47,264 nt of DNA from Treponema sp. (lineage in GTDB: Bacteria; Spirochaetota; Spirochaetia; Treponematales; Breznakiellaceae), in the NCBI GenBank assembly GCA_031281025.1, contig JAITFY010000050.1, positions 1-47,264 on the forward strand, given 5' to 3'. Each line of letters begins with the position of its first letter. Positions within the stretch are counted from its first letter, which is position 1. Shown in pieces: positions 1 to 47,264 of this stretch. Made by a program: the position numbers and the translations under genes. The notes beneath the pieces are model-generated. The model saw nothing but the letters and a program-made list of their open reading frames with translations. It was not told the origin of the DNA and searched no databases.

Positions 1-726
1 CGTATTATTTCCATTCAGGATATTAATATGGAAAAAAACAAACAATCATGGGAAATGCAGAATGTGGTTAACGAACTTTCCAGAGCCATAAGGGTGGCGG
101 ATAATAATCTGGCGGATGAACAATTAACATGGCTGCAAAATCAATTAACACAAGGAACTGCCATCCCCATGATCCAGACAAGGATGGATTGCGGCACGAT
201 GGCTTTTACAATTTTGAGTGAGGCTGTCTCCTGGTTAAAAGAAGGCCGTCCAAAAGCTCATGAAGCTTTTTCAAATGTTTACACCATGATTCAACAGCTT
301 GGCACTATAGAAGAACTAATTAAAGCGTTAAAAAATTTTGCTTCTGTTATTATCGGGCTTGTCGAAGAAACCCGTCAGGCGCATCATCAGACAATTCTGC
401 ATAAAGCAATGGCGTATATTGAAACACATTACAACGACCCTGCATTATCTTTGGAGAGAACTGCCTCAGCAGCAAACGTAAGCCAGTCGCATTTAAGTTT
501 TTTGTTCAAGAAAAAAACGCAAAGTTCTTTTCATAAACATGTAACCAAAACCCGCATTGAACGTGCAATGGCTTTGCTTAAAGAAAACGATTTTAGGACT
601 TATGAGGTAGCGGAAATGGTAGGGTACAGCAATGCGCAATATTTTAGCGTTTCGTTTAAGAAGTATACAGGTATATCGCCGCTTCAGTTCAAAAACAAAG
701 CGCCAGACATTGAGCCCGGCGCCTGA
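1..726 (+). CDS. AraC-family transcriptional regulator, 5'-truncated by window edge
   Basis: The reading frame is open from base 1, so the true start lies outside; the Met codon at 28 has no convincing Shine-Dalgarno and sits mid-protein. The last ~105 residues form an AraC DNA-binding domain with two helix-turn-helices (first around LSLERTASAANVSQSHLSFLF, second around YEVAEMVGYSNAQYFSVSFK, then the typical GISPLQFK end). The part before it is helical and not recognisable; in spirochaetes such proteins are often YesN-like response regulators, but no receiver domain is visible here. It ends 4 bp from the stop of the convergent GH28-like gene. Regulation of the adjacent surface-protein operon is a guess from proximity. 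Confidence 0.85.
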   Translation, partial: RIISIQDINMEKNKQSWEMQNVVNELSRAIRVADNNLADEQLTWLQNQLTQGTAIPMIQTRMDCGTMAFTILSEAVSWLKEGRPKAHEAFSNVYTMIQQLGTIEELIKALKNFASVIIGLVEETRQAHHQTILHKAMAYIETHYNDPALSLERTASAANVSQSHLSFLFKKKTQSSFHKHVTKTRIERAMALLKENDFRTYEVAEMVGYSNAQYFSVSFKKYTGISPLQFKNKAPDIEPGA

Positions 727-730
727 TTAT

Positions 731-3160
731 CTATTGAATATTCAACACAAACGGCAGATCTCTATTGCCCAGATTCATGTTTATCGTAAACTCTTGTCTG
801 CCTGCTGGCAGTGTTTGCAGGAAGCTTCTGTTTAGCGTTACTATGTTTCCGTTTACCGTAAAATCAGTGTCTCTTTGGAGTCTTCTTCCGGCATGACGTA
901 CATTGATAATGGCATTCCCGTTTAGGTTAACTGTTATGGGGAAGTCCGTTATGTTTGCTCTGGAAACGTTTGCCGATGAGGTTACAAGAGTGGAGTTCTC
1001 GATAAGAGTAACCCTTATGGCGGAAAATCGCATTAGAGGCGTTCCGCCAATATTGATTGTTCCTTTTCTTCTTGCCGGATTCTCCCATGAAATGTCGTAG
1101 TAGTCCCTTATCACTTCTTCGCCGTCAGCATAGATACTGATGAATGGTCCGTCGACAACAATATCAATATCGATGAACTCCATTTCCCTGTCCATGATGT
1201 TGTTTGCAACTGATAACAAACCTACCTGGAATTGTTGAGTCTGGTTTGAGTCTTTTTCTCCGTCCGCTCTGATATACGGATCAAATTGATTGATGCGTAC
1301 CCAGCCCCGGTTACTTCGTGCAAGAGCAATGGCCATTCTTTCGTGGCGGTCAACTACACGGTAGCCAATCTGTGTGTTGGCAGGTATACGGTGATCTCTT
1401 CTGCCCGGCCATACTCTTATGTGAATATGTTTGTTTTCCCATTCAGACGCTCCGGGATAATTAAGAATTAAAAATCTGTTGGATGGGGTTTCGCCTTTTT
1501 CGATTACTCTTTCTCCCTTAAAGTTACTGATTGCCCAGGCGCCAACCGGAGCTCTGTTGATATCTCTTGGCCATCTTGTGCTTCCTTCCCTGTCGTGCAT
1601 GTCTCTTTCGTCAAAGGTTTCTACAAATACGGGGGGACGATCCGGGAAACGCGGGTGATCGGTGGTGTCGATTTGCTCAGGCATGAGCGCCGCAGGAATA
1701 CCGTTAATGTTTACGATATTTTCGAAGGCATACATTGGCCTTCCTGTGTTTGCAGCGTCTACAAATGCGTTGGTTCCTTCAAAATGAAGACCGTCAACAT
1801 TACGTGCAAAAAGCCCAAAAGCCGGCATACTTCCGTATCTGTCGGCATCGGGGTAAGTTCCAATCATGCGGGGAGGTCTTGTTGTGCCTGTCCATTGTTC
1901 GTAATTGCGTACGGAAATATCTTTAAAGGTAACATTGGTAATTACGGTGCCGTCTTGCGAGTTAATCTGGCTTGCTCTGTCCGAACGATGAACAACAATA
2001 TTTTCGAAGTGTACATTGCTGACACTTCCCATATCGTGGGTATATGAAGTTGGGCGCAGACGCTGCTGTAAACCGATAAATATCGGCGTATCAATATCGT
2101 ATACAGTAAAGTTGCGGTATACCAGATTGGAAATATGTCCGCCGTCGTTTGACTGTACTGAAATAGCCGTAGTTGCATTTCTGGGGATGGTTCTGCCGTC
2201 TTCGTCTGGATGCGACGGACCTGGATGTCTTCTTACAACAATGTTTTCTACCAAAAGACCATCTAAATTAACTTGAGTGCCTGTTCCAATTTTTACCGCA
2301 TTGGTTGTTGTGGCAACTTCTCCGTTACGCACATGGACATTATGCTGGTTACGAGGGGTGTTGTTTGGCGGCCTGCGGAAATAATCCCTTTGCGGTTTGA
2401 TAACGATTGCATCGTCTCCGGTTATGATATCGAAGTTTTCGATTAAGACGTTTGATGAAGTATTGATACAAATGCCGTCTACTTCGCGTCCAACATCGTG
2501 GGGCGGATTACGAATAATAATTCCGTCTACATGTACATTGTTGCAAAGTTCTATTACAAATGTCCAGCGGACGCTATTGCGCAATGTAAGATCGTTAAAC
2601 TTTAAGTTTTCGGTATCACGAATATAGATGATGGTTTGAGGCCTGCGGCCATGCATGAATTCCCCTGATGGTCTGCCGCTGGGATCATTCGGCTGGGTAT
2701 AGTAAGGCGAGTTGAATCCGCCTGCGCCGTCAATAATTCCCTTTCCTTTAAAGGTTATATTTTCCAGGCTTTGTCCATAAAAAACAGAGAAACGCGGAGC
2801 ATTAATCTGTTCTTCGACATTGGTGGCATTGGTAAAGTTAGGCCAGTGTGATGGAGTTCTGCTTGCCTGTAAAATGGCGCCTTCGGGAATGTGAATGGTC
2901 ACATTGCTTCTTAAAATAATTGAAGTAGTGATGTAGGTTCCTGCGGGGAAGTATACTTCCACTTCTGGATCGCCATAAGCTCCTGCGGCATCCACTGCTC
3001 TTTGAATGGCTCTGGTATCATTGGTTGCGCCGTTACCTCTGGCGCCAAAGTCCATTACGTTAAAGCGGCCATCCGTTGGTGTTGACGGTCCTGCTGTCGC
3101 ACAGCCGCCAAAAATAGAAAAAACAAAAATTGCTGCAAAAATAATTGTCAATTTACGCAT
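731..3160 (-). CDS. GH28-like right-handed beta-helix lipoprotein with C-terminal CBM_X2-like domain
   Basis: 809 residues from an ATG at 3160 preceded by AGGAGG; an in-frame extension to 3346 only runs into the upstream gene. Residues 1-20 form a lipoprotein signal ending FGGC. Residues ~33-110 match the pectate-lyase-3 entry (FNVMDFGARGNG, then a PAGTY turn). The beta-helix that follows carries VDGICINTSSN and TGDDAIVIK, resembling GH28 motifs, but the GHG motif is replaced by ATTTN and the RIK motif by VKIG. The last ~80 residues resemble CBM_X2 (DFTVNGNIVTLNRSFLQTLPAG). It is the last gene of the operon, 16 bp after the barrel gene. A polysaccharide-binding or -cleaving surface protein is likely; the substrate is unknown and hydrolase activity is doubtful without GHG. 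Confidence 0.8.
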   Translation of the reverse strand: MRKLTIIFAAIFVFSIFGGCATAGPSTPTDGRFNVMDFGARGNGATNDTRAIQRAVDAAGAYGDPEVEVYFPAGTYITTSIILRSNVTIHIPEGAILQASRTPSHWPNFTNATNVEEQINAPRFSVFYGQSLENITFKGKGIIDGAGGFNSPYYTQPNDPSGRPSGEFMHGRRPQTIIYIRDTENLKFNDLTLRNSVRWTFVIELCNNVHVDGIIIRNPPHDVGREVDGICINTSSNVLIENFDIITGDDAIVIKPQRDYFRRPPNNTPRNQHNVHVRNGEVATTTNAVKIGTGTQVNLDGLLVENIVVRRHPGPSHPDEDGRTIPRNATTAISVQSNDGGHISNLVYRNFTVYDIDTPIFIGLQQRLRPTSYTHDMGSVSNVHFENIVVHRSDRASQINSQDGTVITNVTFKDISVRNYEQWTGTTRPPRMIGTYPDADRYGSMPAFGLFARNVDGLHFEGTNAFVDAANTGRPMYAFENIVNINGIPAALMPEQIDTTDHPRFPDRPPVFVETFDERDMHDREGSTRWPRDINRAPVGAWAISNFKGERVIEKGETPSNRFLILNYPGASEWENKHIHIRVWPGRRDHRIPANTQIGYRVVDRHERMAIALARSNRGWVRINQFDPYIRADGEKDSNQTQQFQVGLLSVANNIMDREMEFIDIDIVVDGPFISIYADGEEVIRDYYDISWENPARRKGTINIGGTPLMRFSAIRVTLIENSTLVTSSANVSRANITDFPITVNLNGNAIINVRHAGRRLQRDTDFTVNGNIVTLNRSFLQTLPAGRQEFTINMNLGNRDLPFVLNIQ

Positions 3161-3176
3161 ATAAAATCCTCCTGAA

Positions 3177-4763
3177 TTAAAAGTCGACTCTAAAACGAAT
3201 CGGGATTGCAAAAAACAATCTGCTGCTATCCAAATTTGATGATGTGGTAATACCGCTTGTATTAGTCCTGTTGTACGAATGGTATATACACTGGATTCCG
3301 CTCTGAAGCACAACATTGGGAGTAAAACGGTAAGTTGCGGAAGCAACAGTTGTAAGCCTGTTGTGCGCTTCCGAATCTTTTTTGCCGCCTACATCTCTGA
3401 TTACCGTACCAAATCTGTTAATTAACTGTAACGAGACATTCAACTGCCTTGTCCATCTGTAAATTACACTTGCCGAGTTATGAAACCCAAGCCATAATTC
3501 ACCTTCGTTTGGAGCAAGCATAGTTTCTGTGCCATTTACCGGCATTATCCTTTTTTGAGGATCGTTGGTGGCTTGGGTTACAGCAAAGCTAAAGTTATTA
3601 ATTGACGTGAGAGTGAACTGCGGGATGCCGGTGTATTGGACGCGGTAGTCAATGCCGTGAAAGACAGGAGCTTTGCGGGTTAAATAACCCCGGTATAATT
3701 CATGGTTGGGATCATAAAAACCAGGATCACTATATCTGGAATGACTATCTTCATAAATTCTAAACAGACAGGTATAACCCAAACCAATACCAAAACCAGG
3801 TACGCCTAAAACATTGGCATATAAACCCGCACTATGAACAGTTACACCTCTGCCGTCACCCTGTGGTTCATTAAAAGTATCAAGCGTACGAGGATCGCCG
3901 CCGCGGAATTTGTAGATTGCATCAAAAGTAATACGGTCGAAAATCCGCTCGCCGGATACACGGAAAGCTCCATTCATTCTGGTATAAGACTCACCATCTT
4001 TTACAGGAGAAATACCAGATGTTTCCCCCAAGTCACCGGCTATTGTAAATGTGAAAGGTCTTGGGTTTACCGAAAACGAAAAATAAGGCTGGTTGTAACG
4101 CCGGTATCTGTCGCCAAGCTGCATTTGTCGCAGGAAATTGTTGTTGTCAATTCCATTTAAACTGTTAAACGGATACGGAGGATAACTGCTTATACCATTG
4201 CTGCCCATATCGGGAGTAAGAACCCCGTAATTATCCAGCCTTTGAGCAAGAACCAGATCATCAAAAGCGGTATTAAAACGGACTACCCTGCCGCGATCAT
4301 TTGTTCTGCCCACATAGGCTGTAAACATTCCAAAAGTACCGCGAATAAACCATTCGGTAAATACAGTATTCAACAAAGTGTTAAAACTTACATCGATGTC
4401 ATCGTGTTCCAAAAACCCGCCCGTTCCATCATCAATTCCGTGTCCTATGAAATAATCATCCAAAGCCATTGCAACCATGGCAGTGATACCTTTCCCGTTA
4501 TTGTAATTGAGAATGAAGCGAACTTCGGTAAGTTTACTTAGAATATCTTCGCCCGTTGATGCCAGAAAATCCAATGTATTATCGCCTCTGTACGAAGCAT
4601 GGTTTTTGTTTCCCCAATCGCCAAAATTGGAAGTATACCGCATAAGTTCTGGAAAGAATTCGGCATACATATTTACCGTGAGCGGCTGTGCGTATAGACC
4701 CGGTACAAAAACACCGGCAGCTAAAACTCCCAAAACAAGGAGCGTTATAAAAAATTTCTTCAT
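3177..4763 (-). CDS. Predicted outer-membrane beta-barrel protein (paralogue of the next gene upstream)
   Basis: 528 residues. A signal peptide (MKKFFITLLVLGVLAAGVF...YAQ) is followed by alternating polar/aromatic strands typical of a porin-like barrel. The protein ends IPIRFRVDF, a C-terminal aromatic like the BAM-recognised signal. It shares many segments with the neighbouring barrel: NMYAEFFPELMRYT, the GRTND motif, DLGETSGI, the GDPRTLD loop and GVTVHSAGLYANV. The ATG at 4763 has AGGAGG 7 bases upstream. It lies 17 bp downstream of its paralogue. No characterised family is recognised; a substrate-specific porin or a spirochaetal surface barrel is the likely role. Confidence 0.75.
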   Translation of the reverse strand: MKKFFITLLVLGVLAAGVFVPGLYAQPLTVNMYAEFFPELMRYTSNFGDWGNKNHASYRGDNTLDFLASTGEDILSKLTEVRFILNYNNGKGITAMVAMALDDYFIGHGIDDGTGGFLEHDDIDVSFNTLLNTVFTEWFIRGTFGMFTAYVGRTNDRGRVVRFNTAFDDLVLAQRLDNYGVLTPDMGSNGISSYPPYPFNSLNGIDNNNFLRQMQLGDRYRRYNQPYFSFSVNPRPFTFTIAGDLGETSGISPVKDGESYTRMNGAFRVSGERIFDRITFDAIYKFRGGDPRTLDTFNEPQGDGRGVTVHSAGLYANVLGVPGFGIGLGYTCLFRIYEDSHSRYSDPGFYDPNHELYRGYLTRKAPVFHGIDYRVQYTGIPQFTLTSINNFSFAVTQATNDPQKRIMPVNGTETMLAPNEGELWLGFHNSASVIYRWTRQLNVSLQLINRFGTVIRDVGGKKDSEAHNRLTTVASATYRFTPNVVLQSGIQCIYHSYNRTNTSGITTSSNLDSSRLFFAIPIRFRVDF

Positions 4764-4780
4764 ATTATTTCCTCCTTACC

Positions 4781-6328
4781 TTAGAAGTTAATCCTGAACC
4801 GCAATGGAACAGCGACATAAACCATATTCCCGTTTATATTATTTGTTTCGGGAACCCTTTGATATTTATAAGTATCATGAAGGAACTGAATACCGCCCTG
4901 TACCATGATACTTTCATTAAACCGGTAAACAACAAAAGGCGTAATACCAAACGTATTTGTTGAAACAGTTTCGGTTGTTCCGCTGCCCGCTTTGTTTTCG
5001 ATACTGTATTTGCAATACATATTTACACACTGAAGCGCTATGATCATCCTTGGGTTCATTTCATAATTTATGCTCAATGTATTGTACAAAGCCAGCCAGC
5101 TTTCGCTTTCGGTTGTAAGAAGCGGACGCATTCCGGTAACAGAAATTGTTTGTATTCGATTATCCGAATTGCCTTTTGCAACGGCAAAGCTGATATTATT
5201 ATTGTTACTGATGGTGAACTGCCTAAAACCGGTATATTGCACACGCAAATCTACACCGCTAAAAAACGGAGAATTCCTTTCTCTCCAGGGATCTTGCGCA
5301 GATGTGAAATTACGATCACGATCTTCGTACTTTCTAAAAAGGCCGGTATAACCAATCCCAAAATTGAAGGATGGAACATCAAATATATTTGCATATAACC
5401 CAAAATTATGTACAGTTACACCTTTGCCGTCCGGCTGAGGATCCCTGGTATCGGGATCGCCGCCGCGGATTTTGTAGACAGCATCAAATGTAAAGTACTG
5501 GGCAATTCTTTCGCCGGAAATACGAAGAGCGCCATTAAGCCGGTTGTATGACTGCCATTGCTGCCTGTTTCCCCCAATTTCCGGAGTTATTCCACTGGTA
5601 TTTCCAAGATCGCCGGCTATCTGAACAGTAAACGGCTCAAAAAAGGCAGCAACAGAAAAATACGCCTGATTTACAAAACCAAATTCATCGGTTAGGTAAA
5701 GTTTGGGAAGCAAATTGTTTCCTTCGATATGATTAAACGATAGTCCCATTCTGGTATAATTAGTTTCGAGAATCATATAATCAAAAAATCCTACTCTTGG
5801 CGTAATAAGACCAAAACTGGAAATCCTTAATGCATCAAGGAAATCATCAACAGAATCCTGAAAATGATCAACCTTGCCAAAATCATCGGTTCTTCCGGCA
5901 TAGATGGTAAACATATCGATTTTTCCCTGCAGATACCATTCCCTGAAAGTTTCGTTTAACAGAACGGCATAACTGACCGTCATGGTATCATCATACATAA
6001 ATCCGCCGCCTGGCCTTATATGTTCATCTGCGGCAAGCTGGATATATGCGGACATATTTCTGCCTGTGTAATTTAAGTTGATACGAAGTTCGTTCTGTAA
6101 ACCTATAGCTCCTTCTGACGATGAAGACAGAAAATCAAAAGTTCCAGCGCCTCTGTACAAACCATTATCATGGTTCATATCTGCTAAATTGATATTTGCA
6201 AAGTCGTTAAGAGGAACAGTATAGCGCATCATTTCCGGGAAGAAATCGGCGTACATATTCATTTTGAACTGTGCAAACGCTCCTGTACTTACCAATATAA
6301 TCAGCAGTACAGGTAATAATTTTCTCAT
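4781..6328 (-). CDS. Predicted outer-membrane beta-barrel protein
   Basis: 515 residues from an ATG at 6328 with AAGGAGGG in front; upstream in-frame Met codons lie inside the preceding gene and are rejected. The signal peptide (MRKLLPVLLIILVSTGAFAQ) leads into NMYADFFPEMMRYT, then many amphipathic strands, ending VPLRFRINF. Paralogous to the barrel encoded just downstream, with the same strand landmarks (GRTDD, DLGNTSGI, GDPDTRD, GVTVHNFGLYANI), so a tandem duplication is likely. The gene starts 10 bp after the beta-helix lipoprotein gene, which implies one transcript. Export across the inner membrane and insertion in the outer membrane are inferred; function is not recognised. Confidence 0.75.
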   Translation of the reverse strand: MRKLLPVLLIILVSTGAFAQFKMNMYADFFPEMMRYTVPLNDFANINLADMNHDNGLYRGAGTFDFLSSSSEGAIGLQNELRINLNYTGRNMSAYIQLAADEHIRPGGGFMYDDTMTVSYAVLLNETFREWYLQGKIDMFTIYAGRTDDFGKVDHFQDSVDDFLDALRISSFGLITPRVGFFDYMILETNYTRMGLSFNHIEGNNLLPKLYLTDEFGFVNQAYFSVAAFFEPFTVQIAGDLGNTSGITPEIGGNRQQWQSYNRLNGALRISGERIAQYFTFDAVYKIRGGDPDTRDPQPDGKGVTVHNFGLYANIFDVPSFNFGIGYTGLFRKYEDRDRNFTSAQDPWRERNSPFFSGVDLRVQYTGFRQFTISNNNNISFAVAKGNSDNRIQTISVTGMRPLLTTESESWLALYNTLSINYEMNPRMIIALQCVNMYCKYSIENKAGSGTTETVSTNTFGITPFVVYRFNESIMVQGGIQFLHDTYKYQRVPETNNINGNMVYVAVPLRFRINF

Positions 6329-6338
6329 CTGTCCCTCC

Positions 6339-7871
6339 TTAATTAATAAGACGCCAATTAGAAGCTGTCCCGTTATCCGAATTCGGCACAGACCCATTTC
6401 CGGTATTATCAACCTGCAGTCTTAGATCATATCCCAGCCCGGCAAGATCACGGTAATCTGCTATGTCACCGGCGCCTAAATTCCTGATTTGTATACGGGA
6501 AGTATTAGAAGCTTCGATAATTGAAGGTCCTGATTTATCAAATAAAAATCCCGGCGCTCCGTGGATCTGCACTTCTTGTCTGGAACTGTTTCTGATTGTT
6601 CCGCCCGTCATAATAAACTGACCATTAAGGGTAAATCTGGGAGCATCATAAACTACACGAATACCAAAGTCATTATTGGTGATAGTTCCGCCGCTCATTG
6701 TAAAAACAGTTCCCACACTTGGCGCTAATGCGACTTGATGCTGGCAGGCACAGTTATATCTGGCTGCTGCACGGCCTGCGCCAAATCTGACGCCGGTATG
6801 GTTATTGGTTTCTTGATGGCTGATAACTCCGCCGGTCATGGTAAATGTATTATTCAGACCTTCCAGCAATACGCCATGCCCGGCGTTTCTGGAAATAAGC
6901 CCGCCCGACATTGTAAATTTCCCATCTTCACTGTCTGGACTAAAGCGAACACCATGCCTGGAATTATCGATGATGCTGCCGTTAAACAAGATAACTTCGC
7001 CTCCTCTGATATTTATCGCATGGTTACCGCTCCTTGTATCGCCTGTTTCGTGGGATATTCCCAAAAACCTGTTAGTTAAGACAGTTTCACCTCGAATTTC
7101 GAGCTTCCCGCCTGTTCTTACCGAGATAAGGTCGCTTGTACTTTGAACATTTGCGGCGGAACTTTCGATAAAAATATCGTCCAATATAAATGTAACTACT
7201 GAACCCGTTTCTGCTTGTATAATAAATAAACTTCTTCCATCATCTACGCATCTTGATTCTTGCGCTACAGGTTTCCAGGTTATTGTATTTTCCCGTGTTC
7301 CCAATATTCTAATGCTGATTGTTTTATCAAAAGTTTCCGGGACAGTAAAATTTACAAAATCTTCTATATCCTCTCCAATAAACAGGATATATTCATCCTG
7401 AGGGGTACCACCTTGTGCATGAGCCAAAATATTATTTAATTCCGCAGTTAGCTCTGCTGCATTTACAGGAGCAGCAAAAGCTGTAACTATGGTTACAACA
7501 GCAGTATTTTCGTAATAACGAGGATAGTCAAAAATTGTTTTGGCTGTAATGGTAAGCGTTGTATTTGTTTCGTTTTCACATACTGCCAGTAAACCGGTAT
7601 CCACATTAATTGACGTACCGCCGCAGCCGCCAATACCTCCGGGACAGACCGGAGTTGTTCCGGCAACAGACCAGGTAACGGCTCTTGTTGCTCCGCCTGT
7701 GGTATGTACCACTGGTCTGAATGTAAGGCTTTGGTTATGAACCATTGTTTTTGTATCCGGTTCTATCTCTATACTAAAAATCCGTTCCTCTTCTGGCTCT
7801 TGATTACAGGCGCTAAAAATAATTGCTGACAGTATCAAAAAAGCAAAAGGAAGGAAAAAAATCTTTTTCAT
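6339..7871 (-). CDS. Surface lipoprotein with Ig-like domain and right-handed beta-helix
   Basis: 510 residues from an ATG at 7871 with AGGAGG close upstream. A lipoprotein signal ends FSAC (residues ~17-22). Next comes a Big_2-like Ig domain of ~100 residues (IEIEPDTKTMVHNQSLTFRPVV...VTWSVAG). Residues ~130 to the end are a parallel beta-helix with units such as KFTMSGGLISRNAGHGVLLEG and VFTMSGGTITNNDFGIRV. A cluster of Cys residues (CPGGIGGCGG, CACQ) is unusual for this fold. The architecture parallels the larger lipoprotein encoded just upstream, without its duplication. A cell-surface adhesin or glycan-binding role is plausible but not shown. Confidence 0.75.
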   Translation of the reverse strand: MKKIFFLPFAFLILSAIIFSACNQEPEEERIFSIEIEPDTKTMVHNQSLTFRPVVHTTGGATRAVTWSVAGTTPVCPGGIGGCGGTSINVDTGLLAVCENETNTTLTITAKTIFDYPRYYENTAVVTIVTAFAAPVNAAELTAELNNILAHAQGGTPQDEYILFIGEDIEDFVNFTVPETFDKTISIRILGTRENTITWKPVAQESRCVDDGRSLFIIQAETGSVVTFILDDIFIESSAANVQSTSDLISVRTGGKLEIRGETVLTNRFLGISHETGDTRSGNHAINIRGGEVILFNGSIIDNSRHGVRFSPDSEDGKFTMSGGLISRNAGHGVLLEGLNNTFTMTGGVISHQETNNHTGVRFGAGRAAARYNCACQHQVALAPSVGTVFTMSGGTITNNDFGIRVVYDAPRFTLNGQFIMTGGTIRNSSRQEVQIHGAPGFLFDKSGPSIIEASNTSRIQIRNLGAGDIADYRDLAGLGYDLRLQVDNTGNGSVPNSDNGTASNWRLIN

Positions 7872-7888
7872 TGTTCCTCCTGAAAATG

Positions 7889-7913
7889 CCACCCCCTTGC
7901 GGGGGTGGTTTTT
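7889..7913. repeat. Intergenic GC-rich hairpin between the two beta-helix lipoprotein genes
   Basis: CCACCCCC and GGGGGTGG form a perfect 8-bp stem with a 4-base loop (7889-7908), followed on the plus strand by five T. The flanking genes read on the minus strand, where the stem is preceded by A's and followed only by CATTTT, so it is not a classic terminator for them. It may act as an RNA-stability or attenuation element between the two cistrons. A short GGTGA/TCACC hairpin (7916-7930) lies beside it. Confidence 0.5.
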
Positions 7914-7932
7914 GTGGTGATTATATCACCAG

Positions 7933-10509
7933 TTACGGTACTGCAGGTCCGACCCAATTTTGATCTGCGATCGCTTCTACATCTGCAAAGTTTCCAACGA
8001 ATTTATCGTCTGCTCCAATTTCTAATATACGTCTAGAATGTGAACCATTTGAATGCACACCGGCTGTGGTATCCCGAAGCTCTATAGAAGCTGTTGTATT
8101 TGGAGTTCCTCCACTGTTTCCAGTTATGATACCGCCCGTACCTTTTATGTCAATTCTGGCATTTCTCTGTCTTTCAATTCTTACACCAACTGCGTTTCCG
8201 CTGATAGTCCCCCCCCACATTACAAAGGAAGAATTCGCATTGTTTATACGCACACCTGCAACAGAAGTTCCAGTTATTGTTCCACCAAACATGGTAAATG
8301 TGGAACCTGTCTGTATACGTACACCTTCTCGTCCTACTGTATTAAAAGTTCCGCCTGTCATAAAACCGACACCATTGTCCCTAACATCTACGGCAGCACG
8401 GGAATGGTTTTTAATGATTGTATCTTCTTTTACTACAATAGTTCCTATTTGGGTATTATTATCTACTCTAATTAAATCACTACCAGTATTGGTATTTGGC
8501 ACGTTGGAACCCATTTCAATAGTAACATTCTCCAATATGAGAAATCCTCTTCTAACTCTTAGTAAGGCAGTAGCACCTGTATTATCGTTTGCTGGTGGAT
8601 TCGGCTGATATGTAATTGTATTACCATCTCCATATAGTATTATAGTAACATTGTTTACAGCCATATCGGGAAGTGCTGTCGTTACAGTCACATCATCTGT
8701 AAGATTGATACGGTGTACCCCTGCGGTACGATCTGTAAATGCAGCACGAAGTTCCGCTTCAGTACTTGCAGTGTGTATATTCGCTCCAGTAACATCCTGC
8801 GCAGTTACCGGTATTCCTACAGGATCACCAGTAGCCGGAGTAGCTGTAATTATTAGCGTACTAGCAGTTTCGTTTGCAGCGATTGTTAAGAAGCCTGTAG
8901 GGTGAATCTTTGTACCGGATAATGTGCTGCCAGTCATATTCCATGTAACCTCTACATCTGCTGCAATGCCTAGCTCAACGTTGGTAAATTGCCGGAAAGC
9001 ACCTTTGTGCAAAGATGGATTCGACAAGGTTGCCGTTGCTATACCATATGAAGTGATGGGATTTGTTGCGCAGGCAGCTTTAACAATCAAGGTAGCGTTA
9101 GATTCTTCTGCATCAACAAACAATACGTTACCTTCCATCTTTGTACCACCTGCAAGAGTTGATGTTTCACCTTCGGAATCAGTTACGGACCATTGAACCG
9201 TTGTCGTAGTGCCGCTGGCGACAACGGTAGCGGTAAAAGCCTGAGATAGACCTCTCATCACTGTTGGTGTCGCTGGAGTTACATAGATACCAAGAATCTC
9301 TCCCATAGGATAATTGTCGTTGGCTCCAAAAGCCTCAACAAAAAAGAAATGAGGCTGAACAGGTGCATCAACTCTTATTGCTCCTTTGAGGTTTGGGTCT
9401 CCTTGCCCGTTATCGTTATTTGTGCCATCATCGTCTCCGTTGATAATCCCGCCAGTTTTGGTAAAGCTGCCATTCTCATGTATTCTGACCCCAGCTCCTG
9501 TCGAATCTGTTATGAGCTCATCATCTGAACCGGAAATAATACCGTCTGTCATTATAGCGATTCCGTCGTTACGAACACGTATTCCTGTGCCGTTATCTTT
9601 AATAAATCCGCCTTTTATTTCTGCTTTATTAGGAGTGGCAGCCTGATTACCACGTACAGTTACACCATGAAAGTTGCCGCTAATGGTTCCGCCATTCATG
9701 GTAAAGGTACCATTTCTGCCGCTGTTATGAAGCAACACGCCAGCAGATTGGCCGCCTGTATGCAGCCAGCCACTAATAGTTCCGTCGTTCATTATGAATG
9801 TATTGTTCCATTGGGTTATATTTACACCACTGGCATCATCTCTTGTAGGAGTAGTAAAAGTAGAATCGCCTCTATTAATAGTTCCGCCATTCATGGTAAA
9901 AGTACCGCCTGGGAAAGAGCTGTTGTTTTGTTCAGAAGATGACCTTAGCATAACCCCGAATTCCCATAGATTTTCGATAAGGCCGCTTTCCATAGTTACA
10001 TTCCCGCCTTCGATGTTAATACCATTAACTAATTCCCCGCCATCAATATTTACGTTGGTCAATTTGATGGTTCCACCGATATCCGCCCTAAGAACAGCTT
10101 GAGTGTTCCCTGCAGCGGTATTTTTGCCAAATTCTGCTTCTTCATCAAAAAGAAGTGTTACATTTCTCAGATCAAGGGATGCAGCTTGCCTCATCCTGAA
10201 CATGGCTGTAGCAGTAACGATATCTTCATCATCTTCTTCTGGTAACCACGTAATGGAATAATCGCCTCCAATTACGGTAATTTTAAACGCTCCATTGAAA
10301 TCAATACCGGGAAAATCTTCGATATCTTCTGTAAGTGTAATTGAATATACACCCGGTAAACCGGCAATTCTGGCCATTTCACTTGCGAAATTGTCCTGGT
10401 CTAATGTTAAATAAACTGTATCATCTCCCAGACCTCCTCCACATGCCATCAAAAGACTAATTACCACCGCAAAGGCAATAATTCCAAAAGGTTTTAAAAA
10501 ACTTTTCAT
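7933..10509 (-). CDS. Large surface lipoprotein: beta-helix, two Ig-like domains, second beta-helix
   Basis: 858 residues from an ATG at 10509 with AAGGAG 8 bases upstream; a 15-residue in-frame extension is rejected. The lipobox is LLMAC, followed by GGG. Order: an N-terminal region beginning TVYLTLDQDNFASEM, beta-helix one with about six FTMNGGTIxxx turns (to ~residue 400), a first Ig-like domain (IYVTPATPTVMRGLSQAFTA), a second less typical one, then beta-helix two from about residue 600 (repeats GSTFTMFGGTITG, SSFVMWGGTISG). The two halves look like an internal duplication. This is the first gene of the five-gene operon. No catalytic motif is seen; an adhesin or glycan-capture role is inferred. 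Confidence 0.75.
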   Translation of the reverse strand: MKSFLKPFGIIAFAVVISLLMACGGGLGDDTVYLTLDQDNFASEMARIAGLPGVYSITLTEDIEDFPGIDFNGAFKITVIGGDYSITWLPEEDDEDIVTATAMFRMRQAASLDLRNVTLLFDEEAEFGKNTAAGNTQAVLRADIGGTIKLTNVNIDGGELVNGINIEGGNVTMESGLIENLWEFGVMLRSSSEQNNSSFPGGTFTMNGGTINRGDSTFTTPTRDDASGVNITQWNNTFIMNDGTISGWLHTGGQSAGVLLHNSGRNGTFTMNGGTISGNFHGVTVRGNQAATPNKAEIKGGFIKDNGTGIRVRNDGIAIMTDGIISGSDDELITDSTGAGVRIHENGSFTKTGGIINGDDDGTNNDNGQGDPNLKGAIRVDAPVQPHFFFVEAFGANDNYPMGEILGIYVTPATPTVMRGLSQAFTATVVASGTTTTVQWSVTDSEGETSTLAGGTKMEGNVLFVDAEESNATLIVKAACATNPITSYGIATATLSNPSLHKGAFRQFTNVELGIAADVEVTWNMTGSTLSGTKIHPTGFLTIAANETASTLIITATPATGDPVGIPVTAQDVTGANIHTASTEAELRAAFTDRTAGVHRINLTDDVTVTTALPDMAVNNVTIILYGDGNTITYQPNPPANDNTGATALLRVRRGFLILENVTIEMGSNVPNTNTGSDLIRVDNNTQIGTIVVKEDTIIKNHSRAAVDVRDNGVGFMTGGTFNTVGREGVRIQTGSTFTMFGGTITGTSVAGVRINNANSSFVMWGGTISGNAVGVRIERQRNARIDIKGTGGIITGNSGGTPNTTASIELRDTTAGVHSNGSHSRRILEIGADDKFVGNFADVEAIADQNWVGPAVP

Positions 10510-10549
10510 ATTTTTCTCCTTGTTACCATGTTTTCCCCAAAATTGGGCA

Positions 10550-10606
10550 ATCATAGCGGGCTTCCTGCCTAAAATGGCAGGGATACACCTGTATCAATGC
10601 TATGAT
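10550..10606 (-). ncRNA. Candidate structured leader: three-way junction upstream of the surface operon
   Basis: On the operon's sense strand three perfect stems nest: P1 ATCATAGC with GCTATGAT (10599-10606 and 10550-10557), an inner GATAC/GTATC stem with a 4-base loop (10582-10595), and CCTGCC/GGCAGG with a 6-base loop (10564-10581). Immediately downstream is a CCCAA/TTGGG palindrome (10536-10547), and then the start at 10509. The fold lies in the expected 5' leader and matches no riboswitch class I know. It could be regulatory RNA, or a mobile palindromic repeat that landed there. Confidence 0.4.
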
Positions 10607-10683
10607 ATAGCCGGTTTTTGGGAAAATAAATAAGGAATTCTCTTTATATTGTTTAAAAAAATATGATTACAGGAAACCTTTTT

Positions 10684-10726
10684 AATCGTCTTCCTAGACG
10701 GCGGCAGGCATTGCCTGAGGACGATT
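10684..10726. repeat. REP-like nested palindrome
   Basis: Outer arms AATCGTC and GACGATT enclose a CAGGC/GCCTG hairpin with a 3-base loop. A competing CGTCT/AGACG hairpin shares the left arm. It lies just beyond the tRNA fragment, in intergenic sequence. Function unknown; it could be a repeated palindromic element or part of the former tRNA trailer. Confidence 0.4.
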
Positions 10727-10741
10727 TTGGACAAACAAAAA

Positions 10742-10762
10742 AGCGGGAAACGGGAGTCGGAC
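10742..10762 (-). repeat. att-like direct repeat, left copy (tRNA-Gly 3' fragment)
   Basis: Exact 21-bp copy of the 3' end of the tRNA-Gly gene, covering the acceptor 3' strand, discriminator and most of the T arm. Homology stops abruptly at 10763. On the minus strand it is followed by a run of six T, consistent with the ancestral tRNA terminator. Confidence 0.75.
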
Positions 10763-10939
10763 ATGTTTCCCTGTTCGATAGAAGCTGTAATCGGAAATGG
10801 AATAAATATTGAATTACAGAGCACTCTAGTACCTGCAGCATTCCCTTGACCTTTAACCCATTTGGTTTATCAATTGCATCTATTCTCCATAACATTATAC
10901 AACATAATGATGAAAATCAACATACAGGATACTAACCCC
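10763..10939. other. Gene-free left end of the tRNA-Gly island
   Basis: Between the att-like repeat and the promoter of the ATPase gene there is no credible coding sequence. A CTGTAAT/ATTACAG inverted pair is present around 10786-10817. Recombination-accessory sites could lie here, but none is identifiable by eye. Confidence 0.4.
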
Positions 10940-10968
10940 TTGACAAACCTATACTTCAGGCTTATTAT
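10940..10968 (+). promoter_or_regulatory. Sigma-70-type promoter of the AbiL-like pair
   Basis: TTGACA at 10940-10945, a 17-base spacer, and TATTAT at 10963-10968. The ATPase gene starts 30 bases downstream with AGAGG as ribosome-binding site. The promoter lies inside the island, so the pair carries its own transcription signal. Confidence 0.7.
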
Positions 10969-10997
10969 TGTAGTAATCCTACAAATAGAGGTATGTA

Positions 10998-12266
10998 ATG
11001 ATACTAGAAATCCGATTAGAAAATTTTTATTCGATAAAAGATGAGGTTTTTCTTGATTTTCGGGCAGAAAAGATAAATACTGAGACAGCAAAGGTTCTCT
11101 CAGAGAATACCATTGATTATAATGGACAAAAAATTCTTAAGAGTATCGGACTTTTTGGAGCAAATGCTTCTGGAAAATCGAATATCATAAAATCAATCAA
11201 TAGATGTTGTCAGATAGTGCTAAATTCTCATACTAACAATGAAGGGGATATTTTTAATTTTTCTACATTCAAGTTTGGAAATTATTCAAACCTTCCGAGT
11301 TCTTTTTCAATAAATTTTACCATTGATAATACTGAATATGAGTATTCTTTTTCGCTTACCCGAACAGAAATAATTAAGGAAAGTTTATACTATTATCCCA
11401 ATGGGCGCAGAGCAAAAATATTTACTCGTGATGAAACAAAGGGAAACAATAAACAAAAAATATATAATTTCTCCAATGGTCATATTCCACGTCCCTTCGA
11501 TGTGGCTATTAATACAAGTAAGAAAACCCTGTATCTGAGCCGGGCAAGTCAAATGGATAGAGAGTTATGTAAAAAGCTATATAGATTTTTTAAACATGAT
11601 TTTTTAATTGGGTTTGCTCCATTGGATTACATACAATCAGGGCTTAGAGATGTAAAAAAAGTTTTTTCAGAAAACAAGAATATTATTCTTCACGCACTTT
11701 CCATCTGCGATAGTGATATTTTAGATGTTAATATTGTAAATGAAAAACAGAAGTTTTTTCTACCTGATGCCTCTTCCAGTGCTTATTACGAACAAAACAT
11801 TGATTCACATAGATTTGAGACATTCCATAAAGCCGCTCCAGAAATATCATTTGATTTGCTCAGCGAAGAATCTGCCGGAACAACACAATTATTCAATATG
11901 CTTTTCGTTCTTTTGGATGCAGTAAAAAACGGGAAAACATTCATATTAGATGAGTTTGATTTAAGCCTACATGCCAAATTAGCGGAATTTGTCATTGACT
12001 TATTTCATGCTAGTTCAACTGCTCAATTCATTTTTACTTCCCATAACACTAGCCTGATAAATGTAAAACGTTTCCGTCGTGATCAAATATTGTTTGTAAA
12101 TAAAAAAGATGATAGCTCAACAGAACTTTACTCTTTATTCGATCATAAAGATTTCCGCGAAAACATGGATGCCGAAAAAGGATATTTACAAGGACGATTT
12201 GACGCTATACCTATAATTGATAATTCTGCAACCAACATAAGAAAATTACTAGGGGAGCAGAATTGA
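10998..12266 (+). CDS. AAA family ATPase, AbiLi-like (ABC/SMC-type, COG1106)
   Basis: 422 residues. The N-terminus MILEIRLENFYSIKDEVFLDF is the typical entry of this family. Walker A GANASGKS is at residues 54-61, a signature-like ESAGTTQL lies about residue 292, then Walker B FILDEFDLSLH and a switch-like FIFTSHNTSLI. ATP-driven dimerisation of an SMC-type head is expected from the family. The next gene encodes a RloB/TOPRIM protein 7 bp downstream; this pairing is known from AbiL and, more distantly, PARIS-type anti-phage systems, where the ATPase senses and controls a nuclease-like partner. Defence is therefore inferred. It uses a normal Shine-Dalgarno, unlike many genes around it. Confidence 0.85.
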   Translation: MILEIRLENFYSIKDEVFLDFRAEKINTETAKVLSENTIDYNGQKILKSIGLFGANASGKSNIIKSINRCCQIVLNSHTNNEGDIFNFSTFKFGNYSNLPSSFSINFTIDNTEYEYSFSLTRTEIIKESLYYYPNGRRAKIFTRDETKGNNKQKIYNFSNGHIPRPFDVAINTSKKTLYLSRASQMDRELCKKLYRFFKHDFLIGFAPLDYIQSGLRDVKKVFSENKNIILHALSICDSDILDVNIVNEKQKFFLPDASSSAYYEQNIDSHRFETFHKAAPEISFDLLSEESAGTTQLFNMLFVLLDAVKNGKTFILDEFDLSLHAKLAEFVIDLFHASSTAQFIFTSHNTSLINVKRFRRDQILFVNKKDDSSTELYSLFDHKDFRENMDAEKGYLQGRFDAIPIIDNSATNIRKLLGEQN

Positions 12267-12273
12267 GGTTAAT

Positions 12274-12831
12274 ATGAAAAAGAAACGTAACCAAAGACCA
12301 CCAAGAAAAATGAAACCTGTTTATCTTGTATTTTGTGAAGGCGAAACCGAAGAAGCTTATATCAATTTACTCAGACAAAAATGCCGATGGCTACCATTAA
12401 AAGTTATCTCACGCATAACAGGGCAAGCAATATCTCCAAGTATCATTAATAAATACATCAAAGCAGAGCAGATTGGTCCTAATGATCCGATAACAACGTT
12501 TTTAATGTATGACCTTGATACAGAAAACATCATGGAAAAACTTAATCAATGTAAGGGGTCAATAATCCTAACAAGTAACCCAGCAGTAGAATTATGGTTT
12601 TTATTACATAACACCGAACAGAATGCTTCAATCTCTACAGATAGTTGTATAGACAAATTGAAAAATGTATCTTCAGACTGGAGTCAATATAAAAAAGGTA
12701 CACTTTCAGAAAAACAAAAACAGATACTTTGGGATAATCGTAAAATTGCAATTACCCGTTCTAAATGTTTACGTGAAGGAGGAAACCCTTCTTCCTTGAT
12801 ATACCGTCTGATTGAAAGACTAAAACACTAG
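12274..12831 (+). CDS. RloB-like TOPRIM-fold protein, AbiLii-like effector
   Basis: 185 residues beginning with a basic stretch (MKKKRNQRPPRKMK), then VYLVFCEGETEEAYI with the family's Glu cluster at residues 22-27, FLMYDLDTEN with a DxD at residues 80-82, and NPAVELWFLLHN. These are the conserved blocks of the RloB family (PF13707), which has a TOPRIM-like metal-binding core. Translation is probably coupled to the ATPase 7 bp upstream. The stop codon TAG at 12829-12831 straddles the island boundary, so its last two bases belong to the tRNA-derived repeat. Predicted nuclease-type effector of an abortive-infection pair; not demonstrated. Confidence 0.8.
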   Translation: MKKKRNQRPPRKMKPVYLVFCEGETEEAYINLLRQKCRWLPLKVISRITGQAISPSIINKYIKAEQIGPNDPITTFLMYDLDTENIMEKLNQCKGSIILTSNPAVELWFLLHNTEQNASISTDSCIDKLKNVSSDWSQYKKGTLSEKQKQILWDNRKIAITRSKCLREGGNPSSLIYRLIERLKH

Positions 12832-12850
12832 CGGGAAACGGGAGTCGGAC
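12830..12850 (-). repeat. att-like direct repeat, right copy (inside intact tRNA-Gly)
   Basis: The 3' 21 bases of tRNA-Gly including the discriminator, identical to 10742-10762. It marks the right junction of the defence island. Confidence 0.75.
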
Positions 12851-12901
12851 CCGCGACATCAACCTTGGCAAGGTTGCGCTCTACCACTGAGCTATTCCCG
12901 C
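12830..12901 (-). tRNA. tRNA-Gly (anticodon GCC)
   Basis: A cloverleaf fits on the minus strand: acceptor GCGGGAA pairs with TTCCCGC, the D arm is GCTC-AGTGGTA-GAGC, the anticodon stem CAACC/GGTTG holds loop TTGCCAA with anticodon GCC, and the T arm is GCGGG-TCCGACT-CCCGT. The discriminator is T; CCA is not encoded. The loop TCCGACT departs slightly from the usual TTCGAAT. Its 3' end is the insertion site of the defence island, and its original terminator appears displaced about 2.1 kb. Confidence 0.95.
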
Positions 12902-12911
12902 GCTTTTTTCA

Positions 12912-12940
12912 ACTTTAATAAAAAAGGGGGAAATTGTCAA
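12912..12940 (-). promoter_or_regulatory. Promoter of tRNA-Gly
   Basis: On the minus strand TTGACA (12935-12940), a 17-base spacer and TAAAGT (12912-12917) end ten bases before the mature tRNA 5' end. Confidence 0.6.
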
Positions 12941-12964
12941 GGGTTATTTTGGCCGCATCTAAAA

Positions 12965-13960
12965 TCAAGACATTTTTAACACTTTTTCGATTTTTTCCAG
13001 TTCTTCGGAAGAAAGCGGAGGTTGGGAGATGGCGGTAAGGTTTTCCCTAAGTTGAATAGAAGAACTGGCGCCTATCAGTACACTGGTGTTTCGTTGATCG
13101 CGCAGTATCCACAGGATTGCAAGGGCGGAAAGCGTGCAACCTCTTTCTTTTGCAATTTCGTTCAGCATATTCAACTTTTTAAGCAGCCCCGGCGTGATCA
13201 AAGTTTCTTTGAGAGATTTTTCTCTAAAAGCCCGCGAACCTTCGGGGATAATGCCGTCCAAATACTTGTTTGTCAAAAGCCCCTGGGCAAGAGGCGAAAA
13301 ACAAATGCAGCCTGCTCCTTCTTTTTCGATTTCCTCCAGCAGTTTGTCTTCGATCCAGCGGTTCAACATGGAATAGATTGGCTGATTAATAAGGCATGGT
13401 ACTCCAAGAGTGCGTAAAACAGAAAATGCCTGTGTACTTTGTTCTGCATTGTATTTTGATATACCAACATAAAGCGCTTTTCCCTGTTTCACAATGTCTG
13501 CAAGAGCGCCCATTGTTTCTTCGATGGGAGTATCCGGATCGGGGCGGTGACTGTAAAAAATATCAACGTAATCCAATCCCATTCGTTTTAGACTCGCATC
13601 TAAACTGGTAATAAGGTGCTTTCGGCTTCCCAAATCGCCATAAGGCCCCGGCCATATACGACAACCAGCTTTTGTGGATATAACGATCTCATCACGGTAA
13701 GGTAAAAGATTTTCCTTTAAAATGCGGCCAAAGGTAATTTCTGCAGAGCCGAGCGGCGGCCCGTAATTATTGGCAAGATCAAAGTGAGTTATACCTGCAT
13801 CAAAAGCTGATAAAACTGTTTCGCACCCTGTTTCGTAACAGTCGACACCGCCAAAATTTTGCCAAAACCCAAGTGAAAGTTCGGGTAATTTTAACCCGCT
13901 TCTGCCGCAACTGCGGTACTTCATCACTTCATAGCGATTTTCTTTTGCACTGAATGTCAT
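12965..13960 (-). CDS. Aldo/keto reductase (YghZ-like, NADPH-dependent)
   Basis: 331 residues from an ATG at 13960 with GGAGG upstream. An AKR (beta/alpha)8 barrel with GRSGLKLPELSLGFW near the start, DLANNYGPPLGSAE containing the catalytic Tyr, a Lys in VISTKAGCRIWPG, the YSHRPD His motif and a C-terminal cofactor segment (ILRDQRNTSVLIGAS). The insert CRIWPGPYGDLGSRKHLI resembles the YghZ/AKR14 branch, which reduces glyceraldehyde 3-phosphate or other aldehydes. The gene follows the peptidase-barrel gene by 26 bp on the same strand and may be cotranscribed; the physiological substrate is unknown. Confidence 0.85.
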   Translation of the reverse strand: MTFSAKENRYEVMKYRSCGRSGLKLPELSLGFWQNFGGVDCYETGCETVLSAFDAGITHFDLANNYGPPLGSAEITFGRILKENLLPYRDEIVISTKAGCRIWPGPYGDLGSRKHLITSLDASLKRMGLDYVDIFYSHRPDPDTPIEETMGALADIVKQGKALYVGISKYNAEQSTQAFSVLRTLGVPCLINQPIYSMLNRWIEDKLLEEIEKEGAGCICFSPLAQGLLTNKYLDGIIPEGSRAFREKSLKETLITPGLLKKLNMLNEIAKERGCTLSALAILWILRDQRNTSVLIGASSSIQLRENLTAISQPPLSSEELEKIEKVLKMS

Positions 13961-13986
13961 CTTTATCCTCCATAAATTAAAATCAA

Positions 13987-16836
13987 TCAATAACGTAAAT
14001 TAAAACCTAAACCAAATCCCCAGGGATTACCCTCTCCGTTTATTGTATTTGAAAACTTCCACGCTGCCCAGATATCCGGTTCCAGAAAAAATGGTACGGG
14101 CTTAAATGGAATCACAGAAGATACCAAACCCATTTTTAACACTAACGATTGGGCAAGACGTAAATCGTTTATTTTTATTCCTTCGGCATCTATTTGACCA
14201 TCGCTGTCGTATAATACACTTCTTAATGCAAGTGCGCCAAAAAACCTGTTAAAATAAACATGCGAAAAATTGTTTTGAATCTCAAAGGAAAAGAGTCCTG
14301 CGGATACTTCACCGCCGGCAAGCCAGGTATGACTACGGGGGCCGGAAGCATATTCTTCTGATGCAACTCTGATAAACACAGGCTGACCATATATTGATCC
14401 GCCATGAAGATCCATTCCAGATTTATCGTAAGCTCCGTAAAGCGTCAGGCTTAAAGGAAAACGGATTTCTGCATTTGCACGTAAAACTCCATCAAAACGA
14501 GGTTCAAAACTATCAACAATATTTAATCCCCTTAAATTAAAAGTAAAACCTGTTCCAAACATTTCATGCTGACGTCTGCGGTTATTGGAAAATAATAAAC
14601 CTGCGCCATAAAAAAAGATGTTTCCCGTTTCATCCCATTCATAAGCGCTTTTTCCGTCGATATAGCTGGCTTGACGTACATAACCTGCACTCAAAGATGT
14701 CGCATAATACCATCGTCCTGGATATCTGATAAAACTGCCGGTTAGTGTCAGCCTGGTATCACGATAGAGTTCGTTTGCAGTATTGGACATTATCTTGTCA
14801 GAAAAATTCACTAACAATGGAAAACCCATAACGGTATTTTCCCATAGGAAATTTTCAAAAACAGCCATACGGTAAGTGATATCTGCATAAGCCATAACTA
14901 CAATTAAATGTCTGTCTGTAGCATCCATCATTAAGGAAAATAGTCCCGCGCCATCAGCGCTTAACTTTAATTTATCATCAATGGTGTTAGCTCTTATCAA
15001 AGGCAAGGGAAACCAGAATTTAAAAGGGTTCATGTATGAAAGACTTAGATAACGATTAGAAGGCAGGGAATATTCATCAGGGGCTGCCGCTTGGGAATTT
15101 TCATTATTCACATTCACCAGTTTTATTTCGACTCTGGTTCCTGACATTGAGCTTGTTGTTTCGGGGAAACGTAAAAAGCCATCGCCGGAAAAAAATATCC
15201 CCCTGTAGTAGACAGTACCGTCTACGGAAACAGGGTTAAAAACACCGCCGGAAAAATCTCTGCCGCTAAAGACAGCCTGCATTGTTTCGATGTCTATGTA
15301 GCTGAGCTTGTACATACGGTCATCGGCATTATAGCCAAAAAAAATTTTACCATCCGATACTCCCAAGCCTCGCATAAATTTATTGTCCGATTCTCCGTTT
15401 TCATCGAAGCTTTCAATGCGGAAAAGTTCTTTAGAAGCATAATTGTAAAGCAACAATTCACGTATGCCGTTACGTGCTGCAATAAAAACGATCCTGTCGT
15501 TATCCAGAGCTTGCGGCCCCGAAAACATAAGTGTTTCGCTTCCGCTAAAAAGGATTTCGCTGTTTCCGTTAAAATCTTCGTATACGATATTGGTATTGTG
15601 TAACTGTGAACGTATCCCAATAACTCCATCGCGAAAGTATCTTGCTTTGTAAAGGCCCTGAATACTCCGGCCTGTTCTGCGTCCAGAAAATGCGTCATGT
15701 TCGATTACGATTGCTTTGTAGCGGTCACCTGTTAGCTGATAACCTGACACAAGAATTAAGTCTTCACCGGCGGATACATCAAGATCATTGGAAACAAACA
15801 AAGCAGAGTTAAAGTTGCGGACACTTCCGGTTATGGTGTCATAGGCATGGATTTTTCCTTCAGAGCCGGAAAGGACATAAACAGTCCTGTTTCCTGCTGC
15901 AAGTGCAGAAATTGTATTTCTTCTTTCAGAGAAAAAATGTTTTTGCACTGGAAAAACTTCATCTGGATTTTCTTCCAGGTTGTTTAAAGCAAGTGAATGT
16001 TTAAAATCGTTCCAAACATCAAGAAAATCCATCGCATATACATTTTTAAAAATACTATAAAAACCAGATCGATATACAAAAAAAGAAGAACGGGCATATT
16101 TGCTTCTTCCCATGGCTTGCCAAAGTTCTGCGTATTTTTCCATGCCGTAGTTTTGTATAAGCCATGTGGAAAAAATCCCGCCGTACTCATACCAGTTGCC
16201 TCTCTGACCGGGATAATCGTAAACACCCGAGACCTGAAAAGGTGAGGGAAATCTATCTTCATGGATTGCCTGCCTGAGTATTTGTTTTATCCGCGGATCG
16301 TTAGACCTGCCAAAACCAGCAAGGCTTTCAAAAGCTATTGTGACACCTTCTATCATAAACGCCGGTGTATTAAAAGCAGCAGGCGTAACCCAATAACCAA
16401 AAATACTTTGAAGAAAGCGAAAAAAGGGGCCTCTTGTATTCAGCGAGATCGCATGTGCCAGCTCATGAATAAAAAGACCTTCCAGGTTATCTGCAAAACT
16501 TGTCCATTCTAAATCCATGGGCGTATCAAAAAGCACAATGTGTGGATATGGAACGGGATTGTAATACCCATTAAACATATCTGTATGAGGAACAAAAGTT
16601 ACCGGAATACGGCCAGGAACCTCTATTCCCAAAAGTTGGCTCATTTGTTCATAAAGACGATCCGCATAAGAAGCCAGTTGTCGTGCGGAAGTTTCGGATT
16701 CTAATGGAAAAATTATATCAAAGTATTCTGTCTTTATAACCCTAAAAGAAGTGAAGGGCTTAAAAAGCTGAGCCTGGACAGGGAGCGGTGCAAAAACAAA
16801 CAGCATCATAAGCAGAATAATACATTTGTGTTTCAT
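13987..16836 (-). CDS. Predicted zinc peptidase / beta-propeller / outer-membrane barrel protein
   Basis: 949 residues. Signal peptide residues 1-23 (...APLPVQAQ). Residues ~30-300 form a gluzincin-like domain with HELAH at 124-128 and a following FMIEGVTIAFES that supplies the third Glu ligand. The middle ~300 residues contain TolB/WD40-like repeats (VYVLSGSEGKIHAYDTITG). The last ~350 residues have alternating amphipathic strands and end GFGLGFNLRY, typical of an outer-membrane barrel. There is no Shine-Dalgarno; a TACAAT box lies 6 nt before the ATG at 16836, so the mRNA is probably leaderless. A surface-exposed or periplasmic protease anchored by its own barrel is inferred. Confidence 0.75.
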   Translation of the reverse strand: MKHKCIILLMMLFVFAPLPVQAQLFKPFTSFRVIKTEYFDIIFPLESETSARQLASYADRLYEQMSQLLGIEVPGRIPVTFVPHTDMFNGYYNPVPYPHIVLFDTPMDLEWTSFADNLEGLFIHELAHAISLNTRGPFFRFLQSIFGYWVTPAAFNTPAFMIEGVTIAFESLAGFGRSNDPRIKQILRQAIHEDRFPSPFQVSGVYDYPGQRGNWYEYGGIFSTWLIQNYGMEKYAELWQAMGRSKYARSSFFVYRSGFYSIFKNVYAMDFLDVWNDFKHSLALNNLEENPDEVFPVQKHFFSERRNTISALAAGNRTVYVLSGSEGKIHAYDTITGSVRNFNSALFVSNDLDVSAGEDLILVSGYQLTGDRYKAIVIEHDAFSGRRTGRSIQGLYKARYFRDGVIGIRSQLHNTNIVYEDFNGNSEILFSGSETLMFSGPQALDNDRIVFIAARNGIRELLLYNYASKELFRIESFDENGESDNKFMRGLGVSDGKIFFGYNADDRMYKLSYIDIETMQAVFSGRDFSGGVFNPVSVDGTVYYRGIFFSGDGFLRFPETTSSMSGTRVEIKLVNVNNENSQAAAPDEYSLPSNRYLSLSYMNPFKFWFPLPLIRANTIDDKLKLSADGAGLFSLMMDATDRHLIVVMAYADITYRMAVFENFLWENTVMGFPLLVNFSDKIMSNTANELYRDTRLTLTGSFIRYPGRWYYATSLSAGYVRQASYIDGKSAYEWDETGNIFFYGAGLLFSNNRRRQHEMFGTGFTFNLRGLNIVDSFEPRFDGVLRANAEIRFPLSLTLYGAYDKSGMDLHGGSIYGQPVFIRVASEEYASGPRSHTWLAGGEVSAGLFSFEIQNNFSHVYFNRFFGALALRSVLYDSDGQIDAEGIKINDLRLAQSLVLKMGLVSSVIPFKPVPFFLEPDIWAAWKFSNTINGEGNPWGFGLGFNLRY

Positions 16837-16889
16837 ATTGAAATTGTACCCTAAAACCTCTAAAAATTTAAAGGTGATTATTTTTATAC

Positions 16890-16918
16890 TTGACAGTCGT
16901 AGTAATATGTTATACAAT
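16890..16918 (+). promoter_or_regulatory. Promoter of the padR operon
   Basis: TTGACA at 16890-16895, a 17-base spacer, and TACAAT at 16913-16918. The ATG at 16929 is only ten bases past the -10 box and has no Shine-Dalgarno, so the leader is minimal or absent. PadR proteins usually repress their own promoter; no clear palindromic operator is seen. Confidence 0.7.
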
Positions 16919-16928
16919 TTAATACGAT

Positions 16929-17273
16929 ATGAAAAATACTATGAACGGTGTGCTTTCTTCGGATCTATTGCGGGGACATACGGACACCATTGTCCTGCGT
17001 ATTTTAACGCAGGGCGATGCTTATGGTTTTGAGATCTATAACCGTATCCTGGAAAAGACAGGGGAACAGTACGAACTCAAGGAAACGACCCTCTACTCAA
17101 GCTACAAGAGGCTGGAGGCCGAGGGCTGTATCAGCTCCTATTGGGGTGACGAAACTCTGGGAGCCAGGCGGAAATACTACCGGATTACAGAAAAGGGCCG
17201 GAAAATATTTAAACAAAATATGCGTGATTGGCAATTTACGCAAAAAATCATCAATGATCTATTGGAAAATTAA
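16929..17273 (+). CDS. PadR-family transcriptional regulator
   Basis: 114 residues, full length for the short PadR type. The winged-helix region reads SDLLRGHTDTIVLRILTQGDAYGFEI...TLYSSYKRLEAEGCISSYWGDETLGARRKYYRITEKG, the diagnostic signature. Such regulators normally control the membrane gene next to them, here the HAAS-domain gene, which starts 13 bp downstream behind GGAGG. The ATG at 16941 is an alternative start giving a protein four residues shorter. Likely an autoregulated envelope or drug-stress sensor module. Confidence 0.9.
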   Translation: MKNTMNGVLSSDLLRGHTDTIVLRILTQGDAYGFEIYNRILEKTGEQYELKETTLYSSYKRLEAEGCISSYWGDETLGARRKYYRITEKGRKIFKQNMRDWQFTQKIINDLLEN

Positions 17274-17286
17274 TTGGAGGAATATT

Positions 17287-18219
17287 ATGAAAGCAAAATC
17301 ATTTGTGGATTCACTGTTCGAAGGTTATGAAGAAACATCAGCCCTTGCGGACTTTAAGGAAGAATTACTGGGCAATCTGAATGCAAAAATCGAAAGTTTT
17401 GTCAAAAAAGGCATGGACGAAGAATCGGCTTTTAATAAAGCAAGCGCCGAGCTGGGCGATATATCTGCCTTGGCTAATGAGCTGTCCAGAAAAAAACGGG
17501 CAGAAGTATTTGAAGAAGCATACATGGATATCAGGAAATACATGCCTGCAAAAAGGGTTGCAGCTTATGTGGTCTTTGGCGTATTAGCCATGTTTGGAAT
17601 AGCCGCAGCGCTCATCACTTTTTTTTCGACTAGATTAATAAACGACAATTTTGGTTTTTCAGGCTTTTTTGCCGGTATGATGCCCTTCCTGATCGTAGCT
17701 GCTGCGGGTTTTACCTTTTTGGGAGTCACCCAGGAAACGGCTTCAATGTATCCTGTAAGTAAAAAACGAGGCGTTTGGTATGCGGCGGCGGCAGCATTAA
17801 TAACATTTGGCTCTTTTACAATACTAATTGTTTTTACCGGCATCTTGATTGCAGGTGATCTTTTTACAAATGGCTTTAACTTTGCTGCACTTATTCCAGT
17901 CATTTTTCTGATGTTTATTTTTATTGTTCCCGGCGCCGGCATGTTGGTTTTTCTTGTGCTTACCGAAAAAGACAGGCTTAAACCCTGGGCAAAAAGTTTT
18001 CGCAGCAAGACGGCAAAAGACGAAATGGCTTTCTTGGCCATCTGGAATGACCCTGTAATAGCAGGCCGCTTTGGAATATTCAGCGGAGCAATTTGGATAT
18101 TTGCCATCGGCTTTTTTATTCTGCTTGGTTTTTTAATCGGCTTTAAATACTCATGGCTGGTTTTTATTTTTGCAACAGCTTTTCAGCTATTAATTCTGGG
18201 GTCTATGTTTAAAAGGTGA
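17287..18219 (+). CDS. HAAS/permease-prefix domain membrane protein
   Basis: 310 residues from an ATG at 17287 with TTGGAGG upstream; longer in-frame extensions overlap padR and are rejected. Residues 1-75 are a helical HAAS-like domain (FVDSLFEGYEETSALADFKEELLGNLNAKI...SAFNKASAELGDI), a domain that typically partners with PadR regulators. Residues ~85-310 contain six or seven hydrophobic helices. It belongs to the padR operon. Families of this sort are thought to bind or sequester PadR at the membrane; the signal sensed is unknown. Confidence 0.75.
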   Translation: MKAKSFVDSLFEGYEETSALADFKEELLGNLNAKIESFVKKGMDEESAFNKASAELGDISALANELSRKKRAEVFEEAYMDIRKYMPAKRVAAYVVFGVLAMFGIAAALITFFSTRLINDNFGFSGFFAGMMPFLIVAAAGFTFLGVTQETASMYPVSKKRGVWYAAAAALITFGSFTILIVFTGILIAGDLFTNGFNFAALIPVIFLMFIFIVPGAGMLVFLVLTEKDRLKPWAKSFRSKTAKDEMAFLAIWNDPVIAGRFGIFSGAIWIFAIGFFILLGFLIGFKYSWLVFIFATAFQLLILGSMFKR

Positions 18220-18228
18220 CTCCTTTTT
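18211..18228 (+). terminator. Possible weak terminator after the padR operon
   Basis: AAAAGG and CCTTTTT can pair around a 5-base loop, with the stop codon inside the element. The stem is short and A/T-rich, so termination is only tentative. Confidence 0.3.
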
Positions 18229-18271
18229 AACACCGCTTTTCTATACAACAAATAAGTGTTACACTTTCCGT

Positions 18272-19375
18272 ATGGCTTTAAATTGCGGTATACTTGGTTT
18301 GCCCAATGTTGGGAAAACCACTATTTTTTCGGCGCTTTGTTCAACTCCGGCGGCTACAACAAATTATCCGTTCAGCACCGTTAAAGCGAATGTCGGGATC
18401 GTAAATGTTCCCGATATTCGCCTTGATAAATTGACATCGATTTTTTTACCTGAGCGGAAAATTCCAGCAACTGTAGAATTTGTAGATATTGCAGGGTTGG
18501 TAAAAGGCGCTTCCAGAGGCGAAGGGCTGGGAAACCAGTTTCTTTCGTTTATCCGCGATGCGGCTGTTTATACGCATGTTGTCCGCTGCTTCGAAAACAG
18601 CGATGTGATCCATGTAAATGATAAGCTCGACCCTGCTTCCGATATCGAAACAATCGATATTGAGCTGGCGCTCGCCGATTTACAAACGCTTGCCAAGCGG
18701 CGTGAACGTGCGGAAAAATCGCTTAAAAACCCTGCCGAAAAGAAAAACACAGAGTTTGTTTTATCCATTCTTGATAAAATCGACCCAGCTCTGGAAAACG
18801 CACAACCAATCCGCTCGCTTGGTTTAAGCGATGAGGAAAAAACTGCCATTTATGATTGTCATTTTATCACGGCAAAACCTGTGCTTTATGTTTGTAACGT
18901 TGACGAAGACGGAATAAAATCCGGCAACCCATACACCGAAGCCGTAAAAAAACGTGCCGCAAGCGAAGGAACCGAAGCAATTTTGATCTGCGGAAAATTC
19001 GAGGCAGACCTTTGCGGTATCGAAGACCCGGAAGAAAAGCAGGCATTCCTGGATGATTTGGGGCTGGAAGAGACTGGGCTTGCGGCATTGATCCACAGCG
19101 CTTACAAATTGCTTGGCCTAAGGACCTTTTTCACCACAGGAAAAGACGAATGCCGTGCGTGGACAATTCATGCCGGTGATACTGCTCCAAAAGCAGCGGG
19201 CGTTATTCACACAGATTTTGAAAAGGGCTTTATCAAAGCCGAAGTATACACTTGCGATGATATTTTTAAATATGGAACAGAAGCAAAAATCAAGGAAGCG
19301 GGGAAGTACCGTCTGGAAGGCAGAGATTATGTCGTTCAGGACGGAGACGTGATATTCTACAAATTTAATTTGTAG
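18272..19375 (+). CDS. ychF: Ribosome-binding ATPase YchF (OLA1 family)
   Basis: 367 residues, the usual length. G1 is GLPNVGKTT (residues 7-15), G3 DIAGLVKGASRGEGLG, and the G4 position reads NVDE in place of NKxD, the change that gives this GTPase-fold protein ATP specificity. A C-terminal TGS-like domain ends YVVQDGDVIFYKFNL. It binds ribosomes and is tied to stress responses in other bacteria. There is no Shine-Dalgarno; a TACACT box ends 6 nt before the ATG, so a leaderless transcript is possible, though no good -35 is seen. Its last seven codons lie inside a 47-bp direct repeat found again at 22904. Confidence 0.95.
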   Translation: MALNCGILGLPNVGKTTIFSALCSTPAATTNYPFSTVKANVGIVNVPDIRLDKLTSIFLPERKIPATVEFVDIAGLVKGASRGEGLGNQFLSFIRDAAVYTHVVRCFENSDVIHVNDKLDPASDIETIDIELALADLQTLAKRRERAEKSLKNPAEKKNTEFVLSILDKIDPALENAQPIRSLGLSDEEKTAIYDCHFITAKPVLYVCNVDEDGIKSGNPYTEAVKKRAASEGTEAILICGKFEADLCGIEDPEEKQAFLDDLGLEETGLAALIHSAYKLLGLRTFFTTGKDECRAWTIHAGDTAPKAAGVIHTDFEKGFIKAEVYTCDDIFKYGTEAKIKEAGKYRLEGRDYVVQDGDVIFYKFNL

Positions 19376-19401
19376 AATAAAGAGCCAGGCATTAACGTTT
19401 G
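19355..19401 (+). repeat. 47-bp direct repeat, copy 1 (ychF 3' end)
   Basis: Identical to 22904-22950. It contains the last six sense codons and stop of ychF. Within it TTCTACAAATT and AATTTGTAGAA are perfect 11-bp inverted arms separated by one T. Flanking bases differ between the copies on both sides, so the exact repeat is 47 bp. Confidence 0.85.
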
Positions 19402-19408
19402 ATGCCTG
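19386..19408 (+). terminator. Hairpin downstream of ychF
   Basis: CAGGCAT and ATGCCTG form a 7-bp stem with a 9-base loop, 10 bases past the ychF stop. There is no T-run after it. The left arm lies in the 47-bp repeat but the right arm does not, so the hairpin exists only at this copy. A GCGTATA/TATACGC pair (19418-19443) follows and could serve the convergent HEPN gene. Confidence 0.4.
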
Positions 19409-19435
19409 ACACTATATGCGTATACTTTACGATTG

Positions 19436-19852
19436 CTATACGCCTTTTGTGTTTTGCTCTTCAATTACTTTTTTTATTTTTGCTATAGGATCAAAATTTC
19501 TTATATATTCTGCCAAATCCATTGCATATTTTATATCTTCTTCTTTTAATTCCACCCTATTTGGATACCTTATTCTTTTTGCTCCCGCTGTTACAATGTC
19601 ACAATTTGTATTCAATTTTTCAAATTCAGAATCTACTTTAGAACATTCATTGTTCAAATAAACTAAATCATGTTCAAATTTAAATTTTACCTTATTATAC
19701 ACCAAATATCCTTTTAAGTATTTTTCTATGCATTGAGAACAATGGTAATACATTATATAAAAATTTGGATTGTGCGATGTATTTAAATATTTTGCTGCTT
19801 CTAGATCATCATCTGCTATATCAAACCATTCCTGTATTTCTTTAAGATGCAT
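19436..19852 (-). CDS. HEPN-domain protein of a HEPN/MNT pair
   Basis: 138 residues, starting at an ATG at 19852 that overlaps the MNT gene by 11 bp. The HEPN fold is recognisable from IQEWFDIADDDLEAAKYL, YYHCSQCIEKYLKGYLVY, FEHDLVYLNN and the C-terminal RIRYPN...YAMDLAEYI. In HEPN/MNT systems the HEPN partner is usually a toxin (an RNase) neutralised by nucleotidylation or binding of the MNT protein. A clean Rx4-6H RNase motif is not seen, so RNase activity is uncertain. The DNA is much more AT-rich than ychF next to it, consistent with transfer. Confidence 0.85.
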   Translation of the reverse strand: MHLKEIQEWFDIADDDLEAAKYLNTSHNPNFYIMYYHCSQCIEKYLKGYLVYNKVKFKFEHDLVYLNNECSKVDSEFEKLNTNCDIVTAGAKRIRYPNRVELKEEDIKYAMDLAEYIRNFDPIAKIKKVIEEQNTKGV

Positions 19853-20168
19853 ATAACAGCACCCCTTCATTAACTATCATTTTTTCGAAAGAATAATCCC
19901 TATGTTCTATAAAATTATTTTCTTTAACAAGAACTAAATCCACAAAAAATATATTTTCATTTGCAATGTTTCTATATATTTCTCCTGTTGTAATTAATAT
20001 ATTTTTGTCAAAATTATCAGGTATTACTGCATATATATCAATATCGCTGTTTTCATTTGGCTCTCCATATGCGTTAGAACCAAATAAATATATATATTTT
20101 GCATCAACCTTGTTTAGAATAGCTTTTTTGATAATTTCTAATTTTCCTAAAAGCAATTTATTTTCCAT
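19842..20168 (-). CDS. MNT-type minimal nucleotidyltransferase
   Basis: 108 residues. The nucleotidyltransferase signature GSNAYGEPNENSDIDIYAV gives GS followed by DxD, and a third acidic position fits in FFVDLVLV. It is the first gene of the HEPN/MNT pair and in related systems acts as antitoxin by AMPylating the HEPN partner. No Shine-Dalgarno; the -10 box ends six bases before the ATG. AT-rich codon use matches the HEPN gene. Confidence 0.9.
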   Translation of the reverse strand: MENKLLLGKLEIIKKAILNKVDAKYIYLFGSNAYGEPNENSDIDIYAVIPDNFDKNILITTGEIYRNIANENIFFVDLVLVKENNFIEHRDYSFEKMIVNEGVLLYAS

Positions 20169-20174
20169 AATGAT

Positions 20175-20203
20175 AATATAGCATTTTTGCCTAAAATTGA
20201 CAA
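20175..20203 (-). promoter_or_regulatory. Promoter of the HEPN/MNT operon, leaderless type
   Basis: On the minus strand TTGTCA (20198-20203), a 17-base spacer and TATATT (20175-20180), then exactly six bases to the ATG at 20168. Transcription would begin at or next to the start codon. Confidence 0.65.
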
Positions 20204-20220
20204 CTATTCTTATGTACGCT

Positions 20221-20327
20221 AGTGTCCTGTCTTATTCGGTTTGCAATATAACAGAGTGCGTTAATTCCTTATTGCATAAGGAATTAACTTAACGGGCCAT
20301 TTTGTCATTTGAATAAGACAGGACACT
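20221..20327. mobile_element. 107-bp MITE-like element with perfect 17-bp terminal inverted repeats
   Basis: AGTGTCCTGTCTTATTC at 20221-20237 is matched perfectly by its reverse complement at 20311-20327. Inside, GTTAATTCCTTAT and its complement (20260-20288) form a 13-bp stem with a 3-base loop. No coding capacity. It looks like a miniature inverted-repeat element mobilised by a transposase elsewhere; no clear target-site duplication is seen at its edges. Confidence 0.75.
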
Positions 20328-20458
20328 GATTGGTTACCTGTTGCAGCAGCGACACTACGAAAAAGTATCAGTTTCTACTCCCTTGCGTTTCTTGCAATCA
20401 TTGCCTGCGCCCATATGGTATATTCTCTCTGTTTTTTTGACAAGCACATTTTTTAGGT
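20328..20458. other. Gene-free spacer downstream of the S41 protease gene
   Basis: No gene or clear signal is visible between the MITE-like element and the stop of the S41 gene. Confidence 0.4.
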
Positions 20459-21598
20459 TTAAGGCCATACGCACGCATAGAGGGGATACAAAAGCTCATT
20501 AAGAATGTTCACTGCTTCCTGGAGTTGAATATCATATTCAAGATTGTAAACCAAATTGTTCATTATCAGGTTCCTTCGTTTTTCTGCTCCAGCATCATCA
20601 ATTTCCGAAATTATTAGATCAGGAGTAATACCTATTTGGTCAAAACTCACATTTTCTGGTGTGTAATAATAAGCAGTAGTGAGCTTGAATCCTATAGGGC
20701 CCAAAGAAAGTACAAGTTGCATGGAACCTTTGCCGAAAGATTGTTCTCCTACAAGATACGCTCTACCCCTTTCTTTCAGTACCCCAGCTATGAGTTCCGA
20801 TCCAGAGGCAGAGCCACCGTTAATCAACACAACAACAGGAAAGCAGGAAGGTACCTGAGAGTCGCGCCGTGTTTTATACACACGATTTACTAATGGTATG
20901 CGTGATTTTGATCTGGCTACTATTCCGTCTTCCAGAAATAGACTGGCAACTTCAACTGCGGAATTCATAAGGCCGCCAGCATTATTTCGCAGATCAAGAA
21001 TAACACTACTGTAATTGTTTTTCTCAAAATACCTTATAGCATTGACAGCGCTATCTGCTGTATTAGGAGTAAAGGTTAGTACTTTAAGGTAGCCTATGCC
21101 ATCAATCATGGCATACTTAACTGTAGGAACTTCAATAGAAGCGCGTTTAAGATTAACTGGAAATTCCAGACTTTCTCCACGTCTAATAACTAGGTTTACC
21201 GTACTTCCTGACCATCCTCTTAACCGAGCCATAGCTTCATCTATGCTAAGCTTGGCGGTAGATTCACCATCTATTGAGATTATTAAATCGCCGGATGTAA
21301 TTCCTGCTAGCCAGCCTGTAGTACCCTCAATAGATGACAACACTTCGATGTATGGCAAACTATCTGAGCTATTTTTTTCTCTGTATATATATAGTCCCAC
21401 TCCGCCAAAAACCCCATGAGCCGTGTCATTTGTTTTCATCAACTCCGAAGCGAATAAAAATTTTGAATAAGGATCTCCTGAAATTGAAGTGCATGCTGAC
21501 AGAGAACAAAAAAATAATATAAAGAGCCTGTTACAAAATTTGCTTTGCTTTGCACAGGCTCTTGTAACGTTTCGCCTAAAGGCTACGAAACATTCCAT
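20459..21598 (-). CDS. S41 (CtpA-like) serine protease, probable lipoprotein
   Basis: 379 residues from an ATG at 21598, the only standard start close to the signal sequence. A hydrophobic stretch RLFILFFCSLSAC forms a lipobox. A PDZ domain (GITSGDLIISIDGESTAKLSIDEAMARLRGW) precedes the protease core: the GYLKVLTF and VILDLRNNAGG motifs, the nucleophile region INGGSASGSEL, and the general-base Lys in FGKGSMQ. It is a periplasmic processing protease by family. The N-terminal ~25 residues are encoded by a palindromic element (21522-21591) that seems to have replaced the native start. It follows two small envelope-protein genes and may process them; that is inference. Confidence 0.8.
   Translation of the reverse strand: MECFVAFRRNVTRACAKQSKFCNRLFILFFCSLSACTSISGDPYSKFLFASELMKTNDTAHGVFGGVGLYIYREKNSSDSLPYIEVLSSIEGTTGWLAGITSGDLIISIDGESTAKLSIDEAMARLRGWSGSTVNLVIRRGESLEFPVNLKRASIEVPTVKYAMIDGIGYLKVLTFTPNTADSAVNAIRYFEKNNYSSVILDLRNNAGGLMNSAVEVASLFLEDGIVARSKSRIPLVNRVYKTRRDSQVPSCFPVVVLINGGSASGSELIAGVLKERGRAYLVGEQSFGKGSMQLVLSLGPIGFKLTTAYYYTPENVSFDQIGITPDLIISEIDDAGAEKRRNLIMNNLVYNLEYDIQLQEAVNILNELLYPLYACVWP
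21522..21591. repeat. Palindromic element overlapping the 5' end of the S41 gene
   Basis: AAGAGCCTGT and ACAGGCTCTT (21522-21531, 21554-21563) are perfect 10-bp arms. A second hairpin, GTTTCG/CGAAAC with an inner GCC/GGC (21569-21591), follows at once. Read on the minus strand the element encodes the residues just before the lipoprotein signal without a frame break. It looks like an inserted repeat tolerated in coding sequence. Confidence 0.55.
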
Positions 21599-21623
21599 TC
21601 CAGTACAGTACAGTTGCGTTATA

Positions 21624-21956
21624 CTAAAACCGGAAATTAAGTCCCAGAAATGTTCTGTTTTTTTCTGGTGCAAAACCAACATTAACATGCTGTAAAAAAT
21701 CCAACACAGAACCAGAGCCGACTCTTGGATTAGTTAATTCATCTTGCAATGAAGTCAGCCTTACACCATCATCTGGAGTATCAGCATTAGTTACTAGGAG
21801 TATTATACCCCCTATTACTAAAACAACTAATACAGCTATACCAATAATTGCCAAAACTTCGATGGCTTCATCATCAGTCATTCCTCCATCCGAAGACCAT
21901 ACAGCCATGTTGAAAAACATAACCATAACAAGAAAAAGTGCGATTTTCTTTGACAT
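21624..21956 (-). CDS. Small envelope protein, paralogue of the next one upstream
   Basis: 110 residues from an ATG at 21956 with AAGGAG upstream. A signal-peptide-like start (MSKKIALFLVMVMFFNMAVWSSDGG) is followed by a strong transmembrane helix (VLAIIGIAVLVVLVIGGIILLV) and a soluble tail ending TFLGLNFRF. The tail matches its paralogue: PDxxxRLxSxQxxLT, an LxxLQxV helix, and TFLGLxxxF. The terminal Phe with alternating aromatics resembles an outer-membrane beta-signal, although the protein is far too short for a full barrel. No known family recognised. It ends 25 bp before the S41 protease start. Confidence 0.65.
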   Translation of the reverse strand: MSKKIALFLVMVMFFNMAVWSSDGGMTDDEAIEVLAIIGIAVLVVLVIGGIILLVTNADTPDDGVRLTSLQDELTNPRVGSGSVLDFLQHVNVGFAPEKNRTFLGLNFRF

Positions 21957-22015
21957 ACAAATTCTCCTTTACATTGTACAAGCTAAAAAAATTGAATCCA
22001 TTGAATATGGATTTG

Positions 22016-22336
22016 TTAAAATTGCCACCTTAGACCAAGAAATGTTCCATGGTTTTGCGTGACGCCAATCTGAACACGTTGTAAGGCATTTAACAACGGG
22101 CCAAAACCAGTTTCAGAATAAGTTAACTTACTTTGCATTGAAGCTAACCTGATGTTTTCGTCAGGAGCATCATCTTCAGCAAATAGTAGTAAAGCAAATA
22201 AACCGATTAGTCCTATTGTGGCAAGAATTATGACAATAGGCCCAAATTCTATATCGTCATCTCCACTGCTAGATGCCCATGCAGTCATATTGATGAGCAT
22301 CACCATGATAAGGACAAGTGCGATTTTCTTTTTCAT
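22016..22336 (-). CDS. Small envelope protein (first of a paralogous pair)
   Basis: 106 residues from an ATG at 22336 with GGATGG upstream; the alternative ATG nine bases earlier is possible. Signal-like N-terminus (MKKKIALVLIMVMLINMTAWASS), an acidic linker GDDDIEFG, one hydrophobic helix (IVIILATIGLIGLFALLLF), and a tail ending TFLGLRWQF. It shares the same layout and tail motifs with the 110-residue protein 59 bp downstream, so the two arose by duplication. Function unrecognised; it may be a substrate or partner of the S41 protease in the same transcript. Confidence 0.65.
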   Translation of the reverse strand: MKKKIALVLIMVMLINMTAWASSSGDDDIEFGPIVIILATIGLIGLFALLLFAEDDAPDENIRLASMQSKLTYSETGFGPLLNALQRVQIGVTQNHGTFLGLRWQF

Positions 22337-22389
22337 TTTTACCATCCTTTTTTTAGGCTCTTTATAAGCCTCATTTTTTTTATATTTCA

Positions 22390-22418
22390 GCAATACCACA
22401 AACTACTCCTTTTGTCAA
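22390..22418 (-). promoter_or_regulatory. Promoter for the small-protein/S41 transcript
   Basis: On the minus strand TTGACA (22413-22418), a 17-base spacer and TATTGC (22390-22395). It lies in the divergent spacer shared with the Xre gene, so that regulator could bind here. Confidence 0.6.
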
Positions 22419-22460
22419 TAGCTTGTATACTCCTTTTATCGGATTGCCTAATTTTGTAGT

Positions 22461-22862
22461 ATGTCCAAAATAATATACACTTTGACAAAACAAATAACTC
22501 CGGAAGAACAAGAACTAAAAAACACTTTAAGCGCGAATATAAAAAAATACCGTCGTTGCCGAAATTGGTCGCAATTTGCACTTGCTGCGAAAATGGGAAT
22601 TTCTACCAATTTTTTGGCTGATATTGAAGCGGGAAATACTTGGGTATCTGCTCAAACATTGATAAAATTTGCATATGCTTTTGAAGTCGAAGCTTTTGAA
22701 CTCCTAAAACCACAAAAAAAAGAAGTGGAGACAGAAATCCAGCAAGAAATTGATAAAAGTATAACTATTTTGAATAGGTTTTCTCAGGATTTATCTCTTG
22801 TCCTACAAGAATCGGTGGAAAAAGCAATTAACCATGTAAAAAAAGAATATGATATTGGTTAA
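22461..22862 (+). CDS. Xre-family helix-turn-helix regulator
   Basis: 133 residues. HTH at ~residues 25-80: IKKYRRCRNWSQFALAAKMGISTNFLADIEAGNTWVSAQTLIKFAYAF, a lambda-repressor-type fold. The C-terminal ~45 residues are helical and charged, possibly for dimerisation. Divergent from the small-protein/S41 operon and probably its regulator. No Shine-Dalgarno is present; a TAATTT box ends six bases before the ATG, consistent with a leaderless message, though the -35 is poor. Confidence 0.8.
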   Translation: MSKIIYTLTKQITPEEQELKNTLSANIKKYRRCRNWSQFALAAKMGISTNFLADIEAGNTWVSAQTLIKFAYAFEVEAFELLKPQKKEVETEIQQEIDKSITILNRFSQDLSLVLQESVEKAINHVKKEYDIG

Positions 22863-22903
22863 TGCACTCTGATAATTCCTATGATATAATCCTTAATGAT
22901 CCG

Positions 22904-22950
22904 TTCTACAAATTTAATTTGTAGAATAAAGAGCCAGGCATTAACGTTTG
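22904..22950 (+). repeat. 47-bp direct repeat, copy 2 (orphan ychF 3' end)
   Basis: Exact copy of 19355-19401, including the last six sense codons and stop of ychF, but with no ychF sequence before it. It marks the far boundary of the accessory block. Confidence 0.85.
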
Positions 22951-22967
22951 GTTTCGAGCAATTTCTC

Positions 22968-22996
22968 TTGAATATTTCGCACATTTATGATACAAT
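22968..22996 (+). promoter_or_regulatory. Promoter of the Phd/PIN operon
   Basis: TTGAAT at 22968-22973, 17 bases, TACAAT at 22991-22996. An overlapping TATAAT begins at 22997. The antitoxin start at 23025 follows with a GGGGAA Shine-Dalgarno. Confidence 0.5.
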
Positions 22997-23024
22997 TATA
23001 ATAGCCGATTTATAGGGGAATATA

Positions 23025-23249
23025 ATGGTCGTTACAGCTACGAATTTTAAAACGAATATAGGGCACTATTTAACTAAAATATCTGAATCAAAAAATGAAG
23101 TTTACATTACAAAAAACGGAAAATTAATTGCAAAATTATCAAGCCCTGATCAGGATAAACAAACATTTCTTGACAGTTTAGTCGGAATTACAGCACATAA
23201 TCCCATAAGTCTTGAGGATGCAAAAAAAGAACGGTTGTCCAGACAATGA
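23025..23249 (+). CDS. Phd/YefM-family antitoxin
   Basis: 74 residues. The N-terminal DNA-binding domain reads MVVTATNFKTNIGHYLTKISESKNEVYITKNGKLIAKLSS, the Phd/YefM pattern; the C-terminal ~30 residues would wrap the toxin. It overlaps the PIN toxin gene by four bases (ATGA), so translation is coupled. Expected to bind the toxin and autoregulate the operon. Confidence 0.9.
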   Translation: MVVTATNFKTNIGHYLTKISESKNEVYITKNGKLIAKLSSPDQDKQTFLDSLVGITAHNPISLEDAKKERLSRQ

Positions 23250-23668
23250 AGATTCTTATCGATACAAATGTAATTATTGATATTCTTGAAAAAAGAGAAC
23301 TTTTCTTTGATGATTCCTACATGACAGTTCAACTTGGGTTAGAGGGCAAAATAGAAACGTTTATGAGCGCAAGTGCAATTACTGATGTTTATTATATCCT
23401 TTATCGCAGTTTGCATAACAAAGAAAAAGCCAAAGAAAAAATATTTGCACTTACTAATCTGGTTAATATTTGTAATACCACTAATGATGATATCACCAAT
23501 GCTCTAGTATTGTTCATAAATGACTTCGAAGATGCTGTAACAGCTTCAATAGCAAAACGAGAAAAAGCAAATTATATTATTACACGAAACGAAAGAGATT
23601 TTATCAACTCTCCAGTACCAGCAATAAATCCTTCGCACTTTTTACAAATATTCGAAGCTGCGGATTAG
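23246..23668 (+). CDS. PIN-domain ribonuclease toxin (VapC-like)
   Basis: 140 residues. PIN hallmarks are MKILIDTNVIIDIL with the first catalytic Asp at residue 6, an acidic residue in SASAITDVYYIL, DFEDAVTASIAKREKANYIITRN carrying the later acidic positions, and a final NERDF. Probably a magnesium-dependent RNase that cleaves tRNA or rRNA when freed from the Phd-like partner. The pairing of a PIN toxin with a Phd/YefM antitoxin is common. Confidence 0.9.
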   Translation: MKILIDTNVIIDILEKRELFFDDSYMTVQLGLEGKIETFMSASAITDVYYILYRSLHNKEKAKEKIFALTNLVNICNTTNDDITNALVLFINDFEDAVTASIAKREKANYIITRNERDFINSPVPAINPSHFLQIFEAAD

Positions 23669-23720
23669 CGGCAACTCGACCAAGTTCGTCAAATACAATA
23701 TAATTAAACTAGGAGTAGAG

Positions 23721-25649
23721 ATGCATTATACAGCAGCTGAACTTGTAAGGAATTTTTTCAAGCTTAATAACTCACCGGAAGATATGGAAATGGCAGCAAA
23801 GCTTGAAGCGTGCATGGAACAGCAGGAATTTGCCAACGGCGAAATTCTATGCCGTATCGGAGATGTCGCCGATGCCATGTTTTTCATCGAGTCCGGAAAA
23901 GTAGAAATCCTTGGAAAAGATGATGAGCCGCTTAACGAATTGGAAGAAGGACAGCAGTTTGGGGAATACGCCGTACTGACAGGCGACAAGCGCCTTTCCA
24001 CAGTTCGTTCCAAAGGCGGAACAGTAGTCTTTCGTATGGAAAGCAAAGCCGTGTTGGAAGGCATTCACTATCATCCGTCTGTGTATGGCGATATTATTAA
24101 ACGGCTTTATGGCCAGATTTCGCAAAAACATTCCAAACTTATGAGGCTTACCTCCAGCCGGCGCGGCATTGTCAGGGACGAAAAAAATCAGCGAAAAAAA
24201 AGCTTAAAAGAATTTCTAATACATTACGGAATTGTATTGTCTGTATTTTTGCTGGCTGGATTTTTACCAGCGGCGGAAAATCCCGCACCGGTTTGGGTTT
24301 TACTTCCAATCGCTTTTTTAATTGTGTACATAACCATCACAAAACGTACGCTGGAGTCAATTGTACTTGCCTGCCTGCTTACAATGGTTATCACTTATAA
24401 GTCTGGATTTATATTTGGTTTTTACAAAGAAATTTACAAAACCATCAGCACCGGTTATGCAGTGGAAATAATGTTGATCCTTGTACTGCTGGGAGCGTTG
24501 ATCAAACTTTTGTCCAGTTCCGGTGGCGTAAATGCGCTGCGGCGAATAACAACAGAACGGATTAAATCAAAGCGCGGTTCATTGGTTACGTCTTTATTGG
24601 TTATCATCATCGTATTTATTGACGATTACCTTAGTTTGTTTATCACCAGCACTTGTTTTGTACCCATCAATGATAAAAAACGTGTCTCGCGGGAAATGTC
24701 AACCTTCTTGATAGGGATGACTCCGATTGCGGTTAACACTTTGGTTCCGCTTTCTATTTGGGGAGTTTTTTTAACAGGTATCATTACGATAGCGGTTGGA
24801 GACGGCGGGACTGCGCTTTTTTATCAATCCATTCCATTCAATTTTATCTCTATTCTTGTGATAGTACTTGCATTTTTGGCAGCAGTAGAGAAACTGCCTC
24901 TTGTTGGTACATTAAAAGCGGCGGAAAAACGTGTCAAGGAAGGCGGCCCGCTTTGGCCGCCCGATTCCGAACAGTTTTTTGCCCACGATGAAGAAGCGGC
25001 AAGGGGGCTTGCCATCAATCTGTTTCTTCCAATTTTTGTTTTGATTGGAGCTTCCATTGTTAGCGGAACATTGGAGAAAGGAGAGTTCTCTGTCAACATT
25101 GGTTACGGACTTGTTATAACGCTTGTGTTTATGTTTGTTTTTTATTGCATTCAACGTTTAATGACTCCCGAAGAATTTTTTGACAATATCCTTACCGGCG
25201 CAGAACATATGTTTGGATCAATTCTATTAATGGTATTGATGATTTGCTTTTCCAAAAGCATTTCATATCTTGGTCTTATTGAATTATTGTCCGGCGTTAT
25301 GACAGTATTCGGCAGCGGCAATTACTGGCTGCTTCCTGCTGTATTGTTTTTATTATTTACAGCCGTCTGTTATTTTTTGGGATATTCCTGGGGAATGTAT
25401 GCACTCGGCTTGCCTATCGCAATACAGCTGGCGGCGTCAGTTGACGGAAATATCGCGTTAAACATAGGCGCAGTCTGCGCGGCAGGTGTTGCCGGAGACG
25501 GTCTTTCCAACTTTCAGTCAGACAATGAACATTTTGCCCATGCAATCGGGTGTGAACCTGCGGCGCTGGTAAATGCAAGGCTTCCCTATTTTATTTTTAT
25601 AACTATTCTTGCTGCCGCGATGTATCTTGCCGCCGGGATTTTGCTTTAG
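23721..25649 (+). CDS. Cyclic-nucleotide-binding domain fused to NhaC-type Na+/H+ antiporter
   Basis: 642 residues, ATG at 23721 after AGGAGT. Residues ~20-135 form a CRP-like cyclic-nucleotide-binding domain: FANGEILCRIGDVADAMFFIESGKVEIL, then FGEYAVLTGDKRLSTVRS, which keeps the Glu and Arg that hold the cyclic phosphate. A basic linker (SSRRGIVRDEKNQRKKSLKE) leads to ~11 membrane helices of the NhaC superfamily, with FIDDYLSLFITST and a late GDGLSNFQSDN motif. The fusion implies ligand-gated ion or organic-ion transport at the inner membrane. The recQ start codon overlaps its stop. Substrate is inferred only from family. Confidence 0.85.
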   Translation: MHYTAAELVRNFFKLNNSPEDMEMAAKLEACMEQQEFANGEILCRIGDVADAMFFIESGKVEILGKDDEPLNELEEGQQFGEYAVLTGDKRLSTVRSKGGTVVFRMESKAVLEGIHYHPSVYGDIIKRLYGQISQKHSKLMRLTSSRRGIVRDEKNQRKKSLKEFLIHYGIVLSVFLLAGFLPAAENPAPVWVLLPIAFLIVYITITKRTLESIVLACLLTMVITYKSGFIFGFYKEIYKTISTGYAVEIMLILVLLGALIKLLSSSGGVNALRRITTERIKSKRGSLVTSLLVIIIVFIDDYLSLFITSTCFVPINDKKRVSREMSTFLIGMTPIAVNTLVPLSIWGVFLTGIITIAVGDGGTALFYQSIPFNFISILVIVLAFLAAVEKLPLVGTLKAAEKRVKEGGPLWPPDSEQFFAHDEEAARGLAINLFLPIFVLIGASIVSGTLEKGEFSVNIGYGLVITLVFMFVFYCIQRLMTPEEFFDNILTGAEHMFGSILLMVLMICFSKSISYLGLIELLSGVMTVFGSGNYWLLPAVLFLLFTAVCYFLGYSWGMYALGLPIAIQLAASVDGNIALNIGAVCAAGVAGDGLSNFQSDNEHFAHAIGCEPAALVNARLPYFIFITILAAAMYLAAGILL

Positions 25650-27307
25650 TGAACAAAGATAAAGTCCTAAAAAAAATATTTGGTTACTCTTCATTCCGTC
25701 TCGGACAGGAAGAAGTGATTAACGCAATTCTTGCCGGCACGGATGTACTTGCAATTATGCCAACGGGAGCGGGGAAATCGCTCTGTTACCAGATACCTGC
25801 CCTGCTGCTTGAAGGAACTACCATTGTCATTTCACCGTTAATTTCGCTGATGAAAGATCAGGTAACTGCATTGCAGGAAGCCGGCTGCGAGGCGGCATTT
25901 TTGAACAGTTCTTTAACGGGCAAAGAATACTTTAAAACGATGGATAAAATAAATGCAGGCAAAGTTAAACTGCTTTATATTGCCCCGGAACGTCTGCAAA
26001 AGTTGCAGCTGCAAAAATTGCAGCTGCAAAAATCAGAAATCGCAGACTTTGTTAATGGACAATCTCAGTTGCCGCTTATTGTTATTGATGAAGCGCACTG
26101 TGTCTCACAGTGGGGGCACGATTTTAGAACAAGTTATCTGCAAATTGCTAATTTTATAAGCGGCATTAAACCAAGACCTGTTGTTGCGGCTTTTACCGCT
26201 ACTGCAACAGTAAAAGTACGCGAGGATATCCGTAAATTGCTTGCTCTGCGCACTCCTTTTGCCATAAACACAGGTTTTAACAGACCAAACCTTTATTTTG
26301 AAGTACAACAACCAAAAGATAAAAAAGCCTCGTTACTTGATTGTCTTTACAAGCGAAAAAACTCAAGCGGTATCATTTACTGTGCCACCCGCAAAACAGT
26401 GGAAGAAACATGCCATTTGTTGATACGACACGGTTTTGATGCAAGCCGTTACCACGCAGGGCTTGACGACAATGAACGCAGAAAAAATCAGGAAGACTTT
26501 ATCTACGACCGTAAAACCATAATGGTTGCAACTAACGCATTTGGCATGGGGATTGACAAATCAAATGTGTCGTTTGTCATTCACTACAATATGCCCAAAA
26601 ATATAGAGAGCTATTATCAGGAAGCAGGGCGTGCAGGCAGAAACGGAGAATCTGCACACTGTATTCTTTTGTACAGCGGGCAAGATGTACGGATTAATCA
26701 GTTTTTAATTACAAAGGACGAAGAAGAGGAAGATTCAAGCTGGGATTATTACCAAAGCGGCATTTCCCGCAAGGAAATTCACAGGCAAAAATTGATAAAA
26801 CACAATCTTGAGCTGCTTAAACAGATGACTTTTTACTCTACGGGAAATGAGTGCCTTAGACGCAGATTGCTTTCGTATTTTGGCGAATCTTCGCCGGCAA
26901 TGTGCGGCAACTGTTCAAACTGCCTTACCGAATACACAGAAACCGATGTAACCATAGAAGCGCAAAAAATCGTTTCTTGCGTATACCGGCTAAAACAGCG
27001 GGGCCGCAGTTTTGGGAAAACCATGATCATCGATATTCTGCGCGGCAGTAAAAACGAAAAAATCAAACGTTTTGGTTTTGACTCCCTCAGCACATGGGGG
27101 TTATTATCTGATGTCAGCGTCCAGCGGGTTAGGTTTATCATGGAGCATTTAATCGACAAAGGTTATTTAATACTCGAAGAAAGCGAATACCCCATTGTAC
27201 TTCTTGGTAATGTGAATAAAATTCTCAACGACGAACAACGTGTTTTTATGAAACTTCCGGCAGAGCAGAAACCCGCAAAGAAGCTTAAAAAACATTTACG
27301 GCTTTAG
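25649..27307 (+). CDS. recQ: RecQ-like ATP-dependent DNA helicase
   Basis: 552 residues starting with GTG at 25649, which overlaps the TAG of the antiporter gene by one base. SF2 motifs: RLGQEEVINAIL (Q-like), MPTGAGKSLCYQIP with the Walker A Lys at 43, DEAHCVSQWGHDFR, AFTATAT, and motif VI YYQEAGRAGRNGE. A zinc site C...MCGNCSNC and an RQC-like winged helix follow. The HRDC domain is absent, so it is a shortened RecQ. It unwinds recombination and stalled-fork intermediates. An in-frame 15-bp tandem repeat inserts KLQLQ twice before DEAH. Confidence 0.9.
   Translation: MNKDKVLKKIFGYSSFRLGQEEVINAILAGTDVLAIMPTGAGKSLCYQIPALLLEGTTIVISPLISLMKDQVTALQEAGCEAAFLNSSLTGKEYFKTMDKINAGKVKLLYIAPERLQKLQLQKLQLQKSEIADFVNGQSQLPLIVIDEAHCVSQWGHDFRTSYLQIANFISGIKPRPVVAAFTATATVKVREDIRKLLALRTPFAINTGFNRPNLYFEVQQPKDKKASLLDCLYKRKNSSGIIYCATRKTVEETCHLLIRHGFDASRYHAGLDDNERRKNQEDFIYDRKTIMVATNAFGMGIDKSNVSFVIHYNMPKNIESYYQEAGRAGRNGESAHCILLYSGQDVRINQFLITKDEEEEDSSWDYYQSGISRKEIHRQKLIKHNLELLKQMTFYSTGNECLRRRLLSYFGESSPAMCGNCSNCLTEYTETDVTIEAQKIVSCVYRLKQRGRSFGKTMIIDILRGSKNEKIKRFGFDSLSTWGLLSDVSVQRVRFIMEHLIDKGYLILEESEYPIVLLGNVNKILNDEQRVFMKLPAEQKPAKKLKKHLRL
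26003..26032 (+). repeat. 15-bp tandem repeat inside recQ
   Basis: TTGCAGCTGCAAAAA occurs twice in direct succession and encodes LQLQK LQLQK. Being a multiple of three it changes length without a frameshift. It sits in the linker between the PERL motif and DEAH, a surface loop in RecQ. Confidence 0.8.
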
Positions 27308-27436
27308 CGCGTTTACCGGAAAAAACCTGTGCAAAAAGCAAGTTATCTGTCCCTTGCCGAATATCCACATTTTTGTTATTATCTGACAGTAGTACAATCT
27401 TCAGTTAAAAGAAGCATCTAAATTCCAGGAGATTTT

Positions 27437-28738
27437 ATGATTTTTAACCCCGAATATGAATGTATGGAAAAACAGGCGCGGAAAAAACTCCAACTGGCTG
27501 CGTTAAAAAACCTGACAGAAACATTGGCCTCGAAAGTCCCTTTTTACCAAAAAAAAATAATGGAAGCAAAAGTTAAATCCAATGACATACATAACATTAC
27601 AGATATCTGCAAACTGCCTTTCACCACCAAAGATGATCTGCGGGATAACTATCCTCATGGGCTTCGTGCCTGTCCACGGGACAGAATCGTAGAGGTTCAC
27701 ATGAGTTCCGGCACAACCGGAAAACCTGTGGTAAACGAATATACCATGAAAGATCTTGACATTTGGCGGCAGGTTATGGCAAGAACGTTGTCCGGTGCTG
27801 GCTGCACACGAGACGACATCGTGCAAAATTGTTACGGTTACGGGCTTTTCACGGGTGGTGCAGGCGTTCACTACGGCTGCCTTACCATTGGTGCAGAAGT
27901 CTTGCCCATGTCCAGCGGCAACACCGAACGTCAACTGATGATCCTGCGTGATTTTGGTTCAACGATGCTCACCTGCACCCCGTCTTATGCCATGTTTCTT
28001 GCCGAAGAAGCAGCCGAAGCGGGCATCGACATTAAAGCGCTGCCAATCAATAAGGGTTGTTTTGGCGCCGAAGCATGGAGCGAGAATATGCGCAACGAGA
28101 TTCAGGAACGCTATAATATGAAGGCATACGATATTTACGGCTTAACCGAAATTATAGGGCCTGGCGTCGCTTTTGAATGTGAAGCGCAAAATGGCCTCCA
28201 TGTAAACGAAGACATGTTCTACCCGGAAATTATCGACCCCGAAACAGGAGAGCCGCTTGCCGCTGGGGAAAAAGGCGAGCTGGTTTTTACCACCTTAACA
28301 AGGGAAGGAACGCCGCTTTTGCGCTACCGTACACGGGATATCACCTATTTAATAGAAGAACCTTGCTCTTGCGGACGCACTACAAGACGTTTACACCGTT
28401 TACTTGGCCGCACCGATGACATGCTGATTATCAGGGGAGTCAATCTCTTCCCAAGCCAGATTGAACAAGCCCTTATCGATATTGAGGGAACAGAACCTCA
28501 GTACCTAATCATTATTAACCGTGGGGAGAGCCACCTTGACGAACTGGAGCTGCAGGTAGAAGTTAAAAAAGACCTTTTTAGCGATGAAACACGCGGCCTG
28601 GAAAAACTTCGCAGCCGCATCGAAAACGTGATGAAGAGCAAGCTGCAAATCGGTCTTAAAGTAAAGCTTGTCGAGCCTAAAACAATTGAACGTTCCATTG
28701 GAAAAGCAAAAAGAGTCATCGACAACCGGAAGATATAA
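27437..28738 (+). CDS. paaK: Phenylacetate-CoA ligase-type enzyme (PaaK family)
   Basis: 433 residues, ATG after CCAGGAG. Adenylate-forming motifs: MSSGTTGKPVVNEYT (P-loop like), IYGLTEIIGPGVAFECE, and GTPLLRYRTRDITYLIEEPCSCGRT, typical of PaaK. It activates an aryl acetate or similar acid to its CoA thioester with ATP. Anaerobes often place paaK homologues beside ACT-domain and indolepyruvate oxidoreductase genes; here the ACT gene follows 24 bp downstream but iorAB is not in the window. Aryl-acid formation from amino acids is therefore a likely context, with the true substrate unproven. Confidence 0.9.
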   Translation: MIFNPEYECMEKQARKKLQLAALKNLTETLASKVPFYQKKIMEAKVKSNDIHNITDICKLPFTTKDDLRDNYPHGLRACPRDRIVEVHMSSGTTGKPVVNEYTMKDLDIWRQVMARTLSGAGCTRDDIVQNCYGYGLFTGGAGVHYGCLTIGAEVLPMSSGNTERQLMILRDFGSTMLTCTPSYAMFLAEEAAEAGIDIKALPINKGCFGAEAWSENMRNEIQERYNMKAYDIYGLTEIIGPGVAFECEAQNGLHVNEDMFYPEIIDPETGEPLAAGEKGELVFTTLTREGTPLLRYRTRDITYLIEEPCSCGRTTRRLHRLLGRTDDMLIIRGVNLFPSQIEQALIDIEGTEPQYLIIINRGESHLDELELQVEVKKDLFSDETRGLEKLRSRIENVMKSKLQIGLKVKLVEPKTIERSIGKAKRVIDNRKI

Positions 28739-28762
28739 GGTTAAAATTAATATGGAGGCAAT

Positions 28763-29179
28763 ATGGGTATAAAGCAAATATCGGTTTTTTTGGAAAATAC
28801 AGCAGGCAGGCTTTGCGAAGTTACCAAAACACTTGCCAATGCCAAAGTAAACCTGCGTGCCATCAGCATTGCCGATACTGCGGACTTTGGGATTTTACGT
28901 CTTATTGTTGACGATAACAACAAGGCAATTGATGCGCTAAATTCAGCGGGTTTTACTACTCGCCAAACCGATGTAGTTGCATTGGAAATCGAAGATGTTC
29001 CGGGAAGTCTGGCAAAATTAATGGAGCTTTTTAAAGAATCGCAGGTAAATATCGAGTATCTTTATGCCTCGCTAGAAGGCAAAGCCGGAAAAGCTATAGT
29101 TGTTTTTAAACTACAGGATCATGAAAAAGGCCAAAAAATCTTAAATGATAACGGCCTAAAAATTGCGGAGAGTTTTTAA
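28763..29179 (+). CDS. Tandem ACT-domain protein
   Basis: 138 residues with two ACT domains: IKQISVFLENTAGRLCEVTKTLANAKVNLRAISIAD and VVALEIEDVPGSLAKLMELFKESQVNIEYLYASL. ACT domains bind amino acids and regulate metabolic enzymes. This stand-alone type commonly follows paaK homologues and is thought to sense an aromatic or branched amino acid. A GGAGG Shine-Dalgarno precedes it and its stop overlaps the glgA start (TAATG), so paaK, this gene and glgA form one transcript. Confidence 0.9.
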   Translation: MGIKQISVFLENTAGRLCEVTKTLANAKVNLRAISIADTADFGILRLIVDDNNKAIDALNSAGFTTRQTDVVALEIEDVPGSLAKLMELFKESQVNIEYLYASLEGKAGKAIVVFKLQDHEKGQKILNDNGLKIAESF

Positions 29180-30684
29180 TGAAAATATTGATGGTTTCCA
29201 GTGAAGCTGTTCCCTGGGCAAAAACAGGCGGTCTTGCAGATGTGGTTTCTGCTCTTTCGATAGCCCTTGCAAAATTGGGGCATGATGTAAGAATCGTTAT
29301 TCCTCGATACTATTCGATCGATAAAGACAATTTGAAACAGATTCCCGGAGAGATGGGTACTCCGATGGGAAACGGTATCGAAGAATGGAGCGCCGTTTAT
29401 ACAACAAATATGCCCGGCACAACAAAGAAAAACCCGGTAAAAGTTTACTTTATCGATCATGAGATTTTTTTTGGCAGGGATGGCATTTACGGCAACCAAA
29501 TGGAGACTGACTTTATTGATAATCCCAGACGGTTTATTTACTTTTCCAGAGCTGCGTTTCAGCTTTGCAGAAAAATTGGATGGTACCCCGATGTACTTCA
29601 TGCCCATGACTGGCCGTCTGCAGTGACGCCTGTATACTTAAAATATGCCGAAAGAGTTCCGGGCAGCGCAGGCGGGTTTGAAAATACAGTTTCTGTACTT
29701 ACAATTCACAACCTTGGTTATCAGGGAATCTATCACAAAAACAATTTTGAATATTCAGGATTTGGCTGGGATGTTTTTTACAATGCAGGGTTCGAAGATT
29801 TTAACATGATGAACATGCTCAAAGCCGGGCTTTACAGTGCGGACAAGCTCAACACGGTTTCACCTAACTATGCCGAAGAAACCAAAACACAGTTTCTCGG
29901 GTTTAGACAGGACGGTATTCTGCGTTACCGCAGCGCTGACTACTGCGGAATACTGAATGGAATTGATCTTGATGTGTGGAATCCTGCAAAAGATACACTC
30001 CTGCCCCAAACGTATTCCAAAAAAGACATGTCGGGCAAAGCAAAAGCAAAAGAAGTTTTACAAGAAGAATTTGGGCTTGCGGTTAATCCTAATGTACCTG
30101 TTATTGGCATGGTAACACGTTTGACGGATCAAAAAGGTTTAGGCGAACTATTCGGCCCCACTTATGGATCGGCATGGTCAATTTGCAAAGACATGAATTT
30201 GCAAATGGTTATACTTGGTACCGGCGAAGCCTGGTGCGAAAACGAGATTTTAAGCCTTGCATCACGCCTTCCTAATTTAAAGGCAAAAATAGGCTATAGC
30301 GAAAAATTAAGCCATCTGATCGAAGCCGGTTCGGACTTTTTCCTTATGCCCAGTTTATACGAACCATGTGGACTTAACCAGATGTATTCACTTATTTATG
30401 GAACGATTCCCATTGTCCGCAGTACCGGCGGTCTTGTTGATACTGTAGAAAACTTTAACGAAAAAACAGGCAGCGGCACCGGCTTTATGTTTGATTACTT
30501 AAGTCCATCGTCAATCTACGATACTGTAGGCTGGGCTGTTTGGGCATGGTACAACAAACCTGAAATTATCAAAAAAATGCGTGAACGCGGGATGTCGAAA
30601 AATTTCTCATGGGAAAGTTCTGCAAAAAAATACATAAAGATGTACGAAACTGCCCTGGAAGCTATTGAGCCAGCTCAAAGTTAA
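29179..30684 (+). CDS. glgA: Glycogen synthase (ADP-glucose type)
   Basis: 501 residues, GT5 family. KTGGLADV at residues 15-22 binds the ADP-glucose phosphate; HAHDWPSAVTPVYL, TIHNLGYQG, the linker GMVTRLTDQKGL and EPCGLNQMYSLIYGTIPIVRSTGGLVDTV complete the signature. It elongates alpha-1,4-glucan. The start overlaps the ACT-domain gene. The 3' end overlaps the convergent ABC-ATPase gene by 23 bp. Slightly longer than the usual ~477 residues, mostly through loops in the N-terminal domain. Confidence 0.93.
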   Translation: MKILMVSSEAVPWAKTGGLADVVSALSIALAKLGHDVRIVIPRYYSIDKDNLKQIPGEMGTPMGNGIEEWSAVYTTNMPGTTKKNPVKVYFIDHEIFFGRDGIYGNQMETDFIDNPRRFIYFSRAAFQLCRKIGWYPDVLHAHDWPSAVTPVYLKYAERVPGSAGGFENTVSVLTIHNLGYQGIYHKNNFEYSGFGWDVFYNAGFEDFNMMNMLKAGLYSADKLNTVSPNYAEETKTQFLGFRQDGILRYRSADYCGILNGIDLDVWNPAKDTLLPQTYSKKDMSGKAKAKEVLQEEFGLAVNPNVPVIGMVTRLTDQKGLGELFGPTYGSAWSICKDMNLQMVILGTGEAWCENEILSLASRLPNLKAKIGYSEKLSHLIEAGSDFFLMPSLYEPCGLNQMYSLIYGTIPIVRSTGGLVDTVENFNEKTGSGTGFMFDYLSPSSIYDTVGWAVWAWYNKPEIIKKMRERGMSKNFSWESSAKKYIKMYETALEAIEPAQS

Positions 30685-31660
30685 AACATCGAATCGTATG
30701 ACCGGGTTTAATTTGGGTTAACCCGGGATGTTCGTTGAAACAGCGTTCTGTTGCTGCAGGACACCTGGGCGCAAAAGAGCAGAATTCCCCTTTCATTTCC
30801 GGTACGGAAGGACGCACAGGAGCCGGACTTTGGGAATCTGCTTTACTACCACTCTCTGAAATACCTGCGGCGGAAGAAAACAAAAGTTTTGTGTAGGGGT
30901 GATGTGCTTCACGATATAAATCCGCCGATGGGGCTTCTTCCATTAATTCGCCGCGGTACATTACGCCGATACGATCGCAAAAGTAGCAGGCCACCTTAAG
31001 GTCGTGCGCAATGAACAGGAAGGACATGCCTCTTTTTTCACGGATATCAAGTAACAGGTTGAGAATCTGCCCCTGAATGGAAACGTCAAGCGCGGAAACA
31101 ACTTCGTCGCAAATAAGAACTTCTGGTTCCATCAAAAGAGAGCGCGCAATGGAAATACGCTGGCGCTGCCCTCCAGAAAATTCCGAAGACCGTTTTTCAA
31201 GGTCTGCTGTCTGAAGCCCCACCTCATCCAAAATGGCAGCCGCTTTTTCCCACAGTTGTTTTTCACTCACACCACGCTGTTTTAAAGGTTTACGGCAGCC
31301 GGAAACCAGTACTTCGTAAACGCTCATTCGCGGATTAAGCGATCTTGCCGGGTCTTGAAACACATAACGGACTTTTTCCCTGTACTGGCGCAGAGCTTCT
31401 TTTTTTAAATCGTTTACAGAAATAGTTGTATCATTGTTATGGAATAAAATTTCGCCGGAGTCTGCATTATACATTCGTACCAGCATTCTTGCTGTAGTTG
31501 TCTTGCCGCAGCCGGATTCTCCAACAAGACCGTACGCTTCTTTTTTGCCAATAGAAAAGGAAATATCGTTCACTGCATTAACAAAACGCCCAAAACGCGC
31601 AAAAAACCCCGCTTCAAGATTAAAGCGTTTTGTAAGGTTTGAAACAGCAAGAACTGACAT
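30662..31660 (-). CDS. Oligopeptide/dipeptide ABC transporter ATP-binding protein (OppF/DppF type)
   Basis: 332 residues. Walker A GESGCGKTT, Q-loop YVFQDPARSLNPRMS, signature SSEFSGGQRQRISIARSLL, Walker B VLICDEVVSALDVS, H-loop IAHD. The C-terminal oligo_HPY extension (HHPYTKLL...FAPRCPAATERCFNEHPG) assigns it to the OppF/DppF family. It would energise peptide or nickel import with permeases and a binding protein, none of which are adjacent, so it is an orphan subunit here. It follows recX by 47 bp and its end overlaps glgA tail to tail. Confidence 0.88.
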   Translation of the reverse strand: MSVLAVSNLTKRFNLEAGFFARFGRFVNAVNDISFSIGKKEAYGLVGESGCGKTTTARMLVRMYNADSGEILFHNNDTTISVNDLKKEALRQYREKVRYVFQDPARSLNPRMSVYEVLVSGCRKPLKQRGVSEKQLWEKAAAILDEVGLQTADLEKRSSEFSGGQRQRISIARSLLMEPEVLICDEVVSALDVSIQGQILNLLLDIREKRGMSFLFIAHDLKVACYFCDRIGVMYRGELMEEAPSADLYREAHHPYTKLLFSSAAGISESGSKADSQSPAPVRPSVPEMKGEFCSFAPRCPAATERCFNEHPGLTQIKPGHTIRCFNFELAQ

Positions 31661-31707
31661 AGGTTTATTGTAAATGAAAGTGCGAAAATTGGATAGCCTT
31701 TACAGAA

Positions 31708-32172
31708 CTATTCATCTTCCAAAAACCGCTGAACTGCCGCACTAGAAAACCCTTCGCTCCTTAGAAAAAACTTTAGTGAGCGGGTTTGAGCCTCGCTCTC
31801 ATCATGTTTGGGAAATTTACGTGTGTACTTTCCCGCAAAGCGTAAAAGGAGAGCGTATTCGGTTTCCATGTCCAATGCGTTTTTAAGGGCGGTTTCGGCA
31901 TCGTCGCGGTTTACGCCGCGGGCGCACAACGAAACAAGTAGACGTTTTGGAGAGCGAACCAGATGGAGACGGGACTCCAGCCAAAGCCGGGCAAAGCGTT
32001 TGTCATCCAGCAACTGTAAAATACAGAGCTTCTCGATCACTGCATCGATACAGGTTTTTGGGTGACCGCGCTTTTCAAGCTTAAGGCTTAAACCTTTTGT
32101 ACATTGTTCAGCCCTGGCAATTAAGCGCAGGGCGGAGTTTTCGGTGTGTTGACATTTTGGGTCAAGCTCCAT
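31708..32172 (-). CDS. recX: RecX-family regulatory protein
   Basis: 154 residues from an ATG at 32172; an open frame continues upstream through rpsI but is a shadow. RecX triple-helix repeats are visible: LRLIARAEQCTKGLSLKLEKRGH, AVIEKLCILQLLDDKRFARLWLESRLH, SPKRLLVSLCARGVNRDDAETALKNAL. RecX binds RecA filaments and modulates recombination. No recA is nearby. It starts 16 bp after the rpsI stop with no clear Shine-Dalgarno, so translation may be coupled to the ribosomal genes. Confidence 0.8.
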   Translation of the reverse strand: MELDPKCQHTENSALRLIARAEQCTKGLSLKLEKRGHPKTCIDAVIEKLCILQLLDDKRFARLWLESRLHLVRSPKRLLVSLCARGVNRDDAETALKNALDMETEYALLLRFAGKYTRKFPKHDESEAQTRSLKFFLRSEGFSSAAVQRFLEDE

Positions 32173-32188
32173 TTTGCAATGGCAATGC

Positions 32189-32581
32189 TTAACGTTTGGA
32201 GAATTGGAAACGCCTGCGGGCTCCGGGCCGGCCGTATTTTTTACGTTCAACCATGCGGGGATCGCGGGTGAGATAACCGTTGGCGCGTAAACTCGCATAA
32301 TTGGCTTGATCCACCTGGCAAAGCGCTCGTGAAAGACCGTGCCTGCAAGCGCCAGCCTGACCGTTATTGCCGCCTCCATAAACGTTGATCAAAATATCGT
32401 ACTTGTTTTCGTTGGCGGTAACCATTAGAGGCTGGCGAACCATCAAAACATGTTCTCCTTGCGGAAAATATACGGATATATCCCTGCTATTAATAGTGAT
32501 TTTACCGCTTCCGTCCCGGATATAAACCCGCGCTACAGAAGTTTTTCTTCTTCCAGTACCCATTCCAAGATTTTTACTCAT
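32189..32581 (-). CDS. rpsI: 30S ribosomal protein S9
   Basis: 130 residues, normal length. MGTGRRKTSVARVYIRDGSGKITINSRDISVYFP and the basic C-terminus GRPGARRRFQFSKR are diagnostic; the last residues reach the P-site tRNA in the ribosome. It follows rplM by 15 bp, the universal L13-S9 pair. Confidence 0.97.
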   Translation of the reverse strand: MSKNLGMGTGRRKTSVARVYIRDGSGKITINSRDISVYFPQGEHVLMVRQPLMVTANENKYDILINVYGGGNNGQAGACRHGLSRALCQVDQANYASLRANGYLTRDPRMVERKKYGRPGARRRFQFSKR

Positions 32582-32596
32582 ATTTTTTATCTTCCT

Positions 32597-33025
32597 TTAT
32601 ACTTCCAGAATTACCGGATTTTGAGCGGCATGCGGATGGCTGGTTCCTGCATAAATTTTTACGTTTTTTTGCATTTTCCTGCCAAGCGGCCCCTTGGGAA
32701 GCATCCCTTTAACGGCATGTTCCAATGGCAAAACCGGATTTCTTTCCAGAAGTTTTTCAAAACTATTAACTTTAAGACCGCCAACATATCCCGTGTGACG
32801 ATAATACATTTTTTGCTTGGCTTTTCTACCGGTAACTACGATCTTTTCTGCGTTAATTACCACAACAAAATCACCAATTTCCTGATTAGGAACAAAAATC
32901 GCCTTGTTTTTGCCCCGGACTATAGCCGCAATTTTGGCCGCCACCCTGCCCAGGATTTTCCCTTCCGCATCAATAACGTACCATTTACGTTCCACCGATG
33001 CGGGTTTTGCAAATACTGTCTTCAT
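32597..33025 (-). CDS. rplM: 50S ribosomal protein L13
   Basis: 142 residues, normal length. VERKWYVIDAEGKILGRVAAKIA, HTGYVGGLK and AVKGMLPKGPLGRKM are family signatures. An early-assembling 50S protein. First gene of the rplM-rpsI pair on the minus strand, with AAAGG about 10 bases before the ATG. Confidence 0.97.
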   Translation of the reverse strand: MKTVFAKPASVERKWYVIDAEGKILGRVAAKIAAIVRGKNKAIFVPNQEIGDFVVVINAEKIVVTGRKAKQKMYYRHTGYVGGLKVNSFEKLLERNPVLPLEHAVKGMLPKGPLGRKMQKNVKIYAGTSHPHAAQNPVILEV

Positions 33026-33104
33026 AAAAATAACCTTTTATCACCTTTTCAAATATTCTCAATTTACTGTCAATTGTAACGGGATTTTAAGCGTACTAAA
33101 AATC

Positions 33105-34322
33105 TTAATTTGTGTCAATAGGAGCTGGAGCAAACGGATTTTCCGTAATTACTTTGGTTTGTACCCTATCCATTACGGAATTAAAAAAACCCATTGTAAA
33201 ACCGGCAGGGTCTACTCTTCTTGAGTCATACCTCCAAAAACCGTGGCTTGCCAGTAATTCCTCTGTGTATAAATGAAGGGGATAAACCTTTGTATTTCTG
33301 AATCTGCGGTCGTAGTGGGTTATCAGTGGAATCATGCCAATACCGGTAATTGTTAGTTCTGTAATAACTTCCCTTGATTTTGACATCGTTATTTCCTTGG
33401 AAAAAGTAAGAACCATCATCCCGCCAATCAAGTTTTCCTTTTCCAATTGGTGAGAAACAAAATTGCCAAGTGAGTAAAAAACTACAGTTTCCCTTCCGCT
33501 GGGCGCCGTGATGGTTTCCACCCGTTGAAGCACATGCGGATGATGCCCGATAACAAGGTCTACTTCATGTTCTGCAAGAAAGTTTGCAAGCTCAATCTGA
33601 TCCCTTCCCGGCTGTAATCTGTATTCCGCACCCCAATGTATGGAAACAATCAGGAAATCACATAAGGGGCGCAGCGCTATTATCTCCCTTGCCATTACTT
33701 CCCTGTTAATTACAGAAACCAAATTTGGATTATCGCGCGGAAGTGGAATACCATTAAGACTGTGGGTATAAGCCAAAAATCCAAGTGTTATATCGTTTTT
33801 GGTTATTATTCGCGCGCTTTCCCCTTCCTTTCGTGCGCCGATTACTGTTAATCCCTCTATCGTATCCAGAAGATCAAGGGTATTAAGTAAACCCGCAGCA
33901 CGTTTATCCATAGCGTGATTGTTGGCAAGGTTTACGATATGAAAACCTGTATCTGCAAGAGTTTGCGCAAGAGATTGAGGCGTATTAAAAAGCGGAAAAC
34001 CTGTGTAGCCAAAACTTGTTCCTGCCATTACAGTTTCCTGATTTATAAATGCAAGATCGGCGCCCTGAACAATATCTATTACTTCAGAAAAAATCGGCGA
34101 AAAATCATAAACTCCATTTACAAATGATGTGTTGATAATCGAACAGTGAAACAGATTATCTCCTACAGCAACAAAGGAAATAGTATTATGTTCGGGCGTA
34201 AAAACTTCGATTTCGACAATCTCGTCAATTTGATGTGTTTCATTTTGCGAAGAAAACGATTTTGTGTGGCATGATAAAACCAAAATTACAGATAAAAGAA
34301 AAACCCTTATTCCTATTTTCAT
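33105..34322 (-). CDS. CapA-like (PGA_cap) metallophosphatase-fold lipoprotein, copy 1
   Basis: 405 residues. Lipoprotein signal with lipobox LSC (MKIGIRVFLLSVILVLSC). CapA family motifs in order: FVAVGDNLFH, FINQETVM, VNLANNHAMDK, LIVSIHWGAEY, VIGHHPHVLQ and YSLGNFVS. These residues form a calcineurin-like metal site. CapA proteins are linked to poly-gamma-glutamate capsule synthesis, but no pgsB/C homologues are present, so another envelope-polymer role is possible. A close paralogue precedes it by 19 bp, indicating tandem duplication. GGAG lies in front of the ATG at 34322. Confidence 0.85.
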   Translation of the reverse strand: MKIGIRVFLLSVILVLSCHTKSFSSQNETHQIDEIVEIEVFTPEHNTISFVAVGDNLFHCSIINTSFVNGVYDFSPIFSEVIDIVQGADLAFINQETVMAGTSFGYTGFPLFNTPQSLAQTLADTGFHIVNLANNHAMDKRAAGLLNTLDLLDTIEGLTVIGARKEGESARIITKNDITLGFLAYTHSLNGIPLPRDNPNLVSVINREVMAREIIALRPLCDFLIVSIHWGAEYRLQPGRDQIELANFLAEHEVDLVIGHHPHVLQRVETITAPSGRETVVFYSLGNFVSHQLEKENLIGGMMVLTFSKEITMSKSREVITELTITGIGMIPLITHYDRRFRNTKVYPLHLYTEELLASHGFWRYDSRRVDPAGFTMGFFNSVMDRVQTKVITENPFAPAPIDTN

Positions 34323-34341
34323 ACCTGCTCCTGCCTATTTA

Positions 34342-35556
34342 CTAAAATGGATTATTCATAATCACATTGGTTTTAAGTCTATCCAGTACAGAATAGAAAA
34401 AATCAATAGTAAAGCCCTCTGGGTCATATTTTCTAAAACCGTGATTTTCCAGTAATTCCTGAGTGTATAACCATAAAGGATAAACTCTATAATTTCTGAT
34501 ATCAAGATCAAAATGGCTCACTACAGGCAATACACCGGTATCTGTCATAAAAAGTTCTCCTGTAAATTCGCCGCACTCCAATGTAAAACCTTCTTTTACA
34601 AAAGTTACAACTGCCATCCCGCCAATCAATCGTTCTCTTTCTCTCTGATTGGAAATAAAGTTCCCCAAAGAGTAAAAAACAAGGGTTTCTCCTCCGCTTG
34701 GACGTGTAATGGTTTCCACCCGCTGAAGAACGTGAGGATGATGCCCAATAACAAGGTCTACTTCATGCTCTGCAAGGAATTGCGCTAGACTGGTTTGACT
34801 CCTGTCCGGCTCCAGCCGGTATTCTTCGCCCCAATGCATGGAAACAACCAGAAAATCGCATAACGGACGCAGCGCTGTAATTTCGCGTATCATTACCTCT
34901 CTGTTGATTAAAGAAACCAGATTTGGATTGTCACTTGGAAGCGGCCCGCCATTCATGCCAAATGAATAGGCCAAAAATCCAAGACTGATGTTGTTTTTTG
35001 TAATGATTCGGGCGCTTTCTCCTTCTCTGCGCGCGCCAATTACAGTGAGCTCCTCTATTGTGTCCAGAAAATCCAGCGTTGCATACAGTCCTGCAGCTCC
35101 CCTATCCATAGCATGGTTATTTGCAAGGCTTATTACGTCAAAACCCGCTTCGACAAGAACACTCGCAAGAATCTGAGGCGTGTTAAAAGATGGGAATCCT
35201 GTATAACCAAACCTTGTGCCTCCCATAATGGTTTCCTGATTTAAAAAGGCAAGATCGGCGCTTTTAACAATATCTGTTATATATGAATATATCGGTAAAA
35301 AATGATATTCCCCATCTATCATTGATCCTCTTAGTACAGAATAGTGATATAAATTATCACCGCCTGCAATAAATTTAAGCGTATAACGTGGAACATTCTG
35401 GATTTTTTCGGGTTTAAACTCCCTATTAACTTCTGTAACATTATTGAAATAATTATTGTTAATTTCACAGACATCAATTGAGTCTGCGAAAGGTTTGGTA
35501 TGACATGATAAAATAAAAATGATAACTACAATTACAGCAATGTTCCTATTTTTCAA
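34342..35556 (-). CDS. CapA-like (PGA_cap) lipoprotein, copy 2, TTG start
   Basis: 404 residues. The start is TTG at 35556, giving MKNRNIAVIVVIIFILSC with a lipobox, behind a good GGAGG; the first bases overlap the end of prmC by 11 bp. The same motif series as copy 1 is present (GGDNLYH, NQETIM, SLANNHAMDR, VSMHWGEEY, GHHPHVLQ, YSLGNFIS). The two copies align along their whole length. Coupling to prmC suggests transcription from the prfA promoter. Confidence 0.85.
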   Translation of the reverse strand: MKNRNIAVIVVIIFILSCHTKPFADSIDVCEINNNYFNNVTEVNREFKPEKIQNVPRYTLKFIAGGDNLYHYSVLRGSMIDGEYHFLPIYSYITDIVKSADLAFLNQETIMGGTRFGYTGFPSFNTPQILASVLVEAGFDVISLANNHAMDRGAAGLYATLDFLDTIEELTVIGARREGESARIITKNNISLGFLAYSFGMNGGPLPSDNPNLVSLINREVMIREITALRPLCDFLVVSMHWGEEYRLEPDRSQTSLAQFLAEHEVDLVIGHHPHVLQRVETITRPSGGETLVFYSLGNFISNQRERERLIGGMAVVTFVKEGFTLECGEFTGELFMTDTGVLPVVSHFDLDIRNYRVYPLWLYTQELLENHGFRKYDPEGFTIDFFYSVLDRLKTNVIMNNPF

Positions 35557-36406
35557 ACATACCTCCTATAACTCTTTGCGAACCGGAAAGATCCTTAAAT
35601 AATTTTATATCAAAAAAACCCCTTTGTTCAAGTAAAATCGTAATATCAAACATTTGATCCGGATCTGCCTCCATTAAAAGAAAACCGCCTGGTTGCAAAT
35701 AGTCCGGCGCTCCATCTATGATTCGCTCAATTATATTCAGCCCCGTATCTCCTCCGTCCAGAGCAAAACGCGGTTCAAATTGCACCTCATCAGGCAGCGT
35801 TTTTATTTTGCTGGAAGGAATATAAGGAGGGTTACTGACTATTAGGGAAAAAAGTGATTTGGATAGAGCTTTGTATAAATCGCCATGAAAAAACTGAATG
35901 TTATTGCCTGGTAAAAGCCGGGCAGCATTATCTTTGGCTATTTTAAGTGCGCTGGCACAAATATCTGAAGCATGAACTTCAAGTTTGGGCATCTCATGTT
36001 TCAACGCAATTGCTACAGCCCCGCTGCCAGTGCAAAGATCAAGTAAGTGGTGGTTCGTGGTGGTTCGTGGTAAATATTCCTGCATTATTTCCAGTGCTGC
36101 CTCTACCAGCGTTTCGGTATCAGGGCGCGGGACAAGCACGGATGGATTTACTTCAAACTCAAGTCCTCTGAATTCTTTTTTCCCGGTGATGTACGCAACA
36201 CATTCGCCGCTGCATCGTCTTTCGATGAGCGTGCAAAATTCAGCACACGTTTTTTCCGAAAGCACGTCCATTCCCGCTGCAACAAGCGAGCTGCGGTTTG
36301 TTTTTAAAACAAAAGCAAGTAAAATTGACGCATCCAGATTTGGGGACTCGATACCGGCAAACTTTAAGTCGGCAGTTCCCTGGGCGATTGCTTCACGAAC
36401 CAGCAG
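35546..36406 (-). CDS. prmC: Release factor glutamine methyltransferase, probable CTG start
   Basis: Starting at the ATG at 36271 the protein would be 241 residues and lose the helical substrate-binding domain. The frame stays open upstream and reads LLVREAIAQGTADL, aligning with the usual N-terminus of the family, with AGGAGG seven bases before a CTG at 36406. That gives 286 residues, the normal length. The SAM motif is LLDLCTGSGAVAIAL and the catalytic NPPY is in LIVSNPPYIPS. It methylates the GGQ glutamine of release factors; prfA lies directly upstream. A 12-bp tandem repeat around 36047-36070 lies in a variable loop. Confidence 0.85.
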   Translation of the reverse strand: MLVREAIAQGTADLKFAGIESPNLDASILLAFVLKTNRSSLVAAGMDVLSEKTCAEFCTLIERRCSGECVAYITGKKEFRGLEFEVNPSVLVPRPDTETLVEAALEIMQEYLPRTTTNHHLLDLCTGSGAVAIALKHEMPKLEVHASDICASALKIAKDNAARLLPGNNIQFFHGDLYKALSKSLFSLIVSNPPYIPSSKIKTLPDEVQFEPRFALDGGDTGLNIIERIIDGAPDYLQPGGFLLMEADPDQMFDITILLEQRGFFDIKLFKDLSGSQRVIGGMFEK

Positions 36407-36436
36407 TGGAAAACCTCCTGTGTTTTTGCAACAGGT

Positions 36437-37519
36437 TCATTCATTGGATTCCGTTGCGCTGCTTTGCAAAAGTTCTTCTTTGGCGGAAAGCTTCAGGGCA
36501 TCGAAAAGTTCGATTGCATCTCCCTGCATAACAAGATCAAGTTTATAAAGAGTCAGATTGATGCGGTGATCAGTCAGCCTGTTTTGCGGGAAGTTGTATG
36601 TCCTGATTCTCTGCGAGCGGTCGCCGGAACCAACCTGGCTTTTTCTTGCTTCCGCTCTTTGTGCCGCGGCTTTTGCCTCTTCCATTTCAAAAATACGCGC
36701 TCTAAGAATACGCATTGCCTTTGCCTTGTTTTTGATCTGGCTTTTTTCATCCTGGCAGTGAACAGTAATACCTGTTGGCAGGTGCGTTATACGAACAGCG
36801 GAATCCGTTGTGTTAACACTCTGCCCTCCAGGGCCTCCGGCACGCATAACGTCAATGCGAAGATCATCGGGTTTAATGTCAATTTCGGTTTCGTCAGCTT
36901 CGGGCAAAACAGCCACAGTTACCGCCGATGTGTGAATCCTCCCGGAGCTTTCAGTTTCGGGAATTCTCTGTACCCTGTGGACTCCAGACTCATAGCGTAA
37001 ATTCTCATACACATTGTTACCGCTTATCGAAAAAACAATTTCTTTTATACCGCCAAGTTCAGTTTCGTTTAAATTCATTATCTCGAATTTCCAGCCTTTG
37101 TTTTCGGCAAAACGGGAATACATTCGATAAAGATCGGAAGCAAAAAGAGCAGCCTCCTCTCCTCCGGTTCCGGCACGTATTTCCATGATAATGTTTTTTT
37201 CGTCCAGCGGATCTCTGGGAATAAGCAGGAATTTTAAGGCTTCTTTTTTATGCTCAAACAAACTTTCCAGCTCTTTAAGTTCTTCACGAGCCAGCTCTTT
37301 CATTTCTTGATCTTTTTCGTCATGAATAATTTCTTTTGTATCATTGATCTGTTTTTCCAATTCCTCTACTCTATTATAAGTTTGGACAACTTCATCCAAA
37401 TGAGAATGTTCTTTCATTACGTCACGGTAACGGTTTTGATTTTTTACCAATAATGGATCCTGAATCAATTCAGTTAATTCTTCGTGTCGTTTTAATATAG
37501 ATGCCAAGCGTTCGTTCAT
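36437..37519 (-). CDS. prfA: Peptide chain release factor 1
   Basis: 360 residues, normal length. The catalytic GGQ is within [25 protein letters not shown]; the [21 protein letters not shown] block and the C-terminal helix [18 protein letters not shown] are typical. Terminates translation at UAA and UAG. No Shine-Dalgarno: a TATAAA box (37526-37531) ends six bases before the ATG, suggesting a leaderless start, though no clear -35 fits. It heads prfA-prmC-capA-capA. Confidence 0.95.
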
Positions 37520-37551
37520 ATCTGGTTTATATTATCAGAAACATTGATAGT

Positions 37552-38445
37552 TTACAAGTTTACAAAATCGTGAATAAACTCAAGCGCATATTGTTGTATA
37601 CCATCAAAGTATTTTTCAATAAACGCGACAAGCTCCAAACCGACATAGCGGTAATGCCAGCTTTCCCAGTTATAGCCGGTTACCTGCTCATAACCGCGCG
37701 GATACGAAAGAGAAAACCCAAAACGGGAAGCATTGGCGGCAAGCCATGCATATTCCGGGGTACGTGCAAACGCATTTGTAAGGCAGCCAAAGTCAACTAC
37801 AAGCCCCAACTGATGCTGGCTATGCCCTGCACGGGCGGACAACATTTCTGCGGTTGCCAACCCCATGGTTCTTACACGACGCGCAAACGATTCCGCCTGA
37901 TGCGTATATGTTCGAAAGCCGGACGTTACCCCCAAAATGATACCATCTTTTCTGGCAGCGACGGCCATTTCATCAAGAGGAACTTCGGCTAAACTGCGAA
38001 GCGACAGATCCGGCCAGTTTACAAGATAACTATTACTTTTGCTCCTTAATGGCACGATATCATCTGGAAAGAAATCGCTATCAAGAGAATGGTTTTTGTC
38101 TACGAGTCTCCATAAAGAATGTTCTTGTGCAGTTATCACAAAAAGTTCATCGATAAAGTCCCGGCTATTTTCTAAATGTTCAATTATATTCCTGGATATA
38201 CTCTGCGGTAATTTTGAATTTGCCAAAACAATTAATGCACGAATTTTATGTATATCTTCGGCGGGCTCTTCAAGCTCCTCAAATTTTTCAGGAATTCCAT
38301 TGTTAAAAATAATTTCTGAAACTATATTATTAGCAACAGACTGCACATATATATTACTTAATGTACAAGACAGGAAAAAAGGCAAAAACAATAGAGTAAT
38401 GCTGTATCCAGGAAGTTTGGCAAGCTGTTGTACTTTTAGGTTCAT
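37552..38445 (-). CDS. VanY-like D-alanyl-D-alanine carboxypeptidase (M15B), lipoprotein
   Basis: 297 residues. A lipobox LSC follows a hydrophobic stretch (SITLLFLPFFLSC). A helical spacer of ~100 residues precedes the M15 domain: GVTSGFRTYTHQAE, the zinc motif GHSQHQLGLVVDFG and SWHYRYVG. It trims the terminal D-Ala of peptidoglycan stem peptides in the periplasm. The promoter directly abuts the start codon. prfA lies 32 bp downstream on the same strand. Confidence 0.88.
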   Translation of the reverse strand: MNLKVQQLAKLPGYSITLLFLPFFLSCTLSNIYVQSVANNIVSEIIFNNGIPEKFEELEEPAEDIHKIRALIVLANSKLPQSISRNIIEHLENSRDFIDELFVITAQEHSLWRLVDKNHSLDSDFFPDDIVPLRSKSNSYLVNWPDLSLRSLAEVPLDEMAVAARKDGIILGVTSGFRTYTHQAESFARRVRTMGLATAEMLSARAGHSQHQLGLVVDFGCLTNAFARTPEYAWLAANASRFGFSLSYPRGYEQVTGYNWESWHYRYVGLELVAFIEKYFDGIQQYALEFIHDFVNL

Positions 38446-38451
38446 GTTTAC

Positions 38452-38480
38452 ATATTAATATATTGCAGAAAAAATATCAA
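38452..38480 (-). promoter_or_regulatory. Leaderless-type promoter of the VanY-like gene
   Basis: On the minus strand TTGATA (38475-38480), 17 bases, TAATAT (38452-38457), then six bases to the ATG at 38445. There is no Shine-Dalgarno. Confidence 0.65.
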
Positions 38481-38623
38481 ATAGCGAAGCTGCCTATATA
38501 CTTAACGTAAAAACATACAATTTTCTCTGGAAAAAGTTTTAAAAGCTATTAATAGCAAAATTTATTACATATCGCCATTGTTTTTTGGTAATAGATCGTA
38601 TATAACTTAGTTGAGGTGAAACC

Positions 38624-39505
38624 ATGAAAACCTTACAAGATTTAAAAGATCTCTGTGTCCAGAAAGAATTTTTTATCGGTATTGATTCGGATGGTTGTGT
38701 TTTTGATTCTATGGAGCCAAAACACAAAGAATGTTTTTGTCCCGCATTTATTAATAACTTTAATTTGCAAAGCGTTTCCAAATATGCACGCGAAGTTTGG
38801 GAATTTGTCAATTTGTATTCACAAGATAGAGGCTGCAATCGTTTTCACGCAATTATAAAAGCGCTGGATCTTTTGCGTCAGCGGCCTCAAGTAATTAAAC
38901 GCGGTGCAAAAATCATGGAGACATCCGCGCTGAAAGCCTGGATACAAAGGGAATCCAAGCTGGGAAATCCTGCTCTCAAAACCGAATTGGAAAAAACCAG
39001 CAACAGCGAACTGCAGGTTGCCTACCAATGGTCGCTTGATGTTAATGCCGCAGTGGAAAAAATCATACGTGGTGTGCCGCCCTTTCCGTTTTTTAAAGAA
39101 AGCCTTGATAAAATGCAGCAGAAAGCTGATGTTATCGTCGTATCACAGACACCCACAGAAGCTCTTGTGCGTGAGTGGGCGGAGCTGGGTATAGACAAGT
39201 TGATACGTTTCATTGCGGGGCAGGAGTTAGGTACAAAATCGGAACATCTTACATTTGCTGCAAAAGACAAGTACCCCGCTGACAAAATCCTTATGATTGG
39301 CGACGCGCCGGGAGATCTAAAAGCAGCGGTTTCTGTAGATGCGCTTTTTTATCCTATTGTTCCGGGTAACGAAGATGAATCATGGAAACGTTTTTATGAT
39401 GAAGCTCTGGATAAATTTTTTGGAATGACTTTCAAAGGAGCGTATCAGAAAAACCTGCTTAATGAGTTTGAAAAATCTTTACCCGAAAAAGCGCCCTGGT
39501 TATAA
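38624..39505 (+). CDS. HAD-superfamily hydrolase beside sugar permeases
   Basis: 293 residues with a GAGGTG Shine-Dalgarno. HAD motif I is FIGIDSDGCVFDSM, motif II VVSQTPTEAL, motif III around the Lys of AAKDKYP, motif IV ILMIGDAPGDLKAA. A large helical cap (residues ~30-160) separates motif I from the Rossmann core. Likely a phosphatase acting on a sugar phosphate; the permease genes begin 17 bp downstream, which suggests processing of the imported sugar. Substrate unknown. Confidence 0.8.
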   Translation: MKTLQDLKDLCVQKEFFIGIDSDGCVFDSMEPKHKECFCPAFINNFNLQSVSKYAREVWEFVNLYSQDRGCNRFHAIIKALDLLRQRPQVIKRGAKIMETSALKAWIQRESKLGNPALKTELEKTSNSELQVAYQWSLDVNAAVEKIIRGVPPFPFFKESLDKMQQKADVIVVSQTPTEALVREWAELGIDKLIRFIAGQELGTKSEHLTFAAKDKYPADKILMIGDAPGDLKAAVSVDALFYPIVPGNEDESWKRFYDEALDKFFGMTFKGAYQKNLLNEFEKSLPEKAPWL

Positions 39506-39522
39506 CTTTTTAAGGGGAGAAT

Positions 39523-40437
39523 ATGAATAAACTGCCAAAGACCCTAAGAAAAGATATGCAGCGAAATTGGTCGCTGTATCTTCTGGTTACACCGGTTATC
39601 CTTTTCTATTTGCTCTTTGCATACAAACCCATGTACGGCGCTCTAATTGCTTTTAAGGATTTTACGCCTGGAAGAGGTTTTGCCGACAGTCCATGGGTAG
39701 GGTTTGAACATTTTATACGTTTTTTTTCCAGCCCATTTTTTTACCGTGTACTCAGAAATACCTTTCTCATCAGTTTTTACGGATTGATTTTTGTTTTTCC
39801 TGCTCCAATTATTCTGGCTTTGCTTTTAAATGAAGTACGTCATTCTCCTTTTAAAAGAACTGTTCAAACGATTACTTACCTTCCCCATTTTATTTCGATC
39901 ATTGTAATTGCCGGCATGATTACCGATTTTTCAATGTCTACGGGGCTTTTTAACGATATAATTGCCTTTTTTGGAGGGACGCGCGCTCCCTTGCTCCAGC
40001 AGGCTAATTTGTACCGGACAATATATATAACATCGGACATCTGGCAGACTGTGGGCTGGGGAACAATCATTTATCTTTCTGCACTTTCGGCTGTAGACCC
40101 GCAGCTCTACGAAGCAGCAGCAATAGACGGAGCCGGTCGTTTTAAACAACTCATTCACATAACGCTCCCTTCGATTGCACCTACCATTGCCATCCTTTTG
40201 ATATTGCGGATTGGGCAGTTGTTGGGAGTAGGCTACGAAAAAACTCTTTTGTTGTATAATCCTGCAACTTATGAAACAGCGGATATTATTTCCACATATA
40301 CATACCGGGTAGGTTTGGTCGAACAGAACTGGAGTTATTCTACTGCTATCGGTCTTTTTAATTCCTTTATCAATTTTAGCATGTTGATAATAGCCAACAA
40401 GATAAGCCGCAAGGTTTCCGAAACGAGTCTTTGGTAA
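39523..40437 (+). CDS. ABC sugar transporter permease, LplB type
   Basis: 304 residues, six predicted helices. YKPMYGALIAFKDFTPGRG near the N-terminus marks the LplB/YteP branch, which imports oligosaccharides such as rhamnogalacturonan or xylan fragments. The EAA loop is EAAAIDGAGRFKQLIHITLPSIAPT. AGGGGAG precedes the ATG. Its partner permease follows at once; no binding protein or ATPase gene is next to it, so a shared MsmX-like ATPase elsewhere is expected. Confidence 0.9.
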   Translation: MNKLPKTLRKDMQRNWSLYLLVTPVILFYLLFAYKPMYGALIAFKDFTPGRGFADSPWVGFEHFIRFFSSPFFYRVLRNTFLISFYGLIFVFPAPIILALLLNEVRHSPFKRTVQTITYLPHFISIIVIAGMITDFSMSTGLFNDIIAFFGGTRAPLLQQANLYRTIYITSDIWQTVGWGTIIYLSALSAVDPQLYEAAAIDGAGRFKQLIHITLPSIAPTIAILLILRIGQLLGVGYEKTLLLYNPATYETADIISTYTYRVGLVEQNWSYSTAIGLFNSFINFSMLIIANKISRKVSETSLW

Positions 40438-40448
40438 GGAGGTGCAAA

Positions 40449-41351
40449 ATGAAATTATCCTTGAATTCACCAAATGCCAAATATTCACGCGGCGACAATA
40501 TTTTTATGGTATTTAACTATGCGTTCCTTGTACTTATTTCCATTATTTGTTTTTACCCAATGTATTATGTTTTGGCCGCATCTTTAAGCAGCAATCATCT
40601 GTTAATGCAGCATTCGGGACTGTTGCTTGCTCCCAGAGGTTTTAGTTATGCTGCTTATGAACGTGTTATAAATAATCCCATGATTCTTATTGGTTATAAA
40701 AATACCATGTTCATATTGATTGTAGGAGTTGCCCTTTCTATTTTAATGTCCTCTATAGGAGCTTATTTCCTTTCTCGTAAAAACGTACTTTTTAAAAAGC
40801 CTATCATGATGGGGATAGTTTTTACCATGTTTTTTTCCGGCGGCATGATTCCCACATTCCTTAACTTACGGGATCTTGGTTTGCTTAATTCTCATTGGGG
40901 GCTCATCCTGCCCGGAATGATTAGCACTTACAATATGATAATTATGAGGACTTCTTTTATGTCTATCCCGGAGTCTCTTACCGAGGCGGCATATATTGAC
41001 GGGGCAGGACATGTGCAGATTCTTTTCAGGATAATACTGCCGTTATCCAAAGCAATTTTAGCGGTAATGGTATTATTCTACGGAATAGGCATTTGGAATT
41101 CGTGGTTTTGGGCAAGCGTTATTTTACGCAATCGCGAGTTATTTCCCCTACAGGTAATTTTACGGGAAATACTCCTTCAACATTCTGTTTTGGACATGAC
41201 TGTAGGCGCAGGAGTAGGAGATCAACAAGCCATATCAGAGACCATCAAATATGCTACAATCATCGTAGCTACAGTCCCGGTTCTTTGTATCTATCCGTTT
41301 TTACAGAAACATTTTGCCAGAGGCGTTTTGATCGGCGGCGTAAAGGAATGA
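40449..41351 (+). CDS. ABC sugar transporter permease, YtcP/LplC type
   Basis: 300 residues from an ATG at 40449 with AGGAGG upstream; an in-frame start further upstream overlaps the first permease gene and is rejected. Six predicted helices, the EAA loop being EAAYIDGAGHVQILFRIILPLSKAI, and SLSSNHLLMQ...FSYAAYERV early on, as in YtcP. Forms the heterodimeric channel with the LplB-type subunit. Ends 46 bp before tyrS. Confidence 0.9.
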   Translation: MKLSLNSPNAKYSRGDNIFMVFNYAFLVLISIICFYPMYYVLAASLSSNHLLMQHSGLLLAPRGFSYAAYERVINNPMILIGYKNTMFILIVGVALSILMSSIGAYFLSRKNVLFKKPIMMGIVFTMFFSGGMIPTFLNLRDLGLLNSHWGLILPGMISTYNMIIMRTSFMSIPESLTEAAYIDGAGHVQILFRIILPLSKAILAVMVLFYGIGIWNSWFWASVILRNRELFPLQVILREILLQHSVLDMTVGAGVGDQQAISETIKYATIIVATVPVLCIYPFLQKHFARGVLIGGVKE

Positions 41352-41361
41352 GGCTGAATAG

Positions 41362-41391
41362 GTGACAGGCATCGTGTAAAAATCGTACAAT
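41362..41391 (+). promoter_or_regulatory. Leaderless-type promoter of tyrS
   Basis: GTGACA at 41362-41367, an 18-base spacer, TACAAT at 41386-41391, and the ATG six bases later. No Shine-Dalgarno precedes tyrS. Confidence 0.55.
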
Positions 41392-41397
41392 TAAGAC

Positions 41398-42642
41398 ATG
41401 AACTCTGCATTAAATACTTTAAAAACCAGGGGCTTTTTTCAACAATGCTCCAATGTTGAAGGCCTGTCAAAAATAATGGACGAAGGTCCTGTAGCCTTCT
41501 ATGTGGGCTGCGATCCTACAGGATCAAGTTTGCACATTGGGCACATGGTTCCGTTTTTTGCCTTTCGCCATCTCAGGGAGGCAGGTCACATCTGCCTTGC
41601 TCTTATTGGCGGCGGTACTGCACGTATCGGTGATCCTTCCGGAAAGAGCGAAATACGAAAAATGCTCAGTTACGAACAACTGGATAAAAATGCCGAATCT
41701 ATCTGCGCCCAGCTTGACCGTTTTGTCGGGTTTGATGGAAAAACCGCTTTTCCGGTTAACAACAAAGACTGGCTTGCCAACTTGAACTACATCGACTTTT
41801 TAAGGGATATTGGCTGCCATTTTTCTGTAAACAGGATGCTGACATTCGAAGCTTACAAGGCGCGGCTGGAAACAGGTTTATCCTTTATCGAGTTTAACTA
41901 TCAGCTTTTACAGAGTTTCGATTATCTTGAGCTTTACCGCCGTCATGGATGCCGCCTGCAAATTGGCGGTGATGATCAATGGGGAAACATTCTGGCAGGC
42001 GTGGATCTTATCCGCCGCATCGAAGGAGTCGAAGCGTTTGCTCTGACATTCCCGCTTGTTACCACTGCGGATGGCAGCAAAATGGGTAAAACCGAAAAAG
42101 GCGCACTTTTCCTTGATCCTGCTATTACCACCCCTTACGATTTCTTCCAATACTGGCGTAATGTAATGGATCAGGATATTCTCAAATTTTTGCTTATGTT
42201 CACTTTTTTGCCTGTTGACGAATGTAATGCACTCTGCGAACCGGGTAAAAACCCCAATGCTGCCAAAGAACGGCTTGCATGGGAAGTAACAGCGCTCATT
42301 CACGGCAAAGATGAAGCAGACAAAGCGCTTGCCGGCGCAAAAGCCGCATTCGGCGCCTCTGGCGGCGACAAACAGGCAATGCCAAAAGCAGAAATAGAGC
42401 GTTCCCGGTTTGAGGCAGGCTGCAACATTGTAGACCTCTTCTTTGAAACGGGACTTCAATCCACAAAAAGCGAAGCACGCCGGCTTGTTGAACAGGGCGG
42501 GGCATTTGTATCCGGCAGCGACGGCGCTCTTTCTGCGGTTAATGACACAGCAGCGATTATCCGCGCAGACAGGCTGAATGCAGACGGTGAGCTAACGCTA
42601 AGAGCAGGGAAAAAACGGTATTTGCTGGTTATTACAAAGTAG
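41398..42642 (+). CDS. tyrS: Tyrosyl-tRNA synthetase
   Basis: 414 residues, class Ic. HIGH is intact at residues 46-49; the KMSKS loop reads KMGKT at 228-232. YVGCDPTGSSLHIGH, QIGGDDQWGNI and a C-terminal S4 RNA-binding domain (STKSEARRLVEQGGAFVSG) complete the assignment. Charges tRNA-Tyr. It seems to have its own promoter abutting the start codon. It converges with the HigA-like gene, the stops being 19 bp apart. Confidence 0.97.
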   Translation: MNSALNTLKTRGFFQQCSNVEGLSKIMDEGPVAFYVGCDPTGSSLHIGHMVPFFAFRHLREAGHICLALIGGGTARIGDPSGKSEIRKMLSYEQLDKNAESICAQLDRFVGFDGKTAFPVNNKDWLANLNYIDFLRDIGCHFSVNRMLTFEAYKARLETGLSFIEFNYQLLQSFDYLELYRRHGCRLQIGGDDQWGNILAGVDLIRRIEGVEAFALTFPLVTTADGSKMGKTEKGALFLDPAITTPYDFFQYWRNVMDQDILKFLLMFTFLPVDECNALCEPGKNPNAAKERLAWEVTALIHGKDEADKALAGAKAAFGASGGDKQAMPKAEIERSRFEAGCNIVDLFFETGLQSTKSEARRLVEQGGAFVSGSDGALSAVNDTAAIIRADRLNADGELTLRAGKKRYLLVITK

Positions 42643-42661
42643 CCATGAATTTCGGAGACTT

Positions 42662-42934
42662 TTACACGATTCTTACATCTAACCTTTTATCCATAGCTGA
42701 AGCAATTTTTTGTAAAAAGTCTAAAGATGGATTATAATTTCCACTTTCAAGCCTGGAAATATTTGACTGCCTTGTTCCAATCAGCCCTGCCAGATCTTTT
42801 TGTGTTAAATTCTTTTCCTTTCTAGCCATAATTATTTCCTCAATAATTTTATATTCAGCTTCATTCTTTTTTAGTTCATTTCGAACTTCATCATTTTTAA
42901 GGATAATTTTTTTTGCTTTATTCCAGTTCATCAT
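42662..42934 (-). CDS. HigA-like Xre antitoxin
   Basis: 90 residues. HTH: IIMARKEKNLTQKDLAGLIGTRQSNISRLESGNYNPSLDFLQKIASAM. Starts at 42934 with ATGATG, overlapping the toxin stop by four bases (ATGA), with GGAGG inside the toxin's last codons. In HigBA systems the toxin gene comes first, as here. Expected to bind the toxin and repress the operon. Confidence 0.88.
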   Translation of the reverse strand: MMNWNKAKKIILKNDEVRNELKKNEAEYKIIEEIIMARKEKNLTQKDLAGLIGTRQSNISRLESGNYNPSLDFLQKIASAMDKRLDVRIV

Positions 42935-43290
42935 TTATTCCTCCGTAAATAATCTTTCATACGATCTAATGCCACATCCAATTCATTTTTTGGTGTTTTT
43001 TTCTTCTTTTTCGTAATTCCATGTAATAGAATAACATTATTGCTTATAGGTAAAAAATAAAATATTCGAAAAATATTTGAAGAAAATTTTATTCTTAATT
43101 CCCATAAACCTTTATATTTATCACCTTTAATAATATCTACATGGGGATAATGCAATTCATTGCCAAATTTTTCTAATAAATCTATTTCTCTATATACTTT
43201 TGCCTGTTGCTTCGGCTCTAAATTTTGTATGAATTCCAGAACAGGCACTTTGCCGTCTAACTTTTCATATAGCTCAACATTATATTCCAT
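42931..43290 (-). CDS. HigB/RelE-like toxin (phage Gp49-like)
   Basis: 119 residues from an ATG at 43290. Motifs: MEYNVELYEKLDGKVPVLEFIQNLEPKQQAKV, GLWELRIKFSSNIFRIFYFL and HGITKKKKKTPKNELDVALDRMKDY, the Gp49/HigB pattern of a RelE-fold ribosome-dependent mRNA interferase. A longer form beginning with TTG at 43326 is rejected because that TTG is the first codon of the -35 box TTGACA. Confidence 0.85.
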   Translation of the reverse strand: MEYNVELYEKLDGKVPVLEFIQNLEPKQQAKVYREIDLLEKFGNELHYPHVDIIKGDKYKGLWELRIKFSSNIFRIFYFLPISNNVILLHGITKKKKKTPKNELDVALDRMKDYLRRNK

Positions 43291-43297
43291 GACTTTG

Positions 43298-43326
43298 GGT
43301 ATATCATATTTGATATTATTTGTCAA
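43298..43326 (-). promoter_or_regulatory. Leaderless-type promoter of the HigBA-like operon
   Basis: On the minus strand TTGACA (43321-43326), 17 bases, TATACC (43298-43303), then seven bases to the ATG at 43290. Confidence 0.65.
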
Positions 43327-43412
43327 TAATTTTTTTAATCAGACCTTTTTAAACCCCGACAAATATGCAAATTCCAACGCAACTTTTTTTCATTTTTTGT
43401 GTCCTTTCCTAC

Positions 43413-43441
43413 TTGACAAAATCACAAAAAGTGTCTACAAT
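43413..43441 (+). promoter_or_regulatory. Promoter of the acyl-CoA synthetase gene
   Basis: TTGACA at 43413-43418, a 17-base spacer, TACAAT at 43436-43441. Unlike several neighbours this gene has a ~35-nt leader with a GAGAGGTG Shine-Dalgarno. Confidence 0.7.
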
Positions 43442-43480
43442 AAATCTATCTTAAATAAATTTTCTAAATGAGAGGTGTTT

Positions 43481-45229
43481 ATGTTAAAGTACGAAGATTA
43501 CATTACTGATCGTCCCCATCTTCCTCACAAGAATTTCATTCAATTATTGAATGACGTTTCACAAAAATTTGCCGGTAAAGATGCTCTTTTGTATCGTTCT
43601 GGAGGTCAGCGGGAGTTTACCCGCTGGAGTTTTTCCAAATTTGGCGAAGAATGTCGTAGAATAGCACGCGGTCTGCTTGCAGCGGGTCTCACCAAAGGCG
43701 ATCGTGTAGTGCTTTGGGCCGAAAACCGGCCTGAGTGGATGGCTGTTTGGATGGGAACAGTGATTGCAGGTATTTATATCGTACCTGTTGATTTTCTTGT
43801 TACAGAGCAAGAATGTCTTAATATCATCAAAATAACAAGGGCAAAAGCTTTTTTCTATTCTGGCAGAAAGAAGAGTTTTGCCGAGGATTTAAAAAACGAT
43901 GGTGTTTCCAATATCCTGACTGTATGTATAAGTCCAGAAAGTGAAGACGCGCCTGCCGGACAGAAAACCGAATATGATAGTTTTGGAAAAAATGCCGGTA
44001 ATCAGGAATTGCCTTCGCAGGACAGTATATCGCCCCATCACCCATGTTTCATTGTTTTTACATCAGGTACTACAGGATTTGCAAAAGGAGTCACTCTTTC
44101 CCACATAAATATTATTACCAACGCAAGCGGGGCTATTCGTATTCTGAATCCCGAAGAAAATGATGTTTTTATTGATGTATTGCCATTACATCATACTTAC
44201 CCAACTACCTGTACTTTTATTGCTCCTTTATCAGTTGGCATTACAGTAGTAATTGCAGAAAAAATTGTTGGTAAAGTAGTAATCGATGATATTAAAGACG
44301 GAAATGTTACATTCCTTATCGCAGTTCCGCTTCTTTACGATAAAGTGATGGCAGCAATAGATGCAGGTTATCAGAAAATTTCTCCAATTGTCCGCGGGCC
44401 TTTAAATTTCCTGCGTTCAATTGCCCTTAAAAAGGCAAAAAAGGGAAACCCAAAATTTGGACAGAAAGTTTTCCGGTTTATCCGTAAAAAAGCAAACCTT
44501 CACTCATTAAAAATTATGGTAGCTGGCGGCGGCCCGTTAAACCCCAAGACTGCGGATTTTTTTGACTCGCTGGGTTTTAATATTGTTCATGGTTATGGCA
44601 TGAGCGAAAATTCTCCGCTAATCACCGTGAATACTCCGTATCATAAACGCAACGTATCGGTGGGGCTCCCAATCGATTTTACCGAATTAAAAATCGTTGA
44701 TCCGGGTCCGGATGGCAATGGTGAAATTGCATGTAAATCGCCTTCGATGATGCTTGGCTATTTTGAAAATGAAGAAGCCACAAAAGAAGTTATTACCGAA
44801 GACGGCTGGCTTCTAACCGGCGATCTGGGATACATCGATAATGACGGTTATCTTTACATCATGGGGCGAAAGAAAAACCTTATTGTTGGTTCCGGCGGGA
44901 AAAACATTTACCCCGAAGAAGTCGAAGCCCACTTTAACGGTTTACGGACAGTTTCGGAAGTGCTGGTTGTCGGCAGGAAAAATCCGGATGGCGAAATAAT
45001 TTACGCAGTACTGGTTCCCAACTATGAGTTTATCAAGGTAGATTACCCAGGTAAGGAAAACGATGAAAGTTTCGTCTTTGATCTGATTAAAAAAGAAGTT
45101 GACGAAGCAAATCGTTCTCTACCTGTCTACAAAAAGATCAGCGATTTCTGCATACGCAAAGAACCGTTCGAAAAGAACGCCCAGCAGAAGATCAAGCGGT
45201 TCTTGTATAAGGAATATGAGAATCCGTAG
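43481..45229 (+). CDS. Long-chain acyl-CoA synthetase (AMP-forming)
   Basis: 582 residues from an ATG at 43481; a GTG six bases earlier lies in the Shine-Dalgarno and is rejected. Adenylation motifs: IVFTSGTTGFAKGVTLSH, GYGMSENSPLITVN, DGWLLTGDLGYIDNDGYLYIMGRKKNLIVGSGGKNIYPEEVE, and a C-terminal domain ending KNAQQKIKRFLYK with the catalytic Lys. Activates fatty acids for lipid synthesis or degradation. Probably cotranscribed with clpP 48 bp downstream. Confidence 0.9.
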   Translation: MLKYEDYITDRPHLPHKNFIQLLNDVSQKFAGKDALLYRSGGQREFTRWSFSKFGEECRRIARGLLAAGLTKGDRVVLWAENRPEWMAVWMGTVIAGIYIVPVDFLVTEQECLNIIKITRAKAFFYSGRKKSFAEDLKNDGVSNILTVCISPESEDAPAGQKTEYDSFGKNAGNQELPSQDSISPHHPCFIVFTSGTTGFAKGVTLSHINIITNASGAIRILNPEENDVFIDVLPLHHTYPTTCTFIAPLSVGITVVIAEKIVGKVVIDDIKDGNVTFLIAVPLLYDKVMAAIDAGYQKISPIVRGPLNFLRSIALKKAKKGNPKFGQKVFRFIRKKANLHSLKIMVAGGGPLNPKTADFFDSLGFNIVHGYGMSENSPLITVNTPYHKRNVSVGLPIDFTELKIVDPGPDGNGEIACKSPSMMLGYFENEEATKEVITEDGWLLTGDLGYIDNDGYLYIMGRKKNLIVGSGGKNIYPEEVEAHFNGLRTVSEVLVVGRKNPDGEIIYAVLVPNYEFIKVDYPGKENDESFVFDLIKKEVDEANRSLPVYKKISDFCIRKEPFEKNAQQKIKRFLYKEYENP

Positions 45230-45277
45230 GAGTTGTCATCATCATTAAAAATCTGTAATATGAATTATGGAGGCAGC

Positions 45278-45877
45278 ATGAACCTGTTTTATTTTGATGA
45301 TGATGATGACGATCTGGAAAAAGGCAATTCGCCAATTATTGATCCGCTTGCGACCCGGATGTTAAGAACCAGGACAATCCTGATTTCCGGCGAGATTAAC
45401 AAGGAATTGGCAGAAAAAACCATCCGCCAGTTGCTGCTTTTGGAAGACATGAGCGATGACCCCATCCGTATTTTTATCGATTCTCCCGGCGGAGATGCGG
45501 ATGCGGGTTATGCGATTTTCGATATGATTCGTTTTGTTAAACCTTATGTATGGACAATTGGCATGGGCCTTGTCGCCAGCGCTGCTGCTATTATTCAGCT
45601 TGCCTCACCAAAAGAACGCCGTGTAGGGCTGCCCAACAGCCACTACCTGATTCACCAGCCGCTTTCGGGGATTCGCGGTGTCGCCACAGACATTGAGATA
45701 CACGCCAAAGAGGTCGAAAAACTGCGCGAGAGGATCAACAACCTAATAGCGCAGGAAACCGGCATACCAATCGCACAAATCGAAAAGGACACAGATCGCG
45801 ACTTTTGGATGTCTGCCGAAGAAGCCGTAAGCTATGGTTTAATCAGCAAGGTTATTACAAATAGAAGCGAAATTTGA
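45278..45877 (+). CDS. clpP: ClpP-family serine protease subunit with acidic N-terminus
   Basis: 199 residues from an ATG at 45278 preceded by TGGAGG. The catalytic Ser is at 101 in GLVASAAA and the His at 126 in YLIHQP; DRDFWMSAEEAVSYGLISKV supplies the Asp region. IFIDSPGGDADAG is typical. The N-terminus carries six consecutive Asp (residues 7-12, coded by a GAT-type run) where ClpP normally has its hydrophobic axial loop. It could be a ClpP paralogue of a mixed ring. Works with an AAA+ unfoldase such as ClpX in cytoplasmic proteolysis. Confidence 0.9.
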   Translation: MNLFYFDDDDDDLEKGNSPIIDPLATRMLRTRTILISGEINKELAEKTIRQLLLLEDMSDDPIRIFIDSPGGDADAGYAIFDMIRFVKPYVWTIGMGLVASAAAIIQLASPKERRVGLPNSHYLIHQPLSGIRGVATDIEIHAKEVEKLRERINNLIAQETGIPIAQIEKDTDRDFWMSAEEAVSYGLISKVITNRSEI

Positions 45878-45946
45878 TGAAGCTCACTGGATCGACTACG
45901 CACACACTTGATTGAACCAATAACGTCGTAAGAGGAGGCGCAGTAA

Positions 45947-46813
45947 TTAGGCATATGTTTTTTTGATTTCTTCCAGCGAAAGCCCTTTTTCTAAAAGCGT
46001 AATTATTTCGGCTTTACCTTCGGCAATTCCTTCAGCTTTGCCTCTTATCTCCCCACGTTCTTCGGCAGTAAGCAAATCAGAGATTCTGTCGGTTTCATAC
46101 ATACGGCGGCTTCTTAATCTTGCCCGTTCATGCTCGTCCCTGCTTATCTCTTGTAATAATGCTGTTGCCATACCTATCTCCTCTTTCACTTGAATTATAT
46201 CATTTAATAATCTTCTTTGCATAGGATCAGAGGCAAATTTAAAAAAGATTGACCACATCTCAAACGACGTCAACTGTTCAACTGGTTTTTTCATCACATC
46301 GTTTAACTTACTCAGCTCGATAATAACCATGTTGATCTGATCGCTTAACTGTTCGCCTGTCTCTTTCCGCAGCGAAAACCTGTGGATAAAACCAGGACTG
46401 GAGGAAAAAACTGTATGCATAGAAAAGGTAGCTTGGTATGTTCGCACCAGGTCTTTATACTTTACTCCCTTTGATTTCTGTGACGAATGTAAATCAGTCA
46501 AATAGTAAATGTACTTGTTAAGAAAGCTTTTTTTGGTTTCTCCAATCTCCACTCTCTCAGAACAGTGCATTTCTACATCAACCTGATCTCCGTTTTCTAC
46601 AGAACAGTTCACATCAAACCGTTCTGATTTTTCATTGTTATCCATCACTGGCATTTCGATGTTTCGTACTTGAACGTCTGTAACAGTACGTTCGATAACA
46701 CTCGATACGACGTCGATAAGGACTTGCTTTGCATCGGGATGGGTAAGCAGGGTTTTGAAGATACGGTCGTCGTTTGGCGGCAGTAAATCCGCATCCATTG
46801 GTAATTTGATCAT
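45947..46813 (-). CDS. Rpn/PD-(D/E)XK nuclease family putative transposase
   Basis: 288 residues from an ATG at 46813 with AAAGGAG upstream. DRIFKTLLTHPDAKQVLIDVVSSVI, then RFDVNCSVENGDQVDVEMHCSERVE with the D...E.x.E nuclease core, and Y(I/L)TDLHSSQKSKGVKYKDL are features of the PDDEXK_2/Rpn family. The C-terminus has a GKAEGIAEGKAEI repeat typical of these proteins. Related E. coli Rpn proteins raise RecA-independent recombination. Multicopy in many spirochaetes; mobility is not shown here. Converges with clpP. Confidence 0.88.
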   Translation of the reverse strand: MIKLPMDADLLPPNDDRIFKTLLTHPDAKQVLIDVVSSVIERTVTDVQVRNIEMPVMDNNEKSERFDVNCSVENGDQVDVEMHCSERVEIGETKKSFLNKYIYYLTDLHSSQKSKGVKYKDLVRTYQATFSMHTVFSSSPGFIHRFSLRKETGEQLSDQINMVIIELSKLNDVMKKPVEQLTSFEMWSIFFKFASDPMQRRLLNDIIQVKEEIGMATALLQEISRDEHERARLRSRRMYETDRISDLLTAEERGEIRGKAEGIAEGKAEIITLLEKGLSLEEIKKTYA

Positions 46814-47140
46814 GTTTTCTCCTTTGGGCATTATTCGCCCAGACAGTGCGAAGTGGATGCACTGTTTTAATGTTTTTTTATACCCTTATATGGGTGCGAG
46901 CGTGCGTGGTGCTTGACCGAAACTGAAAAAAAGTGGAAATATTTTGCAAATTTATCTTGAAATGTATGGATGGTGAATGTAATGAATAGGAAATAGGTTT
47001 GTTTGGGGGCCCGTCAGATGGCAAAAGTGCCATGCACGCATGACACTTTTGCCATCTGACACCCTTCAAGCAGCATATTCCCTTCCATCTTAGCGGGGTT
47101 TGTGTTTTAGCTGATAAATTGTTTTGATTCGCAATTATGC
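46814..47140. other. Gene-free spacer with two inverted repeats
   Basis: No credible gene is present. A CAGTGC/GCACTG pair (46844-46864) lies in the Rpn leader, and a large inverted repeat is at 47013-47060. An open frame on the minus strand over most of this stretch reads low-complexity sequence across the inverted repeat and is not supported. Confidence 0.5.
47013..47060. repeat. Long inverted repeat with perfect 17-bp arms
   Basis: GTCAGATGGCAAAAGTG and its reverse complement are separated by 14 bases, in which CATGC and GCATG can also pair. There is no T-run, so it is not a simple terminator. It may be a miniature mobile palindrome or a protein-binding site. Confidence 0.6.
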
Positions 47141-47170
47141 TTGACAGTTTTCCACCAAATATGATAGGAT
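47141..47170 (+). promoter_or_regulatory. Leaderless-type promoter of the last gene
   Basis: TTGACA at 47141-47146, an 18-base spacer, TAGGAT at 47165-47170, then seven bases to the ATG at 47178. Confidence 0.55.
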
Positions 47171-47177
47171 TTTCCCA

Positions 47178-47264
47178 ATGAACCGGACAAAACAAAGAGC
47201 GAATTACAGGCAGACAAATCGTACTCACAATTATTCCCAGACAACAGCTTTGCTCTCTGCTGAC
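47178..47264 (+). CDS. 5' end of an unidentified gene, cut by window edge
   Basis: 29 codons are open to the end of the window, starting MNRTKQRANYRQTNRTHNY and continuing SQTTALLSAD. The start is supported by a well-placed promoter rather than a Shine-Dalgarno. Too little is visible to name a family. Confidence 0.45.
   Translation, partial: MNRTKQRANYRQTNRTHNYSQTTALLSAD

Follow-up and report, generated by a model that had tools for sequence, protein, structure and literature searches.

A five-gene treponeme operon of two porin-like barrels and three lipoproteins: a candidate TonB-independent glycan-acquisition locus

Operon organization

The window analysed here is a stretch of 47,264 nucleotides that forms one complete contig of the 2.35-Mb genome of a gut spirochaete from a treponeme lineage common in termites; its relatives in the public record are Treponema and Spirochaetia MAGs. 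It carries a five-gene operon that probably constitutes a TonB-independent, SusD-free, PUL-like locus for glycan acquisition. The operon occupies positions 10509 to 731 of the minus strand in the order LP1, LP2, B1, B2 and GH28-like, with intergenic gaps of 61, 10, 17 and 16 bp and a purine-rich ribosome site ahead of each gene. The initial annotation had described five close-set genes on one strand with secreted products only; its coordinates are right, the gaps span 10–61 bp, and all five products are exported. Transporter and catabolic genes are absent from within the operon. The reading draws on the sequence for the five co-oriented exported proteins, the paralogy of B2 and the GH28/CBM_X2 lipoprotein, and on a structure model for the porin-like fold of B1. 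The features are as follows:

10509-7933, minus strand: LP1, 858-aa lipoprotein; lipobox LLMAC, TMxGGxI-type repeats (beta-helix-like), Ig-like middle at residues 401-562
7865-7935, minus strand: LP1-LP2 intercistronic stem-loops; two hairpins ahead of the LP2 ribosome site, one with a GC-rich stem of 8 bp
7871-6339, minus strand: LP2, 510-aa lipoprotein; lipobox IFSAC, GG-type repeats related to those of LP1
6328-4781, minus strand: B1, 515-aa outer-membrane barrel; signal ...GAFAQ, C-terminal ...PLRFRINF, porin-like model, no plug
4763-3177, minus strand: B2, 528-aa outer-membrane barrel; signal ...GLYAQ, C-terminal ...PIRFRVDF, paralogue of B1
3160-731, minus strand: GH28-like lipoprotein, 809 aa; lipobox FGGC, GH28 beta-helix at residues ~30-430, C-terminal CBM_X2 at 734-799
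1-726, plus strand: C-terminal part of an AraC-type regulator; frame open from base 1, truncated at the contig end and pointing towards the operon

The AraC-type regulator may control the operon. The stem-loops between LP1 and LP2 have a folding energy of -27.8 kcal/mol (z -4.4), and the same stem scored as terminator-like on the plus strand; they are possibly an attenuation or mRNA-processing element and may set LP1 apart in expression. A promoter scan of the operon region returned a number of sites not above that in shuffled sequences.

Directly upstream, on the opposite strand, lies an AbiLi/AbiLii-type defence pair (AAA_21 ATPase plus RloB, 10998-12831), adjoined by a tRNA-Gly at 12830-12901. 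Positions 13987-16917 hold an ORF of 976 aa with no match in Pfam, NCBIfam or PADLOC. The genes from 10998 to 16917 (this other-strand AbiL/RloB pair, the tRNA-Gly, an aldo/keto reductase and the 976-aa ORF) were considered as operon partners and rejected.

Fold of the barrels B1 and B2

The two barrels are full-length paralogues in tandem that are 39% identical across their whole length (E 2e-117), are sisters in the barrel tree with 100/100 support, and both end in Phe (...RINF in B1 and ...RVDF in B2), as initially annotated. B1 was modelled by AlphaFold2 from an alignment of ten relatives. The model is all-beta and of moderate confidence (mean pLDDT 67.7, pTM 0.70), its strands start directly after the signal peptide, and it has no plug and a porin-like form of about 18 strands, a number that the model does not fix. 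Its best structural match is OccK2 with bound glucuronate (Z 19.9, rmsd 3.5 over 296 residues), followed by maltoporin (Z 19.7), OpdQ (19.5), the sucrose porin ScrY (18.9), AlgE (18.3) and chitoporin (17.4); AlgE, MOMP, maltoporin and chitoporin were also listed by Foldseek. A predicted structure other than a barrel had been named beforehand as an outcome that would overturn the annotation, and the outcome was the opposite.

As modelled, B1 would be a single-chain barrel without a plug, of the 18-strand porin type (Z 17-20). In this it resembles the substrate-specific porins of Proteobacteria (LamB, ScrY, OprD/Occ, AlgE, ChiP), with which it aligns over ~300-345 residues, whereas B1 and B2 are spirochaetal, have no detectable sequence relation to those porins, and belong to a family linked to lipoprotein glycosidases at its own locus. 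By sequence, B1 gave a sub-threshold Pfam match to OMP_b-brl (E 0.0065) and no phmmer match among PDB sequences. Pfam detected neither a Plug nor a TonB receptor family in B1 or B2, and no TPR family in the barrels.

Lipoproteins LP1 and LP2 and the GH28-like protein

The initial annotation spoke of three lipoproteins with beta-helix and Ig or CBM_X2-like domains, and this holds most firmly for the GH28-like protein. The latter matches GH28 (PF00295, 5.5e-23), a rhamnogalacturonase/epimerase beta-helix family (1.4e-19) and CBM_X2 (1e-14) in Pfam. Its VDGI and TGDD motifs align with 5olp and 3jur, so that the three catalytic aspartates, at the Asp and Asp-Asp positions, are kept. The Gly-His-Gly and Arg-x-Lys motifs of GH28 were not recovered in the pairwise alignments, which are weak there, and for this reason the uronate specificity of the protein is doubtful; it also scores far under the NCBIfam cut-offs of named enzymes. 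Compared with the GH28 polygalacturonases and rhamnogalacturonases 5olp, 2uve and 3jur, the protein shares the beta-helix domain and the Asp and Asp-Asp positions, but differs in being a lipoprotein, in its C-terminal CBM_X2 and in the unrecovered His and Arg-x-Lys.

For LP1 and LP2 the term beta-helix derives from their GG-type repeats and not from a structure model, the LP2 model being of low confidence (pLDDT 42.6) and set aside. The two proteins have repeats in common (E 2e-11 by sequence comparison). LP1 reaches the Pfam Beta_helix family only under the cut-off (E 0.017), LP2 matches nothing in Pfam, and the names that the Pfam and NCBIfam libraries offer for the pair are all sub-threshold; neither library recognised a catalytic domain in either protein. 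No named Ig family matched LP1 or LP2, and the Ig-like call for LP1 derives solely from the recurrence of residues 401-562 in other treponeme proteins; it is chiefly across this region that the relatives of LP1 align.

Distribution and linkage of the barrel family

By profile search, 7 of the 40 genomes sampled from the genus carry the barrel family, as do 34 of 120 from the taxonomic family, some of the latter matches being weak and partial; it also occurs in another family of the order. We read the neighbourhoods of 42 barrels and scored a barrel as linked when a same-strand lipoprotein, called by pattern, lay within 150 bp; control genes were taken from the same loci. By this rule 18 of the 42 barrels adjoin a lipoprotein, whereas 16 of the 112 control genes do (p = 2.7e-4). 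The count is conservative in places, as the rule missed the GH98 beside L061:7318 and the GH18 beside L119:7688, and biased elsewhere, as lipoprotein-linked barrels were among the seeds of the profile. Furthermore, most of the genomes are fragmented MAGs, so that unlinked barrels at contig ends may in reality be linked.

The linked state clusters on the barrel tree, with 6 changes as against 13.8 in shuffles; one clade of 8 rows is linked throughout and one of 12 rows is unlinked throughout. The clade that holds B1 and B2 comprises 11 rows, only 3 of which are linked (B1, B2 and L026); most of the barrels nearest to B1 and B2 stand alone. Searches of the genus with B2, LP1 and the GH28-like protein as queries recovered no other instance of the exact five-gene set. 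The annotation had suggested a search for conserved co-occurrence, and would have given way had barrels and lipoproteins been found mostly apart: the association is sustained at the level of the family, which is often lipoprotein-linked, but it does not extend to the nearest relatives of B1 and B2 or to the five genes as a set. In the loci that were read, 8 of the 10 ORFs with at least three repeats of the LP1/LP2 type are no more than two genes away from a barrel (3.4 expected, p = 0.003), and three genera (L018, L102 and L105) have the order repeat lipoprotein, beta-helix lipoprotein, barrel.

Glycosidases and sugar genes beside related barrels

In other Treponematales the barrels share operons with glycosidases that are lipoproteins and belong to several unrelated families. 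Beta-helix lipoproteins resembling the GH136 lacto-N-biosidase are co-operonic with barrels at six loci that have a motif in common, three of them tested (L016, L018, L103) and three assigned by the shared motif (L017, L102, L105); at L017 a GH29 plus F5/8C is co-operonic as well. GH98 lipoproteins are paired with barrels twice at locus L061, which belongs to another family of the order; the two pairs (5219-8583 and 11828-15376) have opposite orientations and lie within about 10 kb. EndoH-like GH18 lipoproteins are co-operonic with barrels at L118 and L119, and a sugar-binding protein and a GH130 also stand beside the L119 barrel; with an FGE-sulfatase-type lipoprotein nearby, positions 1575-12190 of L119 are likely an N-glycan locus.

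Genes for sugar import and catabolism occur in some of the loci. On one strand of L105 (404-14697) a repeat lipoprotein, a GH136-like lipoprotein and a barrel are followed by UxuA (mannonate dehydratase), a protein of the mannitol-dehydrogenase type, a PfkB kinase, a beta-glucuronidase-like GH2 and a sugar-binding protein, a run that spans from a surface-type glycosidase and barrel to hexuronate catabolism. The L029 barrel is preceded by a pair of ABC permeases, by a lipoprotein that stands where the binding protein would be (no Pfam match) and by a GH4. Other barrel neighbours include a GH2, an ABC permease, Ig-like lipoproteins and a calcineurin-like phosphoesterase. That a single channel family should be paired time and again with enzymes from unrelated families is the pattern expected of a glycan-entry porin.

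Proposed function

We propose that LP1, LP2 and the GH28-like lipoprotein reside on the cell surface, a location assumed throughout, where the repeat and Ig domains would hold a polymer that the GH28 domain would cut. Short products would then diffuse through the B1 and B2 porins into the periplasm and from there enter the cell by an ABC importer whose genes lie elsewhere. More generally, barrels of this family would admit through the outer membrane whatever glycan the neighbouring lipoprotein enzyme cuts. The substrate of this operon is likely a pectic or similar polymer, to which we make no commitment because the uronate-holding motifs of GH28 were not recovered. Several points weigh against the proposal: the moderate confidence of the barrel model, the 3 linked rows among 11 in the clade, the exact gene set that was recovered nowhere else, the want of a transporter or catabolic gene in the operon, and the chance that its lipoproteins may be periplasmic instead of at the surface.

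Ig-like and repeat architecture is frequent among surface adhesins, and the operon could encode an adhesin or surface coat. The repeat and Ig lipoproteins would then fasten the cell to gut particles, protists or epithelium, the beta-helix of the GH28-like protein would bind without cutting, and the barrels would serve as general porins or as surface antigens. The architecture of the lipoproteins, the want of a catalytic domain recognised by Pfam or NCBIfam in LP1 and LP2, the unrecovered canonical His and Arg-x-Lys of GH28 and the many barrel relatives that stand alone are all consistent with such a role. We nevertheless regard it as unlikely, since a CBM_X2 together with a GH28 domain that has its Asp residues, and the unrelated glycosidases beside related barrels, are better explained by glycan use, and some barrel loci contain sugar import and catabolism genes.

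Less likely is a role of the barrel in exporting or flipping its partner lipoproteins to the surface in the manner of Slam, with the glycosidases as cargo and not as suppliers of substrate, and we consider it improbable. Slam genes often adjoin those of their substrates, and spirochaetes, in which no Slam homologue is known, nevertheless display lipoproteins on their surface (PMC7857515); an exporter would explain why the same pairing recurs between a single barrel family and lipoproteins of very different folds. Slam, however, combines a barrel of 14 strands with TPR repeats (PMC7857515); neither is seen in B1 or B2, and the resemblance is confined to a barrel gene adjoining lipoprotein genes. 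The B1 model lacks a periplasmic domain, TPR or other, and its matches are diffusion porins. The barrels of the 12-row clade have no adjoining lipoprotein, nor do most of those nearest to B1 and B2, and some of the same operons include sugar import and catabolic genes. A neutral gathering of unrelated exported genes in a lipoprotein-rich lineage, with no common function, would suit the high background (lipoproteins are about 11% of control genes, and 16 of 112 controls have a lipoprotein neighbour) and the unconserved five-gene set, but is very unlikely given the 10-17 bp gaps between four of the genes, the tandem paralogues, the clustering of the linked label on the tree and the cassette order that recurs in three genera.

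Relation to known systems

The initial annotation likened the operon to SusCD in its glycan capture and uptake. The glycan role is supported by the context of the barrel family, in the form of co-operonic lipoprotein glycosidases from several unrelated families and, at some loci, of ABC importers and catabolic genes; the operon itself includes the GH28/CBM_X2 lipoprotein as a putative surface glycosidase. The SusCD mechanism is not supported. SusD (PF14322) was found in 0 of 40 genomes of the genus, with a positive Bacteroides control, and neither Pfam nor NCBIfam detected SusD in LP1 or LP2. TonB-plug proteins are present in 38 of the 40 genomes, and the genome of the window has one on another contig (C35), so that the absence of a plug is a property of the operon and not of the organism. 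Membership of SusC/SusD was therefore rejected on the plug, the length (515-528 aa), the fold and the absence of SusD; with a plug-less porin-like barrel and no SusD in 40 genomes, the term SusCD-like fits in logic only. The likeness to a SusCD PUL of Bacteroidota lies in the joining of surface-type glycosidase and binding lipoproteins with an outer-membrane channel in one operon, where the enzyme varies and the channel family stays. Here, however, the channel is a plug-less protein of 515-528 aa that is not TonB-dependent, the barrels are in tandem, and the genus sample has no SusD.

Spirochaetes contribute to fibre digestion. In the termite hindgut they are the most abundant bacteria (PMC13067680), and CAZyme gene clusters for cellulose and xyloglucan have been described in termite-gut Treponema (PMC6298952). 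The latter are, like the operon, spirochaetal clusters for glycan breakdown and use, whereas porins and SusC did not turn up in a text search of that paper. The passage of long glycans or their fragments across the treponeme outer membrane appears to be little studied, and we found no description of spirochaetal porin plus glycosidase loci in the open-licence literature. If the proposal is correct, passive porins with surface enzymes would be a second solution to a problem for which Bacteroidota use the TonB-powered SusCD. The barrel family would then be a genomic handle with which spirochaetal glycan loci could be found and their substrates predicted from the neighbouring enzyme, including loci seemingly aimed at N-glycans (EndoH-like plus GH130), at blood-group-like or type-1 chains (GH98, GH136-like) and at glucuronides. 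It is a more doubtful conjecture that the barrels are a family of spirochaetal outer-membrane devices dedicated to the adjoining lipoproteins, either as a lidless, TonB-free counterpart of SusC that docks surface glycosidases or as a long-sought Slam-like lipoprotein exporter.

The genome of the window has a second barrel of the family on contig C158 (L059, 7435-10555), which is followed by a fibronectin-III lipoprotein truncated at the contig end. The latter shares 34% identity with the N-terminal part of the EndoH-like GH18 lipoprotein of L119.
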